DNA of 64,000 nucleotides from Nitrospira sp. (GTDB lineage Bacteria > Nitrospirota > Nitrospiria > Nitrospirales > Nitrospiraceae): the NCBI GenBank assembly GCA_018242725.1, contig JAFEBI010000012.1:124001-188000 (forward strand), in the 5' to 3' direction. Position 1 is the stretch's first letter, and each line of letters opens with the position of its first letter. Shown here in pieces: positions 1-64,000 of this stretch. The notes under the pieces are model-generated. The model was given only the letters and a program-made list of their open reading frames with translations. It ran no database searches and was not told the DNA's origin. The translations under genes were made by a program, and so were the position numbers.

Positions 1-306
1 GAGATCCACATCCGGTCCCTCAATGCTCACTCCATGCCGCTCCCATTCGAGCATCATTCCGACTAAAAGCCAGGTATTGATACTGTACAAGCCTTGAAAA
101 TTGACAAGCGGCCCGATCGACGTTGCCGTACCGTCGGAGAGCTGTTGGGTCAGTGGGGAAAATCCGACTCGAAACCCGAGTACCCACCTACCGGGTTCCG
201 TTCCTCCAAACTCTTCTGCGGATGCGGTCGATGAAAGGGGGATCAGTGAGACAAACAGAACGAACAGCAGACCAGCCGTGAACTCCTTGATCCGTTGCCC
301 ACGCAT
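1..306 (-). CDS. Outer-membrane beta-barrel protein, N-terminal part
   Basis: The gene runs off the left edge; only the first 102 codons are present. The start is an ATG at 306 preceded by GGAGG seven bases upstream. Residues 1-28 form a clear signal peptide: a basic start, a leucine/phenylalanine core and a cleavage site after the ASA at about residue 28. The mature part has alternating polar and hydrophobic residues, with stretches such as GRWVLGFRVGFSP and YSINTWLLVGMMLEWE that look like the first strands of a small barrel. I infer an outer-membrane location. It lies downstream of the metal importer on the same strand with a 111-base gap, so a link to metal uptake is possible but unsupported. 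The specific family cannot be named from the fragment. Confidence 0.7.
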   Translation of the reverse strand, partial: MRGQRIKEFTAGLLFVLFVSLIPLSSTASAEEFGGTEPGRWVLGFRVGFSPLTQQLSDGTATSIGPLVNFQGLYSINTWLLVGMMLEWERHGVSIEGPDVDL

Positions 307-417
307 ACAACACCTCCATTCCTCTATTGTGAGGAAAGCCTTGGGTCTATCGACCCATCAAGGACCAGTGAATGTTGCTCATGACATGATCATACGCTGC
401 ATGATCTCGCGAGAGGG

Positions 418-1260
418 TCAAGAAGATGCCTCATGGGAGTGCGCGACTCCTGTGCGCCTCACACGCTTGGGTGAGAGAAGGACGGCAATAAAAAATATTG
501 CGGTCGCCAATAACACAATTGCCGGTCCTGACGGAATGTCCCAGATGGCCGACACCAAGACTCCGAATACCGACGTCGTAATTCCGATGGCGGCCGAATA
601 TAGTGTCAAGGTTGTGAGGCTGTGTGTCAGTTGATAGGCTGTCGACGCCGGAATCAGAATCATGGCAAAGACGAGAATGGCACCGACCGTCTTGAGTGAG
701 ACCACGACGGTCAATGCAACGAGGGTCAGCAGCAAAAAAAACATCTGCCGAGCGGGAATTCCAGAAGCTTCGGCCATTTCTTGGTCGAAAGCAATAAAAT
801 ACAGTTCTTTGGCAAACAGGAGCAGGAGGCCCAACACCAACACGCTCAAGGTCCCGATGATGCGCAGTTCCTCAGGCGTGACGGAGAGCACGCTGCCGAA
901 GAGATAGCCGTACACTTCCGCATTGTAGGTCTTCATCAGTCCGATAAAGAGGATTCCTAGTGCCATCGTCGTTGTGTACAGAATACCGATGGAGACATCC
1001 AGTTTCATTCTGCCACGTTCTTCAACCCAGCCTGTAATCCAGACCGTGGCCAAGCCAAAGAGAATGGCCAGCAACAACGGGGGCCACCCTATCAGATAGC
1101 CAAGTGCCACTCCTGCAAAGGCAGCGTGGGACGTTCCCGCACCGACGAAGGCAAGCCCCCGGAGGACGACAAACACGCCGATCACAGAGCAGAGCCCGCC
1201 CACCATCGCCGCAGCGAGGAGAGAGCGTTGCATGAAATCATAGGCGAGGAGATCGAGCAT
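418..1260 (-). CDS. znuB: Metal ABC transporter permease, ZnuB/MntB family
   Basis: A 280-residue, very hydrophobic protein with about eight membrane segments, the usual size and layout of the ABC-3 permease family that moves zinc or manganese across the inner membrane. Family features are visible: the early GxFVVLRGLAFVGAGTSHAAFAG region, the central ASGIPARQMF loop that docks on the ATPase, and the helix with AILVFAMILIPA. The C-terminus carries HSHE. It is the last gene of an importer operon (binding protein, ATPase, permease), starting 15 bases after the ATPase gene. Zinc is the likeliest substrate because the partner proteins carry histidine-rich ends, but manganese or iron cannot be ruled out from sequence. 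Confidence 0.9.
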   Translation of the reverse strand: MLDLLAYDFMQRSLLAAAMVGGLCSVIGVFVVLRGLAFVGAGTSHAAFAGVALGYLIGWPPLLLAILFGLATVWITGWVEERGRMKLDVSIGILYTTTMALGILFIGLMKTYNAEVYGYLFGSVLSVTPEELRIIGTLSVLVLGLLLLFAKELYFIAFDQEMAEASGIPARQMFFLLLTLVALTVVVSLKTVGAILVFAMILIPASTAYQLTHSLTTLTLYSAAIGITTSVFGVLVSAIWDIPSGPAIVLLATAIFFIAVLLSPKRVRRTGVAHSHEASS

Positions 1261-1275
1261 AATCCGTCATTACTA

Positions 1276-2094
1276 TTAGTGGTGATGATGGTAATCTTCG
1301 ACGATCACGAGGTCCTTTTCAGTGATGACAAGCTCTTTCCCATACACTTGGTGAAGGATTTCTGGCTTGAGGACCTCGTTCGGAGGACCGGCGGCGTAAA
1401 GCTTGGTTTTAAGAAGGACCAATCGATCCACTCGGGAACGGATCATATTGATGTCGTGGGTAATCAACAGCACCGTCAGCTTGAGTTCGTCATGAAGGTG
1501 CTGGACGAGCTCAATAACGTTGTGTTGCATGGTGATATCCAGTCCCGTGGTGGGTTCATCAAGTATCAGAACTTTGGGTTGTTGTGCCAAGGCTCTCGCG
1601 ATAAAGACTCGCTGCTGCTGCCCGCCGGATAGATGTCCGAGCGCGGTATCTTTATGCGGCTCCATGCTGACCTGGGCGAGGGCCTCCATCGCGATGTGAC
1701 GATCCTTCTTCCCCGGCCGTTTCAGAAGTCCCAGCGCCCCATAGCGACCCATCATGACTGTCTCGAGGACGGTCACGGGAAAGTTTCGATCAACCACTCC
1801 CTTTTGTGGAAGGTATCCGATCTGGGCTCGATGGTGGCAGCGGAGTTCACTGCAGGCACAATCGAAGATATGAAGATGGCCCTCCACCGGAGGGAGCAAC
1901 CCCAAGACAGCGCGGCAGAGTGTTGTTTTGCCTGATCCGTTTGGGCCGATCACACCGATGAACTCGCCGTCATAGATGGACAGGGTGATATCATTGAGCG
2001 CAATAAGCCCGGGGAAACCAAAGGACGCATGATCAAAGCGGATGATCGGACTGCGATCAGTAGGCACGGATTCCCTGACTCTTTCCGGAGACAT
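1276..2094 (-). CDS. znuC: Metal ABC transporter ATP-binding protein, ZnuC-like
   Basis: The ATPase of the importer. Visible motifs are the Walker A GPNGSGKTT, Q-loop YLPQKG, signature LSGGQQQR, Walker B VLILDEP and switch histidine in LLITHD. I place the start at the ATG at 2094 (MSPERV...); the open frame continues upstream only through the 3' end of the binding-protein gene, from which this start is 22 bases away. That gives about 272 residues, normal for the family. The last residues are four consecutive histidines, a possible metal-sensing or metal-buffering tail not required by the ATPase fold. It works with the permease downstream and binding protein upstream. Confidence 0.9.
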   Translation of the reverse strand: MSPERVRESVPTDRSPIIRFDHASFGFPGLIALNDITLSIYDGEFIGVIGPNGSGKTTLCRAVLGLLPPVEGHLHIFDCACSELRCHHRAQIGYLPQKGVVDRNFPVTVLETVMMGRYGALGLLKRPGKKDRHIAMEALAQVSMEPHKDTALGHLSGGQQQRVFIARALAQQPKVLILDEPTTGLDITMQHNVIELVQHLHDELKLTVLLITHDINMIRSRVDRLVLLKTKLYAAGPPNEVLKPEILHQVYGKELVITEKDLVIVEDYHHHH

Positions 2095-2116
2095 GAATGA
2101 ATTTCCCGAGCGGCTG

Positions 2117-3055
2117 CTAGGTGGACTCCAATGCGCCAACCAATTGGAGCACATTGTAACGAAGCATGTCGAGGTAACTTTCAGTTCCCGGAATTCCACC
2201 CGGCATGGTGGTCAGCACCACGACACGTGCCTTGGTGTCTCGCGACAGCAGTTCAGGAAGCCGTTGGCTCAGCTGAATTTCTGAGGCGATCACCCGAATA
2301 TGCTGGCGGGTAATCTTCGCGATCAGATGCTGTAGGTGAAGAGCGGAAGGTTCGGTGCCAGATTGGGTATGGATCGTGTCGACAATTTGAAGGTTAAATC
2401 GCTTGGCGAGGTAGGGCCAAGCCGGATGATGTGCGATGAAACGCCGGTCCGAGAGGCGTTGAGTCCGCGTCATCAGCTCCTGCTGTACTTGCGCGAGTCG
2501 TTGCAGATACGCCTCCTGATTGGCTTGAAAATCGGCGGCATGAACCGGATCACTCTCGATGAGCGCACGGGTGATGTGGCGCAGCATGATGCCGACGTTC
2601 ACGGGATCCAGCCAAATATGGGGATTCCCCCCAGTGGCGCCATGTGTGCCCGGATGGATCTCTTCGTGGATCTCCCCATCGTCAGGAAGAAGCTCTACGC
2701 CCTGGGATGTTGTGATTACGCGTAACCTGGCACTTCCCGCATTTTTTACCAACGCTGTCACCCAGACCTCAAGCCCAAGACCAACTTCGAACAGTAACTG
2801 AGCCTTGCGTACCGCGACCAAATCACTGGGTTTGGGCGAGTAGGTATGTTCGTTCTCGTAGCCGCTCAGCAAGGACTTCACCTCTACAAACGGGCCACCG
2901 ACCTGTTCCGTCAAGTCTTTTAAGACGGGAATGGTCACGACAATAGGAATGGGCTCACGAGCGTCTGTTGCTGAGATGGAGACGACAGAACATATGGCAA
3001 GGACCAGGAGAGACAACCGAATACCCAACATGCGTTTGTAGGTGAGGGGAAACAT
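2117..3055 (-). CDS. znuA: Zinc/manganese-type periplasmic binding protein (cluster A-I)
   Basis: The periplasmic metal-capture protein of the importer. After a signal peptide (hydrophobic LSLLVLAICSVVSISA, cleavage near ATDA) the family motifs appear: VVTIPVLKDLTEQVGG, the histidine in NEHTYSPKPSDL, NPHIWLDP and HHPAWPYL, which supply the usual metal-ligand histidines. A short His/acid loop lies between residues for strands two and three (EIHEEIHPGTHG), as in ZnuA-type proteins and unlike most manganese-binding homologues; this favours zinc. The start is uncertain: ATGs at 3055 and 3031 both precede a good signal peptide and neither has a strong ribosome site. A possible promoter lies just upstream (TTGACA at 3088-3093, TACCGT at 3064-3069, 18-base spacer), which would favour 3031. 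Confidence 0.87.
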   Translation of the reverse strand: MFPLTYKRMLGIRLSLLVLAICSVVSISATDAREPIPIVVTIPVLKDLTEQVGGPFVEVKSLLSGYENEHTYSPKPSDLVAVRKAQLLFEVGLGLEVWVTALVKNAGSARLRVITTSQGVELLPDDGEIHEEIHPGTHGATGGNPHIWLDPVNVGIMLRHITRALIESDPVHAADFQANQEAYLQRLAQVQQELMTRTQRLSDRRFIAHHPAWPYLAKRFNLQIVDTIHTQSGTEPSALHLQHLIAKITRQHIRVIASEIQLSQRLPELLSRDTKARVVVLTTMPGGIPGTESYLDMLRYNVLQLVGALEST

Positions 3056-3149
3056 CGGCGGCGACGGTACCATCCAGGTTTTCGCTCTGTCAACGCCATC
3101 TTGAGCGTACCTATCAAGTGAGGAATAGCTGTGTCGGTATGGTGCGGCA

Positions 3150-3173
3150 ACCTGATCATAAACCTGATCATAT
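3150..3173. repeat. Tandem 12-base repeat containing TGATCA
   Basis: Two adjacent near-identical 12-mers (ACCTGATCATAA, then ACCTGATCATAT) lie between the divergent metal-importer and anmK genes. Each holds the palindrome TGATCA, spaced about one helical turn apart, a layout common for protein-binding sites. Function is inference. Confidence 0.4.
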
Positions 3174-3328
3174 GGCCGAGAACCGACCCAACGCAGAACC
3201 AAACTCGCAGTGTCATGCAATCTCTCGATCGGCCCTGGCCATTCGTCTCCTTGACCATCGCCGTGAGTTCGATTAGCGTAGCGCACACAGCCCATGAGAC
3301 ATGATATGGTCACGAAGGGATATTGCTC

Positions 3329-4519
3329 ATGAAAGTCGTTGGGCTTATGTCGGGAACGTCTGCTGATGGAGTCGATGCGGCATTGGTGTCAATTGTTCGA
3401 AAACCAGCTCGACTTGAGGTGGAGATGGGGGCGTTCTATTCGCTGCCCTATCCGCGCTCGCTCCAACAGCGACTGCTTTCTGCATCGGTATCAGGGACGG
3501 TCGCCGATCTGTGCCATCTGAATGCGCTTCTGGGAGAATGGTTCGCTGACGCCGCACTGGGAGTGATTCGAGCCGCCCAGTTAACGGCAGAAGAGGTTGA
3601 TCTTATTGGATCTCATGGTCAGACTGTGCACCACCTGCCGAATGGGATTAAGGATACGAGGGTTGGGGCGATACGGTCTACTCTCCAAATCGCCGAACCG
3701 GCAGTGATTGCTGAGAGGACTGGAATTACAACGGTGGCCAATTTTCGCCCTCGCGACATCGCTGCCGGAGGACAAGGAGCGCCGCTGACGCCGGGGATCC
3801 ATGCCTTGCTCTTTCAGCATCACCGCCGAGGGCGACTCATCGTCAACCTTGGGGGGATCAGCAATGTGACCTACCTGCCGCGTGGAGCCGGAGGGAATGG
3901 GTTGATCGCGTTTGACACGGGTCCGGCCAATATGGTCCTGGACGGCATTATGTTTCGGAGCACGAATGGTCGTTGTACCATGGACCGCGATGGACGCCTC
4001 GCAGCAAGGGGTCGAGTCGATTCAAGATTATTGGCTAAACTGTTGGCCCACCCCTATCTCTCTCAGGCGCCACCCAAATCGACTGGCCGAGAAATGTTTG
4101 GCGAGGCCATGCAGGCGGAGTTACTCAGCTGGCCACAGGCGCGTAAACTATCAATCGAGGATCTATTAGCCACCTGTACCAGATGGACTGCGGAGGCTGT
4201 TGGCACGGCACGGCGCTGGGTCAAAGATGGAATTGACGAAGTGATCGTCGGTGGCGGGGGAGTGAAGAACCGGGCAATTATGGAACATCTGAAAGGCGTG
4301 TTTGCTCCGGTTCCGGTCACCACCTTTGAGGCGCACGGCTGGGATAGTAAGGCTCTGGAGTCAGTGGCCTTCGCGATTTTGGCCTATCAAACTGTGATGG
4401 AGCAGTGCGGGAACGTTCCAGCGGTGACAGGAGCTGCTTCTCCCAGGCTGTTGGGATGTATTGTCCCAAGTGGGCCAGGATGGTATGAGCGATTACATCC
4501 AAGTCGACGGGGAAAGTAA
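3329..4519 (+). CDS. anmK: Anhydro-N-acetylmuramic acid kinase
   Basis: AnmK phosphorylates and opens 1,6-anhydro-N-acetylmuramic acid released during peptidoglycan turnover, giving MurNAc-6-phosphate for recycling in the cytoplasm. The N-terminal GLMSGTSADGVDAAL is the family signature; the ATPase-fold phosphate loops LIVNLGGISNVTYLP and FDTGPANMVLD follow, with VGGGGVKN and the DSKALESVAFA region near the C-terminus. At 396 residues it is the usual size. A TTG at 3323 is in frame, but the GAAGGGA ribosome site sits one base from it and seven bases from the ATG at 3329, so the ATG is preferred. It is followed after six bases by the DUF2726 gene. Confidence 0.93.
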   Translation: MKVVGLMSGTSADGVDAALVSIVRKPARLEVEMGAFYSLPYPRSLQQRLLSASVSGTVADLCHLNALLGEWFADAALGVIRAAQLTAEEVDLIGSHGQTVHHLPNGIKDTRVGAIRSTLQIAEPAVIAERTGITTVANFRPRDIAAGGQGAPLTPGIHALLFQHHRRGRLIVNLGGISNVTYLPRGAGGNGLIAFDTGPANMVLDGIMFRSTNGRCTMDRDGRLAARGRVDSRLLAKLLAHPYLSQAPPKSTGREMFGEAMQAELLSWPQARKLSIEDLLATCTRWTAEAVGTARRWVKDGIDEVIVGGGGVKNRAIMEHLKGVFAPVPVTTFEAHGWDSKALESVAFAILAYQTVMEQCGNVPAVTGAASPRLLGCIVPSGPGWYERLHPSRRGK

Positions 4520-4525
4520 CCAACG

Positions 4526-5035
4526 ATGAAGCTTCTACTGCTTGCGACGATCGTCACTTTGATCATCTTCAGCATTTGGTGGTATCGAAAGCGATCGCGC
4601 CGAAGCAAGAAAGGCGTGTCGCGCAGTGTCATGCCTTCGGACGTCACTCTCAGCCCCACTCCGCTCTTGGCTGAAGATGAAGTGGCGCTCTATAACCTTT
4701 TGCGAATGGTTGTCCAAGAACGCTATCTTGTCTTTGCGAAGGTGCCGCTCGGCTCATTTCTTACGGTCGATGCGGGGGGAAAGGAACGAGTCCAAGTTCT
4801 CCGTCATCTTGCCCTTAAACGAGTCGACTTTGCGTTGGTGCACCCAGGGTCACGCCAGGTTGAGCAGGTGGTGCAGATTGAATCTCAATCTTCGGAGCTC
4901 CATCAGTTGGAATCACAACAAATCATCGAGTCTTTGCTTGATACGGCAGGGATCAAACTGAGAAAGCTTCAGGCCAAGAGGACCTACCCGCTCGCGCATC
5001 TTGCTACTCGACTAGAACTTTCCGCAGACGAGTAA
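4526..5035 (+). CDS. DUF2726-type protein with N-terminal membrane anchor
   Basis: A 169-residue protein. Residues 3-19 form one membrane helix followed by a strongly basic stretch (YRKRSRRSKK), so the rest should face the cytoplasm. The soluble part resembles the DUF2726 family, related to restriction-endonuclease-like and topoisomerase-associated domains: LLAEDEVALYNLLRMVV, KVPLGSFLTVDAGG, and LKRVDFALVHP, in which the D of the VDFAL segment corresponds to the conserved acidic position. No Cys-rich zinc finger is seen. It starts six bases after anmK and is probably co-transcribed. The biochemical role of this family is not established, so no function is assigned. Confidence 0.75.
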   Translation: MKLLLLATIVTLIIFSIWWYRKRSRRSKKGVSRSVMPSDVTLSPTPLLAEDEVALYNLLRMVVQERYLVFAKVPLGSFLTVDAGGKERVQVLRHLALKRVDFALVHPGSRQVEQVVQIESQSSELHQLESQQIIESLLDTAGIKLRKLQAKRTYPLAHLATRLELSADE

Positions 5036-5178
5036 GCCTTGGACAATTCGAGTGACGCCTCTAGGCGGGCGCTACAGTGGATGATGGGGAAGTCTCGCCG
5101 CCGGTACTCACTGCCTTGCTCGCTATGCGGGTCACTCCTACTTCTGAACCACCAAACGTTTGATCGACCAGGTTGGAA

Positions 5179-5673
5179 CTATGGCGACGATGTGGAGGGC
5201 TCTTCGCTGGGGGACAGCGCCTCGATCGCCTTGCGCGCAACCTCTGCTTCGGGGCTTTCTGGATATTGGTCAACCACGCGATCGAACATCAGCCGAGCCT
5301 TCTCTTGATCTCTGAGTTTGATATAGGTCTGGCCGAGCTTTAAAGTCGAAGCGGCCAACTTTGGACTGAGCGGATAATTGGATACGACGTCAGAGAATGA
5401 CTGTAAGGCGTCCCGATATCGCCGCGTACGAAATTGGCATTCTCCAATCCAGTATTGTGCATTGGCTGCCAGTGCGGATTGACCGTGGAGCTCAATGAAT
5501 AGGCGAAAGCCGGCCATTGCTGCTTCGTAGTCGCGCTGCTTAAACTCTTCCATGATGCGGTCGTAGAGATGACGGGTTGTATCCTGACGCTGCGCGGGGG
5601 CGGCAAATGGCTGGCTTGCAGAGAAAACAATAACAAGCAACAGCAGGATTCCAACACCATGTCGTCCAGCCAT
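5179..5673 (-). CDS. Periplasmic TPR protein, YbgF/CpoB C-terminal-like
   Basis: A 164-residue exported protein. The ATG at 5673 follows GGAGG with good spacing; the frame upstream of it has no such signal. Residues 1-24 are a signal peptide ending at FAAPAQ. Three tetratricopeptide repeats follow, e.g. YEAAMAGFRLFIELHGQS, ANAQYWIGECQFRTRRYRDA, and LKLGQTYIKLRDQEKARLMF with the DQYPESPEA linker. This is the repeat pattern of the C-terminal domain of the Tol-Pal partner CpoB/YbgF, but the coiled coil of CpoB is missing and no tol genes are nearby, so it is a TPR adaptor of unknown partner. The tail is Ser/Pro rich. Confidence 0.75.
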   Translation of the reverse strand: MAGRHGVGILLLLVIVFSASQPFAAPAQRQDTTRHLYDRIMEEFKQRDYEAAMAGFRLFIELHGQSALAANAQYWIGECQFRTRRYRDALQSFSDVVSNYPLSPKLAASTLKLGQTYIKLRDQEKARLMFDRVVDQYPESPEAEVARKAIEALSPSEEPSTSSP

Positions 5674-6103
5674 ATCGGGCCTCCATCGGTTCAACTCGAA
5701 GTCGAGTGGGTTATAAGGCAATCGGTGTGCCAAGCGTATGGCGCAGCGGGAGCGGGAAACACTGAAATAACAGGGTCTTGCGCACAGGCACTCTATGGGA
5801 AAACCAGGCCATTGTCGATAACGTGTTATGCAGGACACAGAATTGTACAGGGATGGTAGGCATACTCAAGTTAGAATAATTAATGACGAGCGCAAGGAGT
5901 GGAGGGGATCATTTTCACCGCACGTGCATCATACTGAACGGTATCCTGCCGCTTCCTGTTCCGAATGAGTTAGCTCCGATGTTACCCAACTCAATAAACC
6001 TCTTCCTTAAGAACCCGATTCCTCGCTCCCTTGACGACTCATTTCTCATCGTCCTTGCCAAGTGAGCCTGAATGACTGGGAGCCAGGAAGAGACGGCAAC
6101 TCC
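5674..6103. other. Intergenic stretch with one promoter, otherwise no gene seen
   Basis: 430 bases between two minus-strand genes. It holds the promoter described at 5842-5869. The only open frame, about 60 codons at 5883-6065 on the plus strand, has no ribosome site and no protein-like features, and I do not call it. Confidence 0.6.
5842..5869 (-). promoter_or_regulatory. Sigma-70-like promoter for the TPR gene
   Basis: On the minus strand, TTGAGT (5864-5869) and TACAAT (5842-5847) are separated by 16 bases, a good match to both hexamers. It points at the TPR gene with a leader of roughly 160 bases. Prediction by eye only. Confidence 0.45.
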
Positions 6104-7027
6104 TCAATTCTGACGTGCTGAAGATGGTAAATTATTTGGGATGTGAAACTGAAACGAGTTACCGCCCTGCTGTTTGGCACGGTACATCGCGGCATCCGCA
6201 TGTGTTAATAATTCATCGATATCATGGTCGTCGGTCGGATAGATGGTGATACCGATACTGACACTAATCACGGCCCGATGTTCTCCAAGTATGAACGGTT
6301 CCGAGAGGGAGATGGTGATTCGTTGAGCCACCAATGAGATATCCTCCTCACACATCAACCCTTCTAGGATGATGGTAAACTCATCTCCTCCCATGCGCGC
6401 AACGGTGTCCACTTCGCGTACACATTCATGGAGTCGTTCCGCCACAATTTTCAATAGCTGATCACCGACACTGTGGCCGAGTGTATCGTTCACCGGCTTG
6501 AATCGATCGAGGTCAAGCAACATCAGCCCGAGCGGCTGCTGGAGGCGTTTACTTCGTGCCATGGCTTGCACGAGCCGGTCGTGGAACAAGCTACGGTTGA
6601 CGAGTCCGGTCAGCTGATCGTACTGGGCGAGGTAGGTGAGTCGTTTTTCCGCACGTTTCCGCTCAATCCCATAATGGATTGAACGGGCCAATAATTCCGA
6701 CGGACCTTCTCCCTTGACGAGATAATCCTGTGCTCCATTTTGGACGGCTTGTAAAGCCAGCGTCTGATCATTGAGCCCGCTCAGTACAATGATCGCAATG
6801 GTCGGATTGGCTGCGTGAATCTGGCGTACCGTTGAAAGCCCATATCCGTCCGGGAGCGAAAGGTCCAAGAGCACCGCATCAAATCGAGCTCGAGCGAGAT
6901 AGCGGAAGGCCTCACTCAGACGTGTCACATGAGTAATATTGAACTCTTCCAGATGCCACGCTGCGAGGATATCCTGCGTCAGACGAGCATCGACATCATT
7001 GTCTTCAACTAAGAGAATCTTGATCAT
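6104..7027 (-). CDS. Response regulator with GGDEF diguanylate cyclase domain
   Basis: Residues 1-120 form a CheY-like receiver with the acidic cluster VEDND, phospho-acceptor aspartate in VLLDLSLP (about residue 55) and conserved lysine in YLVKGEG. A short helical linker (IERKRAEKRL) leads to a GGDEF domain (about 130-300) with LTGLVNR, LDLDRFKPVND and an intact GGDEF catalytic motif at about 213-217. An RxxD motif (REVD) lies five residues before GGDEF: this is the product-binding I-site, so feedback inhibition by cyclic di-GMP is expected. It should make cyclic di-GMP when phosphorylated by an unseen histidine kinase. I use the ATG at 7027; a GTG at 7048 is also in frame. A PilZ protein is encoded at 48.4 kb. 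Confidence 0.92.
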   Translation of the reverse strand: MIKILLVEDNDVDARLTQDILAAWHLEEFNITHVTRLSEAFRYLARARFDAVLLDLSLPDGYGLSTVRQIHAANPTIAIIVLSGLNDQTLALQAVQNGAQDYLVKGEGPSELLARSIHYGIERKRAEKRLTYLAQYDQLTGLVNRSLFHDRLVQAMARSKRLQQPLGLMLLDLDRFKPVNDTLGHSVGDQLLKIVAERLHECVREVDTVARMGGDEFTIILEGLMCEEDISLVAQRITISLSEPFILGEHRAVISVSIGITIYPTDDHDIDELLTHADAAMYRAKQQGGNSFQFHIPNNLPSSARQN

Positions 7028-7466
7028 GACCCGTTCGGTTAGTCCCACCGCTCACAGCCGACGCTCTCTTCTGTGGACATGTATCAAGTATAGCGTAAGG
7101 CTCTGATACAACAAGCAAATGGTTGAAGTAGTGACGGAGAACACAGTATTGCCTGAAGGACAAAGTCTTAGGCCGACAGGACCCCTCAAGCCGGAGCCCC
7201 GCTTCTGGTGCGGGTCAGGAACGAGCAGGAGCTTCTGGAAATGATCACTCGCCATGATGATCCGGAGGTCTGGCCGCCACAACATGAAGGTGGTGAATCA
7301 ACCGTTGGAGAGAGTGTGGGAACGAACGGACCACAGATGGCCGTGGAGGTGAGAGAGCGTGTGAGGTGAGGAGGTATTTATGAACGAGAGTTGTCAATCA
7401 ACGTGGGCAGCGGTGGTAGGCACGGTAAATTGTAGAGAGATAGATGAGCAGGGCTCAGTTTCGCGA
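7028..7466. other. Intergenic stretch without a convincing gene
   Basis: About 440 bases between minus-strand genes. A strong ribosome-site sequence (GAGGAGG) stands five bases before an ATG at 7380 on the plus strand, but the frame that follows (to 7580) is rich in Arg, Ser and Trp, overlaps the lipoprotein gene on the other strand and looks like no protein. It may be the remnant of a gene start. A short GC-rich hairpin (CCCGC...GCGGG) sits near 7200. Nothing else was recognised. Confidence 0.5.
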
Positions 7467-7808
7467 TCACGATCCACGAGAACCACTAGGCATCGCGGTG
7501 GGGTATGTTCCGATTGGTGGCTGTTCAGGACCAAATGCTGCTTCACAGGCATACCCTGGTTGAAAAGGCCAGAGGAGTGAACGATCGACGACGCTTCCTC
7601 GTATGTGAATATATCGCAACGTCATCCCCATACGAGCCGCTTCGTCCTTCACCTTTTCAGTACATTCCTGCGCGGAGTAGCCACGGCGGGAAATCAGCAA
7701 TGGAGATCCGGAACTGCTGAGCACCGAAAATTCGTTGATGCATCCATTGAGGCCAAGGAGGAGACAGAGAAGACCGATGAGGCGAATGACCCCTGTTCTT
7801 GGAGCCAT
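7467..7808 (-). CDS. Small hypothetical lipoprotein
   Basis: About 113 residues from the ATG at 7808. The N-terminus is a lipoprotein signal: basic MAPRTGVIR, a leucine-rich core and the lipobox LNGC with the cysteine at about residue 23. The mature part has two more cysteines (AQECTEKV and GYACEAAF) that could form a disulphide in the periplasm. No ribosome site is obvious; the frame is open further upstream, but the lipobox fixes the likely start region. The residue after the lipidated Cys is Ile, so outer-membrane sorting is expected if Lol rules apply. Function unknown. Confidence 0.6.
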   Translation of the reverse strand: MAPRTGVIRLIGLLCLLLGLNGCINEFSVLSSSGSPLLISRRGYSAQECTEKVKDEAARMGMTLRYIHIRGSVVDRSLLWPFQPGYACEAAFGPEQPPIGTYPTAMPSGSRGS

Positions 7809-7959
7809 TCTGAAACGAGATCTGCTGTCCCTTCGTGTCCTACAAGAAGTCGAATCAATACTCATATCTAACCATATCACGAAAATGGGGCCCCAAGCGA
7901 CCAGAATGGTCATGATTGAATGAAAGGAAAAGGAATAGCAAATCGAAAGGTGCGAGAGG

Positions 7960-8157
7960 CTAGACCGGCTTCTCCGCGACGTACTCTATGTACTTCCAGA
8001 ACAGCTTCGCTTCGTCCTCGTTGAGGACCACCGGGGTATTGTTCGCAGCGCCGGTCATAAACACTTTGACTGAAACCGTATCGTGCCAGGCCTGAACGTC
8101 ACAATGAGAGACCAGGTCCAGATTGATAGCGCGGTTTCCGATACGGACAAAATGCAT
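7960..8157 (-). CDS. Small conserved-looking hypothetical protein
   Basis: A 65-residue acidic protein with a good ribosome site (GGAG, eight bases before the ATG at 8157). The sequence looks like one compact alpha/beta domain: MHFVRIGNRAINLDLV at the start, a central strand VSVKVFMTG, then NEDEAKLFWKYIEYV as a terminal helix. No signal peptide, membrane helix or metal motif. The opening resembles short proteins annotated only as hypothetical in which one strand pair precedes a helix. Function unknown; good start signal and normal composition make it a likely real gene. Confidence 0.65.
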   Translation of the reverse strand: MHFVRIGNRAINLDLVSHCDVQAWHDTVSVKVFMTGAANNTPVVLNEDEAKLFWKYIEYVAEKPV

Positions 8158-8264
8158 GGCTGATCTCCACTTATCTCAGGGGCCGGGGTAATCATACACG
8201 AAGGTCGTTCTGCCTGGAAGCAACGGACGATTCTCCTTCCCGATGTTCACGCGGATGCCTCATC

Positions 8265-8405
8265 ATGGAAGAACGTGCCGATCTGCTCGGCAGGAAGTGC
8301 CGGCTAGTTTTTAAGGTTGTGACGAGAACGCCCAATAAACAACGGTTTCGCGTTGGCATGAAAGTTGAGCTCGGTGATCGAGTTATACCTGTGGTCTGTG
8401 TCTGA
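8265..8405 (+). CDS. Possible 46-residue open frame ahead of the ZorA-like gene
   Basis: A short frame from ATG 8265 to TGA 8403-8405. Its product (MEERADLLGRKCRLVFKVVT... ending VELGDRVIPVVCV) has an ordinary amino-acid mix and looks more like a small beta-rich protein than noise. There is no convincing ribosome site, and the stop lies 16 bases before the next gene. It could equally be a leader region or a relic. Low confidence. Confidence 0.22.
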   Translation: MEERADLLGRKCRLVFKVVTRTPNKQRFRVGMKVELGDRVIPVVCV

Positions 8406-8421
8406 ATAGAGGTGTGGCAAG

Positions 8422-9639
8422 ATGGATGCGGCAAATGGGTGGACTGCGGCAAACCATCTGTGGGAATTCCTCACTCAGGATGTAGCAATCGTCGGCGTAT
8501 TGTCCAGTCCAATGCTGAGCTGGATCGGTATGGCGGGGATTCTTGCCATGTGCTGCTGGCATGGCGCCATACTCCTTCGTGGAGCCTGTCGGATTCGACA
8601 GGCTTTGTGTCGAGTCCAATCACAGGTGTCGAGCCTTCTTCGCGCACGCCGACGATGGTCAACGGAATGGATTGTCACACCGACGTTGGGTAGAACAAGG
8701 CCGCTTCAAGATGAGTCGAAGGCGTCACGATGTGATCTCGATGATCTCAACGTGTTGGATCGGGCCCTGCGCGCTGAACGCGCGTTCGCCGTAGATTGGC
8801 TGTCTTACCGAAAGACCTTTTCCATCGAACAGTCGGCCTGGTTTGTTGAGCCGACAGTATCTGCGCAGAAATCGGCTGCGGAATTCTTTTCCTTCGAAGC
8901 CTCGATGGCGGAATACCTCAACATCGGGTTCTATCGGCAACTCCCGTCTTTTCTGACCGGTATGGGACTGATGTTCACGTTTCTGGCGATTCTGATCGGT
9001 CTGAGTAAACTTCATGCAAACGGCTCGCAGGTTGAAGGAATCGAAGGTCTCATTAACGGGCTCTCCGGAAAGTTTGTCACATCCATTGCCGGGTTGGCCT
9101 GTTCGAATGCGTTTACTCTTCTTGAAAACTCCGTGTGGTATCGCCTGAGCGCCCGATATCGGCGGTGTCTCTCGCTGTTGGATGAAGTCTTTCCTCAAAG
9201 GATTGTCGATCAACATGCCCAGCCTTCAGCAGGGCGGAATGGGTATGTGTCACCTATCGTGAGTCCCACCCGAAACGACAATGACAAACAAGTGGTTGAT
9301 GTCGTGCATCATCAACTCGGTACGACCGTGGCTGCCTTAACGAAGGTGTCAGAGTCTCTCACAGCGATGAGTGCGACTCAACGTGGCTCAATGGTCGACG
9401 ATCTTCCAAGAGAGATTGGCCATGAGGTTCACAAAGCACTGAAACGGGTGGTCCAGCCTCTGGCAGATGCGATTCAGGATCTCAACCGAACCATGAAAGG
9501 GCAGGCGATCCCGGTCCAGCTCTCAAAATCAGAAATGGAAACTATATTTCAGAAGCTGAAGACCCATGGAGCGACTATACAAACTACCCCTTCCGTCAAG
9601 ACAGGGAACAGTGTGAACAGTACGCCTCATCACGAGTAA
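8422..9639 (+). CDS. MotA/TolQ/ExbB-type channel subunit, ZorA-like
   Basis: A 405-residue inner-membrane protein. Hydrophobic helices lie at about 31-52, 174-195 and 215-238. The second and third carry the MotA/ExbB signature in the form typical of ZorA: LPSFLTGMGLMFTFLAILIGL, then INGLSGKFVTSIAGLACSNA and FTLLEN. A long soluble tail (about 245-405) follows, predicted largely helical, again as in ZorA, where the tail forms a cytoplasmic rod. With the MotB-like gene 15 bases downstream it should form a proton-driven stator-like complex. In Zorya phage defence ZorAB works with ZorC/D or ZorE; none is nearby, so defence is only one possibility. Start at ATG 8422 with AGAGGTG upstream. Confidence 0.78.
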   Translation: MDAANGWTAANHLWEFLTQDVAIVGVLSSPMLSWIGMAGILAMCCWHGAILLRGACRIRQALCRVQSQVSSLLRARRRWSTEWIVTPTLGRTRPLQDESKASRCDLDDLNVLDRALRAERAFAVDWLSYRKTFSIEQSAWFVEPTVSAQKSAAEFFSFEASMAEYLNIGFYRQLPSFLTGMGLMFTFLAILIGLSKLHANGSQVEGIEGLINGLSGKFVTSIAGLACSNAFTLLENSVWYRLSARYRRCLSLLDEVFPQRIVDQHAQPSAGRNGYVSPIVSPTRNDNDKQVVDVVHHQLGTTVAALTKVSESLTAMSATQRGSMVDDLPREIGHEVHKALKRVVQPLADAIQDLNRTMKGQAIPVQLSKSEMETIFQKLKTHGATIQTTPSVKTGNSVNSTPHHE

Positions 9640-9654
9640 CGCGAGAGTGGTCCG

Positions 9655-10296
9655 ATGAGACATCGCACATCGCCGATTGCACAGGACTCTTCCGTTTCGC
9701 CTTCTGCTGTATCAAGTGGGGTGACCGATCTCATGACCTCGCTCGCCGTGATCTTCATCCTTCTGTTTGCCGCATATGTGAGCCGGGTTCACGAAAGCCA
9801 GGGAAGTCATGCGCAGGGTCCTCTATCTCCAGGGGAAGAACAACAACAACTCGTTCGCCCGCTCTTCAAGCATGAAGACCGCACGCCGGATGTTTTAGCG
9901 GTCAGCATACCGGATGTTGCGCTCAACTTTGACTTTGGGGAAAGCAGGCTACTCCCTCCCGCAGAGGCCTTTTTGTCGGAAACGATGCCACACTATGCCG
10001 CTATGGTGTGCGCACAAGGGGGCACAGAGGTGGAAGCCTTTGTCATAGAAGGATATACTGATGATCTTGGAGACGACATTCGCAATTTACGATTGAGCCA
10101 AGAGCGTTCGTTCGCCGTGTTGGCGAAGAGCGTGGAGGTGGTTCGTGAGAAACTTCCCTGGGCCTATGAATGCTTTCTGCAAAAGGCGACGGCAAATGGG
10201 CGCGGGAGACAGAATCTTCTACGGGACGATGCAGGAGGCCTGGATCGTGAGCGGAGCCGTCGGGTGATGTTTAAAATACACTTGCGCCCTCAGTAA
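9655..10296 (+). CDS. MotB/OmpA-type peptidoglycan-binding partner, ZorB-like
   Basis: A 213-residue protein with a short cytoplasmic N-terminus, one membrane helix at about 26-44 preceded by an aspartate (GVTDLMTSLAVIFILLF, D25) that matches the proton-carrying Asp of MotB/ZorB, and a periplasmic OmpA-like domain (about 80-213). In that domain FDFGESRLLP, EGYTDD...RNLRLSQERS and RERSRRVMFKI correspond to the peptidoglycan-binding core, though the usual NRR is replaced. A Cys pair (119, 173) may form a disulphide. It follows the ZorA-like gene by 15 bases and should be its obligate partner. OmpA-domain proteins of other ion-driven machines cannot be fully excluded. Confidence 0.8.
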   Translation: MRHRTSPIAQDSSVSPSAVSSGVTDLMTSLAVIFILLFAAYVSRVHESQGSHAQGPLSPGEEQQQLVRPLFKHEDRTPDVLAVSIPDVALNFDFGESRLLPPAEAFLSETMPHYAAMVCAQGGTEVEAFVIEGYTDDLGDDIRNLRLSQERSFAVLAKSVEVVREKLPWAYECFLQKATANGRGRQNLLRDDAGGLDRERSRRVMFKIHLRPQ

Positions 10297-10348
10297 GAGT
10301 ACTTCTTCCCTCGGTATCGTCTGGCCTCGATGTGCAATAACCCCCTGG

Positions 10349-11152
10349 TTACGTCAGTTCTTGCATGAGGTGGGCCAATTCAAGAAACTGCTCAAGCGTC
10401 AGAGTTTCAGCACGAAGCGAGGATGAGAGCTGGAGTTTCGTCAAGGCTGTTTCGACAGGCCTCGAATCATAGCCTTCGTTCTTGAGCGAGTTGACGAGCG
10501 TCTTGCGTCGGTGAGCGAAGGCGGCTCGTACGAGCGCAGTGAAGCGTTGTTCTTCTTCCAACCGTCGCGCTCTCGGCTCGCGGGCTCGCAGCAGAACCAC
10601 AGCAGAGTCAACCTCCGGTCGAGGGCGGAAACATTGTGGCGAGACTTTGAAAGCCTTTGAAATATGCGCGGAGTACTGAGCCATGACAGCCAGGACCCCG
10701 TAATCGGACGTCCCAGGCTTTGCGATAAGGCGGTCTGCGACTTCGTTTTGAAGCATAAGGATCATACGGACGAAGCGAGTGCCTTGGGAAAGGAGCCGAA
10801 AGAGGAGCGGGGTAGAAATATAGTAGGGGAGATTGGCAACGACGATGGTTCCGATCGGTAAGTGCTCGATTGAACAGGTCAGCGCATCGCCGAGTAGGAG
10901 GGTCACATTCGAAAGATGCGCTGTCCGTTCAGAAAGAAACGTGTGGAGACGAGGATCAACTTCGATAGCTGTCACCTGACCGGCAGTTCGGCACAGAGCT
11001 TCTGTCAGGATGCCTCGGCCTGAGCCGATCTCCAAAACGGTATCAGCGGACGAAAGATCCGCGAGTGCGACGATCTTGCGAACGATGTTCGGATCGATCA
11101 GAAAATTTTGCCCCAGCCGTTTGATTGCCGCAGGGGGAGGTGATGAGTCCAC
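10349..11152 (-). CDS. rsmA: 16S rRNA adenine(1518/1519) dimethyltransferase
   Basis: RsmA (KsgA) dimethylates two adjacent adenines near the 3' end of 16S rRNA late in small-subunit assembly. Motifs are the N-terminal RLGQNFLID, SAM-binding EIGSGRGILTEAL, acidic AIEVDPRL, and the catalytic NLPYYIS. The C-terminal helical domain is present. I place the start at the GTG at 11152, which has GGGGAG six bases upstream and lies two bases after the stop of the preceding gene; the longer open frame would overlap that gene heavily and add 23 unrelated residues. With this start it is 267 residues, normal for the family. Last gene of the larC-led chain. Confidence 0.95.
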   Translation of the reverse strand: MDSSPPPAAIKRLGQNFLIDPNIVRKIVALADLSSADTVLEIGSGRGILTEALCRTAGQVTAIEVDPRLHTFLSERTAHLSNVTLLLGDALTCSIEHLPIGTIVVANLPYYISTPLLFRLLSQGTRFVRMILMLQNEVADRLIAKPGTSDYGVLAVMAQYSAHISKAFKVSPQCFRPRPEVDSAVVLLRAREPRARRLEEEQRFTALVRAAFAHRRKTLVNSLKNEGYDSRPVETALTKLQLSSSLRAETLTLEQFLELAHLMQELT

Positions 11153-11154
11153 CC

Positions 11155-11472
11155 TCAACTCCCCGGTGACGAGGAACGAGAGAGTGTGTCGGCAAGGCGG
11201 ACCAGCGGCGTACGGTAACACTCCACGAGATCGGTAAATTCTTCGAGCAAATCGTTGGTGAACGAGGGACCTGGCTGGATCCGGGCGAATGTTTCCCCAT
11301 CTTCACGGCTGACAGCAGTGGTAATGAGTGCGACGGTGCGAGATTTCCATTTGGCTATGCGCTCCGTTCCCGCAACAGTATTCAGGTCCTGACAGGTCTG
11401 CTGGGCAAGCGCATCCAGTTCCGCAATCTGTTGCCGAATGGCGGTCAGCTGCTTGGGGCTATCAAGCGGCAT
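11155..11472 (-). CDS. Small helical hypothetical protein between pdxA and rsmA
   Basis: About 105 residues from ATG 11472, which overlaps the end of pdxA by 11 bases and has AAGGA ten bases upstream. Predicted mostly helical: an N-terminal coiled segment (LTAIRQQIAELDALAQQTCQDL) followed by a second helical half (NDLLEEFTDLVECYRTPLVRLADTL). The first helix slightly resembles the start of chorismate mutase domains (IRQQIAELD), but the catalytic Arg/Lys pattern is missing, so I do not call it one. Its stop is two bases before the rsmA start, suggesting translational coupling. Function unknown. Confidence 0.7.
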   Translation of the reverse strand: MPLDSPKQLTAIRQQIAELDALAQQTCQDLNTVAGTERIAKWKSRTVALITTAVSREDGETFARIQPGPSFTNDLLEEFTDLVECYRTPLVRLADTLSRSSSPGS

Positions 11473-12520
11473 GGTTGGGATGTCCTTTCTTGTTACGCCG
11501 CTGAGCAATCCGTGCGGCCAAGGTGACCGCTTCAATCAGACTTCCCGGGTCGGCAATCCCTTTACCCACAATGTCAAAGGCCGTTCCATGATCAACGGAG
11601 GTGCGAATGATAGGCAAGCCAACGGTAAGATTCACGCATGTACCGAACGCCACCAGCTTCAGTGGAATTAAGCCTTGATCATGGTACAAGGCGACAATCC
11701 CGTCATAGTGTCCCTTTGCGGCCTTTCCAAACAGCGTGTCGGCTGGCAATGGATCACTGGCAAGAATGCCCCGCGCCTGGGCTGCTTGAGCTGCCGGAAG
11801 AATGACGCGAGCTTCCTCATTTCCGAACAGGCCATGTTCGCCCGCATGGGGATTGAGCGCGGCCACTCCGATCTTCGGTCGTTTAATTCCGAATAAAGTG
11901 GTGAGTGCCATGTGGGCCAACCGGATCGCTTTTTCAATCTTGGCTTGGGTGAGCAGCGTTGGAAGGTCTTTGACGGCGACATGTGTCGTGACAAACATGA
12001 TCCGCAATGGGCCGCCCACGATCATCATGCCGGATTCTTTAGCCTGGGTCAGGTCAGCCAACAATTCAGTGTGTCCGGGGTATCGGCAGCCAGCCATGTT
12101 GATGGCTTCTTTATTGATCGGGGCCGTCACGATCCCATCGAGACAGCCCAATTGGGCGAGTTCAACGGCCTTCTCAATGAAGGTGACCGACGCCGCGCCT
12201 GTTTCTGCCGCTGCGATGCCTGGCGCAAATCGGCCCAATGGGGTGCTCAGCGGATCCAGTATGGACACAGTACCTGGGCGAGGTGCCGGTGTGTCATGGC
12301 CATCAACAGAGAGTACGGTCAGCTTGAGTCGCAGAGCCTTGACGATACGAACCATGACAGGAAACGCCCCGATCACCAGCGGGCGGCAAATCTTGTGCAG
12401 CCGTCCTCCGGACAGAGCTTTTGCGATCACTTCCGGGCCGATCCCCGCCGGGTCTCCCATCGTGATTCCGAGCAACGGGAGCAATGACGATGCGGAGGTT
12501 GTTCGGGTTTTAGCTGGCAT
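11462..12520 (-). CDS. pdxA: 4-hydroxythreonine-4-phosphate dehydrogenase
   Basis: PdxA oxidises 4-phosphohydroxy-L-threonine in the DXP-dependent route to pyridoxal 5'-phosphate. Family marks are GITMGDPAGIGPEV at the N-terminus, the metal-binding histidine regions YPGHTE, LNPHAGE and YHDQGLIPLKL, and the C-terminal TSVDHGTAFDIVGKG. From ATG 12520 it is 352 residues, normal for the family; this start lies inside the last codons of the exchanger gene (11-base overlap). PLP made by this pathway is used by several enzymes encoded here, such as DapL and LysA, though that is not evidence of co-regulation. Confidence 0.95.
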   Translation of the reverse strand: MPAKTRTTSASSLLPLLGITMGDPAGIGPEVIAKALSGGRLHKICRPLVIGAFPVMVRIVKALRLKLTVLSVDGHDTPAPRPGTVSILDPLSTPLGRFAPGIAAAETGAASVTFIEKAVELAQLGCLDGIVTAPINKEAINMAGCRYPGHTELLADLTQAKESGMMIVGGPLRIMFVTTHVAVKDLPTLLTQAKIEKAIRLAHMALTTLFGIKRPKIGVAALNPHAGEHGLFGNEEARVILPAAQAAQARGILASDPLPADTLFGKAAKGHYDGIVALYHDQGLIPLKLVAFGTCVNLTVGLPIIRTSVDHGTAFDIVGKGIADPGSLIEAVTLAARIAQRRNKKGHPNHAA

Positions 12521-13511
12521 AGAGGTACACGGTATAGCCAATATAGAAGAAAGCGCCGGCCGCCAGCAACCAGGGTCGCCAGCGCCCTCCAAGCAAAATT
12601 TGGAGCAGGCAGAGTCCCACTGCCTGTACCGCCAAGACCATGGTCGTCAATGCGGAGGGAGCGATCACCCATTCAGTTCCGATCAACCCGAGTGAGACAG
12701 GGAGCGTGCCTTGAAACACCATGGCGCCCGTCACATTGGCGACGGCGAGCCGGTCTTTCTTTCGATAGAGCCACAAAAAGCTGTTGGACATCTCCGGTAA
12801 TTCGGTGGCCAGTGGCGCGATGAGAAGCGTCAAGATCAAAGGCGACATTGAGAACAATCCCGCCATCGATTCTGCCGCCATTACAAACAAATGAGCGCCC
12901 AAGATCAAGCCACCCAGCCCTAACAGGGCTTGAAATGCAATCATCGGATGCGAGGGAGTCGTCGCGGTTCTGTCGAAGATGAGGGGGTCCAGCTCACCAC
13001 CTTCGTTCTCTCCAGCCGGCGCAAACTTCAGTTTCATGTAGTAAATGTACAAACAGATCAACCCCCCGGCGGCAATCAAATGGATCAGTCTCGATCGATC
13101 AAAGGCGCAACCCAATGCCACCAGGTAGCCGATCATGAAAAACGTCAGGTCTGTGAGGACATCGCGGTAGTTGAGATGAAATTGATCGGTGCGTTTGCCT
13201 GCTCGCGCATACAGCACCACCAACAGAGCCAAGATCGGCAGCACGAGCGTGCTGAGCATAAACGGCGCGCCAAGGATGGCGCCTAATCCGACGTCGATTT
13301 CTTCGTCGCTTTCGCCGAAGAAAATGGCAATGATCGGAATCGAGGTTTCAGGGAGCGTTGTGCCGATGGCCGCGAAGATGCTTCCTACCGCGCCCTCAGA
13401 AATCCCGAGCCGTTTGCCCAACCATTCGATCGCGTTGGTGAACAGCGCACATCCACCCAGTGTCACGACAACGGAGACGAGGAACAGGAGAACATAGTAC
13501 AGAGTGCTCAT
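12510..13511 (-). CDS. Sodium/calcium exchanger-type cation antiporter (CaCA family)
   Basis: A 333-residue integral membrane protein with about ten helices. The two alpha-repeats that define CaCA exchangers are both visible: GTTLPETSIPIIAIFFGE in the N-terminal half and IAPLATELPEMSNSFLWLY in the C-terminal half, each with the ion-coordinating glutamate. An acidic central loop (GENEGGELDPL) separates the halves. It probably exports calcium or a similar divalent cation in exchange for sodium, potassium or protons; the ion cannot be read from sequence. The start ATG overlaps the larC stop as ATGA. Coupling to larC raises the thought of nickel or calcium handling, but that is speculation. Confidence 0.87.
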   Translation of the reverse strand: MSTLYYVLLFLVSVVVTLGGCALFTNAIEWLGKRLGISEGAVGSIFAAIGTTLPETSIPIIAIFFGESDEEIDVGLGAILGAPFMLSTLVLPILALLVVLYARAGKRTDQFHLNYRDVLTDLTFFMIGYLVALGCAFDRSRLIHLIAAGGLICLYIYYMKLKFAPAGENEGGELDPLIFDRTATTPSHPMIAFQALLGLGGLILGAHLFVMAAESMAGLFSMSPLILTLLIAPLATELPEMSNSFLWLYRKKDRLAVANVTGAMVFQGTLPVSLGLIGTEWVIAPSALTTMVLAVQAVGLCLLQILLGGRWRPWLLAAGAFFYIGYTVYLYAS

Positions 13512-14713
13512 GCGCGGCCTCGCAGTTTCTTCTGGGTTGCTTGTCGATAGGCGTGCAAGGCTTCCTCCATGACGGTCTTCAGCGGACGACCGGATTGTTT
13601 TGCGATAGATTGACAGTCGATATATTCTGGTGCTGCCTTGTCCCAGCCCGCACCCAGGTCAGCCACCTTCATACGAACGGTTCCTCCCTGTATTGAGACC
13701 GGGACGATACGGCGCGGAAGGATCTGGCGAGTGAGTTCTTGCAGTCGCACGCCGAGCGTGGGCGTTTCCTGGAAGAGGATCTCAAGAATCGCGTTTGTCT
13801 GCTCCTTCGGGGTGAGGCAGGTCAATAACACACCTGGGCGACTCTTTTTCATAACAATAGGAACGAGGGCGACGTCGAGGGCGCCGAGATCGAAGAGTCG
13901 CTCCATGATGTGTTCATAGATTTGTGGATTGAGGTCGTCGAGATTCGTCTCAATTTGCATAATGCGTTCGGTATGATAAGTCTCCGGTGTCGAGTCGTCC
14001 TGAAGAAAGACGCGTAGCACATTTGGCCAGTCTTCTGGATCGCGGTCTCCTGCTCCATAGCCGACCGCAAGACTACGCATGACCGGCAGGGAGCCGAACC
14101 CCGATGCCAGGGTCCGCACGAGCGCCACGCCGGTCGGTGTGGCGAGTTCGTGCCGTGGCCCTTCGGAATAGACGGGAATGCCTTTGGCCAGTGCAGTGAC
14201 AGCCGGTCCCGGCACGGGTAAACGACCATGGGACGTTTGAATCGAACCAGCTCCCACATTGATCGGGGAGGAAGTCGCACGGGTCACATTCAGGAGATAG
14301 CAGCCCAGGATTCCTCCCACCACGTCGATGAATGAATCAACGACGCCTACCTCATGAAAGTGCACGTCTTTCGTCGGTACCTGATGGGCCAGTCCTTCCG
14401 CGTCTGCTAAGAGGTCGAAGACTGACAAGCTGCGCGCCTTGACCGGCTCTGGGAGCGTGCTGCGGATAATAATGCTTCGAATACGGGAGAGCGTGAGAGG
14501 TCGCTGAAATCCCTGTTGGATCAGCACGTCCACTTTCACGGCATGGAGCGCGCCACGATGGACCGCCCGCTTGCGTAAGGTGTAGCCGGATAGTTTCAGC
14601 CGATTGAGGCCATTGACGAGGTCTGCCCATGGCAGGCCCACGCCGACCAATGCGCCCAGGACCATGTCCCCGCTCACGCCAGAAAAACAATCGAAATGCA
14701 GATGTCGGCCCAC
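13508..14713 (-). CDS. larC: Nickel-pincer cofactor cyclometallase LarC
   Basis: LarC inserts nickel into the pyridinium bisthiocarboxylate mononucleotide, the last step of nickel-pincer nucleotide synthesis. The protein is 401 residues with the DUF111 hallmark start HLHFDCFSGVSGDMVLGAL, the histidine-rich DVHFHEVGVVDSFIDVVGG, and METNLDDLNPQ in the C-terminal half. In some lactobacilli larC needs a programmed frameshift; here the frame is continuous. It heads a five-gene chain through the exchanger, pdxA and rsmA with overlaps or two-base gaps. larB lies 0.8 kb away on the same strand, separated by a plus-strand gene; larE is not in the window. Confidence 0.92.
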   Translation of the reverse strand: MGRHLHFDCFSGVSGDMVLGALVGVGLPWADLVNGLNRLKLSGYTLRKRAVHRGALHAVKVDVLIQQGFQRPLTLSRIRSIIIRSTLPEPVKARSLSVFDLLADAEGLAHQVPTKDVHFHEVGVVDSFIDVVGGILGCYLLNVTRATSSPINVGAGSIQTSHGRLPVPGPAVTALAKGIPVYSEGPRHELATPTGVALVRTLASGFGSLPVMRSLAVGYGAGDRDPEDWPNVLRVFLQDDSTPETYHTERIMQIETNLDDLNPQIYEHIMERLFDLGALDVALVPIVMKKSRPGVLLTCLTPKEQTNAILEILFQETPTLGVRLQELTRQILPRRIVPVSIQGGTVRMKVADLGAGWDKAAPEYIDCQSIAKQSGRPLKTVMEEALHAYRQATQKKLRGRA

Positions 14714-14747
14714 GTCTGTCCTCGTTCAGCAGTGAAAAAGACCGCAC

Positions 14748-14776
14748 ATCTTACCGAAGGTCCGGCCGAACGGCAA
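14748..14776 (-). promoter_or_regulatory. Possible promoter for the larC chain
   Basis: Minus-strand TTGCCG (14771-14776) and TAAGAT (14748-14753) with a 17-base spacer, about 35 bases upstream of the larC start. Each hexamer matches four of six consensus bases. Confidence 0.35.
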
Positions 14777-14801
14777 TCATTGGTTCAATGTTGCTCCTTC
14801 G

Positions 14802-14830
14802 TTGACAGCTCCCGGAGGCTATGTTATCCC
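14802..14830 (+). promoter_or_regulatory. Possible promoter for the secreted protein gene
   Basis: Plus-strand TTGACA (14802-14807) and TATCCC (14825-14830) with a 17-base spacer. The -35 box is perfect and the -10 box poor. It lies divergent to the larC promoter and supports a gene start downstream of this point. Confidence 0.35.
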
Positions 14831-14909
14831 CCATGAAAAGATGAGCACGTGCGGTGACTGCGAGTCACTGTGGATATGTCACTATATTTCTACGAAGGCA
14901 GGTGTTCCG

Positions 14910-15440
14910 TTGTTCACGAGATCACACCAACAACGATGGAAGAGATTGACGCTCGGGCTTCTCTGTCTGTACAGCTTTGTTGTTAGTTTCCCTCTGACTG
15001 AGAGTTTCGCAAAGGAAAAGTCACCTCGTGCTCCTAGACCGGAACCAGAGCTCAAGATCATCGATCTCAATATTGCTCCGATGCCGTATACACAAGGCGA
15101 TGGACCGCTTCGGTTTTCAGTGACGGTCCAGCTTCCGAGAGAAGTGGATCCAACCAGGATTCTGGAAGTCACATCCCTGATCAGTTCTCCGTCAAAGACC
15201 TCGCTTCGATTTCTCACGCATCGACAGCCTGTTCAGATCGAGTCGCCTCGAAACGGGGAACAGGAGCGTCCCAAGATGGTGGTAGAACTCGTGTGGGATG
15301 GTCAGGATCACCGCAAACAGGTTGCAGGAGTCGGTACCTATTCCTACGAAGTTCGGACCAAGCTGCTGGCCAACGGAGAACGAGGACTACGCACCGTGAT
15401 GGTGGCCTGGCCGAAGCGGGGCACGCTGGAAGTAAAATAG
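14910..15440 (+). CDS. Hypothetical exported protein
   Basis: About 176 residues from a TTG at 14910, which has AGGCAGGTG upstream and begins a well-formed signal peptide: polar/basic LFTRSHQQRWKRL, a hydrophobic core of about 16 residues and cleavage near SFAKE. The frame is open back to 14802, but that extension would contain the putative promoter and spoil the signal; ATG 14841 is a second choice. The mature part looks like one all-beta domain, with LKIIDLNIAPMPY, RFSVTVQLPREV and a terminal GERGLRTVMVAWP. It resembles an immunoglobulin-like or CARDB-type fold only in general pattern. Periplasmic location is likely. Function unknown. Confidence 0.6.
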   Translation: MFTRSHQQRWKRLTLGLLCLYSFVVSFPLTESFAKEKSPRAPRPEPELKIIDLNIAPMPYTQGDGPLRFSVTVQLPREVDPTRILEVTSLISSPSKTSLRFLTHRQPVQIESPRNGEQERPKMVVELVWDGQDHRKQVAGVGTYSYEVRTKLLANGERGLRTVMVAWPKRGTLEVK

Positions 15441-15444
15441 CGCT

Positions 15445-15504
15445 CGATGAGGGATGAAGAGGGTAGTAGCCCTTGTCTTATCTTTCACTCCTCACGTTTC
15501 ACCG
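15445..15504. repeat. Imperfect inverted repeat between convergent genes
   Basis: A purine-rich arm (about 15446-15465, core TGAGGGATGAAGAGGG) faces a pyrimidine-rich arm (about 15477-15503), giving an imperfect hairpin on both strands. The right arm overlaps the end of larB and encodes its last residues VKREE. The core closely matches the element at 46817-46907, indicating a dispersed family. It may also end transcription of both convergent genes. Confidence 0.55.
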
Positions 15505-16246
15505 CTAATATGTTGATCCGATGCGCGAGACAGGCGGCGCCGAAGCCATTGTCGATATTCATGACCCCCACACCGGCCGCACAGGAATTGAGCATCGTCA
15601 ATAACGCAGCCACTCCTCCGAAACTGGCTCCATACCCTCGGCTCGTCGGGACCGCGATGACCGGACAGTGGACGAGTCCTCCCACGACGCTTGGCAAGAC
15701 ACCGTCCATTCCGGCCACCACGATAATGACCTGCGCATCAAACAAGCGATCTTTTTTCCCAAGTAAGCGATGGATCCCCGCGACTCCAACGTCGTACAGT
15801 CGTTCAACACGACTCCCCATCACTTCAGCCGTGATGCGAGCCTCTTCCGCTACCGGGACATCGGCTGTGCCGGCAGTCACCACCAGAATGTGGCCTTGCG
15901 CCTTCTGCCGTGCCGGATGGATCGTGACCAAACGTGCGTCCGAATAATACCGTGCTCGACGATCGAGACGCCTAATCGCCCGGGCGACCAGCGGTTCCGC
16001 ACGGGTGGCGAGGAACGGGCCTCCTTTTTTAAGCAAGGCTCGAGCGATCGCCACGACCTGTTCCGTGGTTTTTCCCTCGCAGAGCACGACCTCGGGAAAT
16101 CCTTGCCGCAGCGCCCGATGGTGGTCGAGCGAGGCAAAACCGAGATCTTCATACGGGAGAGATCGCAGGCGCTGGAGGCCTTGTTCGACGGTCAGTTGCC
16201 CCGTGCGAACCTGTTGAAGTAATTGTTCAAGCCCTTCTGCAATCAT
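15485..16246 (-). CDS. larB: Pyridinium-3,5-biscarboxylic acid mononucleotide synthase LarB
   Basis: LarB carboxylates and hydrolyses nicotinic acid adenine dinucleotide in the first step of nickel-pincer nucleotide synthesis. The 253-residue protein has the family N-terminus (LGFASLDHHRALRQGFPEVVLCEGK) and a PurE-like C-terminal half: VTAGTADVPVAEEA, YDVGVAGIHRLL, VVAGMDGVLPSVVGG, VPTSRGYGASFGG and NIDNGFGAA. These are the glycine-rich CO2-handling loops of the AIR-carboxylase fold. It starts two bases after gpsA and shares that gene's promoter. The last five residues come from a dispersed repeat, so the C-terminal tail is not ancestral sequence. Confidence 0.93.
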   Translation of the reverse strand: MIAEGLEQLLQQVRTGQLTVEQGLQRLRSLPYEDLGFASLDHHRALRQGFPEVVLCEGKTTEQVVAIARALLKKGGPFLATRAEPLVARAIRRLDRRARYYSDARLVTIHPARQKAQGHILVVTAGTADVPVAEEARITAEVMGSRVERLYDVGVAGIHRLLGKKDRLFDAQVIIVVAGMDGVLPSVVGGLVHCPVIAVPTSRGYGASFGGVAALLTMLNSCAAGVGVMNIDNGFGAACLAHRINILAVKREE

Positions 16247-16248
16247 AG

Positions 16249-17271
16249 TTATCCCTTTTCCAGTTTGGCATCCCGTTCCATCAGATCACTGACCGCTTGG
16301 CGACAGGACTTGTTCTCATAGAGGACGGCGTTGATCTCCTGAATGATGGGCATCTCGACCTGGTGACGCAAGGCCAGTGTCAGCGCGGCGCGAGCTGTTC
16401 TGATACCTTCGGCGACGGCCTGCATCCCGGTAACGATGGTCTCGAGCCGCTCACCTTTGCCGAGGCGTACCCCCACCGAATGATTACGACTGAGTGCTCC
16501 GGTGCAGGTCAAGACCAAGTCCCCAACGCCGGAGAGTCCATAAAATGTGCGAGGATCCGCTCCCATTGCGATACCAAGCCGGATGATTTCCGCCAACCCA
16601 CGGGTGATGAGAGCGGCGCGGGCATTCAGCCCGAGTTCCAGACCGTCAATGACGCCGGCGGCCAACGCCATCACATTCTTTAACGCCCCTCCTAGTTGGA
16701 CGCCCAGGGGATCGCTGTCGGCATACACGCGCAACCCTGGCGTCATCAACGCGTTCTGGAAGCGCTGGACGAGCGGCGCGTTCCGGCCTGCGAGGCAGAC
16801 GGCTGTCGGTCGTCCCGCGCTCAGTTCAGCGGCGAAGCTGGGTCCGGAGAGCACCATCAATGCGTTGTGCATGGAGAGTGGTAATTCGTCCTCCATCACC
16901 TGGGTCATCAATTTGGCTGTCTCTTCTTCAATACCCTTGGTCGCACAGATCAATGGAATGGGGTCGGATAAGAAGGGCTTCAAGTTCTGAAGCACCGATC
17001 GCGTGGCATGGGAAGGTACGACAAACACGAGCCCATCACACGAGCTCGTGGCTTCCTCCAAAGATGAGGTGGCGATCAATGCCTGTGGGAGAACGACACC
17101 CTTGAGAAAAATTGGGTTTTCCTGAGAGGTATTGATGGCGTGAACGACGTCCCGTTCATAGGCCCAGAGACGGACTTCCACTCCCTTCTCGGCCAGATGT
17201 TTGGCCAGGGCTGTCCCCCAAGCCCCGGCACCGATCACACACATCTTGCTGATGGAACCAGGCATAAGCAA
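16249..17271 (-). CDS. gpsA: Glycerol-3-phosphate dehydrogenase (NAD(P)+)
   Basis: GpsA reduces dihydroxyacetone phosphate to sn-glycerol-3-phosphate, the backbone of membrane phospholipids. Visible are the dinucleotide-binding CVIGAGAWGTALAKHL, CATKGIE, the substrate/catalytic region LSGPSFAAEL and ALKNVMALAAG with its catalytic lysine, and GLSGVGDLVLTCTGALSRN. Length is normal at 340. Start choice: a TTG at 17271 has GGAG ten bases upstream, whereas the ATG at 17265 would be sixteen bases away, so the TTG is slightly preferred. A nearly perfect promoter lies at 17317-17346, and larB follows two bases after the stop. Confidence 0.94.
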   Translation of the reverse strand: MLMPGSISKMCVIGAGAWGTALAKHLAEKGVEVRLWAYERDVVHAINTSQENPIFLKGVVLPQALIATSSLEEATSSCDGLVFVVPSHATRSVLQNLKPFLSDPIPLICATKGIEEETAKLMTQVMEDELPLSMHNALMVLSGPSFAAELSAGRPTAVCLAGRNAPLVQRFQNALMTPGLRVYADSDPLGVQLGGALKNVMALAAGVIDGLELGLNARAALITRGLAEIIRLGIAMGADPRTFYGLSGVGDLVLTCTGALSRNHSVGVRLGKGERLETIVTGMQAVAEGIRTARAALTLALRHQVEMPIIQEINAVLYENKSCRQAVSDLMERDAKLEKG

Positions 17272-17316
17272 TCAGTCTGATCTCCACACGATCACCACCA
17301 ACACTTGTGGGGGCCG

Positions 17317-17346
17317 ATTATAGGAACGGCTTCCAGAACCTGTCAA
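17317..17346 (-). promoter_or_regulatory. Consensus sigma-70 promoter for gpsA-larB
   Basis: Minus-strand TTGACA (17341-17346) and TATAAT (17317-17322), both exact consensus hexamers, with an 18-base spacer. Predicted transcription start near 17310 gives a leader of about 40 bases. Strongest promoter seen in the window. Confidence 0.7.
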
Positions 17347-17528
17347 CGAATGGAATCGGGACTTCCCATTCTCAAAATTCGCTGGCGGGGCATTGAAATC
17401 AATCCTTTGTGACGTGGCATGAAATCTGCTGAACCGCTTGATGAGGACTTGAAGAGTGTGTTGGCCAGACTGAATCAGGTCATAGGATGGGGCATAGCAA
17501 CGAACGCAGTGATCAGGAGGAAGTGGTG

Positions 17529-18287
17529 ATGAAATCAAGAGTTGTGAGAGGAAATGGATCAGGGATCGTGATGCGAGCAGTGTGGCTTACGGCTTTTCTA
17601 ATGTCTCTGAGCGTCTCCAGCGCCTATTCAGAAATGTACATCGGTGGACAAGTTGGAACGACGTTCTTCGGTGATAACAACAAGCTCACCAGAGTCGATA
17701 TCACTGATACGGGTGGTCCCCCTGGATCGTTTCTCTCTCCTCATGGATCGATGTCAGGTCGGGATCTGGCTAGTGCTCTGGTGTGGGGTGGGAAGATCGG
17801 CTATTACTTCCCACGTGTAAGTTGGTTCGGTCTGGAGCTTGAGGCTTCCTATAGCACCCCTCATATACAGCAAGGGCCCACTAGGTTGAGTATTGCTCCT
17901 GGATCTGGGGGGACTCTTCCGAGTGGGGAGTATTTGGAGATATTCCCAGGCGACAACTTTCGAGTGATCACCATTGCACCGTTCAATCTCATGTTTCGCT
18001 ACAACAAAGCACGATTCCAACCCTATGTCGGGGTGGGGCCTGGAATATTTCTGTCTCGCATCAACACCACTGAAGTCACGTTTGCAGGGACACAGAGTTC
18101 AACGAAGGTCGGTCTCAATGTGAAGCTTGGCGGCGAATACTTCTTTACGGAACATATCACGGCATACGGAGAAGTGCGGTACAACTACACGAGGTTCAGT
18201 TTTGACGCAACCGACTCCGGATCGTTTGGCTTTAACGCGACCTATAATCCGATCATCTTTTCCTTCGGAGTGGGATACCATTTTTAG
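17529..18287 (+). CDS. Outer-membrane beta-barrel protein (OmpW/OmpA-barrel-like size)
   Basis: From ATG 17529, with AGGAGG eight bases upstream, the product is 252 residues. A signal peptide (core VWLTAFLMSLSVSSA, cleavage near AYSE) is followed by amphipathic strands typical of an eight-stranded barrel: MYIGGQVGTTFF, ASALVWGGKIGYYFP, WFGLELEASYS, FNLMFRYN, FQPYVGVGPGIFL, KLGGEYFFTEHITAYGEVRYNYT, and the terminal IIFSFGVGYHF. The last residue is Phe, the C-terminal signal recognised by the BAM machinery. Family is the opacity/outer-membrane barrel type (porin-like fold, beta-barrel domain) with no assigned substrate. Confidence 0.85.
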   Translation: MKSRVVRGNGSGIVMRAVWLTAFLMSLSVSSAYSEMYIGGQVGTTFFGDNNKLTRVDITDTGGPPGSFLSPHGSMSGRDLASALVWGGKIGYYFPRVSWFGLELEASYSTPHIQQGPTRLSIAPGSGGTLPSGEYLEIFPGDNFRVITIAPFNLMFRYNKARFQPYVGVGPGIFLSRINTTEVTFAGTQSSTKVGLNVKLGGEYFFTEHITAYGEVRYNYTRFSFDATDSGSFGFNATYNPIIFSFGVGYHF

Positions 18288-18311
18288 CTGCCCGGCGGGC
18301 TAGCATCTCGC

Positions 18312-18351
18312 GGGCATTCCCATGTATGTAAGTGGCATACTGGGAATGCCC
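18312..18351. terminator. Strong hairpin between barrel gene and zinc-ribbon gene
   Basis: GGGCATTCCCA (18312-18322) is exactly complementary to 18341-18351, and the stem extends with GTATG/CATAC past one bulged base, leaving a loop of about seven bases. It has no following T-run, so it may be an attenuator or RNA-stability element rather than a classic terminator. It ends four bases before the next gene's ATG and would hide that start in RNA. Confidence 0.5.
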
Positions 18352-18355
18352 AACC

Positions 18356-18715
18356 ATGCAAACTTGTCCCACTTGTCGTCGCTCACAACCAGAAATCAAT
18401 CAGTTCTGTATTCAGTGTGGTCGGCGATTTGATGGGACCGCGGTGCGTCCATCGGGCGCTGAACCTCTTGTGACCCCTCCGGATCAGCTCAACCTCTCCA
18501 TTCTCTATGGCATGGTCGTGGTTTTGATAGTGGCGCTGCTGTTTCCTCCGTGGGAAACGCCACCGAGTCAGACTCCTGAATTTCTCGGGATGCATTTCAT
18601 CCTCTCTCCTCCATCCCCCGATGCCGTAATGAGTCGCATGCTCCTGACCATTGAATTGGTGACAATTGCGATTGCCGGGATGTATGGGGCGTTTCTGTTC
18701 AGGAAGAGATCATGA
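18356..18715 (+). CDS. Zinc-ribbon membrane protein
   Basis: About 119 residues from ATG 18356. It begins with a four-cysteine zinc ribbon, CPTC...CIQCGRRF, then a Pro-rich linker, then two membrane helices (about ILYGMVVVLIVALLF and LLTIELVTIAIAGMYGAFLF). This is a common layout of small zinc-ribbon membrane proteins of unknown role. A strong hairpin ends only four bases before the ATG, suggesting translational control. There is no clear ribosome site apart from GGGA inside that stem; a GTG 24 bases upstream is an alternative start lying within the hairpin. Confidence 0.68.
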   Translation: MQTCPTCRRSQPEINQFCIQCGRRFDGTAVRPSGAEPLVTPPDQLNLSILYGMVVVLIVALLFPPWETPPSQTPEFLGMHFILSPPSPDAVMSRMLLTIELVTIAIAGMYGAFLFRKRS

Positions 18716-18829
18716 AGAAGGCGTTACAAAATCCTTCAGTCAGAACGTCACGATGCCCTTCTCGGACTTTCTATTTGAAGACGTGATGCCGTTTCAAAAG
18801 AGGTGAGGACCTCCTGGGGTGCAACCGAA

Positions 18830-19630
18830 TCAATCCAACGCCAACGTCAGGCATTTCGCTGACCCCCCGGATTTCATGAATTCATCCAGCTGAGCAGTGT
18901 GGCTGGCATACCCTCTGGCACGGAGCCAGGTCTGTGTCGTGGGACATCCGGCAGGGAGGACGACATGTTTTCCGACACAGACCGCATTGCAGGCGAACGT
19001 CAGGGCTTCAGCTTCTGGAACAGCAAAGCGGAGCTGGTCTGGAATGCGTTCAGCGATTGCCTGCCGGCCATATCGATCGAACGCCTCTGGAAAGTAAAGA
19101 AGCTCGCCACCGCTCAACGGACAGAAACAGGTATCGAGATGGTAGAAGCGATTGTCGATGAGTTCGAGCGGAATGATTTCTCGATGGAAGTGCTCGCTGA
19201 GGATCGGGTACACACCGATATCCGATCGCTGCCGATACCCACCGAACCAGGTATCGGACAATCCCAGGAGATCGCCCGCGCCCTCAAAGTGAAGGCCGGT
19301 CTGCACCGTCATGACGTCATACCCCTGCCGGCGAAACCAACGCTCGACATGCGCTTCCTCTCGCTGGCGCTCAGGATGTCGGAAGTGACTCACGACGGCT
19401 GTGCGTCCGACAACCAGCCCGGCATTTGCCGTAAACACAAGATCCGGTAGTCCGGGAATGGGGGGCATCCGCTCGAGCACCACACCTAAGTTCTGATCAA
19501 AAATCTCCATCAAGGTACGCCACTGTGAGACGGCTCGCTCGTGGTCGACTCGGTTGCTGAGACGCATCCAGGGATTGATCTCATACTCGATACCGAAAAA
19601 ATCCGGTGGGCAGACCAGGAGGCGACTCAT
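18830..19630 (-). CDS. Arginine dihydrolase-type guanidine-group hydrolase
   Basis: A 266-residue member of the pentein (amidinotransferase/deiminase) superfamily. It aligns by motif with the N-terminal half of cyanobacterial ArgZ/AgrE, which turns arginine into ornithine, CO2 and two ammonia. Seen here: DLVFTANAG with N69, LHFEGAGD, YHLDTCFCPL with H164, and GGSAKCLTL with nucleophile C260. ArgZ's catalytic residues N71, H168 and C264, as I recall them, fall at matching spacing; that Asn separates dihydrolases from ordinary dimethylargininases. The start overlaps the preceding ornithine-cyclodeaminase-like gene as ATGA. In cyanobacteria both activities are fused in one chain in the opposite order. 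An N-dimethylarginine hydrolase is the main alternative. Confidence 0.78.
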   Translation of the reverse strand: MSRLLVCPPDFFGIEYEINPWMRLSNRVDHERAVSQWRTLMEIFDQNLGVVLERMPPIPGLPDLVFTANAGLVVGRTAVVSHFRHPERQREEAHVERWFRRQGYDVMTVQTGLHFEGAGDLLGLSDTWFGGYRQRSDIGVYPILSEHFHREIIPLELIDNRFYHLDTCFCPLSGGELLYFPEAFDRYGRQAIAERIPDQLRFAVPEAEALTFACNAVCVGKHVVLPAGCPTTQTWLRARGYASHTAQLDEFMKSGGSAKCLTLALD

Positions 19631-20883
19631 GCTTGCCTCCCCAGAACCCGAGCCAGTTCTGTTAGAAACGATGCTGCGTCCATGACAAGACCGACTGCTT
19701 GAAAACTGCCTCGATCGGCTAACTTTGTTGGGACCGAGGGATTCACGTCGACACAGACTGTCGGGATGGTCGCCGGGAGCAGATTGCCGGTGGCAATGGC
19801 ATGCAGCGTTGACGCAACCAACAGCGCCAATCCCACACCGGGAATCATAGCTCGCATGGCGCTTTGTGCTTCGACAGAATCTGTGATCACCCCAGGCAAG
19901 GGGCCATCGTCACGGATCGTCCCAGCGATGACGACCGATACCTCTTGTCGGACACAGGCTGCCATGATCCCTTGCGTGATCACGCCGGAAGTCACGGCTG
20001 CCTGAATACTGCCGATGGTACGAATGCGATTGATGGTCCGTAAATGGTGTTCGTGGCCATGGGGAACTGCACGCCCGGCTGTAAGTCCGTACCCGAGCGA
20101 GGTGCCATATAGATCGGCTTCCATGTCATGCGCAGCCAGTGCGTTACCGCAGAACAGCACCTGGATAAAGCCCTGTTCGATCAGCCACGTGAGCGCCTCC
20201 CGACCACCGGCATGAATGATGGCCGGTCCTCCGGCGAGCAACACTTTGGAGCCAGGTTGCTCTTGCTGGTATTGAGCACGCAATCGTCTCATCCGAGCCG
20301 CGATATCAGCGATGACGTGCCCATGGGGTCGCTCCGACGAGACATGCGACTCCATGAATCCAAACACATCACGTTCTTGCGGACGCTGCAAGGGAATGAC
20401 CCGTACACCAGCACGGCCGACTATGACTCGATCGCCACGGCCAACCTCGCCCATGGGAACTGCGCGCGCTGCCAATCCTTGCTCATCCACGACGATCGCA
20501 AGGTCCATCTCGATGCGATCGACATCCAGCCATCGGCCATTGAGCCGAATCTGGGTGGGTAAGTGGGTCGTGGCGTAGAAGTCGTCGGGTAACAGGCCGT
20601 CGGCCGGCGCACGATCACTCCGACAGTCAGCCTCACCTTCAACTAAAGCTCCGTGTGGTTGAATCGCTTTCAGGATATCATTCAGGAGACTATACGAGGT
20701 CGCGCGGATGACGATGCGAGCACGGGAGGGTTCTTCACGTGTCTTGCCGATGTGCACGTCTTCCAGGTCGAAGGTTCCACCCATCATCACGATAAGGTCC
20801 AGCACCTTCGCCAGCATAAGCGAGTCGATGATGTGTCCTTGCAGACACACACGTTCTTGATGCTGATCCATAGAAGTACTCAT
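19627..20883 (-). CDS. LOR/SDH-type ornithine cyclodeaminase (TIGR00300-like)
   Basis: A 418-residue protein of the LOR/SDH bifunctional-enzyme conserved-domain family. Members in methanogens and the C-terminal half of cyanobacterial ArgZ/AgrE convert ornithine to proline with release of ammonia. Typical segments are the N-terminal EGHIIDSLMLAKVLDLI-like stretch, MGGTFDLEDVHIGK, the central LLAGGPAIIHAGG, the GNALAAHDMEADLYGTSLG stretch, and a nucleotide-binding C-terminal half. It lies 60 bases after truD and overlaps the arginine dihydrolase start by four bases. Together the pair could take arginine to proline. Start at ATG 20883 lacks a clear ribosome site; ATG 20871 is possible. Confidence 0.82.
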   Translation of the reverse strand: MSTSMDQHQERVCLQGHIIDSLMLAKVLDLIVMMGGTFDLEDVHIGKTREEPSRARIVIRATSYSLLNDILKAIQPHGALVEGEADCRSDRAPADGLLPDDFYATTHLPTQIRLNGRWLDVDRIEMDLAIVVDEQGLAARAVPMGEVGRGDRVIVGRAGVRVIPLQRPQERDVFGFMESHVSSERPHGHVIADIAARMRRLRAQYQQEQPGSKVLLAGGPAIIHAGGREALTWLIEQGFIQVLFCGNALAAHDMEADLYGTSLGYGLTAGRAVPHGHEHHLRTINRIRTIGSIQAAVTSGVITQGIMAACVRQEVSVVIAGTIRDDGPLPGVITDSVEAQSAMRAMIPGVGLALLVASTLHAIATGNLLPATIPTVCVDVNPSVPTKLADRGSFQAVGLVMDAASFLTELARVLGRQA

Positions 20884-20942
20884 TAAAGGTAGCCTATTTT
20901 ACCACTTGGCTCAGTTGGAGAAAGGAAAAGAGGAGTCTAAAC

Positions 20943-21989
20943 TTAAGGAGTGGAAGGAGTCGTTTTCATCAGTTCCCTGAGCACGCTCGTGGCATAGGCG
21001 CCGGGAGGCAGGCCGAAGGAGAGAGTCAGGACATTTCCGCTCAACGCCCAGTTCAGTTCCGTGAGGGGAACGCGCAGCGCGCGGCGCTCACCTCGAAATC
21101 CGCAGGCTTTGGCGGCGGTGATGAGGGCGTCTTTGGTGGCGCCCGCTTCGGTGATGACGGCTTCTTCGACTGTGCCGGGCTCACCCCCGGCCCAAGATAC
21201 GCGTGACCCAAAGAGGATCCCGGTCGGGCTGATCTCAAAGCGATCCGCTCGTGGTTGTTCCTTCTCCGCATCGTCGACCTGAAAGCAAGCGCCGTTGTCC
21301 TGTTTCATCGCCCAGTCGCCGCTGAACAGACGATCGATCTGATCGATCCGGCGGGCGAGGATCCGATTGAACAGAAACGACTGATAGGTATTGAGATACC
21401 AGATGCGCTGATTGCGATTCATCTTTTCACGCCGACGCGCATCATGGAGGAGGGCGGCGCCGGTTTGGTAGTTGGCTCCATCTTTCCCTTGCCGCTGAGG
21501 GCCGAAGTAGTTGGGTACGCCGCGTGCGCTCAGTTGGTGAAGAACAGCAGGTACGCTGTCGGTTGCGTGATCAGCGACGTGACGGATCACAAGACGGAAT
21601 CGATTGCCGGCATGGTGACCGGTGCGGAGCCGATTGCGATGGCGTCCGAGGGTGGTCACGTTCAGGATGGTGTCATCAACGGAGAGGCCGGCGACTTGTT
21701 CAGAAGACACGCCTTGCAGGGAAATCATTTGTGTCGTCACGGCTCGCGCGTCTTTCAGGCCTGCGACTCCGATGGCTTGCGCCTTGATCCCCAATGTCGA
21801 GGAGAGCCGTCGGACGAGATCTGGCGTGGAAAGGCCACGCTTCGTGATCGTGATGTAGAGGTGTTCTCCTTCGCCGCAGGGCAGGTAGAGGGGCCGCTCT
21901 TCAACCTGAAAGTCCTCCGGTACAGAACGGATTCGTCCACCGATTCCAGGAAGGTCGCTTGTCAGAAAGGGTTCGTTCAGTCGTTCCAT
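20943..21989 (-). CDS. truD: tRNA pseudouridine(13) synthase
   Basis: TruD isomerises uridine 13 in tRNA-Glu. The catalytic motif GLKDARAVTTQ holds the conserved aspartate, followed by the NRFRLVIRHV region and VPNYFGPQRQGKDG; the insertion domain and the C-terminal NVLTLSFGLPPGAYATSVLRE are complete. I use ATG 21989 with AAGGA upstream; a GTG at 22022 has no ribosome site and would run into the divergent phosphoesterase upstream region. Length is then 348, normal for the family. It may be co-transcribed with the two arginine-catabolic genes downstream, though the functional link is not obvious. Confidence 0.93.
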   Translation of the reverse strand: MERLNEPFLTSDLPGIGGRIRSVPEDFQVEERPLYLPCGEGEHLYITITKRGLSTPDLVRRLSSTLGIKAQAIGVAGLKDARAVTTQMISLQGVSSEQVAGLSVDDTILNVTTLGRHRNRLRTGHHAGNRFRLVIRHVADHATDSVPAVLHQLSARGVPNYFGPQRQGKDGANYQTGAALLHDARRREKMNRNQRIWYLNTYQSFLFNRILARRIDQIDRLFSGDWAMKQDNGACFQVDDAEKEQPRADRFEISPTGILFGSRVSWAGGEPGTVEEAVITEAGATKDALITAAKACGFRGERRALRVPLTELNWALSGNVLTLSFGLPPGAYATSVLRELMKTTPSTP

Positions 21990-22071
21990 CGGTCCTTCGT
22001 ACGGCCTCGCCTCAGTGGCCACATGCTATACTTTTTCTGGTCCAAGCGGGGAAAGGATTGTGGGATACCAG

Positions 22072-22905
22072 ATGAGTACGCGACGTACGCCGTCATGGCC
22101 CGATCTTGCGCGAGCTTCCATCGGCCATGCCCTGGGGCAGCCCCTCTATCAACTGTTCAGCCTTGCTTCAGACTGGGAATTTGGTCTCTCCGATTATGAG
22201 GTGACGCGGCATACTCACATGCATGGCCTGCTGACCGGTCGTCGCGCGGTGCATCTTACCGATCTGCATATCGACAGATCTTGCTCACGCCATGATCGCA
22301 TCATCCAAATCGTTGGTAATCTCCATCCGGACTGGATCGTCATCACCGGCGATTTGCTCAATGTACCAGAAGGGCTGCCGCACCTGTTCCGGTTTCTTGG
22401 CCGTCTTCGCGACATTGCGCCGACATATATGACTCTGGGCAATCACGATCATTACAGCGGTGTATCGGTGACAGAGTATGCCGAACTGGCCGATCGGCAC
22501 AAGATCACCTTACTGGTGAACCAGAGCGCGGTCGTCTCCGTGGAAGGGGGAGAGCTGATGATCGTCGGCGTCGATGACCCATCGCTCCACCGGGCTGATC
22601 TGCGATGCCTTCCACCTCGCGCGGACCGTCGCTTTACGCTGCTACTTGCCCATTCGCCCAATATACTCGACCAGGTGGAGCCGCACCACGCCATCGATTT
22701 GATCTTGTGCGGGCACAGTCACGGTGGGCAGTGGCGTGTGCCGGGGATCCCCACCTTCTGGCTTCCGCCGGGCTGTAATGGCCGGAGAGCAGGGTGGCAT
22801 CGGTCAGGGGTGCATAGGTTGTACGTCAATCGAGGATTAGGGTGGTCCTTTCTCCCATTTCGTTTGAATTGCCGTCCTGAGATCGCCGTCATCGAGTGGG
22901 TGTAG
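22072..22905 (+). CDS. Calcineurin-like metallophosphoesterase
   Basis: About 277 residues from ATG 22072. All motifs of the binuclear metallophosphoesterase fold are present in order: LTDLHID, VITGDLLN, LGNHDHY, LLLAHSPN and LCGHSHGGQ. The overall pattern and size match the YkuE/YaeI group of membrane-associated phosphoesterases, some of which act on lipid A precursors or phospholipids, but there is no clear N-terminal membrane helix here. Two metal ions and a phosphoester substrate can be stated; the substrate cannot. A GTG at 22060 is an alternative start. Upstream is the divergent truD operon. Confidence 0.85.
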   Translation: MSTRRTPSWPDLARASIGHALGQPLYQLFSLASDWEFGLSDYEVTRHTHMHGLLTGRRAVHLTDLHIDRSCSRHDRIIQIVGNLHPDWIVITGDLLNVPEGLPHLFRFLGRLRDIAPTYMTLGNHDHYSGVSVTEYAELADRHKITLLVNQSAVVSVEGGELMIVGVDDPSLHRADLRCLPPRADRRFTLLLAHSPNILDQVEPHHAIDLILCGHSHGGQWRVPGIPTFWLPPGCNGRRAGWHRSGVHRLYVNRGLGWSFLPFRLNCRPEIAVIEWV

Positions 22906-22967
22906 GACGAGACAATATCCAACCAACATTGCCGACCCGGTTTAGTGAACGCCTGTTAGGAGCAATA

Positions 22968-23609
22968 TTAGGTCCGCATCCGTTCCAGCGCTTCTCTGGC
23001 CCTGCTCCTGACAGTTTGATCCCAATCGTGTTCCATCGCCGCTTTCAAACGCTCACGCGATTCAGTGGCCCGCAGTCGTCCCAGTCCCAGCGCGGCACAG
23101 GACCGCACGTAGGCATGGTCGTCGTCCAAGGCCTTCAGCAGCAATGGGACCACTGACAAATCTTGCAACGCACCGAGATGGCTGGCGGCCATCCCTCTGA
23201 TACGATGCTGTTTGTCACCCAACGCCCGTTGGAGTGTGGTAGCCAGCAGTTCCTTCAGAGTTGGGATCACGGATTCGAGCCCATCGATATGGTAGTCGTT
23301 GTTCTCTAACAGGGCAAAGGCCAGATCCAGTCTCTTCTCTTGGACCGTTTCTCGGTGGAATACTGCCAGCAGCTTGGCTCGCTCTTGAGATCGCGCTCGG
23401 TGGCGACGCAGTATTCTGATTGGAATGAATAAGAGAAGGGCACAGACAAGACCGATAATGGTCATCGGCACGGCTTGATCGACGAGGTAGTCTTGCGTCT
23501 CAATCGAAAGCCGTTTCCAGACCCAGACACCGGTGATGAGACAGATGATGACAATGACGAGGAGCGCGGGATTCACCTGCCCCTGCTCGCGACGCCGATG
23601 GCTGATCAT
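22968..23609 (-). CDS. Membrane-anchored HEAT-repeat protein
   Basis: About 213 residues from ATG 23609. Two membrane helices come first (ALLVIVIICLITGVWVW and AVPMTIIGLVCALLLFIPI), then a basic segment and about three HEAT-like repeats: ATTLQRALGDKQHRIRGMAASHLGAL, VVPLLLKALDDDHAYVRSCAALGLGRL and RLKAAMEHDWDQTVRSRAREAL. Such repeats form a curved protein-binding scaffold, here on the cytoplasmic face. The partner is unknown. A longer TTG start at 23648 is possible; neither start has a good ribosome site. The neighbour across the promoter region is the UspA-UbiB fusion on the other strand. Confidence 0.72.
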   Translation of the reverse strand: MISHRRREQGQVNPALLVIVIICLITGVWVWKRLSIETQDYLVDQAVPMTIIGLVCALLLFIPIRILRRHRARSQERAKLLAVFHRETVQEKRLDLAFALLENNDYHIDGLESVIPTLKELLATTLQRALGDKQHRIRGMAASHLGALQDLSVVPLLLKALDDDHAYVRSCAALGLGRLRATESRERLKAAMEHDWDQTVRSRAREALERMRT

Positions 23610-23725
23610 GAGGACAAGATCATACGGGGACGGTCGATGGATCGTCAACGAATTGAGTCGGAACTGGTACGTTAGGTCTGTACCGATTCATCAGCGTCAT
23701 CTCAGAGTAGTGCGTCGGTTCGATA

Positions 23726-23763
23726 ATTGACAGGCTCTTGCGGCAATAGCCATACTCGGCTAT
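23726..23763 (+). promoter_or_regulatory. Promoter with overlapping inverted repeat, UspA-UbiB gene
   Basis: TTGACA (23726-23731) and CATACT (23750-23755) are 18 bases apart. A perfect inverted repeat with arms AATAGCC (23744-23750) and GGCTATT (23757-23763) and a six-base centre covers the -10 box, the place expected for a repressor site. Confidence 0.45.
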
Positions 23764-23791
23764 TCGTCGTCGAGTGAGGTCCGTAAGGATT

Positions 23792-25876
23792 ATGGAAACT
23801 CTTCCTCAGAACAGCCCCATACGACGTGTCATGGTCGGGACGGATCGTTCCCAGACGGCCGATCAAGCCGTGCTCTGGGCTGTGCAATTTGCCGAACGAT
23901 ACGGTGCGGAGCTGTTCGTCGTACAGGTCATTCAGCCGCAGCATCCCGCCACGACAGAATTCGGCGCCGCCGACCTCACAAAGGTCGCCGCAGCCCATGA
24001 TGAGCTTACTCGTTTCGTACGTCAGATCGCCGGGGAGCGTGGGCATTCCTCTGCCGTCATGGATGGGAATCCGGCATCGGCCATTCTACGGGCCGCCGAG
24101 CGGGAAGCCGTCGATATTTTGGTGGTCGGTAATTCAGGAATGGCCGGCCGAAAGCAATTTCTGCTCGGCAATGTACCCAACCGGATCAGTCACAATGCCC
24201 GATGCACTGTCGTGATTGTGAATACGCAATCGGTGGACGGCGAGTCCGACGCCGAAGTCATGCGGGCTTCACAGCCTCAGGTCGAGTCTCACGATGCGGA
24301 GCCCCATCTGGGATCGCGTGCCGCGCACATTGCAACAGTGATGGCGAAGCATGGCTTGAAAGAGCTGTTCGGCCGGCCGGGTGAAACCGACGTGTCCATT
24401 CGCCGACAGCAAGCCAAACGATTGCGATCGGCGATGGAGGAGCTGGGACCGACATTTTCAAAGCTTGGTCAAGTGTTGTCGACTCGCCCTGATCTTCTTC
24501 CCTCGGAATACATCGAAGAGCTCACTCTGTTGCAGAGTCATGTGCCTCCGATGCCTGAGTCCGAAGTCGTTCGGGTGGCTGAACAAGAATTGGGGGTGCC
24601 GTGGGAGGACGTGTTCGAGTCGATCGATCCGAAACCGCTTGCTGCCGGGACCATCGCGCAAGTCCATCGAGCGACCCTTGAAAACGGAGACCGTGTGGTT
24701 ATGAAGGTCCAGCGTCCGACCGCGCGGGGCGACATCGAGCAGGATCTTGCCCTGCTGGAAATATTTGCGCAGAAGGTCGGGACGCGTCCCGCACTCAATC
24801 AAGTGGTGAATATGGAGGCGGTGTTTAAGCACCTTTCCACCTCGCTTCACCGCGAACTAGACTTTCGGCAAGAAATCGAAAACATTGATCGGATGAGAAC
24901 GGTCCTCGCCGACTACAGTCATCTGGCCGTCCCGTCGGTGCATCATGCACTGTCGACAGGACGCTTGCTGGTGATGGAGGAAATCCAAGGGGGATCGATC
25001 GCGCGAGCCCCGGAGGGGCCTGCGCGTGTCGAAGCCGCCCGCCAGCTCTTGGAAAGCTATTACAAGCAGGTCATGGTCGACGGATTTTTTCATGCCGATC
25101 CTCACCCGGGCAATCTCATGTGGTGGAAGGATCGCATTTATATTCTTGATTTCGGGATGGTCGGGGCGCTCGATGCCGATGTGCGTGAGCATTTACTGTT
25201 GTTGTTGATGGCTTTGTGGCGGGAAGATGTTGATTTTCTGAGCGATGTCACGCTGATGATGACGGGTTCTCTCGACCGCAGCGATCTGGACGTGCCCCGG
25301 TTCAAACGCGAGATCGGCGAAGTCATGGCGAAGTATCGCAAGGCGGCTCTGGCAGACATGCAGATCGGGCCGCTTCTTCAAGAAATGAGTGCCATCGGAT
25401 TCCGGCATGGCGTTCCGCTGCCGGCGGCGCTGACGCTTGCGGCCAAGGCCCTTGCCCAGGTGCAACTGGCGACCGCGGATCTCGATCCAAAACTTGATCC
25501 CTACGACGTGGCGGGTAAGTTTCTCATGCGCGTGACGCTGAAGCGTGTAGGGGCTTCCCTCGATCCTAAAACGCTCATGTATCAGTCGCAGAAATTGAAA
25601 GTCAGAGCGGAACGGGTGATCGAAGCCATTGAACACCTGATCGGCGCACGCCCTGGTGAAAAATTGGCCGTCAATTTTCGAGCCGGCGCGCTCGAAGGGA
25701 TCGTCCGCGACACAGGTCGGCGTGTCACCCTGGGACTGACGGCCGCCGCGAGTATTCTTGCCACCGGCATGACGGCGACATCGGCCACTGTGGCAGCGTG
25801 GATTCCCGCGACATTCGGAATTACGGCCGGACTGTTGACTGTCGGCTTAGTGCTTGATGTGATGCGAAGGCGCTGA
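23792..25876 (+). CDS. UspA-UbiB (ABC1 kinase-like) fusion protein
   Basis: A 694-residue two-domain protein. Residues about 10-145 are a universal stress protein domain, with RRVMVGTDRS at the start and the ATP-binding VVGNSGMAGRKQFLLGNV. Residues about 185-620 are an ABC1/UbiB atypical kinase with its special motifs: SKLGQVLSTRPDLLP (KxGQ), the alanine-rich loop PLAAGTIAQVHRA, lysine in VVMKVQRP, HADPHPGN and LDFG. Two C-terminal hydrophobic helices end the chain, as in membrane UbiB/COQ8. UbiB proteins support ubiquinone-type lipid synthesis or transport. The fused stress domain is unusual. ATG 23792 is preferred; an in-frame GTG lies at 23774. Confidence 0.9.
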   Translation: METLPQNSPIRRVMVGTDRSQTADQAVLWAVQFAERYGAELFVVQVIQPQHPATTEFGAADLTKVAAAHDELTRFVRQIAGERGHSSAVMDGNPASAILRAAEREAVDILVVGNSGMAGRKQFLLGNVPNRISHNARCTVVIVNTQSVDGESDAEVMRASQPQVESHDAEPHLGSRAAHIATVMAKHGLKELFGRPGETDVSIRRQQAKRLRSAMEELGPTFSKLGQVLSTRPDLLPSEYIEELTLLQSHVPPMPESEVVRVAEQELGVPWEDVFESIDPKPLAAGTIAQVHRATLENGDRVVMKVQRPTARGDIEQDLALLEIFAQKVGTRPALNQVVNMEAVFKHLSTSLHRELDFRQEIENIDRMRTVLADYSHLAVPSVHHALSTGRLLVMEEIQGGSIARAPEGPARVEAARQLLESYYKQVMVDGFFHADPHPGNLMWWKDRIYILDFGMVGALDADVREHLLLLLMALWREDVDFLSDVTLMMTGSLDRSDLDVPRFKREIGEVMAKYRKAALADMQIGPLLQEMSAIGFRHGVPLPAALTLAAKALAQVQLATADLDPKLDPYDVAGKFLMRVTLKRVGASLDPKTLMYQSQKLKVRAERVIEAIEHLIGARPGEKLAVNFRAGALEGIVRDTGRRVTLGLTAAASILATGMTATSATVAAWIPATFGITAGLLTVGLVLDVMRRR

Positions 25877-25884
25877 CGAGGAGC

Positions 25885-25917
25885 CATCCGGCTGCATGCT
25901 GTGCAGCGTTACGGATG
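25885..25917. terminator. Hairpin between convergent genes
   Basis: CATCCG (25885-25890) pairs with CGGATG (25912-25917), with an inner stem GCTGCA/TGCAGC. It lies just after the UspA-UbiB stop and at the end of the opposite-strand small gene. No T-run follows, so intrinsic termination is only a guess. Confidence 0.35.
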
Positions 25918-26136
25918 AGTCCCCCCATCGCCTTTGACCGAGCGCAGGATGACTTTCTCCAGCAGATAGGCGATAACCGACATACCGAGCGAGATGAGCC
26001 AGTACTCGAACCATCGCTGTGGAGACCGACGAAAAGACGGTGATGTGTGAGTGCTCACGAGAGCATTATTGCCGACGCCGTGAGGGCCTGCAAGGGGGAA
26101 GACGCTGGTCCCCTGCGTGTCAGTGAAATGTCCCAT
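25909..26136 (-). CDS. Possible small single-pass membrane protein
   Basis: About 75 residues from ATG 26136. It has a polar N-terminal half and one membrane helix (WFEYWLISLGMSVIAYLLE) followed by a basic tail (KVILRSVKGDGG). The frame is open much further upstream, but that part is antisense to the cyclase gene. No ribosome site is evident. The helix is convincing; the gene call is not certain. Confidence 0.4.
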   Translation of the reverse strand: MGHFTDTQGTSVFPLAGPHGVGNNALVSTHTSPSFRRSPQRWFEYWLISLGMSVIAYLLEKVILRSVKGDGGTHP

Positions 26137-26163
26137 GAGTGTTTCTGGTAGGCGCTGCTGATC

Positions 26164-29100
26164 ATGGATGATCGCTTGTCGGTCTGGCTGAAGAGTCTTG
26201 AACTTGAGGTCTATCGGGACGTATTTCAGCAGAACGCCATCACCTGGGATGTTCTGCCTGAACTCAACGACGACGATTTGATCTCTCTCGGTGTCTTGCT
26301 GGGGCATCGAAAAAAACTGTTGCGCGCCATCTCGCACTTGCCGAACAGCGGTGGGGATGAGCATGCGAAATCCCCGCTTCCGGCACCTGCTCCGGAGCGC
26401 CACCCAGCTCAATCAGATCGAGATCGCGCAGAACGGCGACAATTGACGATCCTGTTTTGCGACCTCGTGGGATCGACGTCCTTAGCTTGTCGATTGGACC
26501 CCGAGGATCTTCAAAGCACCATCCGGCATTTTCTGGATACCTCGAGCGAAGCCATCCGTCGATTCGACGGGTATGTCGCCAAATACATGGGTGACGGGAT
26601 CTTGGCGTATTTCGGCTATCCCAGCGCGTATGAGCACGATGCAGAGCGAGCCGTGCATGCCGGGCTGGCGGTGCTGGATTTGGTCAAAACTCTTCCCAGA
26701 GAAGAGTCGGATCACCGGAAGGTTGACGTCGGGGCAAGAATCGGGATTGCGACCGGGCATGTCATCGTGGGGGAAATTCTGGGACAAGACCAGGCGAAGG
26801 AGCGCTCGGTGTTCGGCGAAACGCCGAATCTCGCCGCCCGGCTGCAGGCCGTGGCGGCCCCTAATCAAATCGTCATCGACGCCGCGACCAAACGGTTGGT
26901 CGGAAGTGAGTTCGAGTTCGAGGATCGAGGCGACGTGGCTCTCAAGGGATTTGAAATGCCGGTGCACGTCTGGCAGGTGCTGAGCGCAACGCCTTCGGTC
27001 AGCCGGTTCGAATCCTATCGGTCCGGCCGGCTCGGCTGTTTCATCGGCAGAGAGCAGGAAACGGCGCTGCTCATGGGGCGCTGGCGTGAAGCAGTCGGCG
27101 GTGAAGGGCAGGTGGTTGTCTTGTGCGGAGAAGCCGGGATCGGCAAATCCCGCATGGTCTGCAACCTAGGTGACCGACTTGCCGAAGAGGGCTGCCGAAC
27201 GATGCAATTCCAATGCTCTCCTTATCACACCAATACCGTGCTTTATCCGGTCATCACATATTTACGACAGACAGCGGGCCTACGCGATGAAGATCTCTCT
27301 GCGCTGCAGTTGCAGAAGCTTGATGCATGGGCAGAGCACAACGGCATCAATGATCAGAGCACCAGAGCCTTGCTGGCTGATTTGCTGTCCATCCGCAATG
27401 ATGCCCGGGATCAGCTTCCAAATATGTCGGCAGAAAAACGCAAGGAAATGACTCTTGAAGTGCTCGTCCAACAACTCCGAGGACTCGCGGATCGCAATCC
27501 GACCCTCTTTGTCGTGGAAGACGCGCATTGGCTTGATCCGACCACCATGGATCTTCTCACTCTGATTCTCGATCAGATACAACTGATGCGGGTCTTGATG
27601 ATCGTGACGCTGCGACCCAATGTAAAACTCGGGTGGGCGGAGTCCAGTCATGTGACATTTCTGACCTTGAGCCGACTTCCTCGGCGCCATAGCCTGGAGC
27701 TGCTTGCGTCGATGACTAAAGGAAAAACTCTTCCGTCCGAAGTGGCACAAGCCATTTTGGCGAAGACCGACGGGGTTCCCTTGTATATCGAGGAATTAGC
27801 AGACAACGTGCTCAAGTCGGGATTGCTGACAGAAGAAGACGACTCGTTCAGGCTGAAAGCGCCGTTACAAGACCTCTCCATTCCGGACTCCCTTCAAGCT
27901 TTGCTGATGGAACGGATCGATCGATTAGGACCAGCCAAAGATATCGTCCAACTGGGAGCCGTGATCGGGCGAGAGTTCAGCTACGAGCTGTTGCGTGAGA
28001 CCGTCGACGTTACCGAGAGTGAGCTACGCAACGCACTGCACCTACTGAGCGCCTCAGGGATCATTTTCCAAACGGGCGAGATCCCTGCTGCTAAATATCT
28101 TTTTAAACATGCGCTCGTCCAAGACGCCGCCTACAGCACGCTACCCAAAAAATCACGCCGAGTGCTTCATGCCAGGATAGCGAAGGCCCTGGAGAGCCGG
28201 TTTACCGAGCGCGTCACGACAGAGCCTGAATTACTGGCCTATCACTATGAACAAGCGGGGTTGCCGAGCCAGGCTATCGAGTATTGGCGTCGTGCGGCAC
28301 AGCGGGATGTCGTGCGATCTGCGAATGTCGAGGCGATCAGTCATTTTGATCGCGCGCTCCGTCTGCTCGAGGAGCTGCCGAAAGATCCGGTGTATGATGA
28401 GTTGGAATTGGCGTTGCTCATCGCGCGTGGAGCACCCTTAGTGATTCTCAAAGGATATGCATCGGACGAAATCGAGCACAATTATCTCAGTGCCAAACGT
28501 CTCTCTGAAGCGAATCCCGGTTCGGAAGACTATTTTCTCTCCCTGTGGGGATTATGGGTGTTTCGTTTGGTTCGAGGACCGCTTGCCGAGGCTTGCGCCT
28601 TGAGCGAAGATCTTCTCTCGTTGGCCATCAGTCAACGCAACCCCGCCTTAATGATTCGGTCGCACGAAAGCGTGGGGTCCACCTACACATTTCTTGGTCG
28701 GTTTGAGGAAGCAAAGACACATTTGCGTGAGGCTAAATCCCTCACCGATCTTCAGCGACATCGTTCGAACGGATTACCATACACTCAAGATCCCGGCGTT
28801 ACGGCACGAATCATGCTGGCACAGGCTACATTGATTTCCGGAGAGGTTGATGAGGTCGAAGGCGTCGTGGAGGAGGCCATTACCCTGGCAAGAGAATTGG
28901 AACATCCCTTCACCTTGGCCTTTACCTTAGCGGCAACTGCCTGGGTCTACTCCACTCTCCGCGACAGCAACAGAACATTTGATGTGACCGAAGAAGCGAT
29001 CCAGATTTCCACCAAATTTTCATTCGAGGTGCCGCTGGCATGGGCGATGTCGTTTCAAGGATGGGCCCTAGCCGAACAAGGGCAAGAAAAAGGGATCGAG

Positions 29101-29565
29101 CGACTGGTTGTGGGACTATCGGCGGCACAGAGCGCTAAAGCGAGTCTCATCAATACCTGTATCTTGGCCTTGCTTGCAGAGTGTCATGTGCGGGCGCATC
29201 ATGTTACGGAGGGCTTGGCTGCGATCCAACAAGCGGAGGAGCTTGTCGCGATGCAAGGGGAGTTGTGTTGGCAGGCTGAGCTGTTTCGAATACAGGGCGA
29301 ACTCTTACTCATGGGATCTGGCCAATCGGTCGCGGCGGCAGAGCAGTGCTTCTCGAAAGCGTTAGCGATTGCACAGAACCAACAGGCGAGGCTCTTGGAG
29401 CTGCGCGCCGCAACGAGCATGGCACGGCTCTTGAGAAAGCAGAACAAATCAGATATGGCTATAGAGGTTTTAGGGTCTGTCAGGTCCAGATTTAGCCGAC
29501 ACAGTAGGAACCAGGACGTGGTTGCCGCGCAAACCATTCTTGATGCACTGATCATCGCTCCATAA
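26164..29565 (+). CDS. SAM domain-class III cyclase-AAA ATPase-TPR signalling protein
   Basis: A 1133-residue multidomain protein. Residues 5-58 form a SAM (sterile alpha motif) domain (VWLKSLELEVYRDVFQQN). Residues 90-275 are a class III nucleotide cyclase with metal aspartates in ILFCDLVGSTS (D100) and MGDGILAYF (D144), and FGETPNLAARLQ. Residues 292-560 are an AAA/STAND-type ATPase: Walker A GEAGIGKSR and Walker B FVVEDAHWLD. The rest (about 650-1130) is TPR-like helical repeats. It should make cyclic AMP or GMP under control of an ATP-driven switch with protein ligands bound by the repeats. No membrane helix. Start at ATG 26164 has only a weak ribosome site. Confidence 0.9.
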   Translation: MDDRLSVWLKSLELEVYRDVFQQNAITWDVLPELNDDDLISLGVLLGHRKKLLRAISHLPNSGGDEHAKSPLPAPAPERHPAQSDRDRAERRQLTILFCDLVGSTSLACRLDPEDLQSTIRHFLDTSSEAIRRFDGYVAKYMGDGILAYFGYPSAYEHDAERAVHAGLAVLDLVKTLPREESDHRKVDVGARIGIATGHVIVGEILGQDQAKERSVFGETPNLAARLQAVAAPNQIVIDAATKRLVGSEFEFEDRGDVALKGFEMPVHVWQVLSATPSVSRFESYRSGRLGCFIGREQETALLMGRWREAVGGEGQVVVLCGEAGIGKSRMVCNLGDRLAEEGCRTMQFQCSPYHTNTVLYPVITYLRQTAGLRDEDLSALQLQKLDAWAEHNGINDQSTRALLADLLSIRNDARDQLPNMSAEKRKEMTLEVLVQQLRGLADRNPTLFVVEDAHWLDPTTMDLLTLILDQIQLMRVLMIVTLRPNVKLGWAESSHVTFLTLSRLPRRHSLELLASMTKGKTLPSEVAQAILAKTDGVPLYIEELADNVLKSGLLTEEDDSFRLKAPLQDLSIPDSLQALLMERIDRLGPAKDIVQLGAVIGREFSYELLRETVDVTESELRNALHLLSASGIIFQTGEIPAAKYLFKHALVQDAAYSTLPKKSRRVLHARIAKALESRFTERVTTEPELLAYHYEQAGLPSQAIEYWRRAAQRDVVRSANVEAISHFDRALRLLEELPKDPVYDELELALLIARGAPLVILKGYASDEIEHNYLSAKRLSEANPGSEDYFLSLWGLWVFRLVRGPLAEACALSEDLLSLAISQRNPALMIRSHESVGSTYTFLGRFEEAKTHLREAKSLTDLQRHRSNGLPYTQDPGVTARIMLAQATLISGEVDEVEGVVEEAITLARELEHPFTLAFTLAATAWVYSTLRDSNRTFDVTEEAIQISTKFSFEVPLAWAMSFQGWALAEQGQEKGIERLVVGLSAAQSAKASLINTCILALLAECHVRAHHVTEGLAAIQQAEELVAMQGELCWQAELFRIQGELLLMGSGQSVAAAEQCFSKALAIAQNQQARLLELRAATSMARLLRKQNKSDMAIEVLGSVRSRFSRHSRNQDVVAAQTILDALIIAP

Positions 29566-29588
29566 TCCATGGCTCATGGGGCTGACAT

Positions 29589-30344
29589 ATGCGCCTAACG
29601 ATTCTCGGTTCCGGGACCAATGTCCACCCCGCCCGCGCTGCGGCGGGATATTTAGTGCGGACGGACCAATCGATTATTCTGGATTTCGGCCCGCGCACCC
29701 TCATGAATCTGATCAAGACCGGGGTGAACCGGCACAAGATCACGCATATCTTGTTCTCCCATTTTCACGCCGACCACTTTTCCGACTTCATCACCTTCTT
29801 TTTCGACGCGGTCATCTACGCCAAATATGGAGGCGGGTATCGGCCTGGGATGACCCTGATCGGTCCGAAAGGCACGATCCGCCTTCTGCGGTCGATCATG
29901 CAGAGCTTCCCCAGCTTCTCATCGGCACCGTTCAAGGTCTCGTTCAAGGAGGTCTCCACGAAGCCGTTCTCGATCGGGAGCACTCGCATTACTCCCAAAC
30001 TCATGGACCATGTCCCAGATCTCACAGCGGTTGGGTATCGAATCGAATATCGTGGGAAATCGGTCGCCTATTCGGGGGATACACAATACTGTGACGCGGT
30101 AATCTCACTCTGTAAAGATGCCGATCTTGCAGTCCTCGATTGCTCATTCCCGGCCAATCGTCCCGGGGCCGCTCATCTGCATGCCGGACAATGTGGACAG
30201 GTGGCGGAGGAGGCTGGCGTGGGGCAACTCGTTCTCTCGCATTTTTACCCGATTGCGGATCGCTATGATGTCAAGGCTCAGGCCGGTGAGGAGTACCACG
30301 GCAAGATCTGGAAGGGAGAAGATCTGCTCACGATTCGAATGTAG
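29589..30344 (+). CDS. Metallo-beta-lactamase-fold hydrolase, RNase Z-like
   Basis: A 251-residue protein with the di-zinc fold. SHFHADHFSDF is the HxHxDH motif; later metal ligands are H in LMDHVPD, D in YSGDTQYC and H in VLSHFYP. The N-terminal MRLTILGSGTNVHPARAAAGYLV is typical of the RNase Z/arylsulfatase-like branch, with the aspartate in LDFG. It is shorter than tRNase Z and lacks its flexible tRNA-binding arm, so a nuclease role is not assured; a small-molecule ester or phosphodiester substrate is possible. It starts 23 bases after the cyclase gene, so cyclic-nucleotide hydrolysis deserves thought, but that is inference from position only. Confidence 0.85.
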   Translation: MRLTILGSGTNVHPARAAAGYLVRTDQSIILDFGPRTLMNLIKTGVNRHKITHILFSHFHADHFSDFITFFFDAVIYAKYGGGYRPGMTLIGPKGTIRLLRSIMQSFPSFSSAPFKVSFKEVSTKPFSIGSTRITPKLMDHVPDLTAVGYRIEYRGKSVAYSGDTQYCDAVISLCKDADLAVLDCSFPANRPGAAHLHAGQCGQVAEEAGVGQLVLSHFYPIADRYDVKAQAGEEYHGKIWKGEDLLTIRM

Positions 30345-30345
30345 G

Positions 30346-31215
30346 TTATAAGCCTTCTTCGCGAGGCGCCCCGCCAAGAATCTCAATGAACGTGGTCAAG
30401 CGAGCGCTCTTCACAGAGTCGTCGGCCTTGGAGTAGATGGCCAAGAGGTTTTTGAGCATACGGGACAAGATCGCTCGAACCTGGCTTTTCTCCAAGTACT
30501 TTTCCTCAAATCCATAGCCCGCCTCGGTGAGAAACCGAGCACAGTTTTTTTCCGTCAGGAGGGCTCCTCCGTTGAAACAATCGATGAAGATCTTGTAGCG
30601 GTCGGACTCATACTTCACCAAGAAATGTCCCGGCATACCGATGCCGAAGAGAGGAAACGCGAGCCGCTGTCCGATGAGGAGGTAGACGACCGACAGACTG
30701 ATCGGAATCCCGACTCGTCGGTCCATGACGCAGTTGAGATAGCTATTCTCAATCTCGTAATAGTTCTTGGTATTTCCCTTAAACCCTTGCTCCGTGAACA
30801 GATAGCGGTTGAGGGCGTTGACAGCTTCTTCACCGGAGGCCCGATGGCCGATACGGGCTCGAACTTCGGCAGCCATGGTATCCAATTGATCATGATAGCG
30901 AGCCACGTCCAGCGCCGGATAGGCGTAGCGCGCGATCAGAAAGGCGCCGGTTTCAAGGCTCATGGCCTCATCCGGCAGGGCAGCCAGCTCCGTCAGTTCT
31001 TCTTCCAGCTTGCCTCCTCGGATTTCTTCAAGCACGGACGCAATGCGGTCGGCCATTTCGGGCTGTTCGATTTCCGCTTCTTGGAGAAGTGGGACGGCTG
31101 AAGGGCCGATATCAATCAGTCTTCCGCTGATGGTGCGGACGATGCGGTCGTCCTCATCGGAGAGAAGGCGGATCAGGGCACGTATCTGACTTTCCGGGAT
31201 CATCATGTCATGCAT
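30346..31215 (-). CDS. SirB1/transglutaminase-like protein with HEAT-like N-terminus
   Basis: About 289 residues. The N-terminal 90 residues look like a HEAT-type helical pair (LIRLLSDEDDRIVRTISGRLIDIG). The rest matches the SirB1 family (transglutaminase-like core 2): NALNRYLFTEQGFKGNTKNYYEIENSYL, RRVGIPISLSVVYLLIGQRL, GIGMPGHFLVKY and IDCFNGG. SirB1 proteins keep the papain-like fold and a His, but their activity is uncharacterised; they often occur near peptide-release or cell-wall genes. Several in-frame starts (31227 GTG, 31215, 31206, 31203) cannot be separated by ribosome sites. Convergent with the metallo-hydrolase, whose stop is two bases away. Confidence 0.83.
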   Translation of the reverse strand: MHDMMIPESQIRALIRLLSDEDDRIVRTISGRLIDIGPSAVPLLQEAEIEQPEMADRIASVLEEIRGGKLEEELTELAALPDEAMSLETGAFLIARYAYPALDVARYHDQLDTMAAEVRARIGHRASGEEAVNALNRYLFTEQGFKGNTKNYYEIENSYLNCVMDRRVGIPISLSVVYLLIGQRLAFPLFGIGMPGHFLVKYESDRYKIFIDCFNGGALLTEKNCARFLTEAGYGFEEKYLEKSQVRAILSRMLKNLLAIYSKADDSVKSARLTTFIEILGGAPREEGL

Positions 31216-31307
31216 ATAGTCGGTCACAGCCCTGCGACTGACACCGATATCGGTATCATCCGACGGATTACGCTGTCAGTCAAGAGATCAGGGTATCATC
31301 GGTGGGA

Positions 31308-32087
31308 TTATCCCATGGCTCGCCGGAATGCTTTGGCTCCGCCGTACAGACAGAGGGCATCGAATACGAGCATGACCAGGATCACCATGCCGACGTGCGG
31401 CAAGGCTTCGGTCCAACCCGACAAAATCAAAGGGCGTACGGCATCGATCGCCCAGGTCATCGGGTTGAATTGCGCGAGAAAGCTCATCCAGCCGGGCATG
31501 GCGTTGAGCGGCACCAGCGCGGAGCTGAGGAAAATCATGGGTAACGACAGAAATCCTAGGACGGAAAAGAAGTCTCCGTGACTCTTCACGGAAAAGGCCA
31601 TGGCCATGGAAATGGCCGTCAAGCCGACACCGAACATCATGCCGATCAACAGAATGGTCGCCACACCCAGGATCCCGGTGGCCGGATGGACGCCGAAAAG
31701 GTACGACACACCGAGAATGACGAGGACTTGCATCGACGTAATCGCCATGACGAAGATGAACCGGCTCAGAATGACAGAGGTGCGATGGATCGGCGTGGAC
31801 ATCAACCGCTCAAGGAACCCGTTCTCCTTATCGAACAGCAGATCGACCCCACCGGCCAAACCATTGTTCAAGACCGTCATGATGACGACACCGGCAGCGA
31901 GGAAGCTGATATAGTTGGGCGCCTGCATGACCTGGGTGTCCGCCGCCCGCTGAAAGAGATTGCCGAAAAAGATAAGCCAAAACAACATCGGCTGCACCAA
32001 GGTAAACAGCATGCTGAATTTTTCCCGGCTGAGCCGACGGACCCACCGCATAGTCAATGCGCTGATTTCTTGCCAATAGTGCTCCAC
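31308..32087 (-). CDS. ABC-2 type transporter permease
   Basis: A 259-residue inner-membrane protein with six helices, starting at a GTG with AAGGAG five bases upstream. It follows the DrrB/NodJ pattern: cytoplasmic N-terminus ending in MRWVRRLSREK, the loop after helix 2 with LLFDKENGFLERLMSTPI (elbow helix that contacts the ATPase), and MIFLSSALVPLNAMPGWMSF before the last helix. Such exporters move drugs, lipids or polysaccharide units outward. The ATPase gene is 11 bases upstream. The substrate is unknown. Confidence 0.9.
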   Translation of the reverse strand: MEHYWQEISALTMRWVRRLSREKFSMLFTLVQPMLFWLIFFGNLFQRAADTQVMQAPNYISFLAAGVVIMTVLNNGLAGGVDLLFDKENGFLERLMSTPIHRTSVILSRFIFVMAITSMQVLVILGVSYLFGVHPATGILGVATILLIGMMFGVGLTAISMAMAFSVKSHGDFFSVLGFLSLPMIFLSSALVPLNAMPGWMSFLAQFNPMTWAIDAVRPLILSGWTEALPHVGMVILVMLVFDALCLYGGAKAFRRAMG

Positions 32088-32098
32088 GTGACTCCTTT

Positions 32099-33073
32099 TT
32101 ATGACGCCGACTCGGTCTCGGGGATTGATTCGGTGATGGACCGGCCCGTGTGGGCGATGAACACATCGTCCAGGCGCGGTCGGTTGTACTGAATGAATTC
32201 GATACTGCAGCCCAATCGATTGGCTGCTTCGAGAATGGCAGGCAGCGCCTTTTCCGGCGACTCCACCCTGATGTCCAGGCCTTTGGTGGTTGTACGGACG
32301 GATTTAATCGCCGGACGGCCTTTTATATCGATTTCGAACGAGGGGATCCGATCCAGTTCTTTGAGAGTCAGGGACACGATGTCCCCTCCAAGCGCAATCT
32401 TGAGCTCGACCGGGGATCCGAGTGTTTTGATCTTTCCGCCGTCGATGATGGCGAGCCGATCACACAGTTGATCGGCCTCGTCCAGATAGTTGGTCGTCAT
32501 GACGACCGTCATGCCACGGGCTTTGAGCATCCGGACATAGTCCCAAATGCGGAGTCGACTCTGGACGTCGAGCCCCAGGGTGGGTTCGTCGAGAAACAAA
32601 ATCTTTGGGTTGGGCAACAAACCACAGGCGATGTCGAGTTTGCGCTTCATGCCGCCGGAATAAGTCTTGGCCGGTCTGTCGGCATGGTCTTCCAAGTCCA
32701 CCAATTTCAGGAGTTCGTTGATGCGCTTCGTGGCTTCGTCTTTGGTTAAATGATAGAGCGCTCCCAGGAGCTGCAGGTGTTCGCGCCCGGTCAGAAACCG
32801 ATCGATCGCCCGTTCTTGGGGGACATACCCGATGAGGGTCCGGACCGTATCCGCTTCGCGCACCGTGTCGTGCCCCATAATGGTGGCCGTCCCCGATGTG
32901 GGGTGCAGCAGCGTGATCAGGGTACGTAGGGTTGTGCTCTTGCCCGCACCGTTCGGTCCCAGCAAGCCGAAGATCTCTCCGGCGTAGACCTGGAACGAGA
33001 GGTCGTCGACAGCCTTATGGCTGTCATAGGTTTTACAGAGACGGTTGACGTCGATGGCGATCATACGATCCAT
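32099..33073 (-). CDS. ABC transporter ATP-binding protein, DrrA-like
   Basis: The ATPase partner of the downstream ABC-2 permease, about 324 residues. Motifs are LLGPNGAGKSTT (Walker A), YVPQE (Q-loop), YSGGMKRKLDIA (signature), ILFLDEPTLGLD (Walker B) and TTNYLDEA, where the usual switch His is replaced by Asn-Tyr, a common variant (TTHYMEEA) of this family. A C-terminal regulatory domain typical of DrrA follows. The preferred ATG at 33073 overlaps by one base the TAA of the LON-domain gene; ATG 33064 is also possible. Confidence 0.9.
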   Translation of the reverse strand: MDRMIAIDVNRLCKTYDSHKAVDDLSFQVYAGEIFGLLGPNGAGKSTTLRTLITLLHPTSGTATIMGHDTVREADTVRTLIGYVPQERAIDRFLTGREHLQLLGALYHLTKDEATKRINELLKLVDLEDHADRPAKTYSGGMKRKLDIACGLLPNPKILFLDEPTLGLDVQSRLRIWDYVRMLKARGMTVVMTTNYLDEADQLCDRLAIIDGGKIKTLGSPVELKIALGGDIVSLTLKELDRIPSFEIDIKGRPAIKSVRTTTKGLDIRVESPEKALPAILEAANRLGCSIEFIQYNRPRLDDVFIAHTGRSITESIPETESAS

Positions 33074-33762
33074 TAGTCCCAACCTTTTATGTCATGATGC
33101 TCGTGTAACATGAATTGAACGAGATCGTTCAATCGACGAGCGCGCTGGTGCAGCCCCTCGGCTTCCAGCAGGAATTGTTTTTCCAACGGTGTACAGTCCA
33201 AATAGGTGGAGAGGGTGTTCACTAAGACCTCATCACTCACCTCTTCGCGGAAGAATCCTTGCCATGCCGCACTATCCTCTCTCTGTTCCAGGTATCGTCC
33301 GAGCACGTCAACCAGGGCTTTCCGTACATCCCTGGTTAAGCCTTCTTCGGTACGCATGGGCGTCACCCGAATCGTGGCCTCTCGATAGGGTTTGTCGAAG
33401 TGTTCTTTGGTAAGCTCGCACCGTTCCAGTCCTTGCAACAGGATGTTGGAGCGACCGTCCGGTAAAGGCTGTACGCTGACGATTCTTCCGATACAGAGCG
33501 CAGGAAAGATGGCCGGATTTCCATAATAGTCGGGCTCCCATCCTTCCTTCAGGAGCGCCATGGCGATACATTGGCCGCCGACCGTGACATCGGCCACCAT
33601 CTGGCGATACCGAGGTTCAAAAATGTGGAGCGGGAGATAGGTTTTTGGAAAGAAGACCACATTCGGTAACGGAAATACGGGAAGCCGGTCGGGAATAGGA
33701 AACGGGTCGATAATTTTGGACGAGCTGAGACCAGACGGCCCCCGCTCATGTTCTGTTTGCAT
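33073..33762 (-). CDS. LON substrate-binding-domain protein
   Basis: A 229-residue stand-alone LON N-terminal domain (PF02190 type) without the ATPase or protease parts. Family features are LPVFPLPNVVFFPKTYLPLHIFEPRYRQMV, VGRI-like CIGRIVSVQPLPDGRSNILLQGLERCEL, then a helical C-terminal bundle. Such proteins bind unfolded or specific protein ligands; their enzymatic role, if any, is unknown. The N-terminal 20 residues are polar and disordered-looking. Its stop overlaps the start of the ABC ATPase gene, so the three genes form one operon although no functional link is evident. Confidence 0.88.
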   Translation of the reverse strand: MQTEHERGPSGLSSSKIIDPFPIPDRLPVFPLPNVVFFPKTYLPLHIFEPRYRQMVADVTVGGQCIAMALLKEGWEPDYYGNPAIFPALCIGRIVSVQPLPDGRSNILLQGLERCELTKEHFDKPYREATIRVTPMRTEEGLTRDVRKALVDVLGRYLEQREDSAAWQGFFREEVSDEVLVNTLSTYLDCTPLEKQFLLEAEGLHQRARRLNDLVQFMLHEHHDIKGWD

Positions 33763-33950
33763 GCGCCACGATAGCTGACGCTTGTGAAAATTGTCAACGC
33801 TGGTGCTTGGTTACTGACCTGGAATGAAATGCGAAACACCGCTCTCAGACTGCAGATTGGTTCATGGACTCGACGCGTGGTATAACCGGAGCGGGTGGGG
33901 GCTCCCATCACGTGAGGGACTTGAACGTAGACTAGAAGTGGAGGCAGGGT

Positions 33951-35072
33951 GTGATCGATTCTTGGCGGATCAGAATGGTTGGGGCCTGGCTGAGTGTCGC
34001 GGTCTCGCTTGCAGTCGGCGCAAGTGCCGCGCCTACCCTTTTCCAGCCGGCGACAGCCGGGTACCAGTACACCTTTCCAAGAGATCACGGATCGCATCCG
34101 ACCTATCGAACCGAATGGTGGTACTACACCGGCCATCTCCATGCCAAGGACGGCCGGTCATTCGGCTTTGAGTTGACGTTCTTCCGACGAGGTATTCCAC
34201 CTGAGGATGTGACCACGCTCCCCTCGAAATGGTCGGTGAAGGATCTGTATCTGGCCCATTTTGCAGTGACCGATATCAACGGCAAGCGATTTCATTTCTC
34301 AGAGAAGCTTAGTCGTGCAGGTCTAGGGAAAGCGGGGGCCGACGAATCGAAGCTCCAAGTCTGGATCGATGATTGGCGAGCCGAAGCGGCGACGGATGTG
34401 TCCGGCGTCCATACGTTGATCGCGAGAGATAGCACCCACGCCCTTTCTCTCAGGCTGCAACCGGCTAAGCCGCTGGTCGCGCACGGTGCGGCCGGCATCA
34501 GCAAAAAGGGGAAAGAGGTAGGCCAAGCCTCTCATTACTACTCCTTCACGAGGCTCACCACGAACGGGACGGTAACGATCGATGGGGAATCCTTCGACGT
34601 CACCGGCCTCAGCTGGATGGACCATGAATTCGGGTCAGGCGACTTGGGGGCTGCTCAAGTCGGTTGGGATTGGTTCAGCATTCAGTTAGAAGACAACACC
34701 GAGCTCATGCTCTATCGCATGCGATTGGAAGATGGATCGTCCGATCTGGCATCGAGCGGCACGGTCGTTTTCTCTGATGGACGGAGTCGCCATATGGACG
34801 TGGCGGACTTTCAGATCGAATCGAGCGGCACCTGGACCAGCGTCGAGAGCAAAGCGACGTATCCGGCCAAGTGGCAGCTGAAATTCCCCTCTCTGGATGT
34901 CGTACTGGACGTCGTCCCGCTGCTGGCCGATCAGGAACTCCGCACGTCGCGCAGCAGCCGCGTTTCCTATTGGGAAGGGGCGGTGGCAGTGACAGGAAGC
35001 AAGCAAGGCCAGCCGATCAAAGGACAAGGCTACGTCGAGCTGACCGGCTATGCCGAGCGTCTCAAAATGTAG
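33951..35072 (+). CDS. Secreted CrtC/AttH-type lipocalin-like protein
   Basis: A 373-residue exported protein. The GTG at 33951 has GGAGG six bases before it and begins a signal peptide ending at ASAAP. The mature protein shows the paired lipocalin-like domains of the carotenoid 1,2-hydratase (CrtC)/AttH group: TEWWYYTGHL near the N-terminus, FGFELTFFRR, LYLAHFAVTD, the central LSWMDHEFGSG and DWFSIQLEDNTELMLYRM, and a C-terminal SYWEGAVAV...GYVELTGY. These are the signature patches of the family. No carotenoid genes are nearby and most bacterial homologues are uncharacterised, so hydratase activity is not claimed; a lipid or hydrophobic ligand in the periplasm is a fair guess. Confidence 0.87.
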   Translation: MIDSWRIRMVGAWLSVAVSLAVGASAAPTLFQPATAGYQYTFPRDHGSHPTYRTEWWYYTGHLHAKDGRSFGFELTFFRRGIPPEDVTTLPSKWSVKDLYLAHFAVTDINGKRFHFSEKLSRAGLGKAGADESKLQVWIDDWRAEAATDVSGVHTLIARDSTHALSLRLQPAKPLVAHGAAGISKKGKEVGQASHYYSFTRLTTNGTVTIDGESFDVTGLSWMDHEFGSGDLGAAQVGWDWFSIQLEDNTELMLYRMRLEDGSSDLASSGTVVFSDGRSRHMDVADFQIESSGTWTSVESKATYPAKWQLKFPSLDVVLDVVPLLADQELRTSRSSRVSYWEGAVAVTGSKQGQPIKGQGYVELTGYAERLKM

Positions 35073-35114
35073 AGGGTCTATTTGACAGTCATCCGATCCA
35101 CCGCGCATCCCGGT

Positions 35115-35531
35115 TCAGTCAGGGCATCCCTTTTGTTCCTCTTCCATGAGGTTCAGGGTCGGCCCAGCTTCTAGCTCGACGAAGCTTCCACAGCGTGCGG
35201 TCCAGAATTTGGCTGGAGCTGGCGGTTTCGGGGGTGGGGGAGGCAGTTCTTCTTTGGGTTCGACTTGAACGCTGATGATCGTGAAATTCTGGTCTGGGGC
35301 GGGGTGAATCAGAGGCCTGATCGCTCTTCCGTGGAAGCCTCGAACGCGCGGAAAGCGAGACCCAGGGATCCGGTTCTCAAGGCCGTGCATTCCAAAACCA
35401 TACGTGCCAGCAGCATGAGGAGCTGTGGAAGGGCCGACGGTTACACCGCCGCGAGATTCGGCAGAGACCGTGAGCGGGATAAGGATCAGGAGTGTGGTGA
35501 CCAGGAGTTGCATAGAACACCGACGATTCAC
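35115..35531 (-). CDS. Proline-rich exported hypothetical protein
   Basis: Up to 138 residues from GTG 35531, or 132 from ATG 35513. Either start gives a signal peptide with core LLVTTLLILIPLTVSA. The mature part is low in regular structure: Gly/Arg-rich first half, one strand (NFTIISVQVEP), then a run of prolines (ELPPPPPKPPAP) and a C-terminal segment with two cysteines (ARCGSFVEL, QKGCPD). Proline-rich linkers of this sort often span the periplasm or cell wall. No family recognised. Confidence 0.6.
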   Translation of the reverse strand: MNRRCSMQLLVTTLLILIPLTVSAESRGGVTVGPSTAPHAAGTYGFGMHGLENRIPGSRFPRVRGFHGRAIRPLIHPAPDQNFTIISVQVEPKEELPPPPPKPPAPAKFWTARCGSFVELEAGPTLNLMEEEQKGCPD

Positions 35532-35660
35532 CTATGAGGCTAATCTCCGGTGGCAGAAGCCGTCAAGGGCGGTAGGGACCCCGTTTTGTAAAGCATTAGA
35601 AGTCCTTCAGGCGCACAACGGATTGCCGGCTGATTATTTGTGCAGTAGCTCGATTCTCAA

Positions 35661-36524
35661 TTATTTCGCCAGCGTTCGTATTCGCAGGGCCGCTTTCACG
35701 CCCTTCTTGGCAGGATGGCGCACGGCATGGCGCAACAGCCACTTTCGTTCCTTTGACGCACCCTCTAGCCAGCGCTCACACAACTCAAAGGCGAGGCGGG
35801 GATGGTCCTTGGCAATGTCGCCGAGGTGATTGGCGACACTGCGTCGGACATAGAGATCGGGATCGTCTTTGAGCGTTTCAAGAATCGGCAGCACCGGACG
35901 CGGGTCCTTGATAAAGGCCGGGATCCTGGTCGCCCAAGGGAGGCGTGGGCGTGTTCCTTCTGAACAGAGCCGCCGTACATGGGGGTCTTGATCCTCGGTC
36001 CACTCCATCAATTTTGCCAGGGTGCGCTCCGGCCATTTGATGAGAAAAGGGCGAATGGAAAACTCCGCGCTGAAGCGCTTGGTGAGTTCGTATTGCGCCA
36101 CCATCGAGATCTCGAATGGATCATGACCAGCGTTGTGTACTGGATCCAGCCCATAGGTCGCAACAAAACTTACATGCGGCAGGTAGAAGAACACGGCAAG
36201 ACCTAAATCCTCCGTGCCCGTCAGCGGCGGAGTCAGGGACTTGATCAGAATCCGAACGGCCTGTTCATAGCGACTTGGCAGATACTCTCGAAGGGTTTTG
36301 GCCAGATGCTGTCCTCGTTGCATAATGCTGAGCGGTTTTAATCCGTTCAATGCCGATCGCTGGAATGCCTTTCCGTCAAATTTAGGATGCACGCGGCGGA
36401 TATTGTGCACCAGGCATTCGATCGCGTCACGATCAAGTAAGTTCGCGAGCGAGCTGCCTTTCTGAATCGAACGCGGGGCATTGGGAAGGCGTGGTGTCGG
36501 GTTCGCGGTAGATCTAGACGGCAT
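35661..36524 (-). CDS. DNA alkylation repair protein, AlkC/AlkD-type HEAT-like glycosylase
   Basis: About 287 residues built of HEAT-like helical repeats, the fold of AlkC/AlkD DNA glycosylases that release N3- and N7-alkylated bases. Recognisable stretches are FSAEFSIRPFLIKWPE, TLAKLMEWTEDQDPHVRRL, CSEGTRPRLPWA, YVRRSVANHLGDIAKDHP and WLLRHAVRHPAKKG; this pattern of Arg/Asp-bearing helices lines the DNA-binding groove. It fits the AlkC side of the family best. The ATG at 36524 is my choice; the frame is open to a TTG at 36560. It stands alone between unrelated genes. Confidence 0.85.
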   Translation of the reverse strand: MPSRSTANPTPRLPNAPRSIQKGSSLANLLDRDAIECLVHNIRRVHPKFDGKAFQRSALNGLKPLSIMQRGQHLAKTLREYLPSRYEQAVRILIKSLTPPLTGTEDLGLAVFFYLPHVSFVATYGLDPVHNAGHDPFEISMVAQYELTKRFSAEFSIRPFLIKWPERTLAKLMEWTEDQDPHVRRLCSEGTRPRLPWATRIPAFIKDPRPVLPILETLKDDPDLYVRRSVANHLGDIAKDHPRLAFELCERWLEGASKERKWLLRHAVRHPAKKGVKAALRIRTLAK

Positions 36525-36705
36525 CCAGAAAGGTATGTCTATCTCTGGCAGAGAAGTCAATTAGCTCGTGGGCGTAGGTTGTGCCTGGTGCCCGATGTTT
36601 GTTGAGGCAGATTTCACAATAAGTCGATACTCACGGCCTGACGATGAAGCATTTCGAAAGAGTCCTAATACCTGTTCGTTTCTCAATAGCTTGAATTCCC
36701 CAGAC

Positions 36706-37140
36706 TCATTCGGGGAGGCTGACGCCTGAGCCGCCCATTTCCTTTGGCAAGTCCTTCATCTTTGGCAACCCGTCCTGTATGCGCAGTCTGGTCTCCTCAT
36801 AGTTCACATGAATACCCGCCTTATAGGGGAAATCAGGAATAACTGCCGCATACACGTCGACGACACCCCAGGTGGGATGTTCGGTGAGGATGTGGCCACC
36901 ACACGTTCTGCACCATTTGCGAAAACTCAGCGGCGTCTTGCTGTACGTGCCGATATTCTCTGCTCCCTGTGTGATCTGTACGGCGTCAGGTTTCCACAAT
37001 GTGAAGGCATTGACCGGTGCTGCCGACCAGGTTCGGCAAGACTCGCAATGGCAGTATCCCATTGCAACGGGCTCACCGTTGACCGTGAATGTCACCGCAC
37101 CGCAAAAGCAGCTTCCTTGATAAATCTGTTTGTTGCTCAT
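36706..37140 (-). CDS. GFA/CENP-V family zinc protein
   Basis: A 144-residue protein with the seven-cysteine zinc arrangement of the glutathione-dependent formaldehyde-activating (GFA) family: GSCFCGAV, YCHCESCRTW and FRKWCRTCGGHI. Some members help glutathione react with formaldehyde; most are uncharacterised. The ATG at 37140 has GGGAG six bases upstream. A candidate promoter with two tandem TTGTGACA copies lies at 37177-37212. Two decayed genes lie just upstream, so this gene borders a region of past turnover. Confidence 0.87.
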   Translation of the reverse strand: MSNKQIYQGSCFCGAVTFTVNGEPVAMGYCHCESCRTWSAAPVNAFTLWKPDAVQITQGAENIGTYSKTPLSFRKWCRTCGGHILTEHPTWGVVDVYAAVIPDFPYKAGIHVNYEETRLRIQDGLPKMKDLPKEMGGSGVSLPE

Positions 37141-37176
37141 GATGCATCTCCCTGGTAGTGTGCATAGGTTAAAAAC

Positions 37177-37212
37177 TTGTGACATTGTGACAGTTCTTTT
37201 TCGCGCTCTCAA
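37177..37212 (-). promoter_or_regulatory. Promoter with tandem TTGTGACA repeat, GFA gene
   Basis: Minus-strand TTGAGA (37207-37212) and CACAAT (37184-37189) with a 17-base spacer. Two perfect back-to-back copies of TTGTGACA (plus strand, 37177-37184 and 37185-37192) cover the -10 region and could bind a regulator. Confidence 0.35.
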
Positions 37213-37239
37213 TCACATGTACTCTTGGATCAGACTGAA

Positions 37240-37458
37240 TTACCTGTAGAATTTTGCCACCGGTACAATCGCTTCGGGTGTTGCCCCAATTTTCTTCAAA
37301 ATCTTCCTGCAATAAAATTTATCAATCAGGCGGGCAATTTCATCGGCGGTAAGCGCTGGCCTGGGTAGATCATCACCTGCAAGAGCTGGCTCCTCCCGTT
37401 CGAGAAGTTCGCACCAGTATTCTAAACCAACATAAGGGCCAATGCCCTGGACTTTCTT
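37240..37458 (-). pseudogene. Headless remnant of an unknown gene
   Basis: An open frame of 72 codons from just after a TGA (37459-37461) to TAA (37240-37242) with no ATG, GTG or TTG start. The translated product looks like the C-terminus of a soluble protein: GIGPYVGLEYWCELLERE, then TADEIARLIDKFYCRKILKK and IGATPEAIVPVAKFYR. The helical, charge-balanced pattern is unlike noise. The ribosome site of the next plus-strand gene now occupies the place where upstream codons should be. I do not recognise the family. Confidence 0.45.
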
Positions 37459-37476
37459 TCACCAAAGGAGGATGCC

Positions 37477-37611
37477 ATGGATAAGCTTTGGTTGTATGTC
37501 GGAGGGATTCTTGTTGGAACAGCGATATTGGTCTATACCGTGCTCACCACGGTGAGTAGTACGACTCCTCCGGCGCGTGATCTGCGGACGACTTACGAGC
37601 AGTCGAAGTGA
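37477..37611 (+). CDS. 44-residue membrane protein
   Basis: A short gene with an excellent ribosome site (AAAGGAGG, five bases before ATG 37477). The product opens MDKLWLYVGG, has one membrane helix (about 5-24: WLYVGGILVGTAILVYTVL), then a polar tail with TTPPARDLRTTYEQSK. It ends at TGA 37609-37611. Single-pass proteins of this size often adjust larger membrane complexes; the partner is unknown. It lies between two decayed genes, so it may be a survivor of a lost locus or a later arrival. Confidence 0.6.
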   Translation: MDKLWLYVGGILVGTAILVYTVLTTVSSTTPPARDLRTTYEQSK

Positions 37612-37734
37612 TAAGCCTCCGTTGAGTGTGGTGAGCATGAGGTATTAGCGGGATACATGGTCCCGGTGTATGAAGCGACTCGTGTGCAAGCACTCCAAAG
37701 GGGAAGTTTGTGTGCGTGTTGATCGGTGTACCTG

Positions 37735-37911
37735 GGTGCGTTTCGATACACCGAGTGCCGCGGCAAGCTTGGCCTGCGAGAGCCCACTCTTCAACCGTTG
37801 TCCGCTTTCCTCTTCCGGCTTTGATTTCCCGTACGCCATCCAAGACCTCTTGCCAGATATCGTGCGTTGCTTCGAAGTCGGCGCGTGCTTTACCGGTCAG
37901 TTTTTACTCAT
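37735..37911 (-). pseudogene. Frameshifted HTH-type antitoxin remnant
   Basis: The minus strand reads MSKN from ATG 37911, meets a stop, and continues one frame over as LTGKARADFEATHDIWQEVL, DGVREIKAGRGKRTTVE. A second shift then gives SGLSQAKLAAALGVSKRT, the recognition part of a helix-turn-helix of the HigA/NadS antitoxin type. The expected following WEQGRR region is absent or scrambled. Joined, the parts resemble a roughly 100-residue type II antitoxin. At least two frameshifts and a damaged C-terminus make it a relic. No intact toxin gene is seen on either side. Confidence 0.6.
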
Positions 37912-38058
37912 TTCGAAAGGCCTCTTATGTATGTGAATGCGGGTGAGCCGTACGCTGGTGGCACATAAAAGGCAAAGTGGCGCACTCATATGTGTCTTGG
38001 ATGTTCAGAGAGGATAATTGTCTCAGCCTATCCTCATCTTGACTCCTATCTGACCCCT

Positions 38059-39111
38059 ATGATTAGGTCTGCGGCCACGATGCTACTACTTCGTGCCGCC
38101 CTTACGTTAGTCTCGATCCCACTTCTGATTTTCGTTCTTGGCTGCCAAAAAGAGAGCGAGTCGGTCGTGTCGATCGCGCTGCATCCAAGAAACGCGAATA
38201 TCCTCTATGTCGCCACGAATGATGCGGTGTATAAGTCACGCGATGGGGGAGGGACCTGGGAGAAGTTCCCGAGCTTCAGTGCCCGCCGGGTGACGACGCT
38301 CGCGATTGATCCGCTCCTGCCGGCGGCGATCTATGCCGGCACGATGGGGGATGCGGTCTACAAGAGTCCGGATGGGGGGCAACATTGGCTGCCGCATAAT
38401 GTCGGCCTGAAAGAGCATGTCTCCTTCATCAATCAGTTCGTGTTTCATCCGGCGGCAAGCGAGCAGGTCTATGCGGCAACCACCGTCGGCGCCTTTTATT
38501 CAAAAGACGCGGGTCGTGAATGGGTTGAGCGAATGAACGGCATGAAGGAAGTCCATATTGTGACGTCCATCGCCATCAATCCCAAAGAGCCGGCGGTGCT
38601 GTATGGTGGGACAACCGGCGGGGTCTATCGGTCAGATGATGGGGCGGCGATCTGGAAGAAGATCAACAATGGGCTGATCCCCGAGACGGAACTGATGGCA
38701 GCTATGGCCCTTGGGGTCAATGCCATTGAGATCAATCGGACAAATCCCGATGTTGTCTATGCCGGTACGACGAAAGGACTGTTTCGCACGATGAACAAGG
38801 GCGAGCAGTGGGAGCGTATCGGTCAATCCATCTCCGATCCCTTTATCAGCAGCCTGGTTATCCATCCGAAGGAACCGTCCCAGCTGTATATCGGTGGCCC
38901 AGCCGGGATTTGGAAAACGGTAGATGGAGGAAATACCTGGCAGGCTATGAACCAAGGGCTAGCGACCTTAAACATTCGCGCCCTGGCGATGGATCCAAAG
39001 AACACTCACACGCTCTACGCCGGCACCAACGGCAGTGGCCTCTACCGTTCGACCGATGCCGGCGCAACCTGGGTGCCGGTGCCGTTGAAGGCGGCACCGG
39101 CCCAGTCGTAG
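38059..39111 (+). CDS. Seven-repeat beta-propeller lipoprotein (BNR/Asp-box type)
   Basis: About 350 residues from ATG 38059. The signal ends in a lipobox (VLGC), so the protein is lipid-anchored. The mature chain is seven repeats of about 45 residues, each with a start like IAINPKEPAVLYGGT and an Asp-box-like end such as YKSRDGGGTWEKF, YKSPDGGQHW, YRSDDGAAIW, WKTVDGGNTW and YRSTDAGATW. Seven repeats suit a closed seven-bladed propeller, as in sortilin or Ycf48-type assembly factors. It probably binds protein or glycan partners in the periplasm. ATG 38080 is a second possible start; ribosome sites are weak for both. Confidence 0.82.
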   Translation: MIRSAATMLLLRAALTLVSIPLLIFVLGCQKESESVVSIALHPRNANILYVATNDAVYKSRDGGGTWEKFPSFSARRVTTLAIDPLLPAAIYAGTMGDAVYKSPDGGQHWLPHNVGLKEHVSFINQFVFHPAASEQVYAATTVGAFYSKDAGREWVERMNGMKEVHIVTSIAINPKEPAVLYGGTTGGVYRSDDGAAIWKKINNGLIPETELMAAMALGVNAIEINRTNPDVVYAGTTKGLFRTMNKGEQWERIGQSISDPFISSLVIHPKEPSQLYIGGPAGIWKTVDGGNTWQAMNQGLATLNIRALAMDPKNTHTLYAGTNGSGLYRSTDAGATWVPVPLKAAPAQS

Positions 39112-39238
39112 TTCACATCTTCCGTCGTTTGCCTCTTGACTCGGAGTCTCATGTTTCGAGTGTAGAGAATTTGGACTCCCGAAGCTTGAAACCAGGCACG
39201 CACACTTCCTACATCAACTTGATGCGATCTACAGTCGC

Positions 39239-39724
39239 TTAGTACCCGGTTTTGGCTCCGGTGCTGCCGTGTGAGTAGCGGCCGCTGTAGGAGATCATCT
39301 TGTCCGAGAGTGTCTTCCACTCATCGGCCGTCATGAGGTTCTTCATCTTGAACCGCAGACTGAGGACGCTGGCTGAGTGTTGCATCCGCTGAATGTTCGC
39401 CTCGTTGAGAATCTTTGAAAATTCCTCCGGCGTCGCGTCATAGCTGGCGTTCAAAGTATAGAGTTGTCGGTGATAGGCTCGCTCCTGCTCACGGCCTTCT
39501 TTGAGTTCGTTAATGATTTGGCCGACGTACACATTGACTTGCTTCGCCTTGTCAGGATCCGTCACGGTCCGATTGACTAATCCCTCCATATCTTGCTGGC
39601 CCTTCTGCCAGTAGGCATCGCTCTTGTCCCCACTCATCATGCCGTGGTGATGGTGATGCGATGAGCAGCCGACCAAGGCCACCATGGCGAGTGCACCGAA
39701 GAACCCAGATAGTGTCCGATTCAT
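39239..39724 (-). CDS. Histidine-rich CpxP/Spy-like periplasmic lipoprotein
   Basis: 161 residues with a strong ribosome site (GGGAGG, five bases before ATG). The lipobox LVGC is at about residue 20, followed at once by SSHHHHHGMM, a metal-binding cluster. The rest is helical and resembles the CpxP/Spy/CnrX group: YVGQIINELKEGREQERAYHRQLYTL, ATPEEFSKILNEANIQRMQHSA and NLMTADEWKTLSDKM, where the last mimics the LTxEQ motif. Such proteins act as periplasmic chaperones or metal sensors. A role in zinc, copper or nickel buffering is inferred from the histidines. Confidence 0.72.
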   Translation of the reverse strand: MNRTLSGFFGALAMVALVGCSSHHHHHGMMSGDKSDAYWQKGQQDMEGLVNRTVTDPDKAKQVNVYVGQIINELKEGREQERAYHRQLYTLNASYDATPEEFSKILNEANIQRMQHSASVLSLRFKMKNLMTADEWKTLSDKMISYSGRYSHGSTGAKTGY

Positions 39725-39785
39725 GCTATCCTCCCTTGATAGTTGTTCCGTACCCTTGTCCTACCGTATCATCCTTAAAATAAGT

Positions 39786-40130
39786 ATGACAGAAGCGCGC
39801 TCCCCTGTGTCAGATCCGGCTCAGGTGCTGAAGGAGGAATTCCGTCGGCATCTGGAGACGTTCTACGCCCGACTCAATCTGGCCTCCCCGTACGAGAGCG
39901 TGGAAAAGGCCGTTCGCACCTTGACGACCATCGTGCATGCGCTTCCCCAAGACGAACAAGTCAAAATTGTAGCCGATCCTACGTTGCAATGGCAGCAGTT
40001 CCGCCAGGCGTTTGAAGCGTCGGGGCTGGTGAAGAAACATCGTGGGATCATTGCCGGCCTGGTTCGTCATCGCGATGCCGTGAACCTGCCGGTAGAGTAC
40101 GATCACTTCCTGAACTTCTTCCGCGGATGA
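39786..40130 (+). CDS. Helical hypothetical protein
   Basis: About 114 residues from ATG 39786. Predicted all-helical and cytoplasmic: VLKEEFRRHLETFYARLNL, EKAVRTLTTIVHAL, LQWQQFRQAFEASGL and a last helix ending in FLNFFRG. No ribosome site is clear. The frame extends upstream over the opposite-strand lipoprotein gene, but residues there look random. It ends ten bases before the stop of the convergent membrane gene. No family recognised. Confidence 0.55.
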   Translation: MTEARSPVSDPAQVLKEEFRRHLETFYARLNLASPYESVEKAVRTLTTIVHALPQDEQVKIVADPTLQWQQFRQAFEASGLVKKHRGIIAGLVRHRDAVNLPVEYDHFLNFFRG

Positions 40131-40140
40131 TTTCGCCTGC

Positions 40141-40773
40141 TCAAGAAGAACTGGGTGGTATTAGGACCGCACGCAGTTCGTCGTACACCTGCGTGAGGCG
40201 GCTGTCTTCCAAGCGATAGGATAAGGTGACCGTTACGATTCCAAACAGCGCGACCATGCCGGCCAGTCCGGTAATACCGATACCCAAGAACGCAGCGCCG
40301 AGCGTCGTGAACCCGCCTTCCAGCGCGTATTGCACCACAAAGGTCAGCGATCCTAATAAGACCACGGCAAACCAGATTACGGTGATGAGGGCCGACGACC
40401 AGGGAATTCGCTTGACGCAGTGTGTCACCAGCATCTCGTCATGGGGAGATAAAAGAAGGAGGCCTTTGACCGGCCACGCTGTCCTGAATTTTCTGGAGAA
40501 GAGGCGGTATTGTGGGCGAATGGCAATCTGAGACAGATCGGGGTGCCACCACGCTACGCCATGCGGCAGCATCAAGATCCCGTCGGGACCGAAACGATCG
40601 CGGACGGTATTCAGGGTTGCGCCTGGCCACTGATCAGGACGAGTGGCCACACGACAGCCATACCGCACGGCATCCGGAGTGAGGCGGATGAAATAGGCCC
40701 AATCTCCGACAAGCAGTCCGAGAAAGAGCGCACCGGCAAAGAAACCTGCGAGGAGCATGGGTGTAGCTATCAC
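40141..40773 (-). CDS. Hypothetical three-helix membrane protein
   Basis: About 210 residues. One membrane helix at the N-terminus (MLLAGFFAGALFLGLLVGDWAYF split over about 6-28), a soluble middle of about 90 residues that includes LMLPHGVAWWHPDLSQ and LLLLSPHDEMLVTHCVKR, then two more helices (LITVIWFAVVLLGSLTFVV and GIGITGLAGMVALFGIVTV). The middle resembles a PH-like domain, as found in bacterial YdbS/bPH proteins, but that is only a visual impression. Start at GTG 40773 or ATG 40758; no ribosome site separates them. Confidence 0.62.
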   Translation of the reverse strand: MIATPMLLAGFFAGALFLGLLVGDWAYFIRLTPDAVRYGCRVATRPDQWPGATLNTVRDRFGPDGILMLPHGVAWWHPDLSQIAIRPQYRLFSRKFRTAWPVKGLLLLSPHDEMLVTHCVKRIPWSSALITVIWFAVVLLGSLTFVVQYALEGGFTTLGAAFLGIGITGLAGMVALFGIVTVTLSYRLEDSRLTQVYDELRAVLIPPSSS

Positions 40774-40993
40774 ACAGAGAAGTGCGACGAATCAAGGCGG
40801 GCTGGATGGGCATACGCTGATGGTAAACGAGCCGGTTCATGCCAGAACTTCTGCTCCGGCATGCGAAAAGCTTGTTGACTCACGCGGAGGAGTTTGGCTA
40901 CAGTACGCCGGGCAATGTTTCCGGCGGGCAGTGGATTACCTGAATTTCCCGCCTCAATATTGATTTTCCCCGCGTCATCATGACGGTATCTTC

Positions 40994-41018
40994 CTCTGCA
41001 GGGTTGCAGTGTGCAGAG
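40994..41018. other. Small hairpin upstream of the methyltransferase gene
   Basis: CTCTGCA (40994-41000) pairs exactly with TGCAGAG (41012-41018) around an 11-base loop, 29 bases before the start codon. It could sit in the leader RNA. Role unknown. Confidence 0.3.
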
Positions 41019-41047
41019 ACCGGATCGTACGTATTGTGGAGGCAAAC

Positions 41048-41773
41048 ATGGATCCCGACAAGATTGAGCGTGTGTACACCTCTTATGCGGGGTTTTACGA
41101 CAGAGTGTTTGGAAAAGTGTTCCATGAGGGTCGTGAATCGGCCATTCGAAACTTGAATGTCCAGCCGAATGAACAGATTCTCGAAGTCGGGGTTGGGACG
41201 GGATTGGCCCTTCCTATGTACCCCCGTCATTGCCGTATCGTTGGGATTGATGTTTCCGAGGGGATGCTGGCTAGGGCAAAAGAAAAGGCGGCGGCTCATC
41301 AGCTTGATCACGTCGAGCTGCACCGCATGGACGCCGGCGCGATGCAATTTAATGATGACAGCTTCGATACGGTCGTCGCGGCCTACGTCGTCACGGCGGT
41401 GCCGGACTATCGAAAGGTCGTCAACGAGATGATTCGGGTCTGCCGTCCTGGCGGACGGATTATCATGCTGAATCATTTCAGCAACGGCAACAAGGTGATT
41501 GCAGCCGTGGAAAAAGCGCTTTCCCCATTGACCAAACATCTAGGCTGGCGTACGGACTTATCCCTCACGACCGTGTTGGAAGGCACGTCGCTCCACATCG
41601 CCAGGAATCAACGGGTGAATCCCTTGCGACTCTGGGCCTTGGTGGAATGCATCAACGGCAAGGGGCAGCAGGTGAATGGGACAGCACACGCCGCTTCAGG
41701 TTATGCGAGAGGTAACGGAACCGCTGCCTTTTCCAATGGGAACGGGCACTATTCCCCCGAGCACGCGCACTAA
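41048..41773 (+). CDS. Class I SAM methyltransferase, PmtA-like
   Basis: About 241 residues from ATG 41048 with GGAGG five bases upstream. It begins with the segment YTSYAGFYDRVFGKVFHEGR typical of bacterial phosphatidylethanolamine N-methyltransferases (PmtA), then motif I ILEVGVGTGLALP, the acidic GIDVSEGML, MDAGAMQFNDDSFDTVV and GGRIIMLNHF. PmtA adds methyl groups to phosphatidylethanolamine to give phosphatidylcholine. A ubiquinone/menaquinone methyltransferase is the alternative, but the YDRVFG start favours PmtA. The last 40 residues are low-complexity Gly/Asn/His (GNGTAAFSNGNGHYSPEHAH), an unusual tail. Confidence 0.8.
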   Translation: MDPDKIERVYTSYAGFYDRVFGKVFHEGRESAIRNLNVQPNEQILEVGVGTGLALPMYPRHCRIVGIDVSEGMLARAKEKAAAHQLDHVELHRMDAGAMQFNDDSFDTVVAAYVVTAVPDYRKVVNEMIRVCRPGGRIIMLNHFSNGNKVIAAVEKALSPLTKHLGWRTDLSLTTVLEGTSLHIARNQRVNPLRLWALVECINGKGQQVNGTAHAASGYARGNGTAAFSNGNGHYSPEHAH

Positions 41774-41792
41774 ACGGTGGTTGAGGTTCTTC

Positions 41793-42755
41793 TCACCGTT
41801 CACGCCATGAACGGTGTTCCCGGACCAACCAGCGCTCCCATTCTCGACCTGGGATGATTGTCGTGCCGACCAGGCAGTTCCCTGAAAAGCGTTGAGTGAT
41901 CCGATCTGCCAAGACTTCCAGAATTCGACTCAGCCTTCTGTCCTGTATGCCGAATACTCTCAGCAGCAGTCCAAAGCCTTGTCCCTCCGGCGGATTGTAG
42001 GCCATCGCATGGACGAGGTTGTCCTCACCCACTGAGAGATCATCTGCCGGTCTCAGGCTCCCTTCCCACCGCACAGCCGGATGAATTACATCAGACCGTT
42101 TCGTGTCATGCCATGTGCAGGGCAGACCGGCCTGATCCAACTCGTCCACCAACCACTGAATGGTGGGTCCCTCGGTCTCCAGCCCTTGGAAGGTCCACCG
42201 GGCCAGTTCTGCGGCTTGTTGAGCGGTCACAACTGGCAAGGTGAGCTCTTCCAGATGAGCCTCGTCGCAGACCACATAGAGCTCGCCCTGCGGGTCAAAC
42301 CAGAAGCGCAGCTTTCCCGCATTGAGTTCCGCCTGAATGACGCTGAGCGAGGAACAGTCGATTCCGTCCTGTTCAAAGACCGAAAAGTCCGTGACTCCGG
42401 TCATAGTCAGTTTGGCGACTCGAGCAAGACCGCGAATCTCGTACTGAATGGTCACGGCAATCGTGGTGCCGGCTGAGACCTCACGCGCCGACCCTTCATC
42501 GAAGAGGCGACGCTTCAAGATCTGCACCTCCGTGACATAACCGGCGCGAAACCCGCCCGTATGGCCGATCAACCATCGAAGGTCTTCTGTATGTTTGATG
42601 GTGCGGTTCACGGGGTAATTGTAGCGCAGGCCCGGACGTAGAGCTAGATTGGCGCGCGCATCCAACAGGAGAGTACGGGGGAAGGGAGTCGCGGTCGCAG
42701 TCTCGACTTCAACTCGCAGGATCCATAGTGGGTCAAGCCGATCTTTCGACACCAT
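41793..42755 (-). CDS. Hypothetical protein overlapping a methyltransferase-like gene
   Basis: From ATG 42755 about 320 residues; the start is doubtful because it overlaps the upstream gene by 112 bases. A GTG at 42611 avoids the overlap and gives about 272 residues. The sequence is a mixed alpha/beta soluble protein: LRWLIGHTGGFRAGYVTEVQILKRR, TTIAVTIQYEIRGLARVAKLTMTGVTDFSVFEQDG, GKLRFWFDPQGELYVVCDEA and a C-terminal helix with RRLSRILEVLADRI. No signal peptide or membrane helix. I do not recognise the family. It and the upstream gene look like an operon. Confidence 0.65.
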   Translation of the reverse strand: MVSKDRLDPLWILRVEVETATATPFPRTLLLDARANLALRPGLRYNYPVNRTIKHTEDLRWLIGHTGGFRAGYVTEVQILKRRLFDEGSAREVSAGTTIAVTIQYEIRGLARVAKLTMTGVTDFSVFEQDGIDCSSLSVIQAELNAGKLRFWFDPQGELYVVCDEAHLEELTLPVVTAQQAAELARWTFQGLETEGPTIQWLVDELDQAGLPCTWHDTKRSDVIHPAVRWEGSLRPADDLSVGEDNLVHAMAYNPPEGQGFGLLLRVFGIQDRRLSRILEVLADRITQRFSGNCLVGTTIIPGREWERWLVREHRSWRER

Positions 42756-43501
42756 GACGCGGCGATGCGTGCCTCGTCCCTCCCTTGATTGACCATGAGA
42801 AACAACCCGTGTGGCTGGAGGTTGCGCATAACTTGCGAGAATAGGTCGTGCGGCGCAAAGAGAGAAAGAGGCAGTCGCCAGGCCAATACCGGAGCAGGTG
42901 TCACAAAGGGGTACCAAGCGGTGATGATGCTGGCCGGGGAACTATAACGGCGGTAGTCCTGTATATGGAACTCTGTGTTTGGAAGGTCTTGGGTATAGCC
43001 TTTCGCATAATCGTGGCGACTATAGCCATTGATATACATCCGATGGCCTTCTACCTCGACGCCAATAAGCGTGGTTGGTCGAAAAAAAGTGTGTAAGACG
43101 AGAGCGTACCAAAAGTTACTTGATCCGACATCCTGTACGGTGCCACCGGCTGGACGAGGCAATCTGAGCGCCGACCATCCTTGGTCGAGCAGGTCGAGAT
43201 AATCGTACTGTCGTAAGGCTGTCGACTGGGTCGCTCGTTGCTCAAACCGTATGCGAAATCGGCGTTGAAGTGATGTGATCCGCTCATACTGAATTCCGCT
43301 CAGTTCTTTGAGCTCCTGTGCAGGCCGTTCCCGATATATCCCGCGTGACCAGGCTACTCGTTCTCCAAGGTGGTACCAGAAAGCGTGATAGCGGGAGCGG
43401 ACTCTTTGCTGAAGCGAACAAGGCAGAGGGGCATCAATGTCCTGGTGGATTGGAAGAGGATCAAGCACCGGGCGATCCATGTCAGTTGCGGGAAAAGCCA
43501 T
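42644..43501 (-). CDS. Methyltransferase-like Rossmann-fold protein
   Basis: 285 residues. The centre shows a SAM-methyltransferase-like order: a glycine-bearing first strand (GTVQDVGSSNFWYAL), second strand ending in acid (TLIGVEVEG), FHIQDYRRY, a fourth strand with IITAWYPFVTPAP, and LFSQVMRNLQPHGLFLMVNQG before a helix starting EARIAASWCRKIGL. The degenerate motif I leaves open whether it binds SAM. The last 38 codons overlap the next gene in another frame, yet this frame (SCELKSRLRPR, SPVLSCWMRAP) looks like a proper methyltransferase C-terminus. Substrate unknown. Confidence 0.65.
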   Translation of the reverse strand: MAFPATDMDRPVLDPLPIHQDIDAPLPCSLQQRVRSRYHAFWYHLGERVAWSRGIYRERPAQELKELSGIQYERITSLQRRFRIRFEQRATQSTALRQYDYLDLLDQGWSALRLPRPAGGTVQDVGSSNFWYALVLHTFFRPTTLIGVEVEGHRMYINGYSRHDYAKGYTQDLPNTEFHIQDYRRYSSPASIITAWYPFVTPAPVLAWRLPLSLFAPHDLFSQVMRNLQPHGLFLMVNQGRDEARIAASWCRKIGLTHYGSCELKSRLRPRLPSPVLSCWMRAPI

Positions 43502-43708
43502 GACATGTATTTGTCGGTCGATTGGGCCTCAGCCTAAAGGTGGAAACAACAAACGTGGGAGGGGTGATCAATAGATCCGGCAAGACACTGCTTGTACCGT
43601 TCAGGTTTTGGAAGAGAGGTCACAAGCGATCATCTCACGGATAGGCAGACTCTTAGTTGCCACGGTAGGAACTGAGCTGACCGGCAGGACTTTCACCAGT
43701 GGGTCAGG

Positions 43709-44644
43709 CTAAGCTTTATCCAAGGCTGTGGTCGGAGACTGACTGAATCCAATCGTCAGCCCATCCATTCGACCAGGAAAGAGGGTGACTCTCTTCTCAT
43801 CTGTGGGCACCAGTGAGCGCTGTTCACGAAGCTGCTGGGTGACTGATGGAAGATCAACACAGGCGAACTCGATCCCGAGGAGTCGGTTCCCTTCGCCGGG
43901 ATGAAATCGAAGCAGAGGCCCCGTGCCGAATGAATGGGTCGAGTCACTGTTCAAGTCGGGCCGATCCAGTAGTCGTCTCCAGACGGCGAGATTGGTCGAT
44001 ACCTCGATATCGACCCCGGCAACTCCGGTGATTCCATAGGGTCCATTCTGTTGAGTCTTCTGCCAGGCAGTCCTTAACGCGGCGATTCGTTCCTGATGAG
44101 GATGGCTGTGGTTGTCGAACATAAAGACGAGGGAACTGCCTAATAGAATTGAAAATGTCTTGGAGCCAGCTTCAGTCCCAGCCGCCCAGGTTCGGAGGTT
44201 CGACAGCGCTCGACCGACTCGAGTATTCCCTCCTCCGGGCGGACCGAACCAAAACGGTGCACTTGGTTGACCATCTAGGAGGTTGCGCAAGACGGTAAGG
44301 GTGGATTGCATCTCAACAGGCGATTCGTAGTTGAGTGTCAGCGGCGCTGCGTGCAATACCTTTCGAGACGATAGCCCTTCAATCATCTTCCAGGTCGGTT
44401 CCCAGGGCGCAAAGCCGAGGCCGTAGAGCCATGTTCCTGGAAGTCCAAGGTCAGTGAACCGAGCGATTTCGAAGGTCATGTTGCCTGCGTAGAGTCCACC
44501 TGAAACGAGCAGACCACAGTCGGCGAGCGGCCAGGCGACCGGTAAGCCGAACTCATGACGAAATCGCGCAAACACCCGCTCGATGTCCTGCGTGTGGATC
44601 AGGATGCGATCGATCCCACGAATCAGCGGATCCGGTATAGCCAT
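43709..44644 (-). CDS. VOC/glyoxalase-like domain protein
   Basis: A 311-residue protein of the vicinal-oxygen-chelate type. The N-terminal half starts IRGIDRILIHTQDIERVFARFRHEFGLP, the usual strand-helix of a glyoxalase module, then LLVSGGLYAGNMTFEI; a second module follows with GVAGVDIEVSTNLAVWRRLLDRP and GNRLLGIEFACVDL. These proteins use a metal to handle vicinal oxygens in isomerases, dioxygenases and resistance proteins. The metal ligands (His, Glu) are only partly conserved here, so enzymatic activity is uncertain. The gene stands alone. No ribosome site is obvious at the ATG at 44644. Confidence 0.72.
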   Translation of the reverse strand: MAIPDPLIRGIDRILIHTQDIERVFARFRHEFGLPVAWPLADCGLLVSGGLYAGNMTFEIARFTDLGLPGTWLYGLGFAPWEPTWKMIEGLSSRKVLHAAPLTLNYESPVEMQSTLTVLRNLLDGQPSAPFWFGPPGGGNTRVGRALSNLRTWAAGTEAGSKTFSILLGSSLVFMFDNHSHPHQERIAALRTAWQKTQQNGPYGITGVAGVDIEVSTNLAVWRRLLDRPDLNSDSTHSFGTGPLLRFHPGEGNRLLGIEFACVDLPSVTQQLREQRSLVPTDEKRVTLFPGRMDGLTIGFSQSPTTALDKA

Positions 44645-44812
44645 ATGGGTCGGCTACTCTACGGGAGAAGGTCGAGAAAGTGAAGCCATACTGAGGGTAG
44701 GGTTATTCGAACGACCCGTGAATAGGTACAGGCCTTTCTCATCTCCAGAAGGGCGACTTCGAAATATACTGAACCTTGACGCGAGTCCAGTGGCTGTGCC
44801 AGTAAAGAACGT

Positions 44813-45496
44813 ATGAAGGCGGTATGTCTGCAGCATGTTCCCTTTGAAGGTCCTGGCGCCTTTGCGAAGGCTCTGGCCAAGCGAGGGGTCAGTCTCGAAT
44901 CACACCTCGTTCCGAAAAATGGACTCCCGAAAGATGCGGGTGATCTCCTGGTCGTCATGGGAGGGCCGATGTCGGTCAACGATCCTGATCCATGGATTGT
45001 GGAAGAGACCAGCTTCATTCGGTCTGCGTTGCTTGCTGGTCAACCAATGATAGGGGTCTGTCTGGGGAGTCAGTTTATGGCAAAGGCTCTGGGGTCCACC
45101 ATACGACCTGGTAAGGCTTTGGAAATCGGCATGATGCCCATTCGTCTGACTGAAGAAGGCAAGAAGGATCCGGTCTTCGGTGGTGGTTCTGATGTCGTTG
45201 ATGTATTCGAGTGGCACGGTGAAATTTTCGATCTGCCGACAGGTGGCGTGCCGCTGGCCGGCTCCACGATCGCTCCGCTGCAGGCTTTTCGTTATGATAA
45301 TCGAGCCTATGGACTGCTCTTCCACTTAGAGATGGAAGAAGGTGGAATCGATTCATTGTGCCGGGAATGTGCCTCGGATGTGACGAAGGCGAACCTCACC
45401 ACACAACAGATCAAGACCACTGCCTTGCCACAGCTTCCGCAACTCCATCACCTGGCCGATCGGCTGATTAGCCGACTGCTTGTTCACGTGCGTTGA
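44813..45496 (+). CDS. Class I glutamine amidotransferase-like protein
   Basis: A 227-residue stand-alone class I glutaminase domain. The catalytic triad is complete: nucleophile C83 in GVCLGSQFMAKALGS, H171 and E173 in LLFHLEME. It is of the GMP-synthase-like group (GuaA_N-like proteins of unknown acceptor), with VVMGGPMSVNDPDPWIVEE before the nucleophile. It should release ammonia from glutamine or hydrolyse gamma-glutamyl bonds; the partner synthetase is not encoded next to it. It is followed by dapL after an inverted-repeat region of about 130 bases. Confidence 0.88.
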   Translation: MKAVCLQHVPFEGPGAFAKALAKRGVSLESHLVPKNGLPKDAGDLLVVMGGPMSVNDPDPWIVEETSFIRSALLAGQPMIGVCLGSQFMAKALGSTIRPGKALEIGMMPIRLTEEGKKDPVFGGGSDVVDVFEWHGEIFDLPTGGVPLAGSTIAPLQAFRYDNRAYGLLFHLEMEEGGIDSLCRECASDVTKANLTTQQIKTTALPQLPQLHHLADRLISRLLVHVR

Positions 45497-45536
45497 TTGC
45501 CGACGCCTCTCTGAAGTAACCTAGCGGCTCTAGTCC

Positions 45537-45604
45537 GAAAGTGTGAAAGTTCGAAAGTCCCTGCTTGTGTTTCTTAACTTTCAAACTTTTCAACTGTTTC
45601 ACTT
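45537..45604. repeat. Imperfect inverted repeat upstream of dapL
   Basis: Purine-rich arm (core GTTCGAAAGT, 45549-45558) faces a pyrimidine-rich arm (core ACTTTCAAAC, 45577-45586), with partial pairing further out (GTGTGAAA against TTTCAACTGTTTCAC). Similar in style, though not in core sequence, to the elements at 15445 and 46817. Just after it lies the perfect palindrome CTTTCGAAAG (45610-45619), which runs into the dapL ribosome site. Confidence 0.45.
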
Positions 45605-45634
45605 GCACTGCTTTCGAAAGGAGCTTGATTGACC

Positions 45635-46810
45635 ATGGGTGATTTTCCGATTGAAGTCGCGACTCGTATCAAGACATTGCCGCCGTATTTATTCGCGGCC
45701 ATCGATAAGATGAAGCAAGCGGCGATCGCCAGAGGGGTCGATATTATCAATCTCGGGATCGGCGATCCAGATTTGCCGACGCCGATGCCGATCATTGAAA
45801 GTTTGGCGAAGGCCGCCAAGGATCCCAAACATCATCAATATCCTTCGTATGAGGGCATGCTCTCGTTTAGAAAGGCCGTCGCCGGTTGGTACAAGCGTCG
45901 CTTCAACGTGACATTGGATCCAGCCAACGAAGTTCTCACCCTGATCGGCTCGAAGGAAGGCATCGGCCACATTCATTTGGCTTTTGTCGATCCCGGAGAT
46001 ATTGTCTTGGTTCCAAGCCCCGGCTATCCGGTCTACCCGGTAGGTACCAGCTTCTGCGGGGGACAGTCACACATCATGCCGCTGACCAAAGCCAATGGTT
46101 TCCTGCCTGATCTCACGGCGATCCCAAAGGATGTGGCAAAGAAGGCCAAGCTGATGTGGTTGAATTCACCAAACAATCCAACATCCGTCATCATGACGAA
46201 GGACTATTTCAAGCGGGTCGTAGACTTTGCGCAGGAGTATCAAGTGATTGTGTGTCACGATGCGGCCTATTCCGAGATCTACTATGACGGGCGACGGCCG
46301 ACGAGTTTTATGGAGGTTGATGGCGCCAAGGATGTCGGAGTCGAATTCCATTCGCTCTCGAAGACCTACAACATGACGGGATGGAGACTCGGCTTCGTCG
46401 TGGGCAACAAGGAAGTCTTGGGTGGCCTTGGTAAGGTGAAGAGCAACTTGGACTCGGGTTGTTTTGAGGCGGTTCAAGAGGCAGGGATTACGGCGCTCGG
46501 CCTTGATGATGCTGTGACGGATGATCTGAGAAAGACGTATCAAGATCGGCGAGACACACTGGTTCCTGGTCTGAAGCAACTCGGCCTGGAAGTTGATCCT
46601 CCTCCCGCTGCGTTCTATGTCTGGGTGACGGTCCCCAAGGGCTATACATCAGCCTCGTTTACCGCGCACCTATTAGAAAAAGCCGGGATCGTGACGACGC
46701 CGGGCAACGGCTTCGGCGCACCAGGAGAAGGCTATATCCGCATGACAGTCTGCACGACCAAAGAGCGGTTAGCTGAAGCCGTTGAGCGAATCAAGAAGGT
46801 GGGGTTCTAA
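45635..46810 (+). CDS. dapL: LL-diaminopimelate aminotransferase
   Basis: A PLP-dependent class I/II aminotransferase of about 391 residues that converts tetrahydrodipicolinate and glutamate straight to LL-diaminopimelate. Typical features: INLGIGDPDLPTP near the start, SYEGMLSFRKAVAGWY, PGYPVYPVGT, LWLNSPNNPT-type LMWLNSPNNPTSV, and the cofactor lysine in HSLSKTYNMTGWRLGF (about residue 243). With dapA and dapB at 58 kb it forms the short lysine route. A MalY/alanine-type aminotransferase is the alternative, but the context favours DapL. TTG 45629 is five bases from AAAGGAG and ATG 45635 eleven, so the true start is unclear. Confidence 0.88.
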   Translation: MGDFPIEVATRIKTLPPYLFAAIDKMKQAAIARGVDIINLGIGDPDLPTPMPIIESLAKAAKDPKHHQYPSYEGMLSFRKAVAGWYKRRFNVTLDPANEVLTLIGSKEGIGHIHLAFVDPGDIVLVPSPGYPVYPVGTSFCGGQSHIMPLTKANGFLPDLTAIPKDVAKKAKLMWLNSPNNPTSVIMTKDYFKRVVDFAQEYQVIVCHDAAYSEIYYDGRRPTSFMEVDGAKDVGVEFHSLSKTYNMTGWRLGFVVGNKEVLGGLGKVKSNLDSGCFEAVQEAGITALGLDDAVTDDLRKTYQDRRDTLVPGLKQLGLEVDPPPAAFYVWVTVPKGYTSASFTAHLLEKAGIVTTPGNGFGAPGEGYIRMTVCTTKERLAEAVERIKKVGF

Positions 46811-46816
46811 GAAACT

Positions 46817-46907
46817 CGTGAAGGATAAGGGGTAAGGCGTGAGGGGTAACGATAGAGATCAGTTTCTTTTGTATTAACAACTGACGCCTAACCCTTCATC
46901 CCTCACG
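46817..46907. repeat. 27-base-arm inverted repeat between dapL and folK
   Basis: The left arm (46817-46843) and right arm (46881-46907) are inverted copies matching at 22 of 27 positions around a 37-base loop. Both contain the motif GTGAGGGATGAAGGG or a close variant, shared with the element at 15445-15504. It may fold in RNA as a terminator-like stem after dapL, and looks like one member of a dispersed family. Confidence 0.6.
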
Positions 46908-46915
46908 ATATTGTT

Positions 46916-47467
46916 ATGGAGACTGTCTTCATCGGATTCGGGTCGAACATCGGAGACCGGGTGGACTATTGCGATCGTGCCGTAACGCTGCTCAGCCTCC
47001 TTCCCCATTCTCGGCTTCAGGGCGTGTCGCTGCTCTACGAAACCGAACCAGTTCGGGACCGGACTGATCCGGGTGCGGGATGGTTTCTCAACGGGGTGGT
47101 GCAGCTGGAAACAGACATTGCTCCACATAGCCTCCTAGCGATGCTGCAAGAAATTGAACGTGCGCTTGGGCGGGATGATGATCATCGGTCTGGTTCTCGC
47201 ACCATGGACCTGGATATCCTCTTCTACGGAGCGCGGCAGATCGACGAACCGGGATTGACCATTCCGCACCCTCGATTGCATCAACGACGGTTTGTTCTCA
47301 TGCCCTTGAACGAACTTGATCCGCTCTGGGTCCATCCGAAGCTCAACCAATCGGTGGATCAGTTGCTGGCTGATACCAAAGACCAATCTCAAGTGAATCT
47401 GCTCTTTCCGCAACCTTCTACAAAATATGGTTCTCGACCAGCATGCAGTGCGCAGCCTGAGTCATGA
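46916..47467 (+). CDS. folK: 6-hydroxymethyl-7,8-dihydropterin pyrophosphokinase
   Basis: FolK transfers pyrophosphate from ATP to hydroxymethyldihydropterin in folate synthesis. The 183-residue protein has the family start FIGFGSNIGDR, YETEPV, WFLNGVVQLET, the ATP/metal segment RSGSRTMDLDILFYG, and IPHPRLHQRRFVLMPLNE. The C-terminal 20 residues go beyond the usual fold and end over the panC start (ATGA overlap), so folK and panC are translated as a pair. The start ATG lies nine bases after the 46817-46907 repeat and has no clear ribosome site. Confidence 0.94.
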   Translation: METVFIGFGSNIGDRVDYCDRAVTLLSLLPHSRLQGVSLLYETEPVRDRTDPGAGWFLNGVVQLETDIAPHSLLAMLQEIERALGRDDDHRSGSRTMDLDILFYGARQIDEPGLTIPHPRLHQRRFVLMPLNELDPLWVHPKLNQSVDQLLADTKDQSQVNLLFPQPSTKYGSRPACSAQPES

Positions 47468-48312
47468 AAATCATTCGCTCACCGGCGTCCATGACAGCTT
47501 GGAGCGAGGGACTGAGGCGCGAAGGCCTCACGATCGGGTTTGTCCCAACGATGGGTGCGCTGCACGAGGGGCATCGATCGCTGATTCGTAAGGCACGGTT
47601 ACAGTGTGACGCACTTGTGGTGAGTATCTTCGTGAACCCAACCCAATTCGGTCCTCGGGAGGATCTAACCAAGTATCCTCGTTCTATTTCGCACGACCGA
47701 GCGATCTGTCGAAAAGAAGGCGTCGATGTCTGTTTTGAGCCGACTGTGGAGGCCATGTACCCAACTGGCTTTCAAACGACGGTGACGGTTCCGGCAATCG
47801 CGCGTCGATGGGAAGGCGAAGCCCGCCCGAATCATTTCGCAGGCGTTGCAACCGTCGTCACCAAGCTTTTTGGAATTGTCCGACCACATCAGGCACTGTT
47901 CGGACAAAAGGACTTTCAGCAATCCGTCGTGGTTCGGCAGCTGGTGAAGGATCTGAATCTCGGTATTGATATTGTGGTGCGTCCGACTGTGCGCGAGCAG
48001 GATGGGCTGGCCATGAGTTCGCGCAACGTCTATCTCTCACCGGAGGCTCGAAGTCGAGCGGTAATGTTGTACAAGAGTCTGCAAGTCGGGGCCGAAGTGA
48101 TCAGAACAGGGGGCAGAGACGCAAAGACCGTCCGGTTGGCGATGGCGCAGGTTATCAGTCAGGAGTCCACCATCACAACCGACTATCTAGTGGTGTGTGA
48201 CCCGCGCACACTTGAGCCCGTATCTTCCGTGAATCCGCGAGTGGTGCTGCTTGGTGCCGTACGTCTCGGCCCCGTTCGCTTGATCGATAATCTCCTGGTC
48301 TCTGTGCCTTGA
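47464..48312 (+). CDS. panC: Pantothenate synthetase
   Basis: PanC joins pantoate and beta-alanine with ATP to make pantothenate, the coenzyme A precursor. The 282-residue protein carries VPTMGALHEGHRSLI with its HxGH nucleotidyl-transfer motif, SIFVNPTQFGP, GVATVVTKLF, FGQKDFQQ, VREQDGLAMSSRNVYLS (KMSKS-like) and the C-terminal region. All catalytic stretches are intact. It overlaps folK by four bases; panB and panD are not in the window. Confidence 0.96.
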   Translation: MKIIRSPASMTAWSEGLRREGLTIGFVPTMGALHEGHRSLIRKARLQCDALVVSIFVNPTQFGPREDLTKYPRSISHDRAICRKEGVDVCFEPTVEAMYPTGFQTTVTVPAIARRWEGEARPNHFAGVATVVTKLFGIVRPHQALFGQKDFQQSVVVRQLVKDLNLGIDIVVRPTVREQDGLAMSSRNVYLSPEARSRAVMLYKSLQVGAEVIRTGGRDAKTVRLAMAQVISQESTITTDYLVVCDPRTLEPVSSVNPRVVLLGAVRLGPVRLIDNLLVSVP

Positions 48313-48431
48313 TGATTCATCACGTCGAATGTGACGGGCTCTATTTGTGCTGGGGATTCTGGCGATGAGGTACAGGACGGGCGTACCGACTAGCTGATTG
48401 AACCATCAAGCACCGCTCAAAGGAAGTATCG

Positions 48432-48944
48432 TTATGCGAAGAGGTTTTGATGAAGGCTTTGTCCCACGAGCAGGCTGAGGATCACCTGACTGAGGCGGTT
48501 TCTGTCGTCTGTCACCATCTCCATGAATCGAATACCCATCGATTCTGGTCGTGATGAGCAGACCACGGCCGTCCCGATCTTAATGGGTTCCTCGTCGGAG
48601 GCTGGCTTGATGACAAGCTCAACAAACGTACCCTGCGGGAGGGTCTGTGTGGTTTCAAGGGTGCAGCCACCCATGGAGATATCCGTCACCCGATTGTCGA
48701 TCCGGACTGCCTTGTCCGTGAGGAGATTGGCACGAAGCGACACCGGAAGACGTTCATATTGACGACGATCGGTAGGGGAGGTCGCAGCCTGGACCTGATT
48801 TCTGAAGACGCGAAAACGTGTCGTGCACAACTGGCATCGGAAGGGAACGTATTTAAAGCGAGTGAGGACCCGCCCTATGGCACCTTCGTCAGGGATGACT
48901 CGAACGAAGGGTGTTCCGCAATTCGGACAGCGTAGATCTTTCAT
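48432..48944 (-). CDS. PilZ-domain protein with N-terminal zinc ribbon
   Basis: A 170-residue protein. The first 45 residues hold two CxxC pairs (LRCPNCGTPF and FRCQLCTTRFRVF), a zinc ribbon. Residues about 60-160 form a PilZ domain with both cyclic di-GMP contact motifs: RxxxR (DRRQYERLPVSL) and DxSxxG (DISMGGC). It should change shape on binding cyclic di-GMP; the diguanylate cyclase at 6.1 kb is one possible source. The zinc ribbon may contact DNA or protein. Its start overlaps the MazG-like gene stop (ATGA). Confidence 0.87.
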   Translation of the reverse strand: MKDLRCPNCGTPFVRVIPDEGAIGRVLTRFKYVPFRCQLCTTRFRVFRNQVQAATSPTDRRQYERLPVSLRANLLTDKAVRIDNRVTDISMGGCTLETTQTLPQGTFVELVIKPASDEEPIKIGTAVVCSSRPESMGIRFMEMVTDDRNRLSQVILSLLVGQSLHQNLFA

Positions 48945-49375
48945 GTACTCCGAGGAGCAGCGACGGCAGCTTCATGATCACTCGGCTGTTCCGCCAACGC
49001 GTGCTCCTGCTGTGCCTCAAGAATTGACACAATGTCAGCGGGTGAGTAGGTGGGAGGCTTCACCCACTTCCCATCCGCCCGCTTATATCCACCGACTTTG
49101 CTCAGATTCGACCGATGCACTTCCTGGAAGATCGGTTCCATGTCAATTCCATATGAAACCGCGGTGCCGTAGGTCACATAGAGCAGGTCGGCCATTTCTT
49201 TCGCAACGGCAGCCAGGTCTCCGGTGGCCATGGCCTCTTTCAATTCGTCGAATTCTTCCTGAATCAGTCGGACGCGAAGGCGCTTCGTGTCCTCATTCAC
49301 ATCCGCCGGGGCGGCCTGTATCAAAATCTCAAACTTACTGTGAAATGCTTCCACCATAGCCTGTTCGCTGGTCAT
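48941..49375 (-). CDS. MazG-like nucleotide pyrophosphohydrolase
   Basis: A 144-residue all-alpha NTP pyrophosphohydrolase-like protein. The metal-binding acidic pattern is present: RLIQEEFDELKEAM in one helix and VAKEMADLLYVTYGTAVSYGID in the next, giving ExxE and ExxD. The segment VHRSNLSKVG...GKWVKPPTYSPADI is typical of the MazG-like/phosphoribosyl-ATP pyrophosphohydrolase-like group (as in phage and integron MazG). It probably cleaves non-canonical nucleoside triphosphates to monophosphates. The Ala/Glu/His tail is poorly ordered. It overlaps the PilZ gene by four bases; rmuC is nine bases upstream. Confidence 0.87.
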   Translation of the reverse strand: MTSEQAMVEAFHSKFEILIQAAPADVNEDTKRLRVRLIQEEFDELKEAMATGDLAAVAKEMADLLYVTYGTAVSYGIDMEPIFQEVHRSNLSKVGGYKRADGKWVKPPTYSPADIVSILEAQQEHALAEQPSDHEAAVAAPRST

Positions 49376-49384
49376 TGTGCTCCT

Positions 49385-50758
49385 TCATTCCATCTCGAGC
49401 GGTAACGTTTTCCGTGGCACTATCTCTGTCGGTTCAAGGACGGGGATCTCGCGATCGGAGGCGACACCCAATTCTTTAAATCTGCGCGCTGCCGGGAGAA
49501 TGCGTGTTTCTAATGAACCAATGGCGCGATTGTAGGACGAGACGCTTTTCCCGAGTGCTTGGCCGACATCGTTCATATGCCCGGCTAATACCGCCATCCG
49601 TTCGTACAGCTCTTTCCCAAGGCGACCCGCCTCTTCAGCATGGGCGGTCATTCGTTCCTGGCGCCAGCCGTAGGCCACCGCACGGAGTAATGCAATGAGG
49701 GTCGAGGGGGTGGCCAAGACGATTCCATTTGCGAACCCTTCTTCAATCAGTCTGGGGTTCTGATCCAACGCGGCGCCGAGAAATTGCTCGCCGGGCAGGA
49801 AGAGCACGACGAATTCAGGGGTGCGGTCAAACTGTGTCCAATAAGCCTTCAACGACAATTCATCCATACGGCTCTTGACCTGGGCGGCGTGGCGGCGCAA
49901 GGCATCGGCTTGTTGCGCCTCATTCTGCGCCTCATGGGCGTCGAGATACGCAGAAAGAACTGTTTTTGCGTCGACGATGATTTGCCGTCCTCCCGGCAGC
50001 TGAACCACCATGTCCGGACGGAGACGCCCCTCGTCGCCGGTGACGGAGAGTTGCTCCACAAAATCGCAGTGGTCCGCCATGCCGGCGAGTTCGGCAACGC
50101 GTTTCAATGTGAGCTCACCCCATTGGCCTCGCACCGCCGGAGCGCGCAAGGCCTTGACCAAGTTGCCCGTCTCTTGTTGCAACCGGTGCTGGGAGTCGGC
50201 CAGTGATTTCAGATGCTGATCCAATCCACCGTAGGCCGCCTGGCGAGATTGTTCGAGCAGCCGCAACTCTTCATTGTAGCGGTGAATGGAATCTTGAAGG
50301 GGGCGAACCAATCCATCGATGGCCTGTTGTCGCTGAGCGAGATCGCCATCTGCTTTGACATGCAGGCTTTCAAATGACACGGCGGCGAGTTTCAAGAACG
50401 CTTCGTTGTTTTGCTTCAGCGCTTCGCCGGACAGCGCTTGAAACGATCCGATGAGTTCGTGGCGTGTATGGTCGATCAAGGCCCGCTGTTCCACGAGCTG
50501 GCGCGCGGCGTCTTCCATTCTGGTTTCAGCGGCGACCCGAGCCTGTTGAACCGCTGCGAACTCTTGACGGAGCGAGGCTGTCACAGTTCGTTCTTGATCC
50601 ACCTGTTTTCGGAGCTCATCCGCTGTTGCTTCGGCTCGTTGCGTAAGAGGTCGTAGGCGACTCGTGACCCACAGTCCTATCAACAGACCACCAAGGAACA
50701 ACCCAACCGAAAACCCTACCAGATTACTCGGAGCCAGACCTGTTAGAAATTGATCCAT
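49385..50758 (-). CDS. rmuC: RmuC-type DNA recombination protein
   Basis: A 457-residue protein. One membrane helix near the N-terminus (LVGFSVGLFLGGLLIGLWV), then a long coiled coil (about 30-170), then the RmuC nuclease-like domain: RGQWGELTLKRVAELAGM, RPDMVVQLPGGRQIIVDAKTVL, with PD...DAK resembling a restriction-endonuclease core, and EFVVLFLPGEQFLGAAL. RmuC limits inversions at short repeats and acts against foreign DNA in some systems. Length and domain order are normal. It leads the rmuC-mazG-pilZ operon. Confidence 0.92.
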   Translation of the reverse strand: MDQFLTGLAPSNLVGFSVGLFLGGLLIGLWVTSRLRPLTQRAEATADELRKQVDQERTVTASLRQEFAAVQQARVAAETRMEDAARQLVEQRALIDHTRHELIGSFQALSGEALKQNNEAFLKLAAVSFESLHVKADGDLAQRQQAIDGLVRPLQDSIHRYNEELRLLEQSRQAAYGGLDQHLKSLADSQHRLQQETGNLVKALRAPAVRGQWGELTLKRVAELAGMADHCDFVEQLSVTGDEGRLRPDMVVQLPGGRQIIVDAKTVLSAYLDAHEAQNEAQQADALRRHAAQVKSRMDELSLKAYWTQFDRTPEFVVLFLPGEQFLGAALDQNPRLIEEGFANGIVLATPSTLIALLRAVAYGWRQERMTAHAEEAGRLGKELYERMAVLAGHMNDVGQALGKSVSSYNRAIGSLETRILPAARRFKELGVASDREIPVLEPTEIVPRKTLPLEME

Positions 50759-50882
50759 ATTTCATGCATTACTGCCTATAAGATTGAGCCGCTACATATA
50801 GCGTGTTCAATGAAGAATCGTTGGCAGATTACGCAAGGGATTGAGAAAGGTCAAGAAGCAGACGGCTCAGGATCAATTAGCC

Positions 50883-52356
50883 CTAAATAGACTTTAACGA
50901 TTGAGATGGCCCTATACGAATGGTCCCGGATCCGGCGTCGATGGTAACCGGCAGCCCGTCAGAAAGTCGTACCATGGCCGACTCCACATTTGGGATTGTC
51001 GGTAGTCCATATTCTCGAGCAATGATCGCTCCGTGAGAAAGGGTGCCGCCCATTTCTGCGATCAACCCTCCTGCGAGGCCGAAGAGGGGGGGGCAAGCCT
51101 GGGTCGATAACTGATACCACCAGAATCTCTCCAGGCATCACCTTGCTCCAGTCTGACACTGATCGAATGAGGCGAACCGGACCAGTGGCGGTTCCAACAC
51201 TGATCGGCATGCCGGATAAGAGGCAATCTCCATCAGTCTGATCCTGTGTCGCAGCCTGTTGGCTCAGAGCTGCCCGGTCGCGAATGGTGTCGGGTACCTT
51301 GACCATGAGGTGATCCTCTCGCTCGGTTCTCCGGGCGGCGATAACCGCGTTCCAGTCTTGGATACTTCCGGCTACCAGGTCTGTGCGATCGGCAATAGTT
51401 AAGAACAAGATGTTATCTGCCTGCTGCAGTAATTTCTGTTCGACGAGGCGCTCTCCAAGTCGAATCAGGAGGGTTCGGATGGCTGCTGAGTAATACACAC
51501 ATGGTGCCGATCGGCTTTTTGCAGCGAAAAGAATCGGCATCATCGTCGATAACACCATAGGAGGATGCGCCATCGGTCCAATCGCCAAGCCTATTCGCTG
51601 TCTGATCTCAGCGAGCGCTTTTGTTTGCCTGTTGCCTTAGCACAACCGAACGGCGTCCTGCGAAGCAGTAATGGAGATTACTTGAGCGTGTAGAATCGAA
51701 AGGATGGCTATCGACCAACGGAGCAGCGAGAGCAGGGACCGCATTAATCATGACCTCCGAGCGTCGTCCTGTCACAGCGTGAATGGAGTATGCCGCATGC
51801 CTGCTGCCTGCGCATCGATCATCGGGTGGATCACGATCGACATCCTTGGCGGCATTCCCAGGCTCTGCCGAGTGAGGTAGCTGACAACTCGCATCTCCCA
51901 CAGTGAGGCCTAGAGATCTTTTATGGCGCACTCAGCTTCTGGAAGTGTGCGACCAAAGTAAGTGCGACAGAGACCGGCAGAGCTCGAATCAGTGGCGTCT
52001 TCGGTAGTGGCCGAAGAGCGGACCGCCCAGAGTATGGCTGGTGGATGCCCCATGGCTTGTAATGCTGTCAGGCAGTCTGTGGTGAGCTGGGAAGTCTCGA
52101 TTCGGTTGATTCGTGGCCGACAAGCAGCTAATGCCGCAGGCCGGTCAGTCTCTGATAATCCAATGATGCGGTGTCACTCATCCTGGTCTTGGAAACCGGA
52201 ATTATGTAAGTGCTCTGTATAGGCTACGGTTGTCACACAGAGCCCCGATGGGACTGGGAATCCAGCCTCCATCAGTCGACAGAGCCCGAGAGCCTTTCCA
52301 CCCACGAGACTCAGATCATGACAGTTCGAGAGTGGGAGAATAAAGGAAGGCGTCAT
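50883..52356 (-). pseudogene. Broken PEP synthase/pyruvate phosphate dikinase-like gene
   Basis: The minus strand reads as a decayed PEP-utilising enzyme. From ATG 52356 the ATP-binding start is clear (LVGGKALGLCRLMEAGFPVPSG), then an in-frame TGA (52174-52176), WAVRSSATTEDATDSSSAG, a TAG (51910-51912), a frameshift near 51790 into TGRRSEVMINAVPALAAPLV, another near 51620, the linker ALGERLV-like LGERLVEQKLLQQADNI, and a final shift inside a run of eight G (51086-51093, plus strand). Removing one base there restores PPLFGLAGGLIAEMGG and the swivelling domain with catalytic His in GTLSHGAIIARE. At about 490 codons it is also much shorter than the 800-900 of the family, so an internal part is lost. 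Confidence 0.9.
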
Positions 52357-52371
52357 ACGGCAGCATAGTAT

Positions 52372-53703
52372 CTAGAGCTGGAGGAAGAGGTAAAGATCAT
52401 TGACATTGGTACCGGTTGGTCCGGTGTGAATATGGCATCCAAGCTTCTTTAAGGCTGGGTAGGTATTGTGCCTGGTCAATGCCGTGTAGAGGTCAACCTT
52501 GAGTCGTTTTGCGCGTGAGACCGTTTCGCTGCTTACGAGAGCTCCGGCCGCGTCGGTTGGTCCATCGGTACCGTCGCTTCCTAGCGCGATGATCCATGCA
52601 TTGGAGAGACCAGATATTTCAAATGCGGCTGCCGCTGCAAATTCCTGCGCGCGTCCTCCCTTTCCATGACCTGTGACCGTCACCGTGGTTTCTCCTCCTG
52701 CCACCACACAGTAGGGACGTCTCACGCGGCCACGCTCGGCTCTGACTGCTTTGCCTAGGTCCACTAACTGCTTAGCCGCAATGCGCGCTTCTCCCGTAAG
52801 AGGGGAGGAGACGAGTTTGGTGAAGAGGCCTGCTTTCTGTGCGACACGTCCCACAGCTTTCAGCATGATGTGATTACTGCCGATCATGTGGTGGTGGACT
52901 GACCGTCCGCGAGGTGAACCAGGCTTCAAGGTTTCGGGTGCTGCTCCATTTTGTCCTCTCTGCAAGTAGCGGCGGACCGGCGGCGGAACTGCCGACCAGA
53001 TTTGGTAATGCCGCAATACCTCGATAGCCTCGGTAAATGTAGAGGGATCCGCAGCTGTGGGGCCAGAGCCGATGGAACCGAGATCATCTCCAATAACATC
53101 GGAAAGAACAAGGGTGATGATTCTCGCACTCGTGGAAGCGGCAAGTCCGCCGCCCTTAATCAACGAGAGATGTTTGCGGACGACATTGATCTCATTAATT
53201 GTGGCGCCACACCGAAGCAGGAGTTGCGTCGTACGCCGTTTATCGGCAAGAGTCACGCCTGAGACGGGAGCCGGTAACAGGCTGGATGCTCCTCCCGACA
53301 AGAGAACGATCAGAAGATCTTTCGGTGAGAGACTCTGTGCCAAACGCAATAGGCGCTGAGTCGCAACAACTCCTGCGCGATCAGGAATTGGATGGCCGGC
53401 CTCAAGGGTAGTCGTTCGGCGTGTGGCGAGTGAATGCCCTGTCTTCACGATCACAAGTCCATCCTCCAATCGTTCTCCGAGCACTACCTCTAATGCCTGC
53501 GCCATTCTTGCGGATGCCTTACCGGCCCCAACTGCAACCACTCGCTTGGTGTGGGAAAGATCAAAGGTTCGTTCTCCTACTTGCAGAGAATGTCCGTTGA
53601 GAGAAACAGTCTTGAGCAGGGCCTGATAGGGATCCGCAGCCTCTAGGCCTGCGGTAAGAAGCGTGTGGAGGAAAGGTCGTGCGGGAGACGAGGGAAGGCG
53701 CAT
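52372..53703 (-). CDS. Glycerate 2-kinase, MOFRL/GckA family
   Basis: About 443 residues from ATG 53703. The DUF4147 N-terminal domain and MOFRL C-terminal domain are both visible: VAVGAGKASARMAQAL, GHPIPD, VLLSGGASSLLPAPV, NVVRKHLSLIKGGGLA, LSDVIGDDLGSIGSGPT, then VAGGETTVTVTGHGKGGRAQEFA and LGSDGTDGPTDAAGA. The enzyme phosphorylates glycerate at the 2-position to give 2-phosphoglycerate, which enters the lower glycolytic pathway. It lies 16 bases upstream of the ruined PEP-synthase gene and 12 bases after the lytic transglycosylase. No strong ribosome site is present. Confidence 0.92.
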   Translation of the reverse strand: MRLPSSPARPFLHTLLTAGLEAADPYQALLKTVSLNGHSLQVGERTFDLSHTKRVVAVGAGKASARMAQALEVVLGERLEDGLVIVKTGHSLATRRTTTLEAGHPIPDRAGVVATQRLLRLAQSLSPKDLLIVLLSGGASSLLPAPVSGVTLADKRRTTQLLLRCGATINEINVVRKHLSLIKGGGLAASTSARIITLVLSDVIGDDLGSIGSGPTAADPSTFTEAIEVLRHYQIWSAVPPPVRRYLQRGQNGAAPETLKPGSPRGRSVHHHMIGSNHIMLKAVGRVAQKAGLFTKLVSSPLTGEARIAAKQLVDLGKAVRAERGRVRRPYCVVAGGETTVTVTGHGKGGRAQEFAAAAAFEISGLSNAWIIALGSDGTDGPTDAAGALVSSETVSRAKRLKVDLYTALTRHNTYPALKKLGCHIHTGPTGTNVNDLYLFLQL

Positions 53704-53714
53704 AGAGACGAATG

Positions 53715-54749
53715 CTAGGGGGCAGCCTCCTGCTTGAAGCATCGATTAGGACAGGTCTGGCGAGGAACTCGGATTTGATAGGATCCCCGAGGGAGCATAT
53801 CTTTCTTGAACTCCGGATTCAACATTTTGATCTCGAGGAGATACGTGCCGAATTCCTCAGCAACGGATGCCAGCGCTCGTTGCGATTCCTTTACATTCAC
53901 GGTGATGGTTTCCGTCTCCAACGGCATGTAGAGATCTTTCTTGGTCAGTCCAAGATACTTCTCCGGCTGGGAATAGATTTCCTTCGCCGCGATGATGCGA
54001 GGGACGTATCGCATGGTCTCACGAGGGCCGTGCATCTTCCAATAGTCGGTAATTTTTTGTTCCTTGAGCAGCTTGCGAATACGCTCTTCGCCGGCGTTGT
54101 AGGACGCCATCGCCAGAAACCAATCATTGTCCTGAAAGTCTTTGAGGTACTTGAGATACTTCACCGCCGCCTCGGTCGACATTTCAAGATTGCGGCGCTC
54201 ATCTCGGACGGCATCGCTCTTGAGCCGGTAGCGCCGGCCCGTGGAAGGGATGAATTGCCAAGGACCTGAAGCCTTCGCCTTCGAGTATGCGGCAGAAATG
54301 CATTTGCTCTCGACCAGCAGCATATACTTGAGATCGTCCGGTAATCCGGTTTCTGCCAACTGCCTTTCGGCTGGAGGGAAACAACGGCCGGTCCGTTTGG
54401 CAAGGATGATACTCTCGCCTTGATCTTCTAAAAATTGATAAAATTCATATTCGATCCGTTCTTTCACTTGCCAGTTATCCAGAGGGACCTGAACTCCGGC
54501 AAAGGTAATCTTGTCCGGCAGCTTGAACGAGCTCAGAAAGAATCGTTCTCCCTCGCGTTTAATTTCCGGCAAGATCACCAGCCGATCCTCCGGCTCTGGT
54601 TGGCCATCCAGCACTTCGGGTAAGAGAAGCTCCTTCTCGTTTTCAGTCTTTTGATCGTTGTTGTCGGCCGGCGCCGGGGCGCTCTGTAGGACGATCACGA
54701 AGCTGATGGCGAGCACAACACTCAATGGTTGCCTGGTATGGATGATCAT
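53715..54749 (-). CDS. Lytic murein transglycosylase, MltD/SLT-like
   Basis: About 344 residues from ATG 54749 with AGGAG seven bases upstream. A signal peptide (core LSVVLAISFVIVLQSAPA) sends it to the periplasm. The SLT domain spans about 140-270: catalytic glutamate in YMLLVESKCISAAYSKAKASG, PWQFIPSTGRRYRL, MASYNAGEERIRKLL and TMRYVPRIIAAKEI. The C-terminal part (SVAEEFGTYLLEIKMLNP, PRGSYQIRVP) looks like a single LysM-like or MltD-type module. It cleaves peptidoglycan glycan strands to 1,6-anhydro products, which AnmK at 3.3 kb can recycle. Confidence 0.9.
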   Translation of the reverse strand: MIIHTRQPLSVVLAISFVIVLQSAPAPADNNDQKTENEKELLLPEVLDGQPEPEDRLVILPEIKREGERFFLSSFKLPDKITFAGVQVPLDNWQVKERIEYEFYQFLEDQGESIILAKRTGRCFPPAERQLAETGLPDDLKYMLLVESKCISAAYSKAKASGPWQFIPSTGRRYRLKSDAVRDERRNLEMSTEAAVKYLKYLKDFQDNDWFLAMASYNAGEERIRKLLKEQKITDYWKMHGPRETMRYVPRIIAAKEIYSQPEKYLGLTKKDLYMPLETETITVNVKESQRALASVAEEFGTYLLEIKMLNPEFKKDMLPRGSYQIRVPRQTCPNRCFKQEAAP

Positions 54750-54869
54750 TCCCGGACTCCTCTGTGGACTTGGGACAGGGGGCATCACGAAGTGCGAAGT
54801 TATGCTAACAGCTCACCCACGTACCGGCAAGCAGAATGGAGTTCTGGTTCATGGTACACTGCGCCTCCT

Positions 54870-55571
54870 ATGCGGGCTCTGAGAGTTTTGAATAAAGCTA
54901 TCACAGACTGTACAGCCTGTCCTCGGCTGGTCACCTATCGGCAAGCGATAGCACAACAGAAGCGGAGGCAATATCGGGATTGGGACTATTGGGGTCGGCC
55001 GGTACCTGGTTTTGGAGATTCCCGAGCCAGGCTCTATGTACTTGGGCTTGCTCCAGCGGCACATGGAGGGAATCGGACTGGGCGAGTATTTACCGGTGAT
55101 CGAAGCGGAGATTGGCTGTATGAGGCGCTCTATCGACATGGGTTTGCCAACCAACCCACATCGCACCATCGATATGATGGCTTATCCTTGAAGGACTGTT
55201 ACATCGGAGCGACGGTTCGTTGTGCGCCGCCAGGGAACAAACCTGCGCCGGATGAGTTCGAACGTTGCAGCCGATTCGTACGTGACGAAATTCGATTGCT
55301 GAAACACCACCGCGTAGTGATCGCTCTGGGCAAGATCGCCTTCGATCACTATCTCAAAGCCTACCGAACTGAGGGATATACCGTCCCGTCACCTGTTCCC
55401 AAGTTTGGGCATGGCGTCTTCTATTGCCTTCCGTGGGGAGTGATGCTGTTGGGGTCCTATCATCCCAGCCAGCAGAATACGTTCACTGGTAAGCTGACTC
55501 GCCCAATGTTTCACGCAGTGTTTCGGCAGGCGAAGAATGCGATAGGTCGTCTGAAAACAGGGACGGGCTAA
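54870..55571 (+). CDS. Family 5 uracil-DNA glycosylase (UdgB-like)
   Basis: About 233 residues from ATG 54870. It removes uracil, and in family 5 also hypoxanthine, from DNA. Signs of this family are the iron-sulphur cysteines beginning CTACPRLV, the Rossmann-like GLAPAAHGGNRTG, FTGDRSGDWL, TVRCAPPGNKPAP and the C-terminal LLGSYHPSQQNTFTG with motif B. The GLAPA loop, without the Asp or Asn used by other families, distinguishes family 5. A longer upstream frame overlaps the divergent transglycosylase gene and is not protein-like. No clear ribosome site. Confidence 0.92.
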   Translation: MRALRVLNKAITDCTACPRLVTYRQAIAQQKRRQYRDWDYWGRPVPGFGDSRARLYVLGLAPAAHGGNRTGRVFTGDRSGDWLYEALYRHGFANQPTSHHRYDGLSLKDCYIGATVRCAPPGNKPAPDEFERCSRFVRDEIRLLKHHRVVIALGKIAFDHYLKAYRTEGYTVPSPVPKFGHGVFYCLPWGVMLLGSYHPSQQNTFTGKLTRPMFHAVFRQAKNAIGRLKTGTG

Positions 55572-55611
55572 GTCTTCGATTGTCGCGAAAAGTAGCCAGT
55601 CCCTGCGCCGG

Positions 55612-56259
55612 TTATTGTTGCCCTTTTGCTTTCCAGTCGTCGAGGAACTTCTTCAGGCCTGAATCGGTGAGTGGGTGTTTAAAGAGCGCCTGGAAGATGC
55701 TGTAGGGCATGGTGCAGATATGGCCACCTGCTAAGGCTGCTTCCACGACGTGCTGTGGATGACGAACGCTTGCCACCAATACCAGCGTCTTGTAATCATA
55801 GTTCTTATAGATCGTCAGGATCTGTCGGATAAGCTCCATGCCGTTCGCACTGATGTCATCGAGTCGTCCGATAAAAGGTGATACGCACCAAGCTCCGGCT
55901 TTCGCTGCTAACATGGCCTGAGTCGGGGAAAAACAGAGGGTGACGTTTACCTTGATGCCTTCGGCGGCCAACCGTTTTGTGGCCTTCAATCCTTCCGGGA
56001 TCAAGGGACACTTCACCACAATATTCTGATGAATCTTGGCCAGCTCTTTGCCTTCCTTGACCATGGCGTCTGCTTCTATGCTTACGACTTCGGCGCTGAT
56101 CGGCCCATCGACAATCTTACACACCTCTTGGAGCATTTCTCGAAAACTGCGACCTTCCTTCACGACCAAGGAGGGATTTGTTGTGACGCCATCGAGCAGC
56201 CCGAAGCTGGCGGCTTCCTGAATTTCCTTCACGTTGGCGGTATCGAGATAAATCTTCAT
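55612..56259 (-). CDS. Small transaldolase / fructose-6-phosphate aldolase-like
   Basis: A 215-residue class I aldolase of the TalC/FsaA group. The ATG at 56259 has AAGGGA six bases upstream. Motifs are [29 protein letters not shown], the Schiff-base lysine in [31 protein letters not shown] and FIGRLDDI, ending [19 protein letters not shown]. These small enzymes are transaldolases of the pentose phosphate pathway or fructose-6-phosphate aldolases; the PFIGRLDD pattern is usual for the transaldolase subgroup. The gene stands alone. Confidence 0.9.
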
Positions 56260-56367
56260 GATTGTCCCTTTCTTCACGAAGAAACAGTGGACGGATAACA
56301 ATTCTACTTACCTATCGGTCATTTTATGAGGAACTCACTCGTAGTGCAACTTAATCAGCTCAAAAGT

Positions 56368-56396
56368 TTGACAGAAGTCACGCTGAACGTTAGAAT
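56368..56396 (+). promoter_or_regulatory. Sigma-70 promoter for the small lipoprotein gene
   Basis: TTGACA (56368-56373) and TAGAAT (56391-56396) with an optimal 17-base spacer. Expected start of transcription near 56403 leaves a leader of about 33 bases before the GTG at 56436. Confidence 0.6.
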
Positions 56397-56435
56397 TTTT
56401 ACAGTTTTTTCACTCCATCACGTACCGGAGAGAAT

Positions 56436-56753
56436 GTGATACGACAACTAGTTTATCTGTTGTGTGTGTGTAGCGTGGTTACCGCCTGCGGAGGGAATAA
56501 TCCTTACCTGGAAGCGTCACTGAAACCGGCTGAGCTTCAAGGGAAGGATAAAGCCTGGTTTGAGAAAAATTGGGGAGCTCCAACAGGGAAAGCGTCCCGA
56601 TTTTTCGGAGGAGAGACTTGGACTTACTACAGGATTGCCGGAGGGAAATCAGGTCCGCCGCTATTCAACTTTAAGCCCAATGAATGTCAGATCACCCTCA
56701 AGTTTGACAAAAATGAAAAACTCTCCGACTACACCTATTCCTCAGGTTGCTAA
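56436..56753 (+). CDS. Small BamE/SmpA-like lipoprotein
   Basis: A 105-residue lipoprotein from GTG 56436, with GGAGAG five bases upstream. The lipobox is VTAC at about residue 18. The mature part, including LQGKDKAWFEKNWGAPTGKASRF, GGETWTYYRI and CQITLKFDKNEKLSDYTY, follows the BamE/SmpA pattern of two helices then a three-stranded sheet, where the middle strand reads WxYY and the last pair carries LxF and VxxYxY. It also has a Cys pair (NECQ and SSGC) that could form a disulphide. True BamE belongs to the outer-membrane assembly machine; this may be a relative rather than BamE itself. A good promoter precedes it. Confidence 0.72.
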   Translation: MIRQLVYLLCVCSVVTACGGNNPYLEASLKPAELQGKDKAWFEKNWGAPTGKASRFFGGETWTYYRIAGGKSGPPLFNFKPNECQITLKFDKNEKLSDYTYSSGC

Positions 56754-56824
56754 CCAGAATCATAATTCGGATGCCTTTCCAAAATCTGCATGGAGTTGGA
56801 TTCTTCTAAGGCCGGATTCGACGT

Positions 56825-57097
56825 CTATATAGGGTGCTCATCCCTGAACTTTTTCACGCACTCCTTGCTGCAAAAACAATATTCCCGTCCTCCGATTAAT
56901 TCGATTAGGGCTATTCGTCTCGGGACGAATATGTGACAGACTGGGTCCTGGATCATCTGGTCTTGTTCGTCATCTGGCGTAGAGCTGGATGGATTCCCCT
57001 GGCCATTCTGCAGTGGAGTTTTGAAGCCACGAAACATGTGTCGGAGTAAGTAGTAAAGAATGGTGAGGAGCAAACTGACAAGAATAAGTCTATACAT
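56825..57097 (-). CDS. Membrane-anchored TRASH/YHS-type metal-binding protein
   Basis: A 90-residue protein with one N-terminal membrane helix (LILVSLLLTILYYLL), a polar linker, and a C-terminal YHS/TRASH-type metal domain: QDPVCHIFVPRR, GGREYCFCSKECVKKF. The cysteines suit binding of one metal ion such as zinc or copper. Similar short proteins (PP0621 family) are found across Gram-negative bacteria with no fixed role. The start ATG at 57097 lacks a strong ribosome site. Confidence 0.75.
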   Translation of the reverse strand: MYRLILVSLLLTILYYLLRHMFRGFKTPLQNGQGNPSSSTPDDEQDQMIQDPVCHIFVPRRIALIELIGGREYCFCSKECVKKFRDEHPI

Positions 57098-57308
57098 AGT
57101 GGTGTGATGCTAGTTGGACCACAATCCTAAGATGGACATCGTTACCTGTCAAGCTGATCACCACCAGCCGTCGATTGGGTACCACTGTTCGCCTAGCGAG
57201 TCATTATAACCTATTTTGAATAGGTCTTACTGGGGTTCGCCTCATGGTGTCATCCAGTACTTCAGGAGGACTGGCTTTCCCTATCTCATGATGCTAGAGT
57301 GCGCACCT

Positions 57309-57461
57309 ATGAAGACCTGCGATAAATGCCATGGAGCGATGCTTCCAGAACGAGCAGTGGATTTGGATGCTGGACTAGCGATCACGGTGTTCGCGTGCTT
57401 AAACTGTGGTCGTCGGAAAGCAGCGGATCAGGAACCTCGGCCGATCACGGCGCGACACTAA
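57309..57461 (+). CDS. Small zinc-ribbon protein
   Basis: About 50 residues from ATG 57309. A four-cysteine ribbon is plain: MKTCDKCHGAMLPE, then VFACLNCGRRKAA. The frame is open upstream to 57216, with ATGs at 57288 and 57291, but those residues look unstructured. Short two-CxxC proteins like this usually act as rubredoxin-like or transcription-linked zinc proteins. No ribosome site was found that fixes the start, so confidence is moderate. Confidence 0.55.
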   Translation: MKTCDKCHGAMLPERAVDLDAGLAITVFACLNCGRRKAADQEPRPITARH

Positions 57462-57829
57462 TCTTTCCTGACTGCCTCCAACTTACTACACGTGATGGGT
57501 GAGCAGAATTAGAAGGCAATTGTCCGCTATAATATGCCTTCCAATCGACTTCTCATTGAGCTCGCTTTTCTGAGCGATAATCTCGCCTCGCTTCATTCCC
57601 CGGCGTCAAGAAAGAAATCTCAAGACCCAGGAAGATATGAGGATCGTTTAGCTTGTGACCTTATCAGGAGCAGGCTGTAAACTGCGTATGCCGATTCCCA
57701 GAGCAACTCCATCCACTTCAGTCTGATCGCAATTATCTATTACGCGGGAGGATAGGCGATTAGTTTTCGATGAGATAAGAAAAAAATATCCGGAGAGTCA
57801 GGCGGGATTGAGATCTCGCACAATGACCG
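57462..57829. other. Intergenic stretch, no gene recognised
   Basis: 368 bases between the zinc-ribbon gene and the end of dapB, whose transcripts meet here. It is more AT-rich than its surroundings. A TATAAT lies near 57530 but without a good -35 box at the right distance. Short inverted AAGGCA/TGCCTT flank that TATAAT. I see no reading frame, tRNA or clear terminator. Confidence 0.5.
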
Positions 57830-58633
57830 CTAGCGAAGACTCAGGACATCCATCATATCGTACAGACCGGGTGGTTGGCGGACGATCCATCGTGCAGCGC
57901 GGAGAGCTCCACGGGCAAAAGTATCACGGCTACTGGCTCGATGCGTCACCTCTATGCGTTCTCCCATGCCCCCAAACAGAACAGTGTGGTCTCCGACGAT
58001 ATCACCGGCGCGAATGGTTTGTATCCCAATTTCACCTTTAGTCCGTTCCCCGATCAATCCTTTACGAGCATAGACACCGACTTGATTCAAGTCACGGCTT
58101 ACGGAACGTGCAAGGACTTCGGCAATCTTGAGGGCTGTGCCGCTTGGAGCGTCTTTCTTCAACCTGTGGTGGGCCTCAATCACTTCGACATCGTAGTCGT
58201 CTCCAAGGGTCTTGGCCATCTCACTGATGACTTTGTAGAGGAGGTTGATACCGACGCTCATGTTTGGAGAAAACACACAGGGAATATGTTGGGTGAGCGT
58301 TTTAAGCTCATCGAGCTGGTCGGTTGAGAATCCGGTTGTTCCAATGACCGCTGCGCGACGTGAGCGAGCGACTGTCTGCATGTGATCAAGGGTCGCCTCG
58401 GGGGAAGAAAAGTCGACCACGACCTCCCCTCGCTCCATCAAGGCCGATAGATCTTCCGTGATCGGGATGCCTGAGCGTCCTGATCCAGCGAATTCACCCG
58501 CATCCTCTCCCAATGCTGGGTGGCCTTTCCCCTCTAGTGCCCCTACCAGCATCAATGCGGTGGAATCCCTGACCAGAGACACCAACCTGCAACCCATTCG
58601 TCCGGCAGCGCCGGCTACAACAACTTTGATCAT
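57830..58633 (-). CDS. dapB: 4-hydroxy-tetrahydrodipicolinate reductase
   Basis: DapB reduces the DapA product with NAD(P)H to tetrahydrodipicolinate. The 267-residue protein has the dinucleotide loop VVVAGAAGRMGCRLV, VVDFSSPEATLDHMQ, IGTTGFS, FSPNMSVGINLL, the catalytic E(A)HHRLKKDAPSGTAL and RAGDIVGDHTV. GGGAAGAAG stands directly before the ATG. Last gene of the arg-lys cluster, 22 bases after dapA. In this organism its product is likely taken by DapL. Confidence 0.96.
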   Translation of the reverse strand: MIKVVVAGAAGRMGCRLVSLVRDSTALMLVGALEGKGHPALGEDAGEFAGSGRSGIPITEDLSALMERGEVVVDFSSPEATLDHMQTVARSRRAAVIGTTGFSTDQLDELKTLTQHIPCVFSPNMSVGINLLYKVISEMAKTLGDDYDVEVIEAHHRLKKDAPSGTALKIAEVLARSVSRDLNQVGVYARKGLIGERTKGEIGIQTIRAGDIVGDHTVLFGGMGERIEVTHRASSRDTFARGALRAARWIVRQPPGLYDMMDVLSLR

Positions 58634-58655
58634 CTTCTTCCCACCATCAGCATCG

Positions 58656-59534
58656 CTAACATGCGATCAATGAGGCATCCTTAAGGGCCTGAATCAGCTT
58701 CTCGCGTGTGTCTTGCGCCATTGGGCAGAGGGGCAGGCGTAGCTCTGGGTCGATCTTGCCCATCAAGCTCAATGCTTCCTTCACCGGAATTGGATTTGTT
58801 TCAAAGAATAGCGCAGCAAAGACAGGAGAGAGTTTGAAATGAATACGTCGAGCATCCTCGATCTTTCCTTCGGCAAACGCCTTTACAAGATCGGCCATTT
58901 CGGCGGGCATGATGTTTGCGGTGACAGTGATGACGCCCTTCCCGCCGACCGCCATCATCGGGAGGGTAAGAGCATCATCACCGGCTAGTACAGTGAGGCG
59001 GTCGCCACACATCTGTACGATGTCCGAGGCTTGTTGGACGGATCCACTCCCTTCCTTGACTCCAACAATTGTCGGAAGAGCGGTGAGACGGGCAATTGTG
59101 GCCGGGAGCATGTTCACTCCGGTACGACCAGGAATGTTGTATAGGACCAAGGGAAGGTCGACAGCCTCGGCAACGGCCCGGTAATGGCGGTATAGGCCTT
59201 CTTGTGTCGGTTTGTTGTAGTAGGGAGTGATCAACAATGATCCATCGGCGCCGGCCTGCTTTGCATGTTTTGTTAGGGCAATAGCTTCGTCGGTGCTATT
59301 TGATCCGGTGCCGGCAACTACTGGGACACGGCGACGGACAACCTCCACCGTGAGCTCAATCACTCGATTATGCTCATCGTGAGAAAGAGTGGCGGACTCC
59401 CCGGTCGTTCCGCACGGGACAATCCCGTTCGTCCCCTTGGTAATCTGCCATTCAATCAGGTCAGCCAGGGCCCGTTCATCGACCTTGCCCTTTCGAAATG
59501 GCGTCACGATCGCGACAAGAGATCCTGTAAACAT
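58656..59534 (-). CDS. dapA: 4-hydroxy-tetrahydrodipicolinate synthase
   Basis: DapA condenses pyruvate with aspartate semialdehyde through a lysine Schiff base. The protein of about 292 residues shows FTGSLVAIVTPFRKGKVD, VPCGTTGESATL, YNKPTQEGLYRHY, LYNIPGRTGVNM (catalytic Tyr), and VGVKEGSGS with the Schiff-base lysine. ATG 59534 has CGGAG five bases upstream and begins two bases after the lysA stop; a GTG two codons earlier overlaps that stop. It commits aspartate to lysine and cell-wall synthesis and is a usual target of lysine feedback. Confidence 0.96.
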   Translation of the reverse strand: MFTGSLVAIVTPFRKGKVDERALADLIEWQITKGTNGIVPCGTTGESATLSHDEHNRVIELTVEVVRRRVPVVAGTGSNSTDEAIALTKHAKQAGADGSLLITPYYNKPTQEGLYRHYRAVAEAVDLPLVLYNIPGRTGVNMLPATIARLTALPTIVGVKEGSGSVQQASDIVQMCGDRLTVLAGDDALTLPMMAVGGKGVITVTANIMPAEMADLVKAFAEGKIEDARRIHFKLSPVFAALFFETNPIPVKEALSLMGKIDPELRLPLCPMAQDTREKLIQALKDASLIAC

Positions 59535-59536
59535 AC

Positions 59537-60808
59537 TCACTCCGTTTTGTTCAGGAACGAGGGGATGACTTCCCCTTTGACAAGGTCATTGTACGTTTCA
59601 CGTTCACGAATGACGTGGAATTCCCCACCCTTGACGAGGACTTCTGGGACCCGCGGTCGCGAGTTGTAGTTTGACGCCATCACAAAACCGTAGGCCCCGG
59701 CGCTCATGACCGCCAACAAGTCCTCGGGTTGTATGTTCGGCAACGAGCGTTCTTTGGCTAGGAAGTCTCCCGATTCGCACACGGGCCCAACGATATCGAC
59801 CATTTGCTTAGGGCGATGGACTGCCGCTTCGCTCACCGGTCGAATCTCATGGTACGCACCGTACAAACTGGGGCGAATGAGATCGTTCATGGCGGCGTCG
59901 ACGATAACGAAGCGCTTTGTCTCTCCGGCTTTCTCGTACAACGCTTTGGTCACCAGGATGCCGGCGTTGCCGACGATAACACGGCCCGGTTCCATGACCA
60001 GCGTGAGTCCCAATCCTTTGACGAGGGGAGAAATCGCGTGCGCCAGATCTTGAGGCAACGGCGGCTTCTCATCGGAATAGGTGATGCCGAGTCCGCCGCC
60101 GATATTCAGATAACGAATATTGATGTCATGGTCTTTCAGTGTGTGAATCAGAGCCACGACCTTCTTCAACGAATCGACGAACGGCGTCACATCCGTCAAC
60201 TGTGAGCCGATATGAGCATGGACTCCGACGACGTCAATGTGACTCATCGAGGAGGCTATTTTGTATTCTTCCAACGCACGATCGGCTGCGATCCCGAACT
60301 TGCTTTTCTTCATCCCCGTCGAAATATACGGATGTGTTTTAGGGTCCACATCGGGATTGATTCGCAATGCAATTCGAGCCTTCATGCCGACCGAAGCCGC
60401 CACATCGTTGATAGAGCGGATTTCAGCGGCGGACTCGACGTTGAACATGAGGATATTCGCTTTGAGCGCATCACGAATTTCGTCCGGCGACTTGCCGACG
60501 CCGGCAAAGACGATTTTGGATGCAGGCACGCCGGCCTTCATGGCCCTGAACAGTTCACCGCCAGATACAATATCCACTCCGCTTCCTTCTCGTGCCATCA
60601 GCCGCAGAATAGCGAGATTAGAGTTGGCCTTCATCGCAAAGGCGATGACATGCGGGATATCCTTGAACGCGCTATCATAGGCATGAAAATGACGGATGAG
60701 AGTCTCGTGGCTGTAGATATAACAAGGAGTGCCCAGTTCTTTCGCGATCCGGCTGACTGGCACTCGCTCGCAGTATAATTCACCCTGTTGGTACTCAAAG
60801 CTATGCAT
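59537..60808 (-). CDS. lysA: Diaminopimelate decarboxylase
   Basis: LysA decarboxylates meso-diaminopimelate to lysine with PLP. The 423-residue fold-III enzyme has TPCYIYSHETL, the cofactor lysine in AFAMKANSNLAIL, the glycine-rich NIGGGLGITY phosphate loop, VMEPGRVIVGNAG, VDAAMNDLIRPSLYGAYH, GPVCESGDFLA with the second catalytic Cys, and AGAYGFVMASNYNSRPR. AAGGA stands eight bases before the ATG. It lies between the lptM-like gene and dapA. Confidence 0.97.
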   Translation of the reverse strand: MHSFEYQQGELYCERVPVSRIAKELGTPCYIYSHETLIRHFHAYDSAFKDIPHVIAFAMKANSNLAILRLMAREGSGVDIVSGGELFRAMKAGVPASKIVFAGVGKSPDEIRDALKANILMFNVESAAEIRSINDVAASVGMKARIALRINPDVDPKTHPYISTGMKKSKFGIAADRALEEYKIASSMSHIDVVGVHAHIGSQLTDVTPFVDSLKKVVALIHTLKDHDINIRYLNIGGGLGITYSDEKPPLPQDLAHAISPLVKGLGLTLVMEPGRVIVGNAGILVTKALYEKAGETKRFVIVDAAMNDLIRPSLYGAYHEIRPVSEAAVHRPKQMVDIVGPVCESGDFLAKERSLPNIQPEDLLAVMSAGAYGFVMASNYNSRPRVPEVLVKGGEFHVIRERETYNDLVKGEVIPSFLNKTE

Positions 60809-60849
60809 CGTCTCAATCCTTACTCAAAAGTAGGTTCGTCTGCTAGGCG

Positions 60850-61077
60850 TCACCGAGTCCCCACCGGCTGTGAAGGTGGAAGACCGATGTCGTGCCCGTC
60901 CAGAGACAGGTCAGGAGCTCCTGTATCGACTGCCTCGTGCTCTGCCTGGAGGGCGTGTTGTTTCTTTTGCTTTTCGACGGTAGGGGCAACCCCCACGTAG
61001 TCAGGAGGAACAGGGGATCCCACGACGCCACAGGCGATCAACTGCCCTGTCGAGATCAGAATCGCCAGTGCTCTCAT
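60850..61077 (-). CDS. LptM/YifL-like small lipoprotein
   Basis: A 75-residue lipoprotein encoded between argH and lysA. The ATG at 61077 overlaps the argH stop (ATGA) and has GGAGAAGGA upstream. The signal ends in a lipobox LIAC (Cys at about 16), followed by GVVGSPVPPDYVG, which resembles the CGxKGPLxxP motif of LptM/YifL lipoproteins that also often precede lysA. LptM helps the LptDE complex form its disulphides at the outer membrane. The tail is polar and disordered. The motif match is loose, so I leave the symbol blank. Confidence 0.7.
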   Translation of the reverse strand: MRALAILISTGQLIACGVVGSPVPPDYVGVAPTVEKQKKQHALQAEHEAVDTGAPDLSLDGHDIGLPPSQPVGTR

Positions 61078-62486
61078 GAGAGGTCCTTCTCCAGCTCTTT
61101 GATCCGTTGCTCTACTCGAGTTCGAGCGGTACCACCAACTTGCTCTTTGTGATCGATCGCAGCCGCGGTGGTCAATCGGGTGAATACGTCCTGTGTGATT
61201 CGCCCTGAAAATCCTCGCAACTTTTCGAGTGAGAGATCGGCCACCTCACAGCCCTGATCGAGGGCAGCTCGAACGATCCGTCCTGTAATGCCGTGTGCCT
61301 CACGAAACGGCACACCCTTCATAACCAAGTAGTCGGCCAGCTCGGTGGCCAGCAGTCCGCCTCCTTGCAATGCGCTTGCGAGCGGTTCTCGGTTGACTTG
61401 TACATGGTGCATCAATTCGGCCATCACCTCAAGCGAGGAAGCCACCGTATCCAGCGCGTCAAAGAGGGCGGGTTTGTCTTCCTGTAAGTCCCGATTATAG
61501 GTAAGGGGCAGCGCTTTCAGTACGGTCAACAGGCTGAGCAAGTGCCCATATACGCGACCTGTTTTTCCCCGAACCAACTCGGGAATATCCGGGTTCTTTT
61601 TCTGCGGCATCATACTGCTTCCCGTGCAGAAGGCATCGGGCAAGTCGACGAATTGGAACTCTTGCGAGGCCCACAGGATCAATTCTTCACTGAGCCGTGA
61701 CAAATGCATCATCACGATGGAAAGTGCCGAGGCCACTTCAATCATGAAATCTCGATCAGACACCGCGTCCATGCTGTTGGCGGTGACGTCAGGGAAATCT
61801 AATAACTCCGCCGTGTACCGCCGATTGATCGGATAATTCGTGCCGGCGAGAGCACCGGATCCCAGCGGCATGACGTTGAGTCGGCTCCTCGCGTCACGCA
61901 ATCGACCCTTGTCCCGTTCAAGCATCTCGACATAGGCTAACAGGTGATGAGCGAACAGGACCGGTTGAGCTCGTTGGAGATGGGTATAGCCGGGCATCAC
62001 CACCGTACGGTTCTCCGCGGCCTTTTCAACCAACGCACGTTGCAGATCGAGTAGTCGTGCGTGGAGTTTGTCCAAGTAGGTGCGTAAATACAACCGAATA
62101 TCCAGCGCCACCTGATCATTTCGGCTTCGACCGGTGTGCAACTTTCCTCCCAAGGGGCCGATGATCTCCGTTAATCGCCGCTCGATTGCCATGTGAATAT
62201 CTTCGTCGTGCGCCGTAAAAGCGAACTGACCGCGATCCAGCTCTCCTTTCACAGCGTCCAACCCACGAATGATTTTCCGAGTCTCGGTTTCTGTCAGGAT
62301 CTTTGCCTTTGCAAGCGTTTTACAGTGGGCGATGCTCCCGGCAATATCCTCGGCATAGAGCCGACGGTCGATCATCACCGAGCGCGTAAACGTTTCCACT
62401 AAGCGATGAGTCTTCTCTCGAAACCGGCCCTCCCAGGCTTTGCCTGCGTGTTCAGCGGCCTTCGTATGCTGTCTGTGTTTGGCCAT
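61074..62486 (-). CDS. argH: Argininosuccinate lyase
   Basis: ArgH splits argininosuccinate into arginine and fumarate. The 470-residue protein belongs to the fumarase/aspartase superfamily and shows WEGRFREKTHRLVE, DEDIHMAIERRL, GKLHTGRSRNDQVALD, MPGYTHLQRAQPV with the catalytic histidine region, and the signature GSSMMPQKKNPD loop with the catalytic serine. Its ATG shares one base with the argG stop (TGATG). The final codons overlap the LptM-like gene. Confidence 0.97.
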   Translation of the reverse strand: MAKHRQHTKAAEHAGKAWEGRFREKTHRLVETFTRSVMIDRRLYAEDIAGSIAHCKTLAKAKILTETETRKIIRGLDAVKGELDRGQFAFTAHDEDIHMAIERRLTEIIGPLGGKLHTGRSRNDQVALDIRLYLRTYLDKLHARLLDLQRALVEKAAENRTVVMPGYTHLQRAQPVLFAHHLLAYVEMLERDKGRLRDARSRLNVMPLGSGALAGTNYPINRRYTAELLDFPDVTANSMDAVSDRDFMIEVASALSIVMMHLSRLSEELILWASQEFQFVDLPDAFCTGSSMMPQKKNPDIPELVRGKTGRVYGHLLSLLTVLKALPLTYNRDLQEDKPALFDALDTVASSLEVMAELMHHVQVNREPLASALQGGGLLATELADYLVMKGVPFREAHGITGRIVRAALDQGCEVADLSLEKLRGFSGRITQDVFTRLTTAAAIDHKEQVGGTARTRVEQRIKELEKDLS

Positions 62487-63700
62487 CAGGACGAGGCTTT
62501 CTTTCGTTGCGCCCGGATCTTGAGCCGCAATGCGTTCAATCGGATGAACCCTTCCGCATCCTTTTGGTTATAGACCTCATCTTCCTCGAAGGTGGCGATG
62601 TCCAATCGATACAGTGATCGCTGCGATTTGCGCCCCGCCAATGTACAACTTCCCTTATAGAGCTTGACTCGTGCAATGCCGCTGACGTCTTTCTGGGCGT
62701 CATCGATTGCGGCTTGAAGCATCTCACGCTCCGGACTGAACCAATAGCCGTTGTAGATCAAGCTGGCAAACCGTGGGATCAAACCGTCACGGAAATGCAG
62801 GACCTCACGGTCCATCGTCAAGGACTCGATCCCTCGATGCGCCACATGGAGAATCGTACCTCCAGGTGTTTCGTACACGCCACGCGATTTCATCCCAACA
62901 TAGCGGTTTTCTACAAGGTCAACCCGACCAATCCCGTGTGCGCCACCTATCGTGTTGAGATGAGCAAGTAAGGCCGCAGGGCGCATCTTTTTTCCATCGA
63001 CGGCGACAGGATTGCCTGCTTGATACTCGATCTCGATCTCCTGCGGCTTATTCGGCGCCTTTTCTGGAGAGACGGTTAATTGGAAGATTTCGTCCGGTGG
63101 CGATTCCCATGGGTCTTCGAGAATACCCCCTTCGTAGCTGATATGGAACAGATTGGGGTCTGTGCTGTAGGGTTTCGCCTTGGTCGCGGTCACAGGGATG
63201 CCGTGCCTCTCGGCATACTCAATGAGTTCACGGCGAGACCGCATGGTCCATTCCCGCCAGGGAGCGATGATCTTGAGCTGCGGGGCAAGTGCCATGTAGG
63301 TGAGCTCGAAGCGAACCTGGTCGTTGCCTTTTCCCGTGGCTCCGTGCGACACAGCTTCGGCGCCTTCTTTCAATGCGATCTCGGCTTGTCGGCGGGCAAT
63401 CAACGGGCGAGCGATCGATGTCCCTAGGAGATAACAGCCTTCATACAGGGCATTGCCGCGCAACATCGGGAAGACATAATCTTTGACGAAGGTCTCTCGC
63501 AGATCCTCAACATAAACCTTCTTGACGCCGAGCGCTTGGGCCTTGGCCTTCACGGCTTTCAGATCTTCCCCCTGCCCAAGATCGGCACAAAAGGCGATGA
63601 TCTCGGCATGATAGGTTTCCTGAAGCCACTTGAGGATGACTGAGGTGTCGAGTCCTCCGGAGTATGCCAAGACGATTTTCTTGAGTGATGTGGGTCTCAT
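62486..63700 (-). CDS. argG: Argininosuccinate synthase
   Basis: ArgG joins citrulline and aspartate with ATP. The 404-residue protein has the N-type ATP pyrophosphatase motif [55 protein letters not shown] and [16 protein letters not shown], all intact. It starts ten bases after argF ends. Arginine made here is the substrate of the dihydrolase at 18.8 kb, so the two loci represent synthesis and breakdown. Confidence 0.97.
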
Positions 63701-63710
63701 GGTGAAATCG

Positions 63711-64000
63711 CTATCGAGCGCCTTTCTTGCGGCTAAGGAGTTGAGTCAAAATGGCTTTTTGCATATGCAGCCGATTCTCCGCTTGATCGATCACAACAGA
63801 CTGTGGGCCATCCAACACATCGGCGCTAATCTCCTCCCCCCGATGGGCCGGCAAGCAGTGCATGACGATCGCGTCGGGTTGTGCCCGTTGCAGGAGTCGT
63901 TGATTGAGTTGGTAGGGGGACAGGATGCGCAACCGTCTGGCTTGTTCCCGTTCGCGCCCCATACTGATCCATACGTCGGTGTAGACGACATCCGCTTCCT
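63711..64000 (-). CDS. argF: Ornithine carbamoyltransferase, C-terminal part
   Basis: Cut by the right edge; about 96 C-terminal codons are present. The segment [15 protein letters not shown] at the very edge is the ornithine-binding loop (SMG motif), followed by YQLNQRLL, then [20 protein letters not shown] with the catalytic HCLPA motif of carbamoyltransferases. The C-terminal helix [16 protein letters not shown] completes the fold. The product, citrulline, feeds ArgG encoded ten bases downstream. The HCLPAHRG motif is that of ArgF proper rather than acetylornithine carbamoyltransferase. Confidence 0.95.

Follow-up and report, generated by a model that had tools for sequence, protein, structure and literature searches.

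Two overlapping genes on the minus strand of a Nitrospira contig most probably encode a two-protein version of AgrE, the cyanobacterial fusion enzyme of arginine-to-proline conversion. We put the probability of this reading at about 0.75. Under it, arginine would be converted to ornithine and ornithine to proline, the two genes would be coupled by an ATGA overlap, and the nickel-pincer nucleotide (NPN) is somewhat favored as the cofactor of the second step. The families, the active-site residues, the pairing of the genes and the conserved co-occurrence with lar genes are seen directly in the sequence, in structure models and in conservation across genomes. The new elements are the conserved split variant and a well-defined test case for NPN clients; the two enzymes themselves are known from the cyanobacterial fusion.

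Layout of the gene pair

The window is the whole analyzed stretch of 64,000 nucleotides. The pair occupies the following positions in it.

19627..20883, minus strand: ornithine cyclodeaminase, TIGR00300, 418 aa, with the LOR/SDH N-terminal region and ArgZ-like C-terminal regions (profiles, model)
18830..19630, minus strand: ArgZ-type arginine dihydrolase, 266 aa (profile, Sll1336 match, model)
19627..19630, minus strand: ATGA overlap of the cyclodeaminase stop and the dihydrolase start (sequence; 27 of 39 relatives overlap by the same 4 bases)

In the direction of reading, the cyclodeaminase ORF (20883 to 19627) is followed by the dihydrolase ORF (19630 to 18830), whose ATG sits inside the ATGA ending the first ORF. 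The earlier note, made from the sequence alone, had described the two AgrE/ArgZ domains as separate genes that overlap as ATGA and stand in the order opposite to the cyanobacterial fusion. This domain reading is supported: both ORFs are found at the above positions, both families are matched, the overlap is seen in the sequence, and the cyclodeaminase comes first here whereas the dihydrolase comes first in AgrE/ArgZ. The NCBIfam family NF052231 (bifunctional ArgZ/AgrE) covers a single polypeptide with the dihydrolase followed by the cyclodeaminase, and the locus, with two ORFs in reversed order, falls outside it. The ATGA overlap would couple translation of the cyclodeaminase and the dihydrolase, and therefore the two proteins would probably be made in a fixed ratio.

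The dihydrolase

Arginine dihydrolase models are the best matches of the 266-aa protein (NF052232, 283.7 bits; Sll1336, E = 3.7e-72). At the profile level the assignment made in the earlier note thus stood as regards the best-matching models, but the score of 284 bits did not reach the curated NF052232 cut-off of 450 bits. Homologues from planctomycetes, armatimonads and other Nitrospirota likewise fail this cut-off, and therefore NF052232 appears to be fitted to the fused domain of cyanobacteria. The codons of the key residues are as follows.

19424..19426, minus strand: Asn69, the dihydrolase Asn, equivalent to ArgZ Asn71 (alignment with Sll1336 and the N71S mutant chain 6juz)
19133..19141, minus strand: His164-Leu165-Asp166, HLD where dimethylargininases (DDAHs) have HLK (alignment)
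18851..18853, minus strand: Cys260, the nucleophile, equivalent to ArgZ Cys264 (aligned to chain 6jv1, the C264S mutant)

Residues N69, E116, H164, D166 and C260 align with N71, E118, H168, D170 and C264 of ArgZ/AgrE, and the fit to ArgZ claimed earlier for Asn, His and Cys at 69, 164 and 260 is confirmed. The PDB holds ArgZ N71S and C264S/A mutants with a trapped intermediate, substrate or arginine. At all twelve active-site positions checked, 18 of 18 Nitrospirota rows and the planctomycete rows are identical to ArgZ/AgrE, as is every two-gene homologue. The AlphaFold model (pLDDT 96) overlays ArgZ (6juz/6jv0/6jv1) with a TM-score of 0.96 and an rmsd of 1.1 Å.

A score of 284 bits, below the dihydrolase cut-off and not much higher than the 240 bits obtained with the DDAH-Mtb model, would also be compatible with an arginine deiminase or a hydrolase of the dimethylargininase type. 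The DDAH-Mtb model, NF045659, gave 239.8 bits, below its own curated cut-off of 300 bits. The actinobacterial DDAH-Mtb proteins belong to the same superfamily and share the active-site letters of the 266-aa protein, including Asn; hence Asn is not a sharp discriminator and taken alone does not prove a dihydrolase. They form, however, a separate, long-branched clade. We consider this alternative unlikely, since ArgZ is the best match in both sequence and fold (TM 0.96 vs about 0.82 for DDAH), Asn stands where arginine deiminases and DDAHs have Asp, HLD replaces the HLK of DDAHs, and the gene is paired with that of an ornithine enzyme. The 266-aa protein reads FTANAG and HLD where the DDAH of locus L173 reads FVED and HLK, and Asp and Lys occupy these columns in the DDAHs of L173, L175 and L177. 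Identity as a DDAH proper was ruled out by the residues, the tree, in which true DDAHs are very distant, and the fold. Clustering with dimethylargininases or a missing Asn, named in the earlier note as evidence against its reading, was not observed: Asn69 is present and DDAHs branch far off.

The NF045659 'dimethylargininase' proteins of four actinobacterial loci (L170, L171, L172 and L176) keep the ArgZ-type Asn and HLD letters. Judging by these letters, the name DDAH looks doubtful for them.

As an ArgZ-type dihydrolase, the 266-aa enzyme would remove both guanidine nitrogens of arginine. Cys260 would attack arginine, Asn69 would set the dihydrolase rather than the deiminase outcome, and the products would be ornithine, two NH3 and CO2.

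The cyclodeaminase

The 418-aa protein matches TIGR00300, the profile named in the earlier note as a check, with 467.1 bits over 402 residues, above the curated cut-off of 410.8 bits. It contains PF04455, PF21571 and PF21570, i.e. all three parts of the ArgZ C-terminus. The motifs GNA..HD, GH.HH, RDDGP and TKL.DRG, common to AgrE and 3c2q, form invariant columns (alignments A1 and A3). The best PDB matches of the model (pLDDT 87) are the AgrE structures 6lrf and 6lrg; next in fold come the NAD-using deoxyhypusine synthases rather than LarA. AgrE lies on a long branch of the OCD tree, outside the rows of the two-gene type.

The enzyme would convert ornithine to proline and NH3 by hidden redox. 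A bound nicotinamide-type cofactor would take a hydride from C-alpha, the ring would close with loss of NH3, and the hydride would then be given back.

Distribution of the pair

A sample of 158 Nitrospirota genomes was scanned for TIGR00300. Full matches were found in 40 genomes, all from the class of the window. The survey of gene order suggested in the earlier note gave a uniform answer: in all 40 the pair is adjacent, with the dihydrolase directly after the cyclodeaminase on the same strand, and 27 of the 39 genomes other than that of the window keep the 4-base overlap. Such consistent pairing far exceeds what chance would give. Of the named relatives that share this gene neighborhood, Nitrospira sp. 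UBC2 (L150) is the closest.

A further 80 TIGR00300 loci came from a single scan across bacterial and archaeal genomes. The cyclodeaminase is followed by the dihydrolase on the same strand in 23 of these loci, mostly from Planctomycetota and also from Armatimonadota, Nitrospirota and unplaced bacteria, while two genes in the reverse order, dihydrolase first, were seen at none of the 80. The split, cyclodeaminase-first form is widespread; what is known from cyanobacteria is the fused form. The presence of the split arrangement in Planctomycetota and Armatimonadota shows that it is not a peculiarity of nitrifiers.

An adjacent dihydrolase is absent from 52 of the 73 loci with sufficient room downstream (Actinomycetota, Chloroflexota, methanogens and part of Planctomycetota). 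Such loci would fit a cyclodeaminase that acts on a related diamino acid, with the two genes only loosely tied in function. The tight overlap and the pairing across phyla argue against this, as do the family and the crystal ligand, both of which point to ornithine, and we regard this reading as highly improbable.

Two further genomes of the phylum were observed to differ. A reduced genome of the same genus (G105, 2.0 Mb) has neither the cyclodeaminase nor the dihydrolase and keeps larE and proC. Another genome of the same class (G131, locus L168) encodes a dihydrolase homologue with 44% identity and all active-site residues, and has no TIGR00300.

Gene neighborhood and lar genes

Four neighbors of the pair are relevant here.

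20943..22022, minus strand: truD, conserved upstream neighbor (NCBIfam TIGR00094, 183.7 bits; precedes the cyclodeaminase across the family)
16249..17271, minus strand: gpsA, conserved downstream neighbor (profile match, conserved context)
15485..16246, minus strand: larB, nickel-pincer cofactor biosynthesis (NF033503, 289 bits, cut-off 175)
13508..14713, minus strand: larC, nickel insertion, with the LarC1 and LarC2 regions joined in a single ORF (profile matches)

The lar genes, which the earlier note did not include, lie 2.6–6 kb from the gene pair. The larC product scores above the cut-offs of TIGR00299 (183 bits) and NF052512 (140 bits) and matches PF01969 with 423 bits. As larE is found on another contig (G000:C11:155490-156260, 314 bits), LarB, LarC and LarE are all encoded and the NPN pathway is complete in the genome. 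For LarA, the Lar_N domain (PF09861) has no match at E ≤ 0.001 in this genome (96% complete). Of the 35 genomes in the window's family, 34 keep larB linked to the pair. Given that genes on the opposite strand lie between, larB and larC are neighbors of the pair rather than members of the same operon. A lar-cyclodeaminase operon outside the family was sought in the 80 further loci and not found; lar genes are near TIGR00300 only in L150, with the same gene order, and in L107, with larC about 9 kb off. In other phyla no recurrent neighbor of note was seen besides the dihydrolase.

Elsewhere in the window, a plus-strand MotA/OmpA-type pair (8422-9639 and 9655-10296) gives weak, sub-cut-off matches to Zorya ZorA/ZorB.

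Cofactor of the cyclodeaminase

NCBIfam names TIGR00300 'ornithine cyclodeaminase, nickel-pincer nucleotide-dependent'; among the papers accessible to the search, none dealt with NPN together with cyclodeaminase or explained the name. In Nitrospirota, LarE scores above the cut-off in 40 of 40 genomes with TIGR00300 vs 79 of 118 without it (Fisher p 3e-6), and in Planctomycetota LarC is present in 41 of 41 vs 112 of 158 (Fisher p 6e-6), p-values that are too small, since genomes within a phylum are related and not independent. Over many phyla, LarC is found in 46 of 50 genomes with TIGR00300, the four misses being metagenome-assembled genomes. The two phyla and this mixed set point the same way. 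LarA itself is absent from 29 of the 40 TIGR00300-containing genomes of the phylum sample, and two named controls, Methanocaldococcus jannaschii and Haloferax volcanii, encode TIGR00300 and LarC and lack LarA. Published work places larBCE in Synechocystis and in H. volcanii. It is known that larBCE occur without larA in about 15% of all genomes and in the majority of cyanobacteria, the client being 'yet to be identified' (PMC11796402).

A cyclodeaminase that uses only NAD+, with the nearby larB and larC serving another NPN enzyme, is possible, though we think it the less probable case. According to PDB titles, the AgrE ternary complex 6lrg has ornithine and NAD+ bound, and the fold resembles that of the NAD-dependent deoxyhypusine synthase. 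The lar linkage is confined to the window's family apart from L107. Furthermore, lar genes occur without TIGR00300 or LarA in the S. elongatus and C. glutamicum controls, in G105 and in many Thermodesulfovibrionia and Planctomycetota, and therefore other NPN users must exist. Against NAD+ as the only cofactor, genomes with TIGR00300 almost never lack lar genes, even where LarA is missing. Hidden hydride transfer could proceed with either cofactor. On balance, NPN, the product of LarB, LarC and LarE, is somewhat more probable than NAD+ as the hydride carrier. We give even odds to a broader proposal, in which TIGR00300 would be a main 'missing' NPN user in organisms making NPN without LarA, larB, larC and larE would be kept in this bacterium at least partly for the pair, and NAD+ in the AgrE crystal would be a stand-in ligand.

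Weak TIGR00300 matches (17-33 bits, positions about 184-257) were noted in separate ORFs, most of them about 320-390 aa long, in G018, G055, G145 and others of the phylum sample, and in the Planctomycetota sample. These ORFs probably belong to the GSU2086 family (NF052581), possibly another NPN client.

Physiological role

The genome of the window encodes proC (306 bits), as do all 40 TIGR00300-containing genomes of the phylum sample. Consequently, proline does not depend on the pair alone, and a role of the pair as a replacement for a lost proC was ruled out. Proline is thought to come from ornithine in methanogens without the glutamate route, and the M. jannaschii control matches TIGR00300 and not proC. 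Both points would suit a pair that is the main proline supply of the cell in place of the glutamate route; the presence of proC in all these genomes makes this improbable here.

At 41 kb from the pair, the window also contains argG and argH, two genes of arginine biosynthesis. Taken with proC in the genome, they indicate that the pair is best read as serving arginine catabolism or nitrogen recycling, which we infer to be likelier than substitution for a lost proC. Such a role has been proposed for AgrE (PMC8262935).

We also observed that argG and argH belong to an amino acid biosynthesis cluster, argG-argH-lysA-dapA-dapB (57833-63700, minus strand).

Comparison with known systems

With larB and larC nearby, larE on a different contig and larA missing from the genome, the locus makes a clean test case for NPN clients. 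It may help show NPN use where LarA, the only known user family, is missing. LarB, LarC and LarE form with LarA a known system whose pathway genes, but not LarA, are present in this genome. The LarA fold is unlike that of the cyclodeaminase, which resembles deoxyhypusine synthase; hidden hydride transfer would be the principle common to LarA and the cyclodeaminase.

The archaeal-type TIGR00300 protein 3c2q from Methanococcus maripaludis is of the same family, above the cut-off, and likewise a stand-alone protein. However, the archaeal members examined have no adjacent dihydrolase, unlike the Nitrospira pair. The closest counterparts are AgrE (Alr4995, Anabaena) and ArgZ (Sll1336, Synechocystis), which share with the pair the two domains, the dihydrolase active-site residues and the folds. 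They are single polypeptides with the dihydrolase first, whereas the Nitrospira proteins come from two overlapping genes and their active sites have no covalent link; both activities, and any physical complex of the two proteins, are predictions. As separate proteins, each half-reaction can be purified and assayed alone, which is impossible with the cyanobacterial fusion, and the split pair lets one ask whether channeling needs the covalent link.
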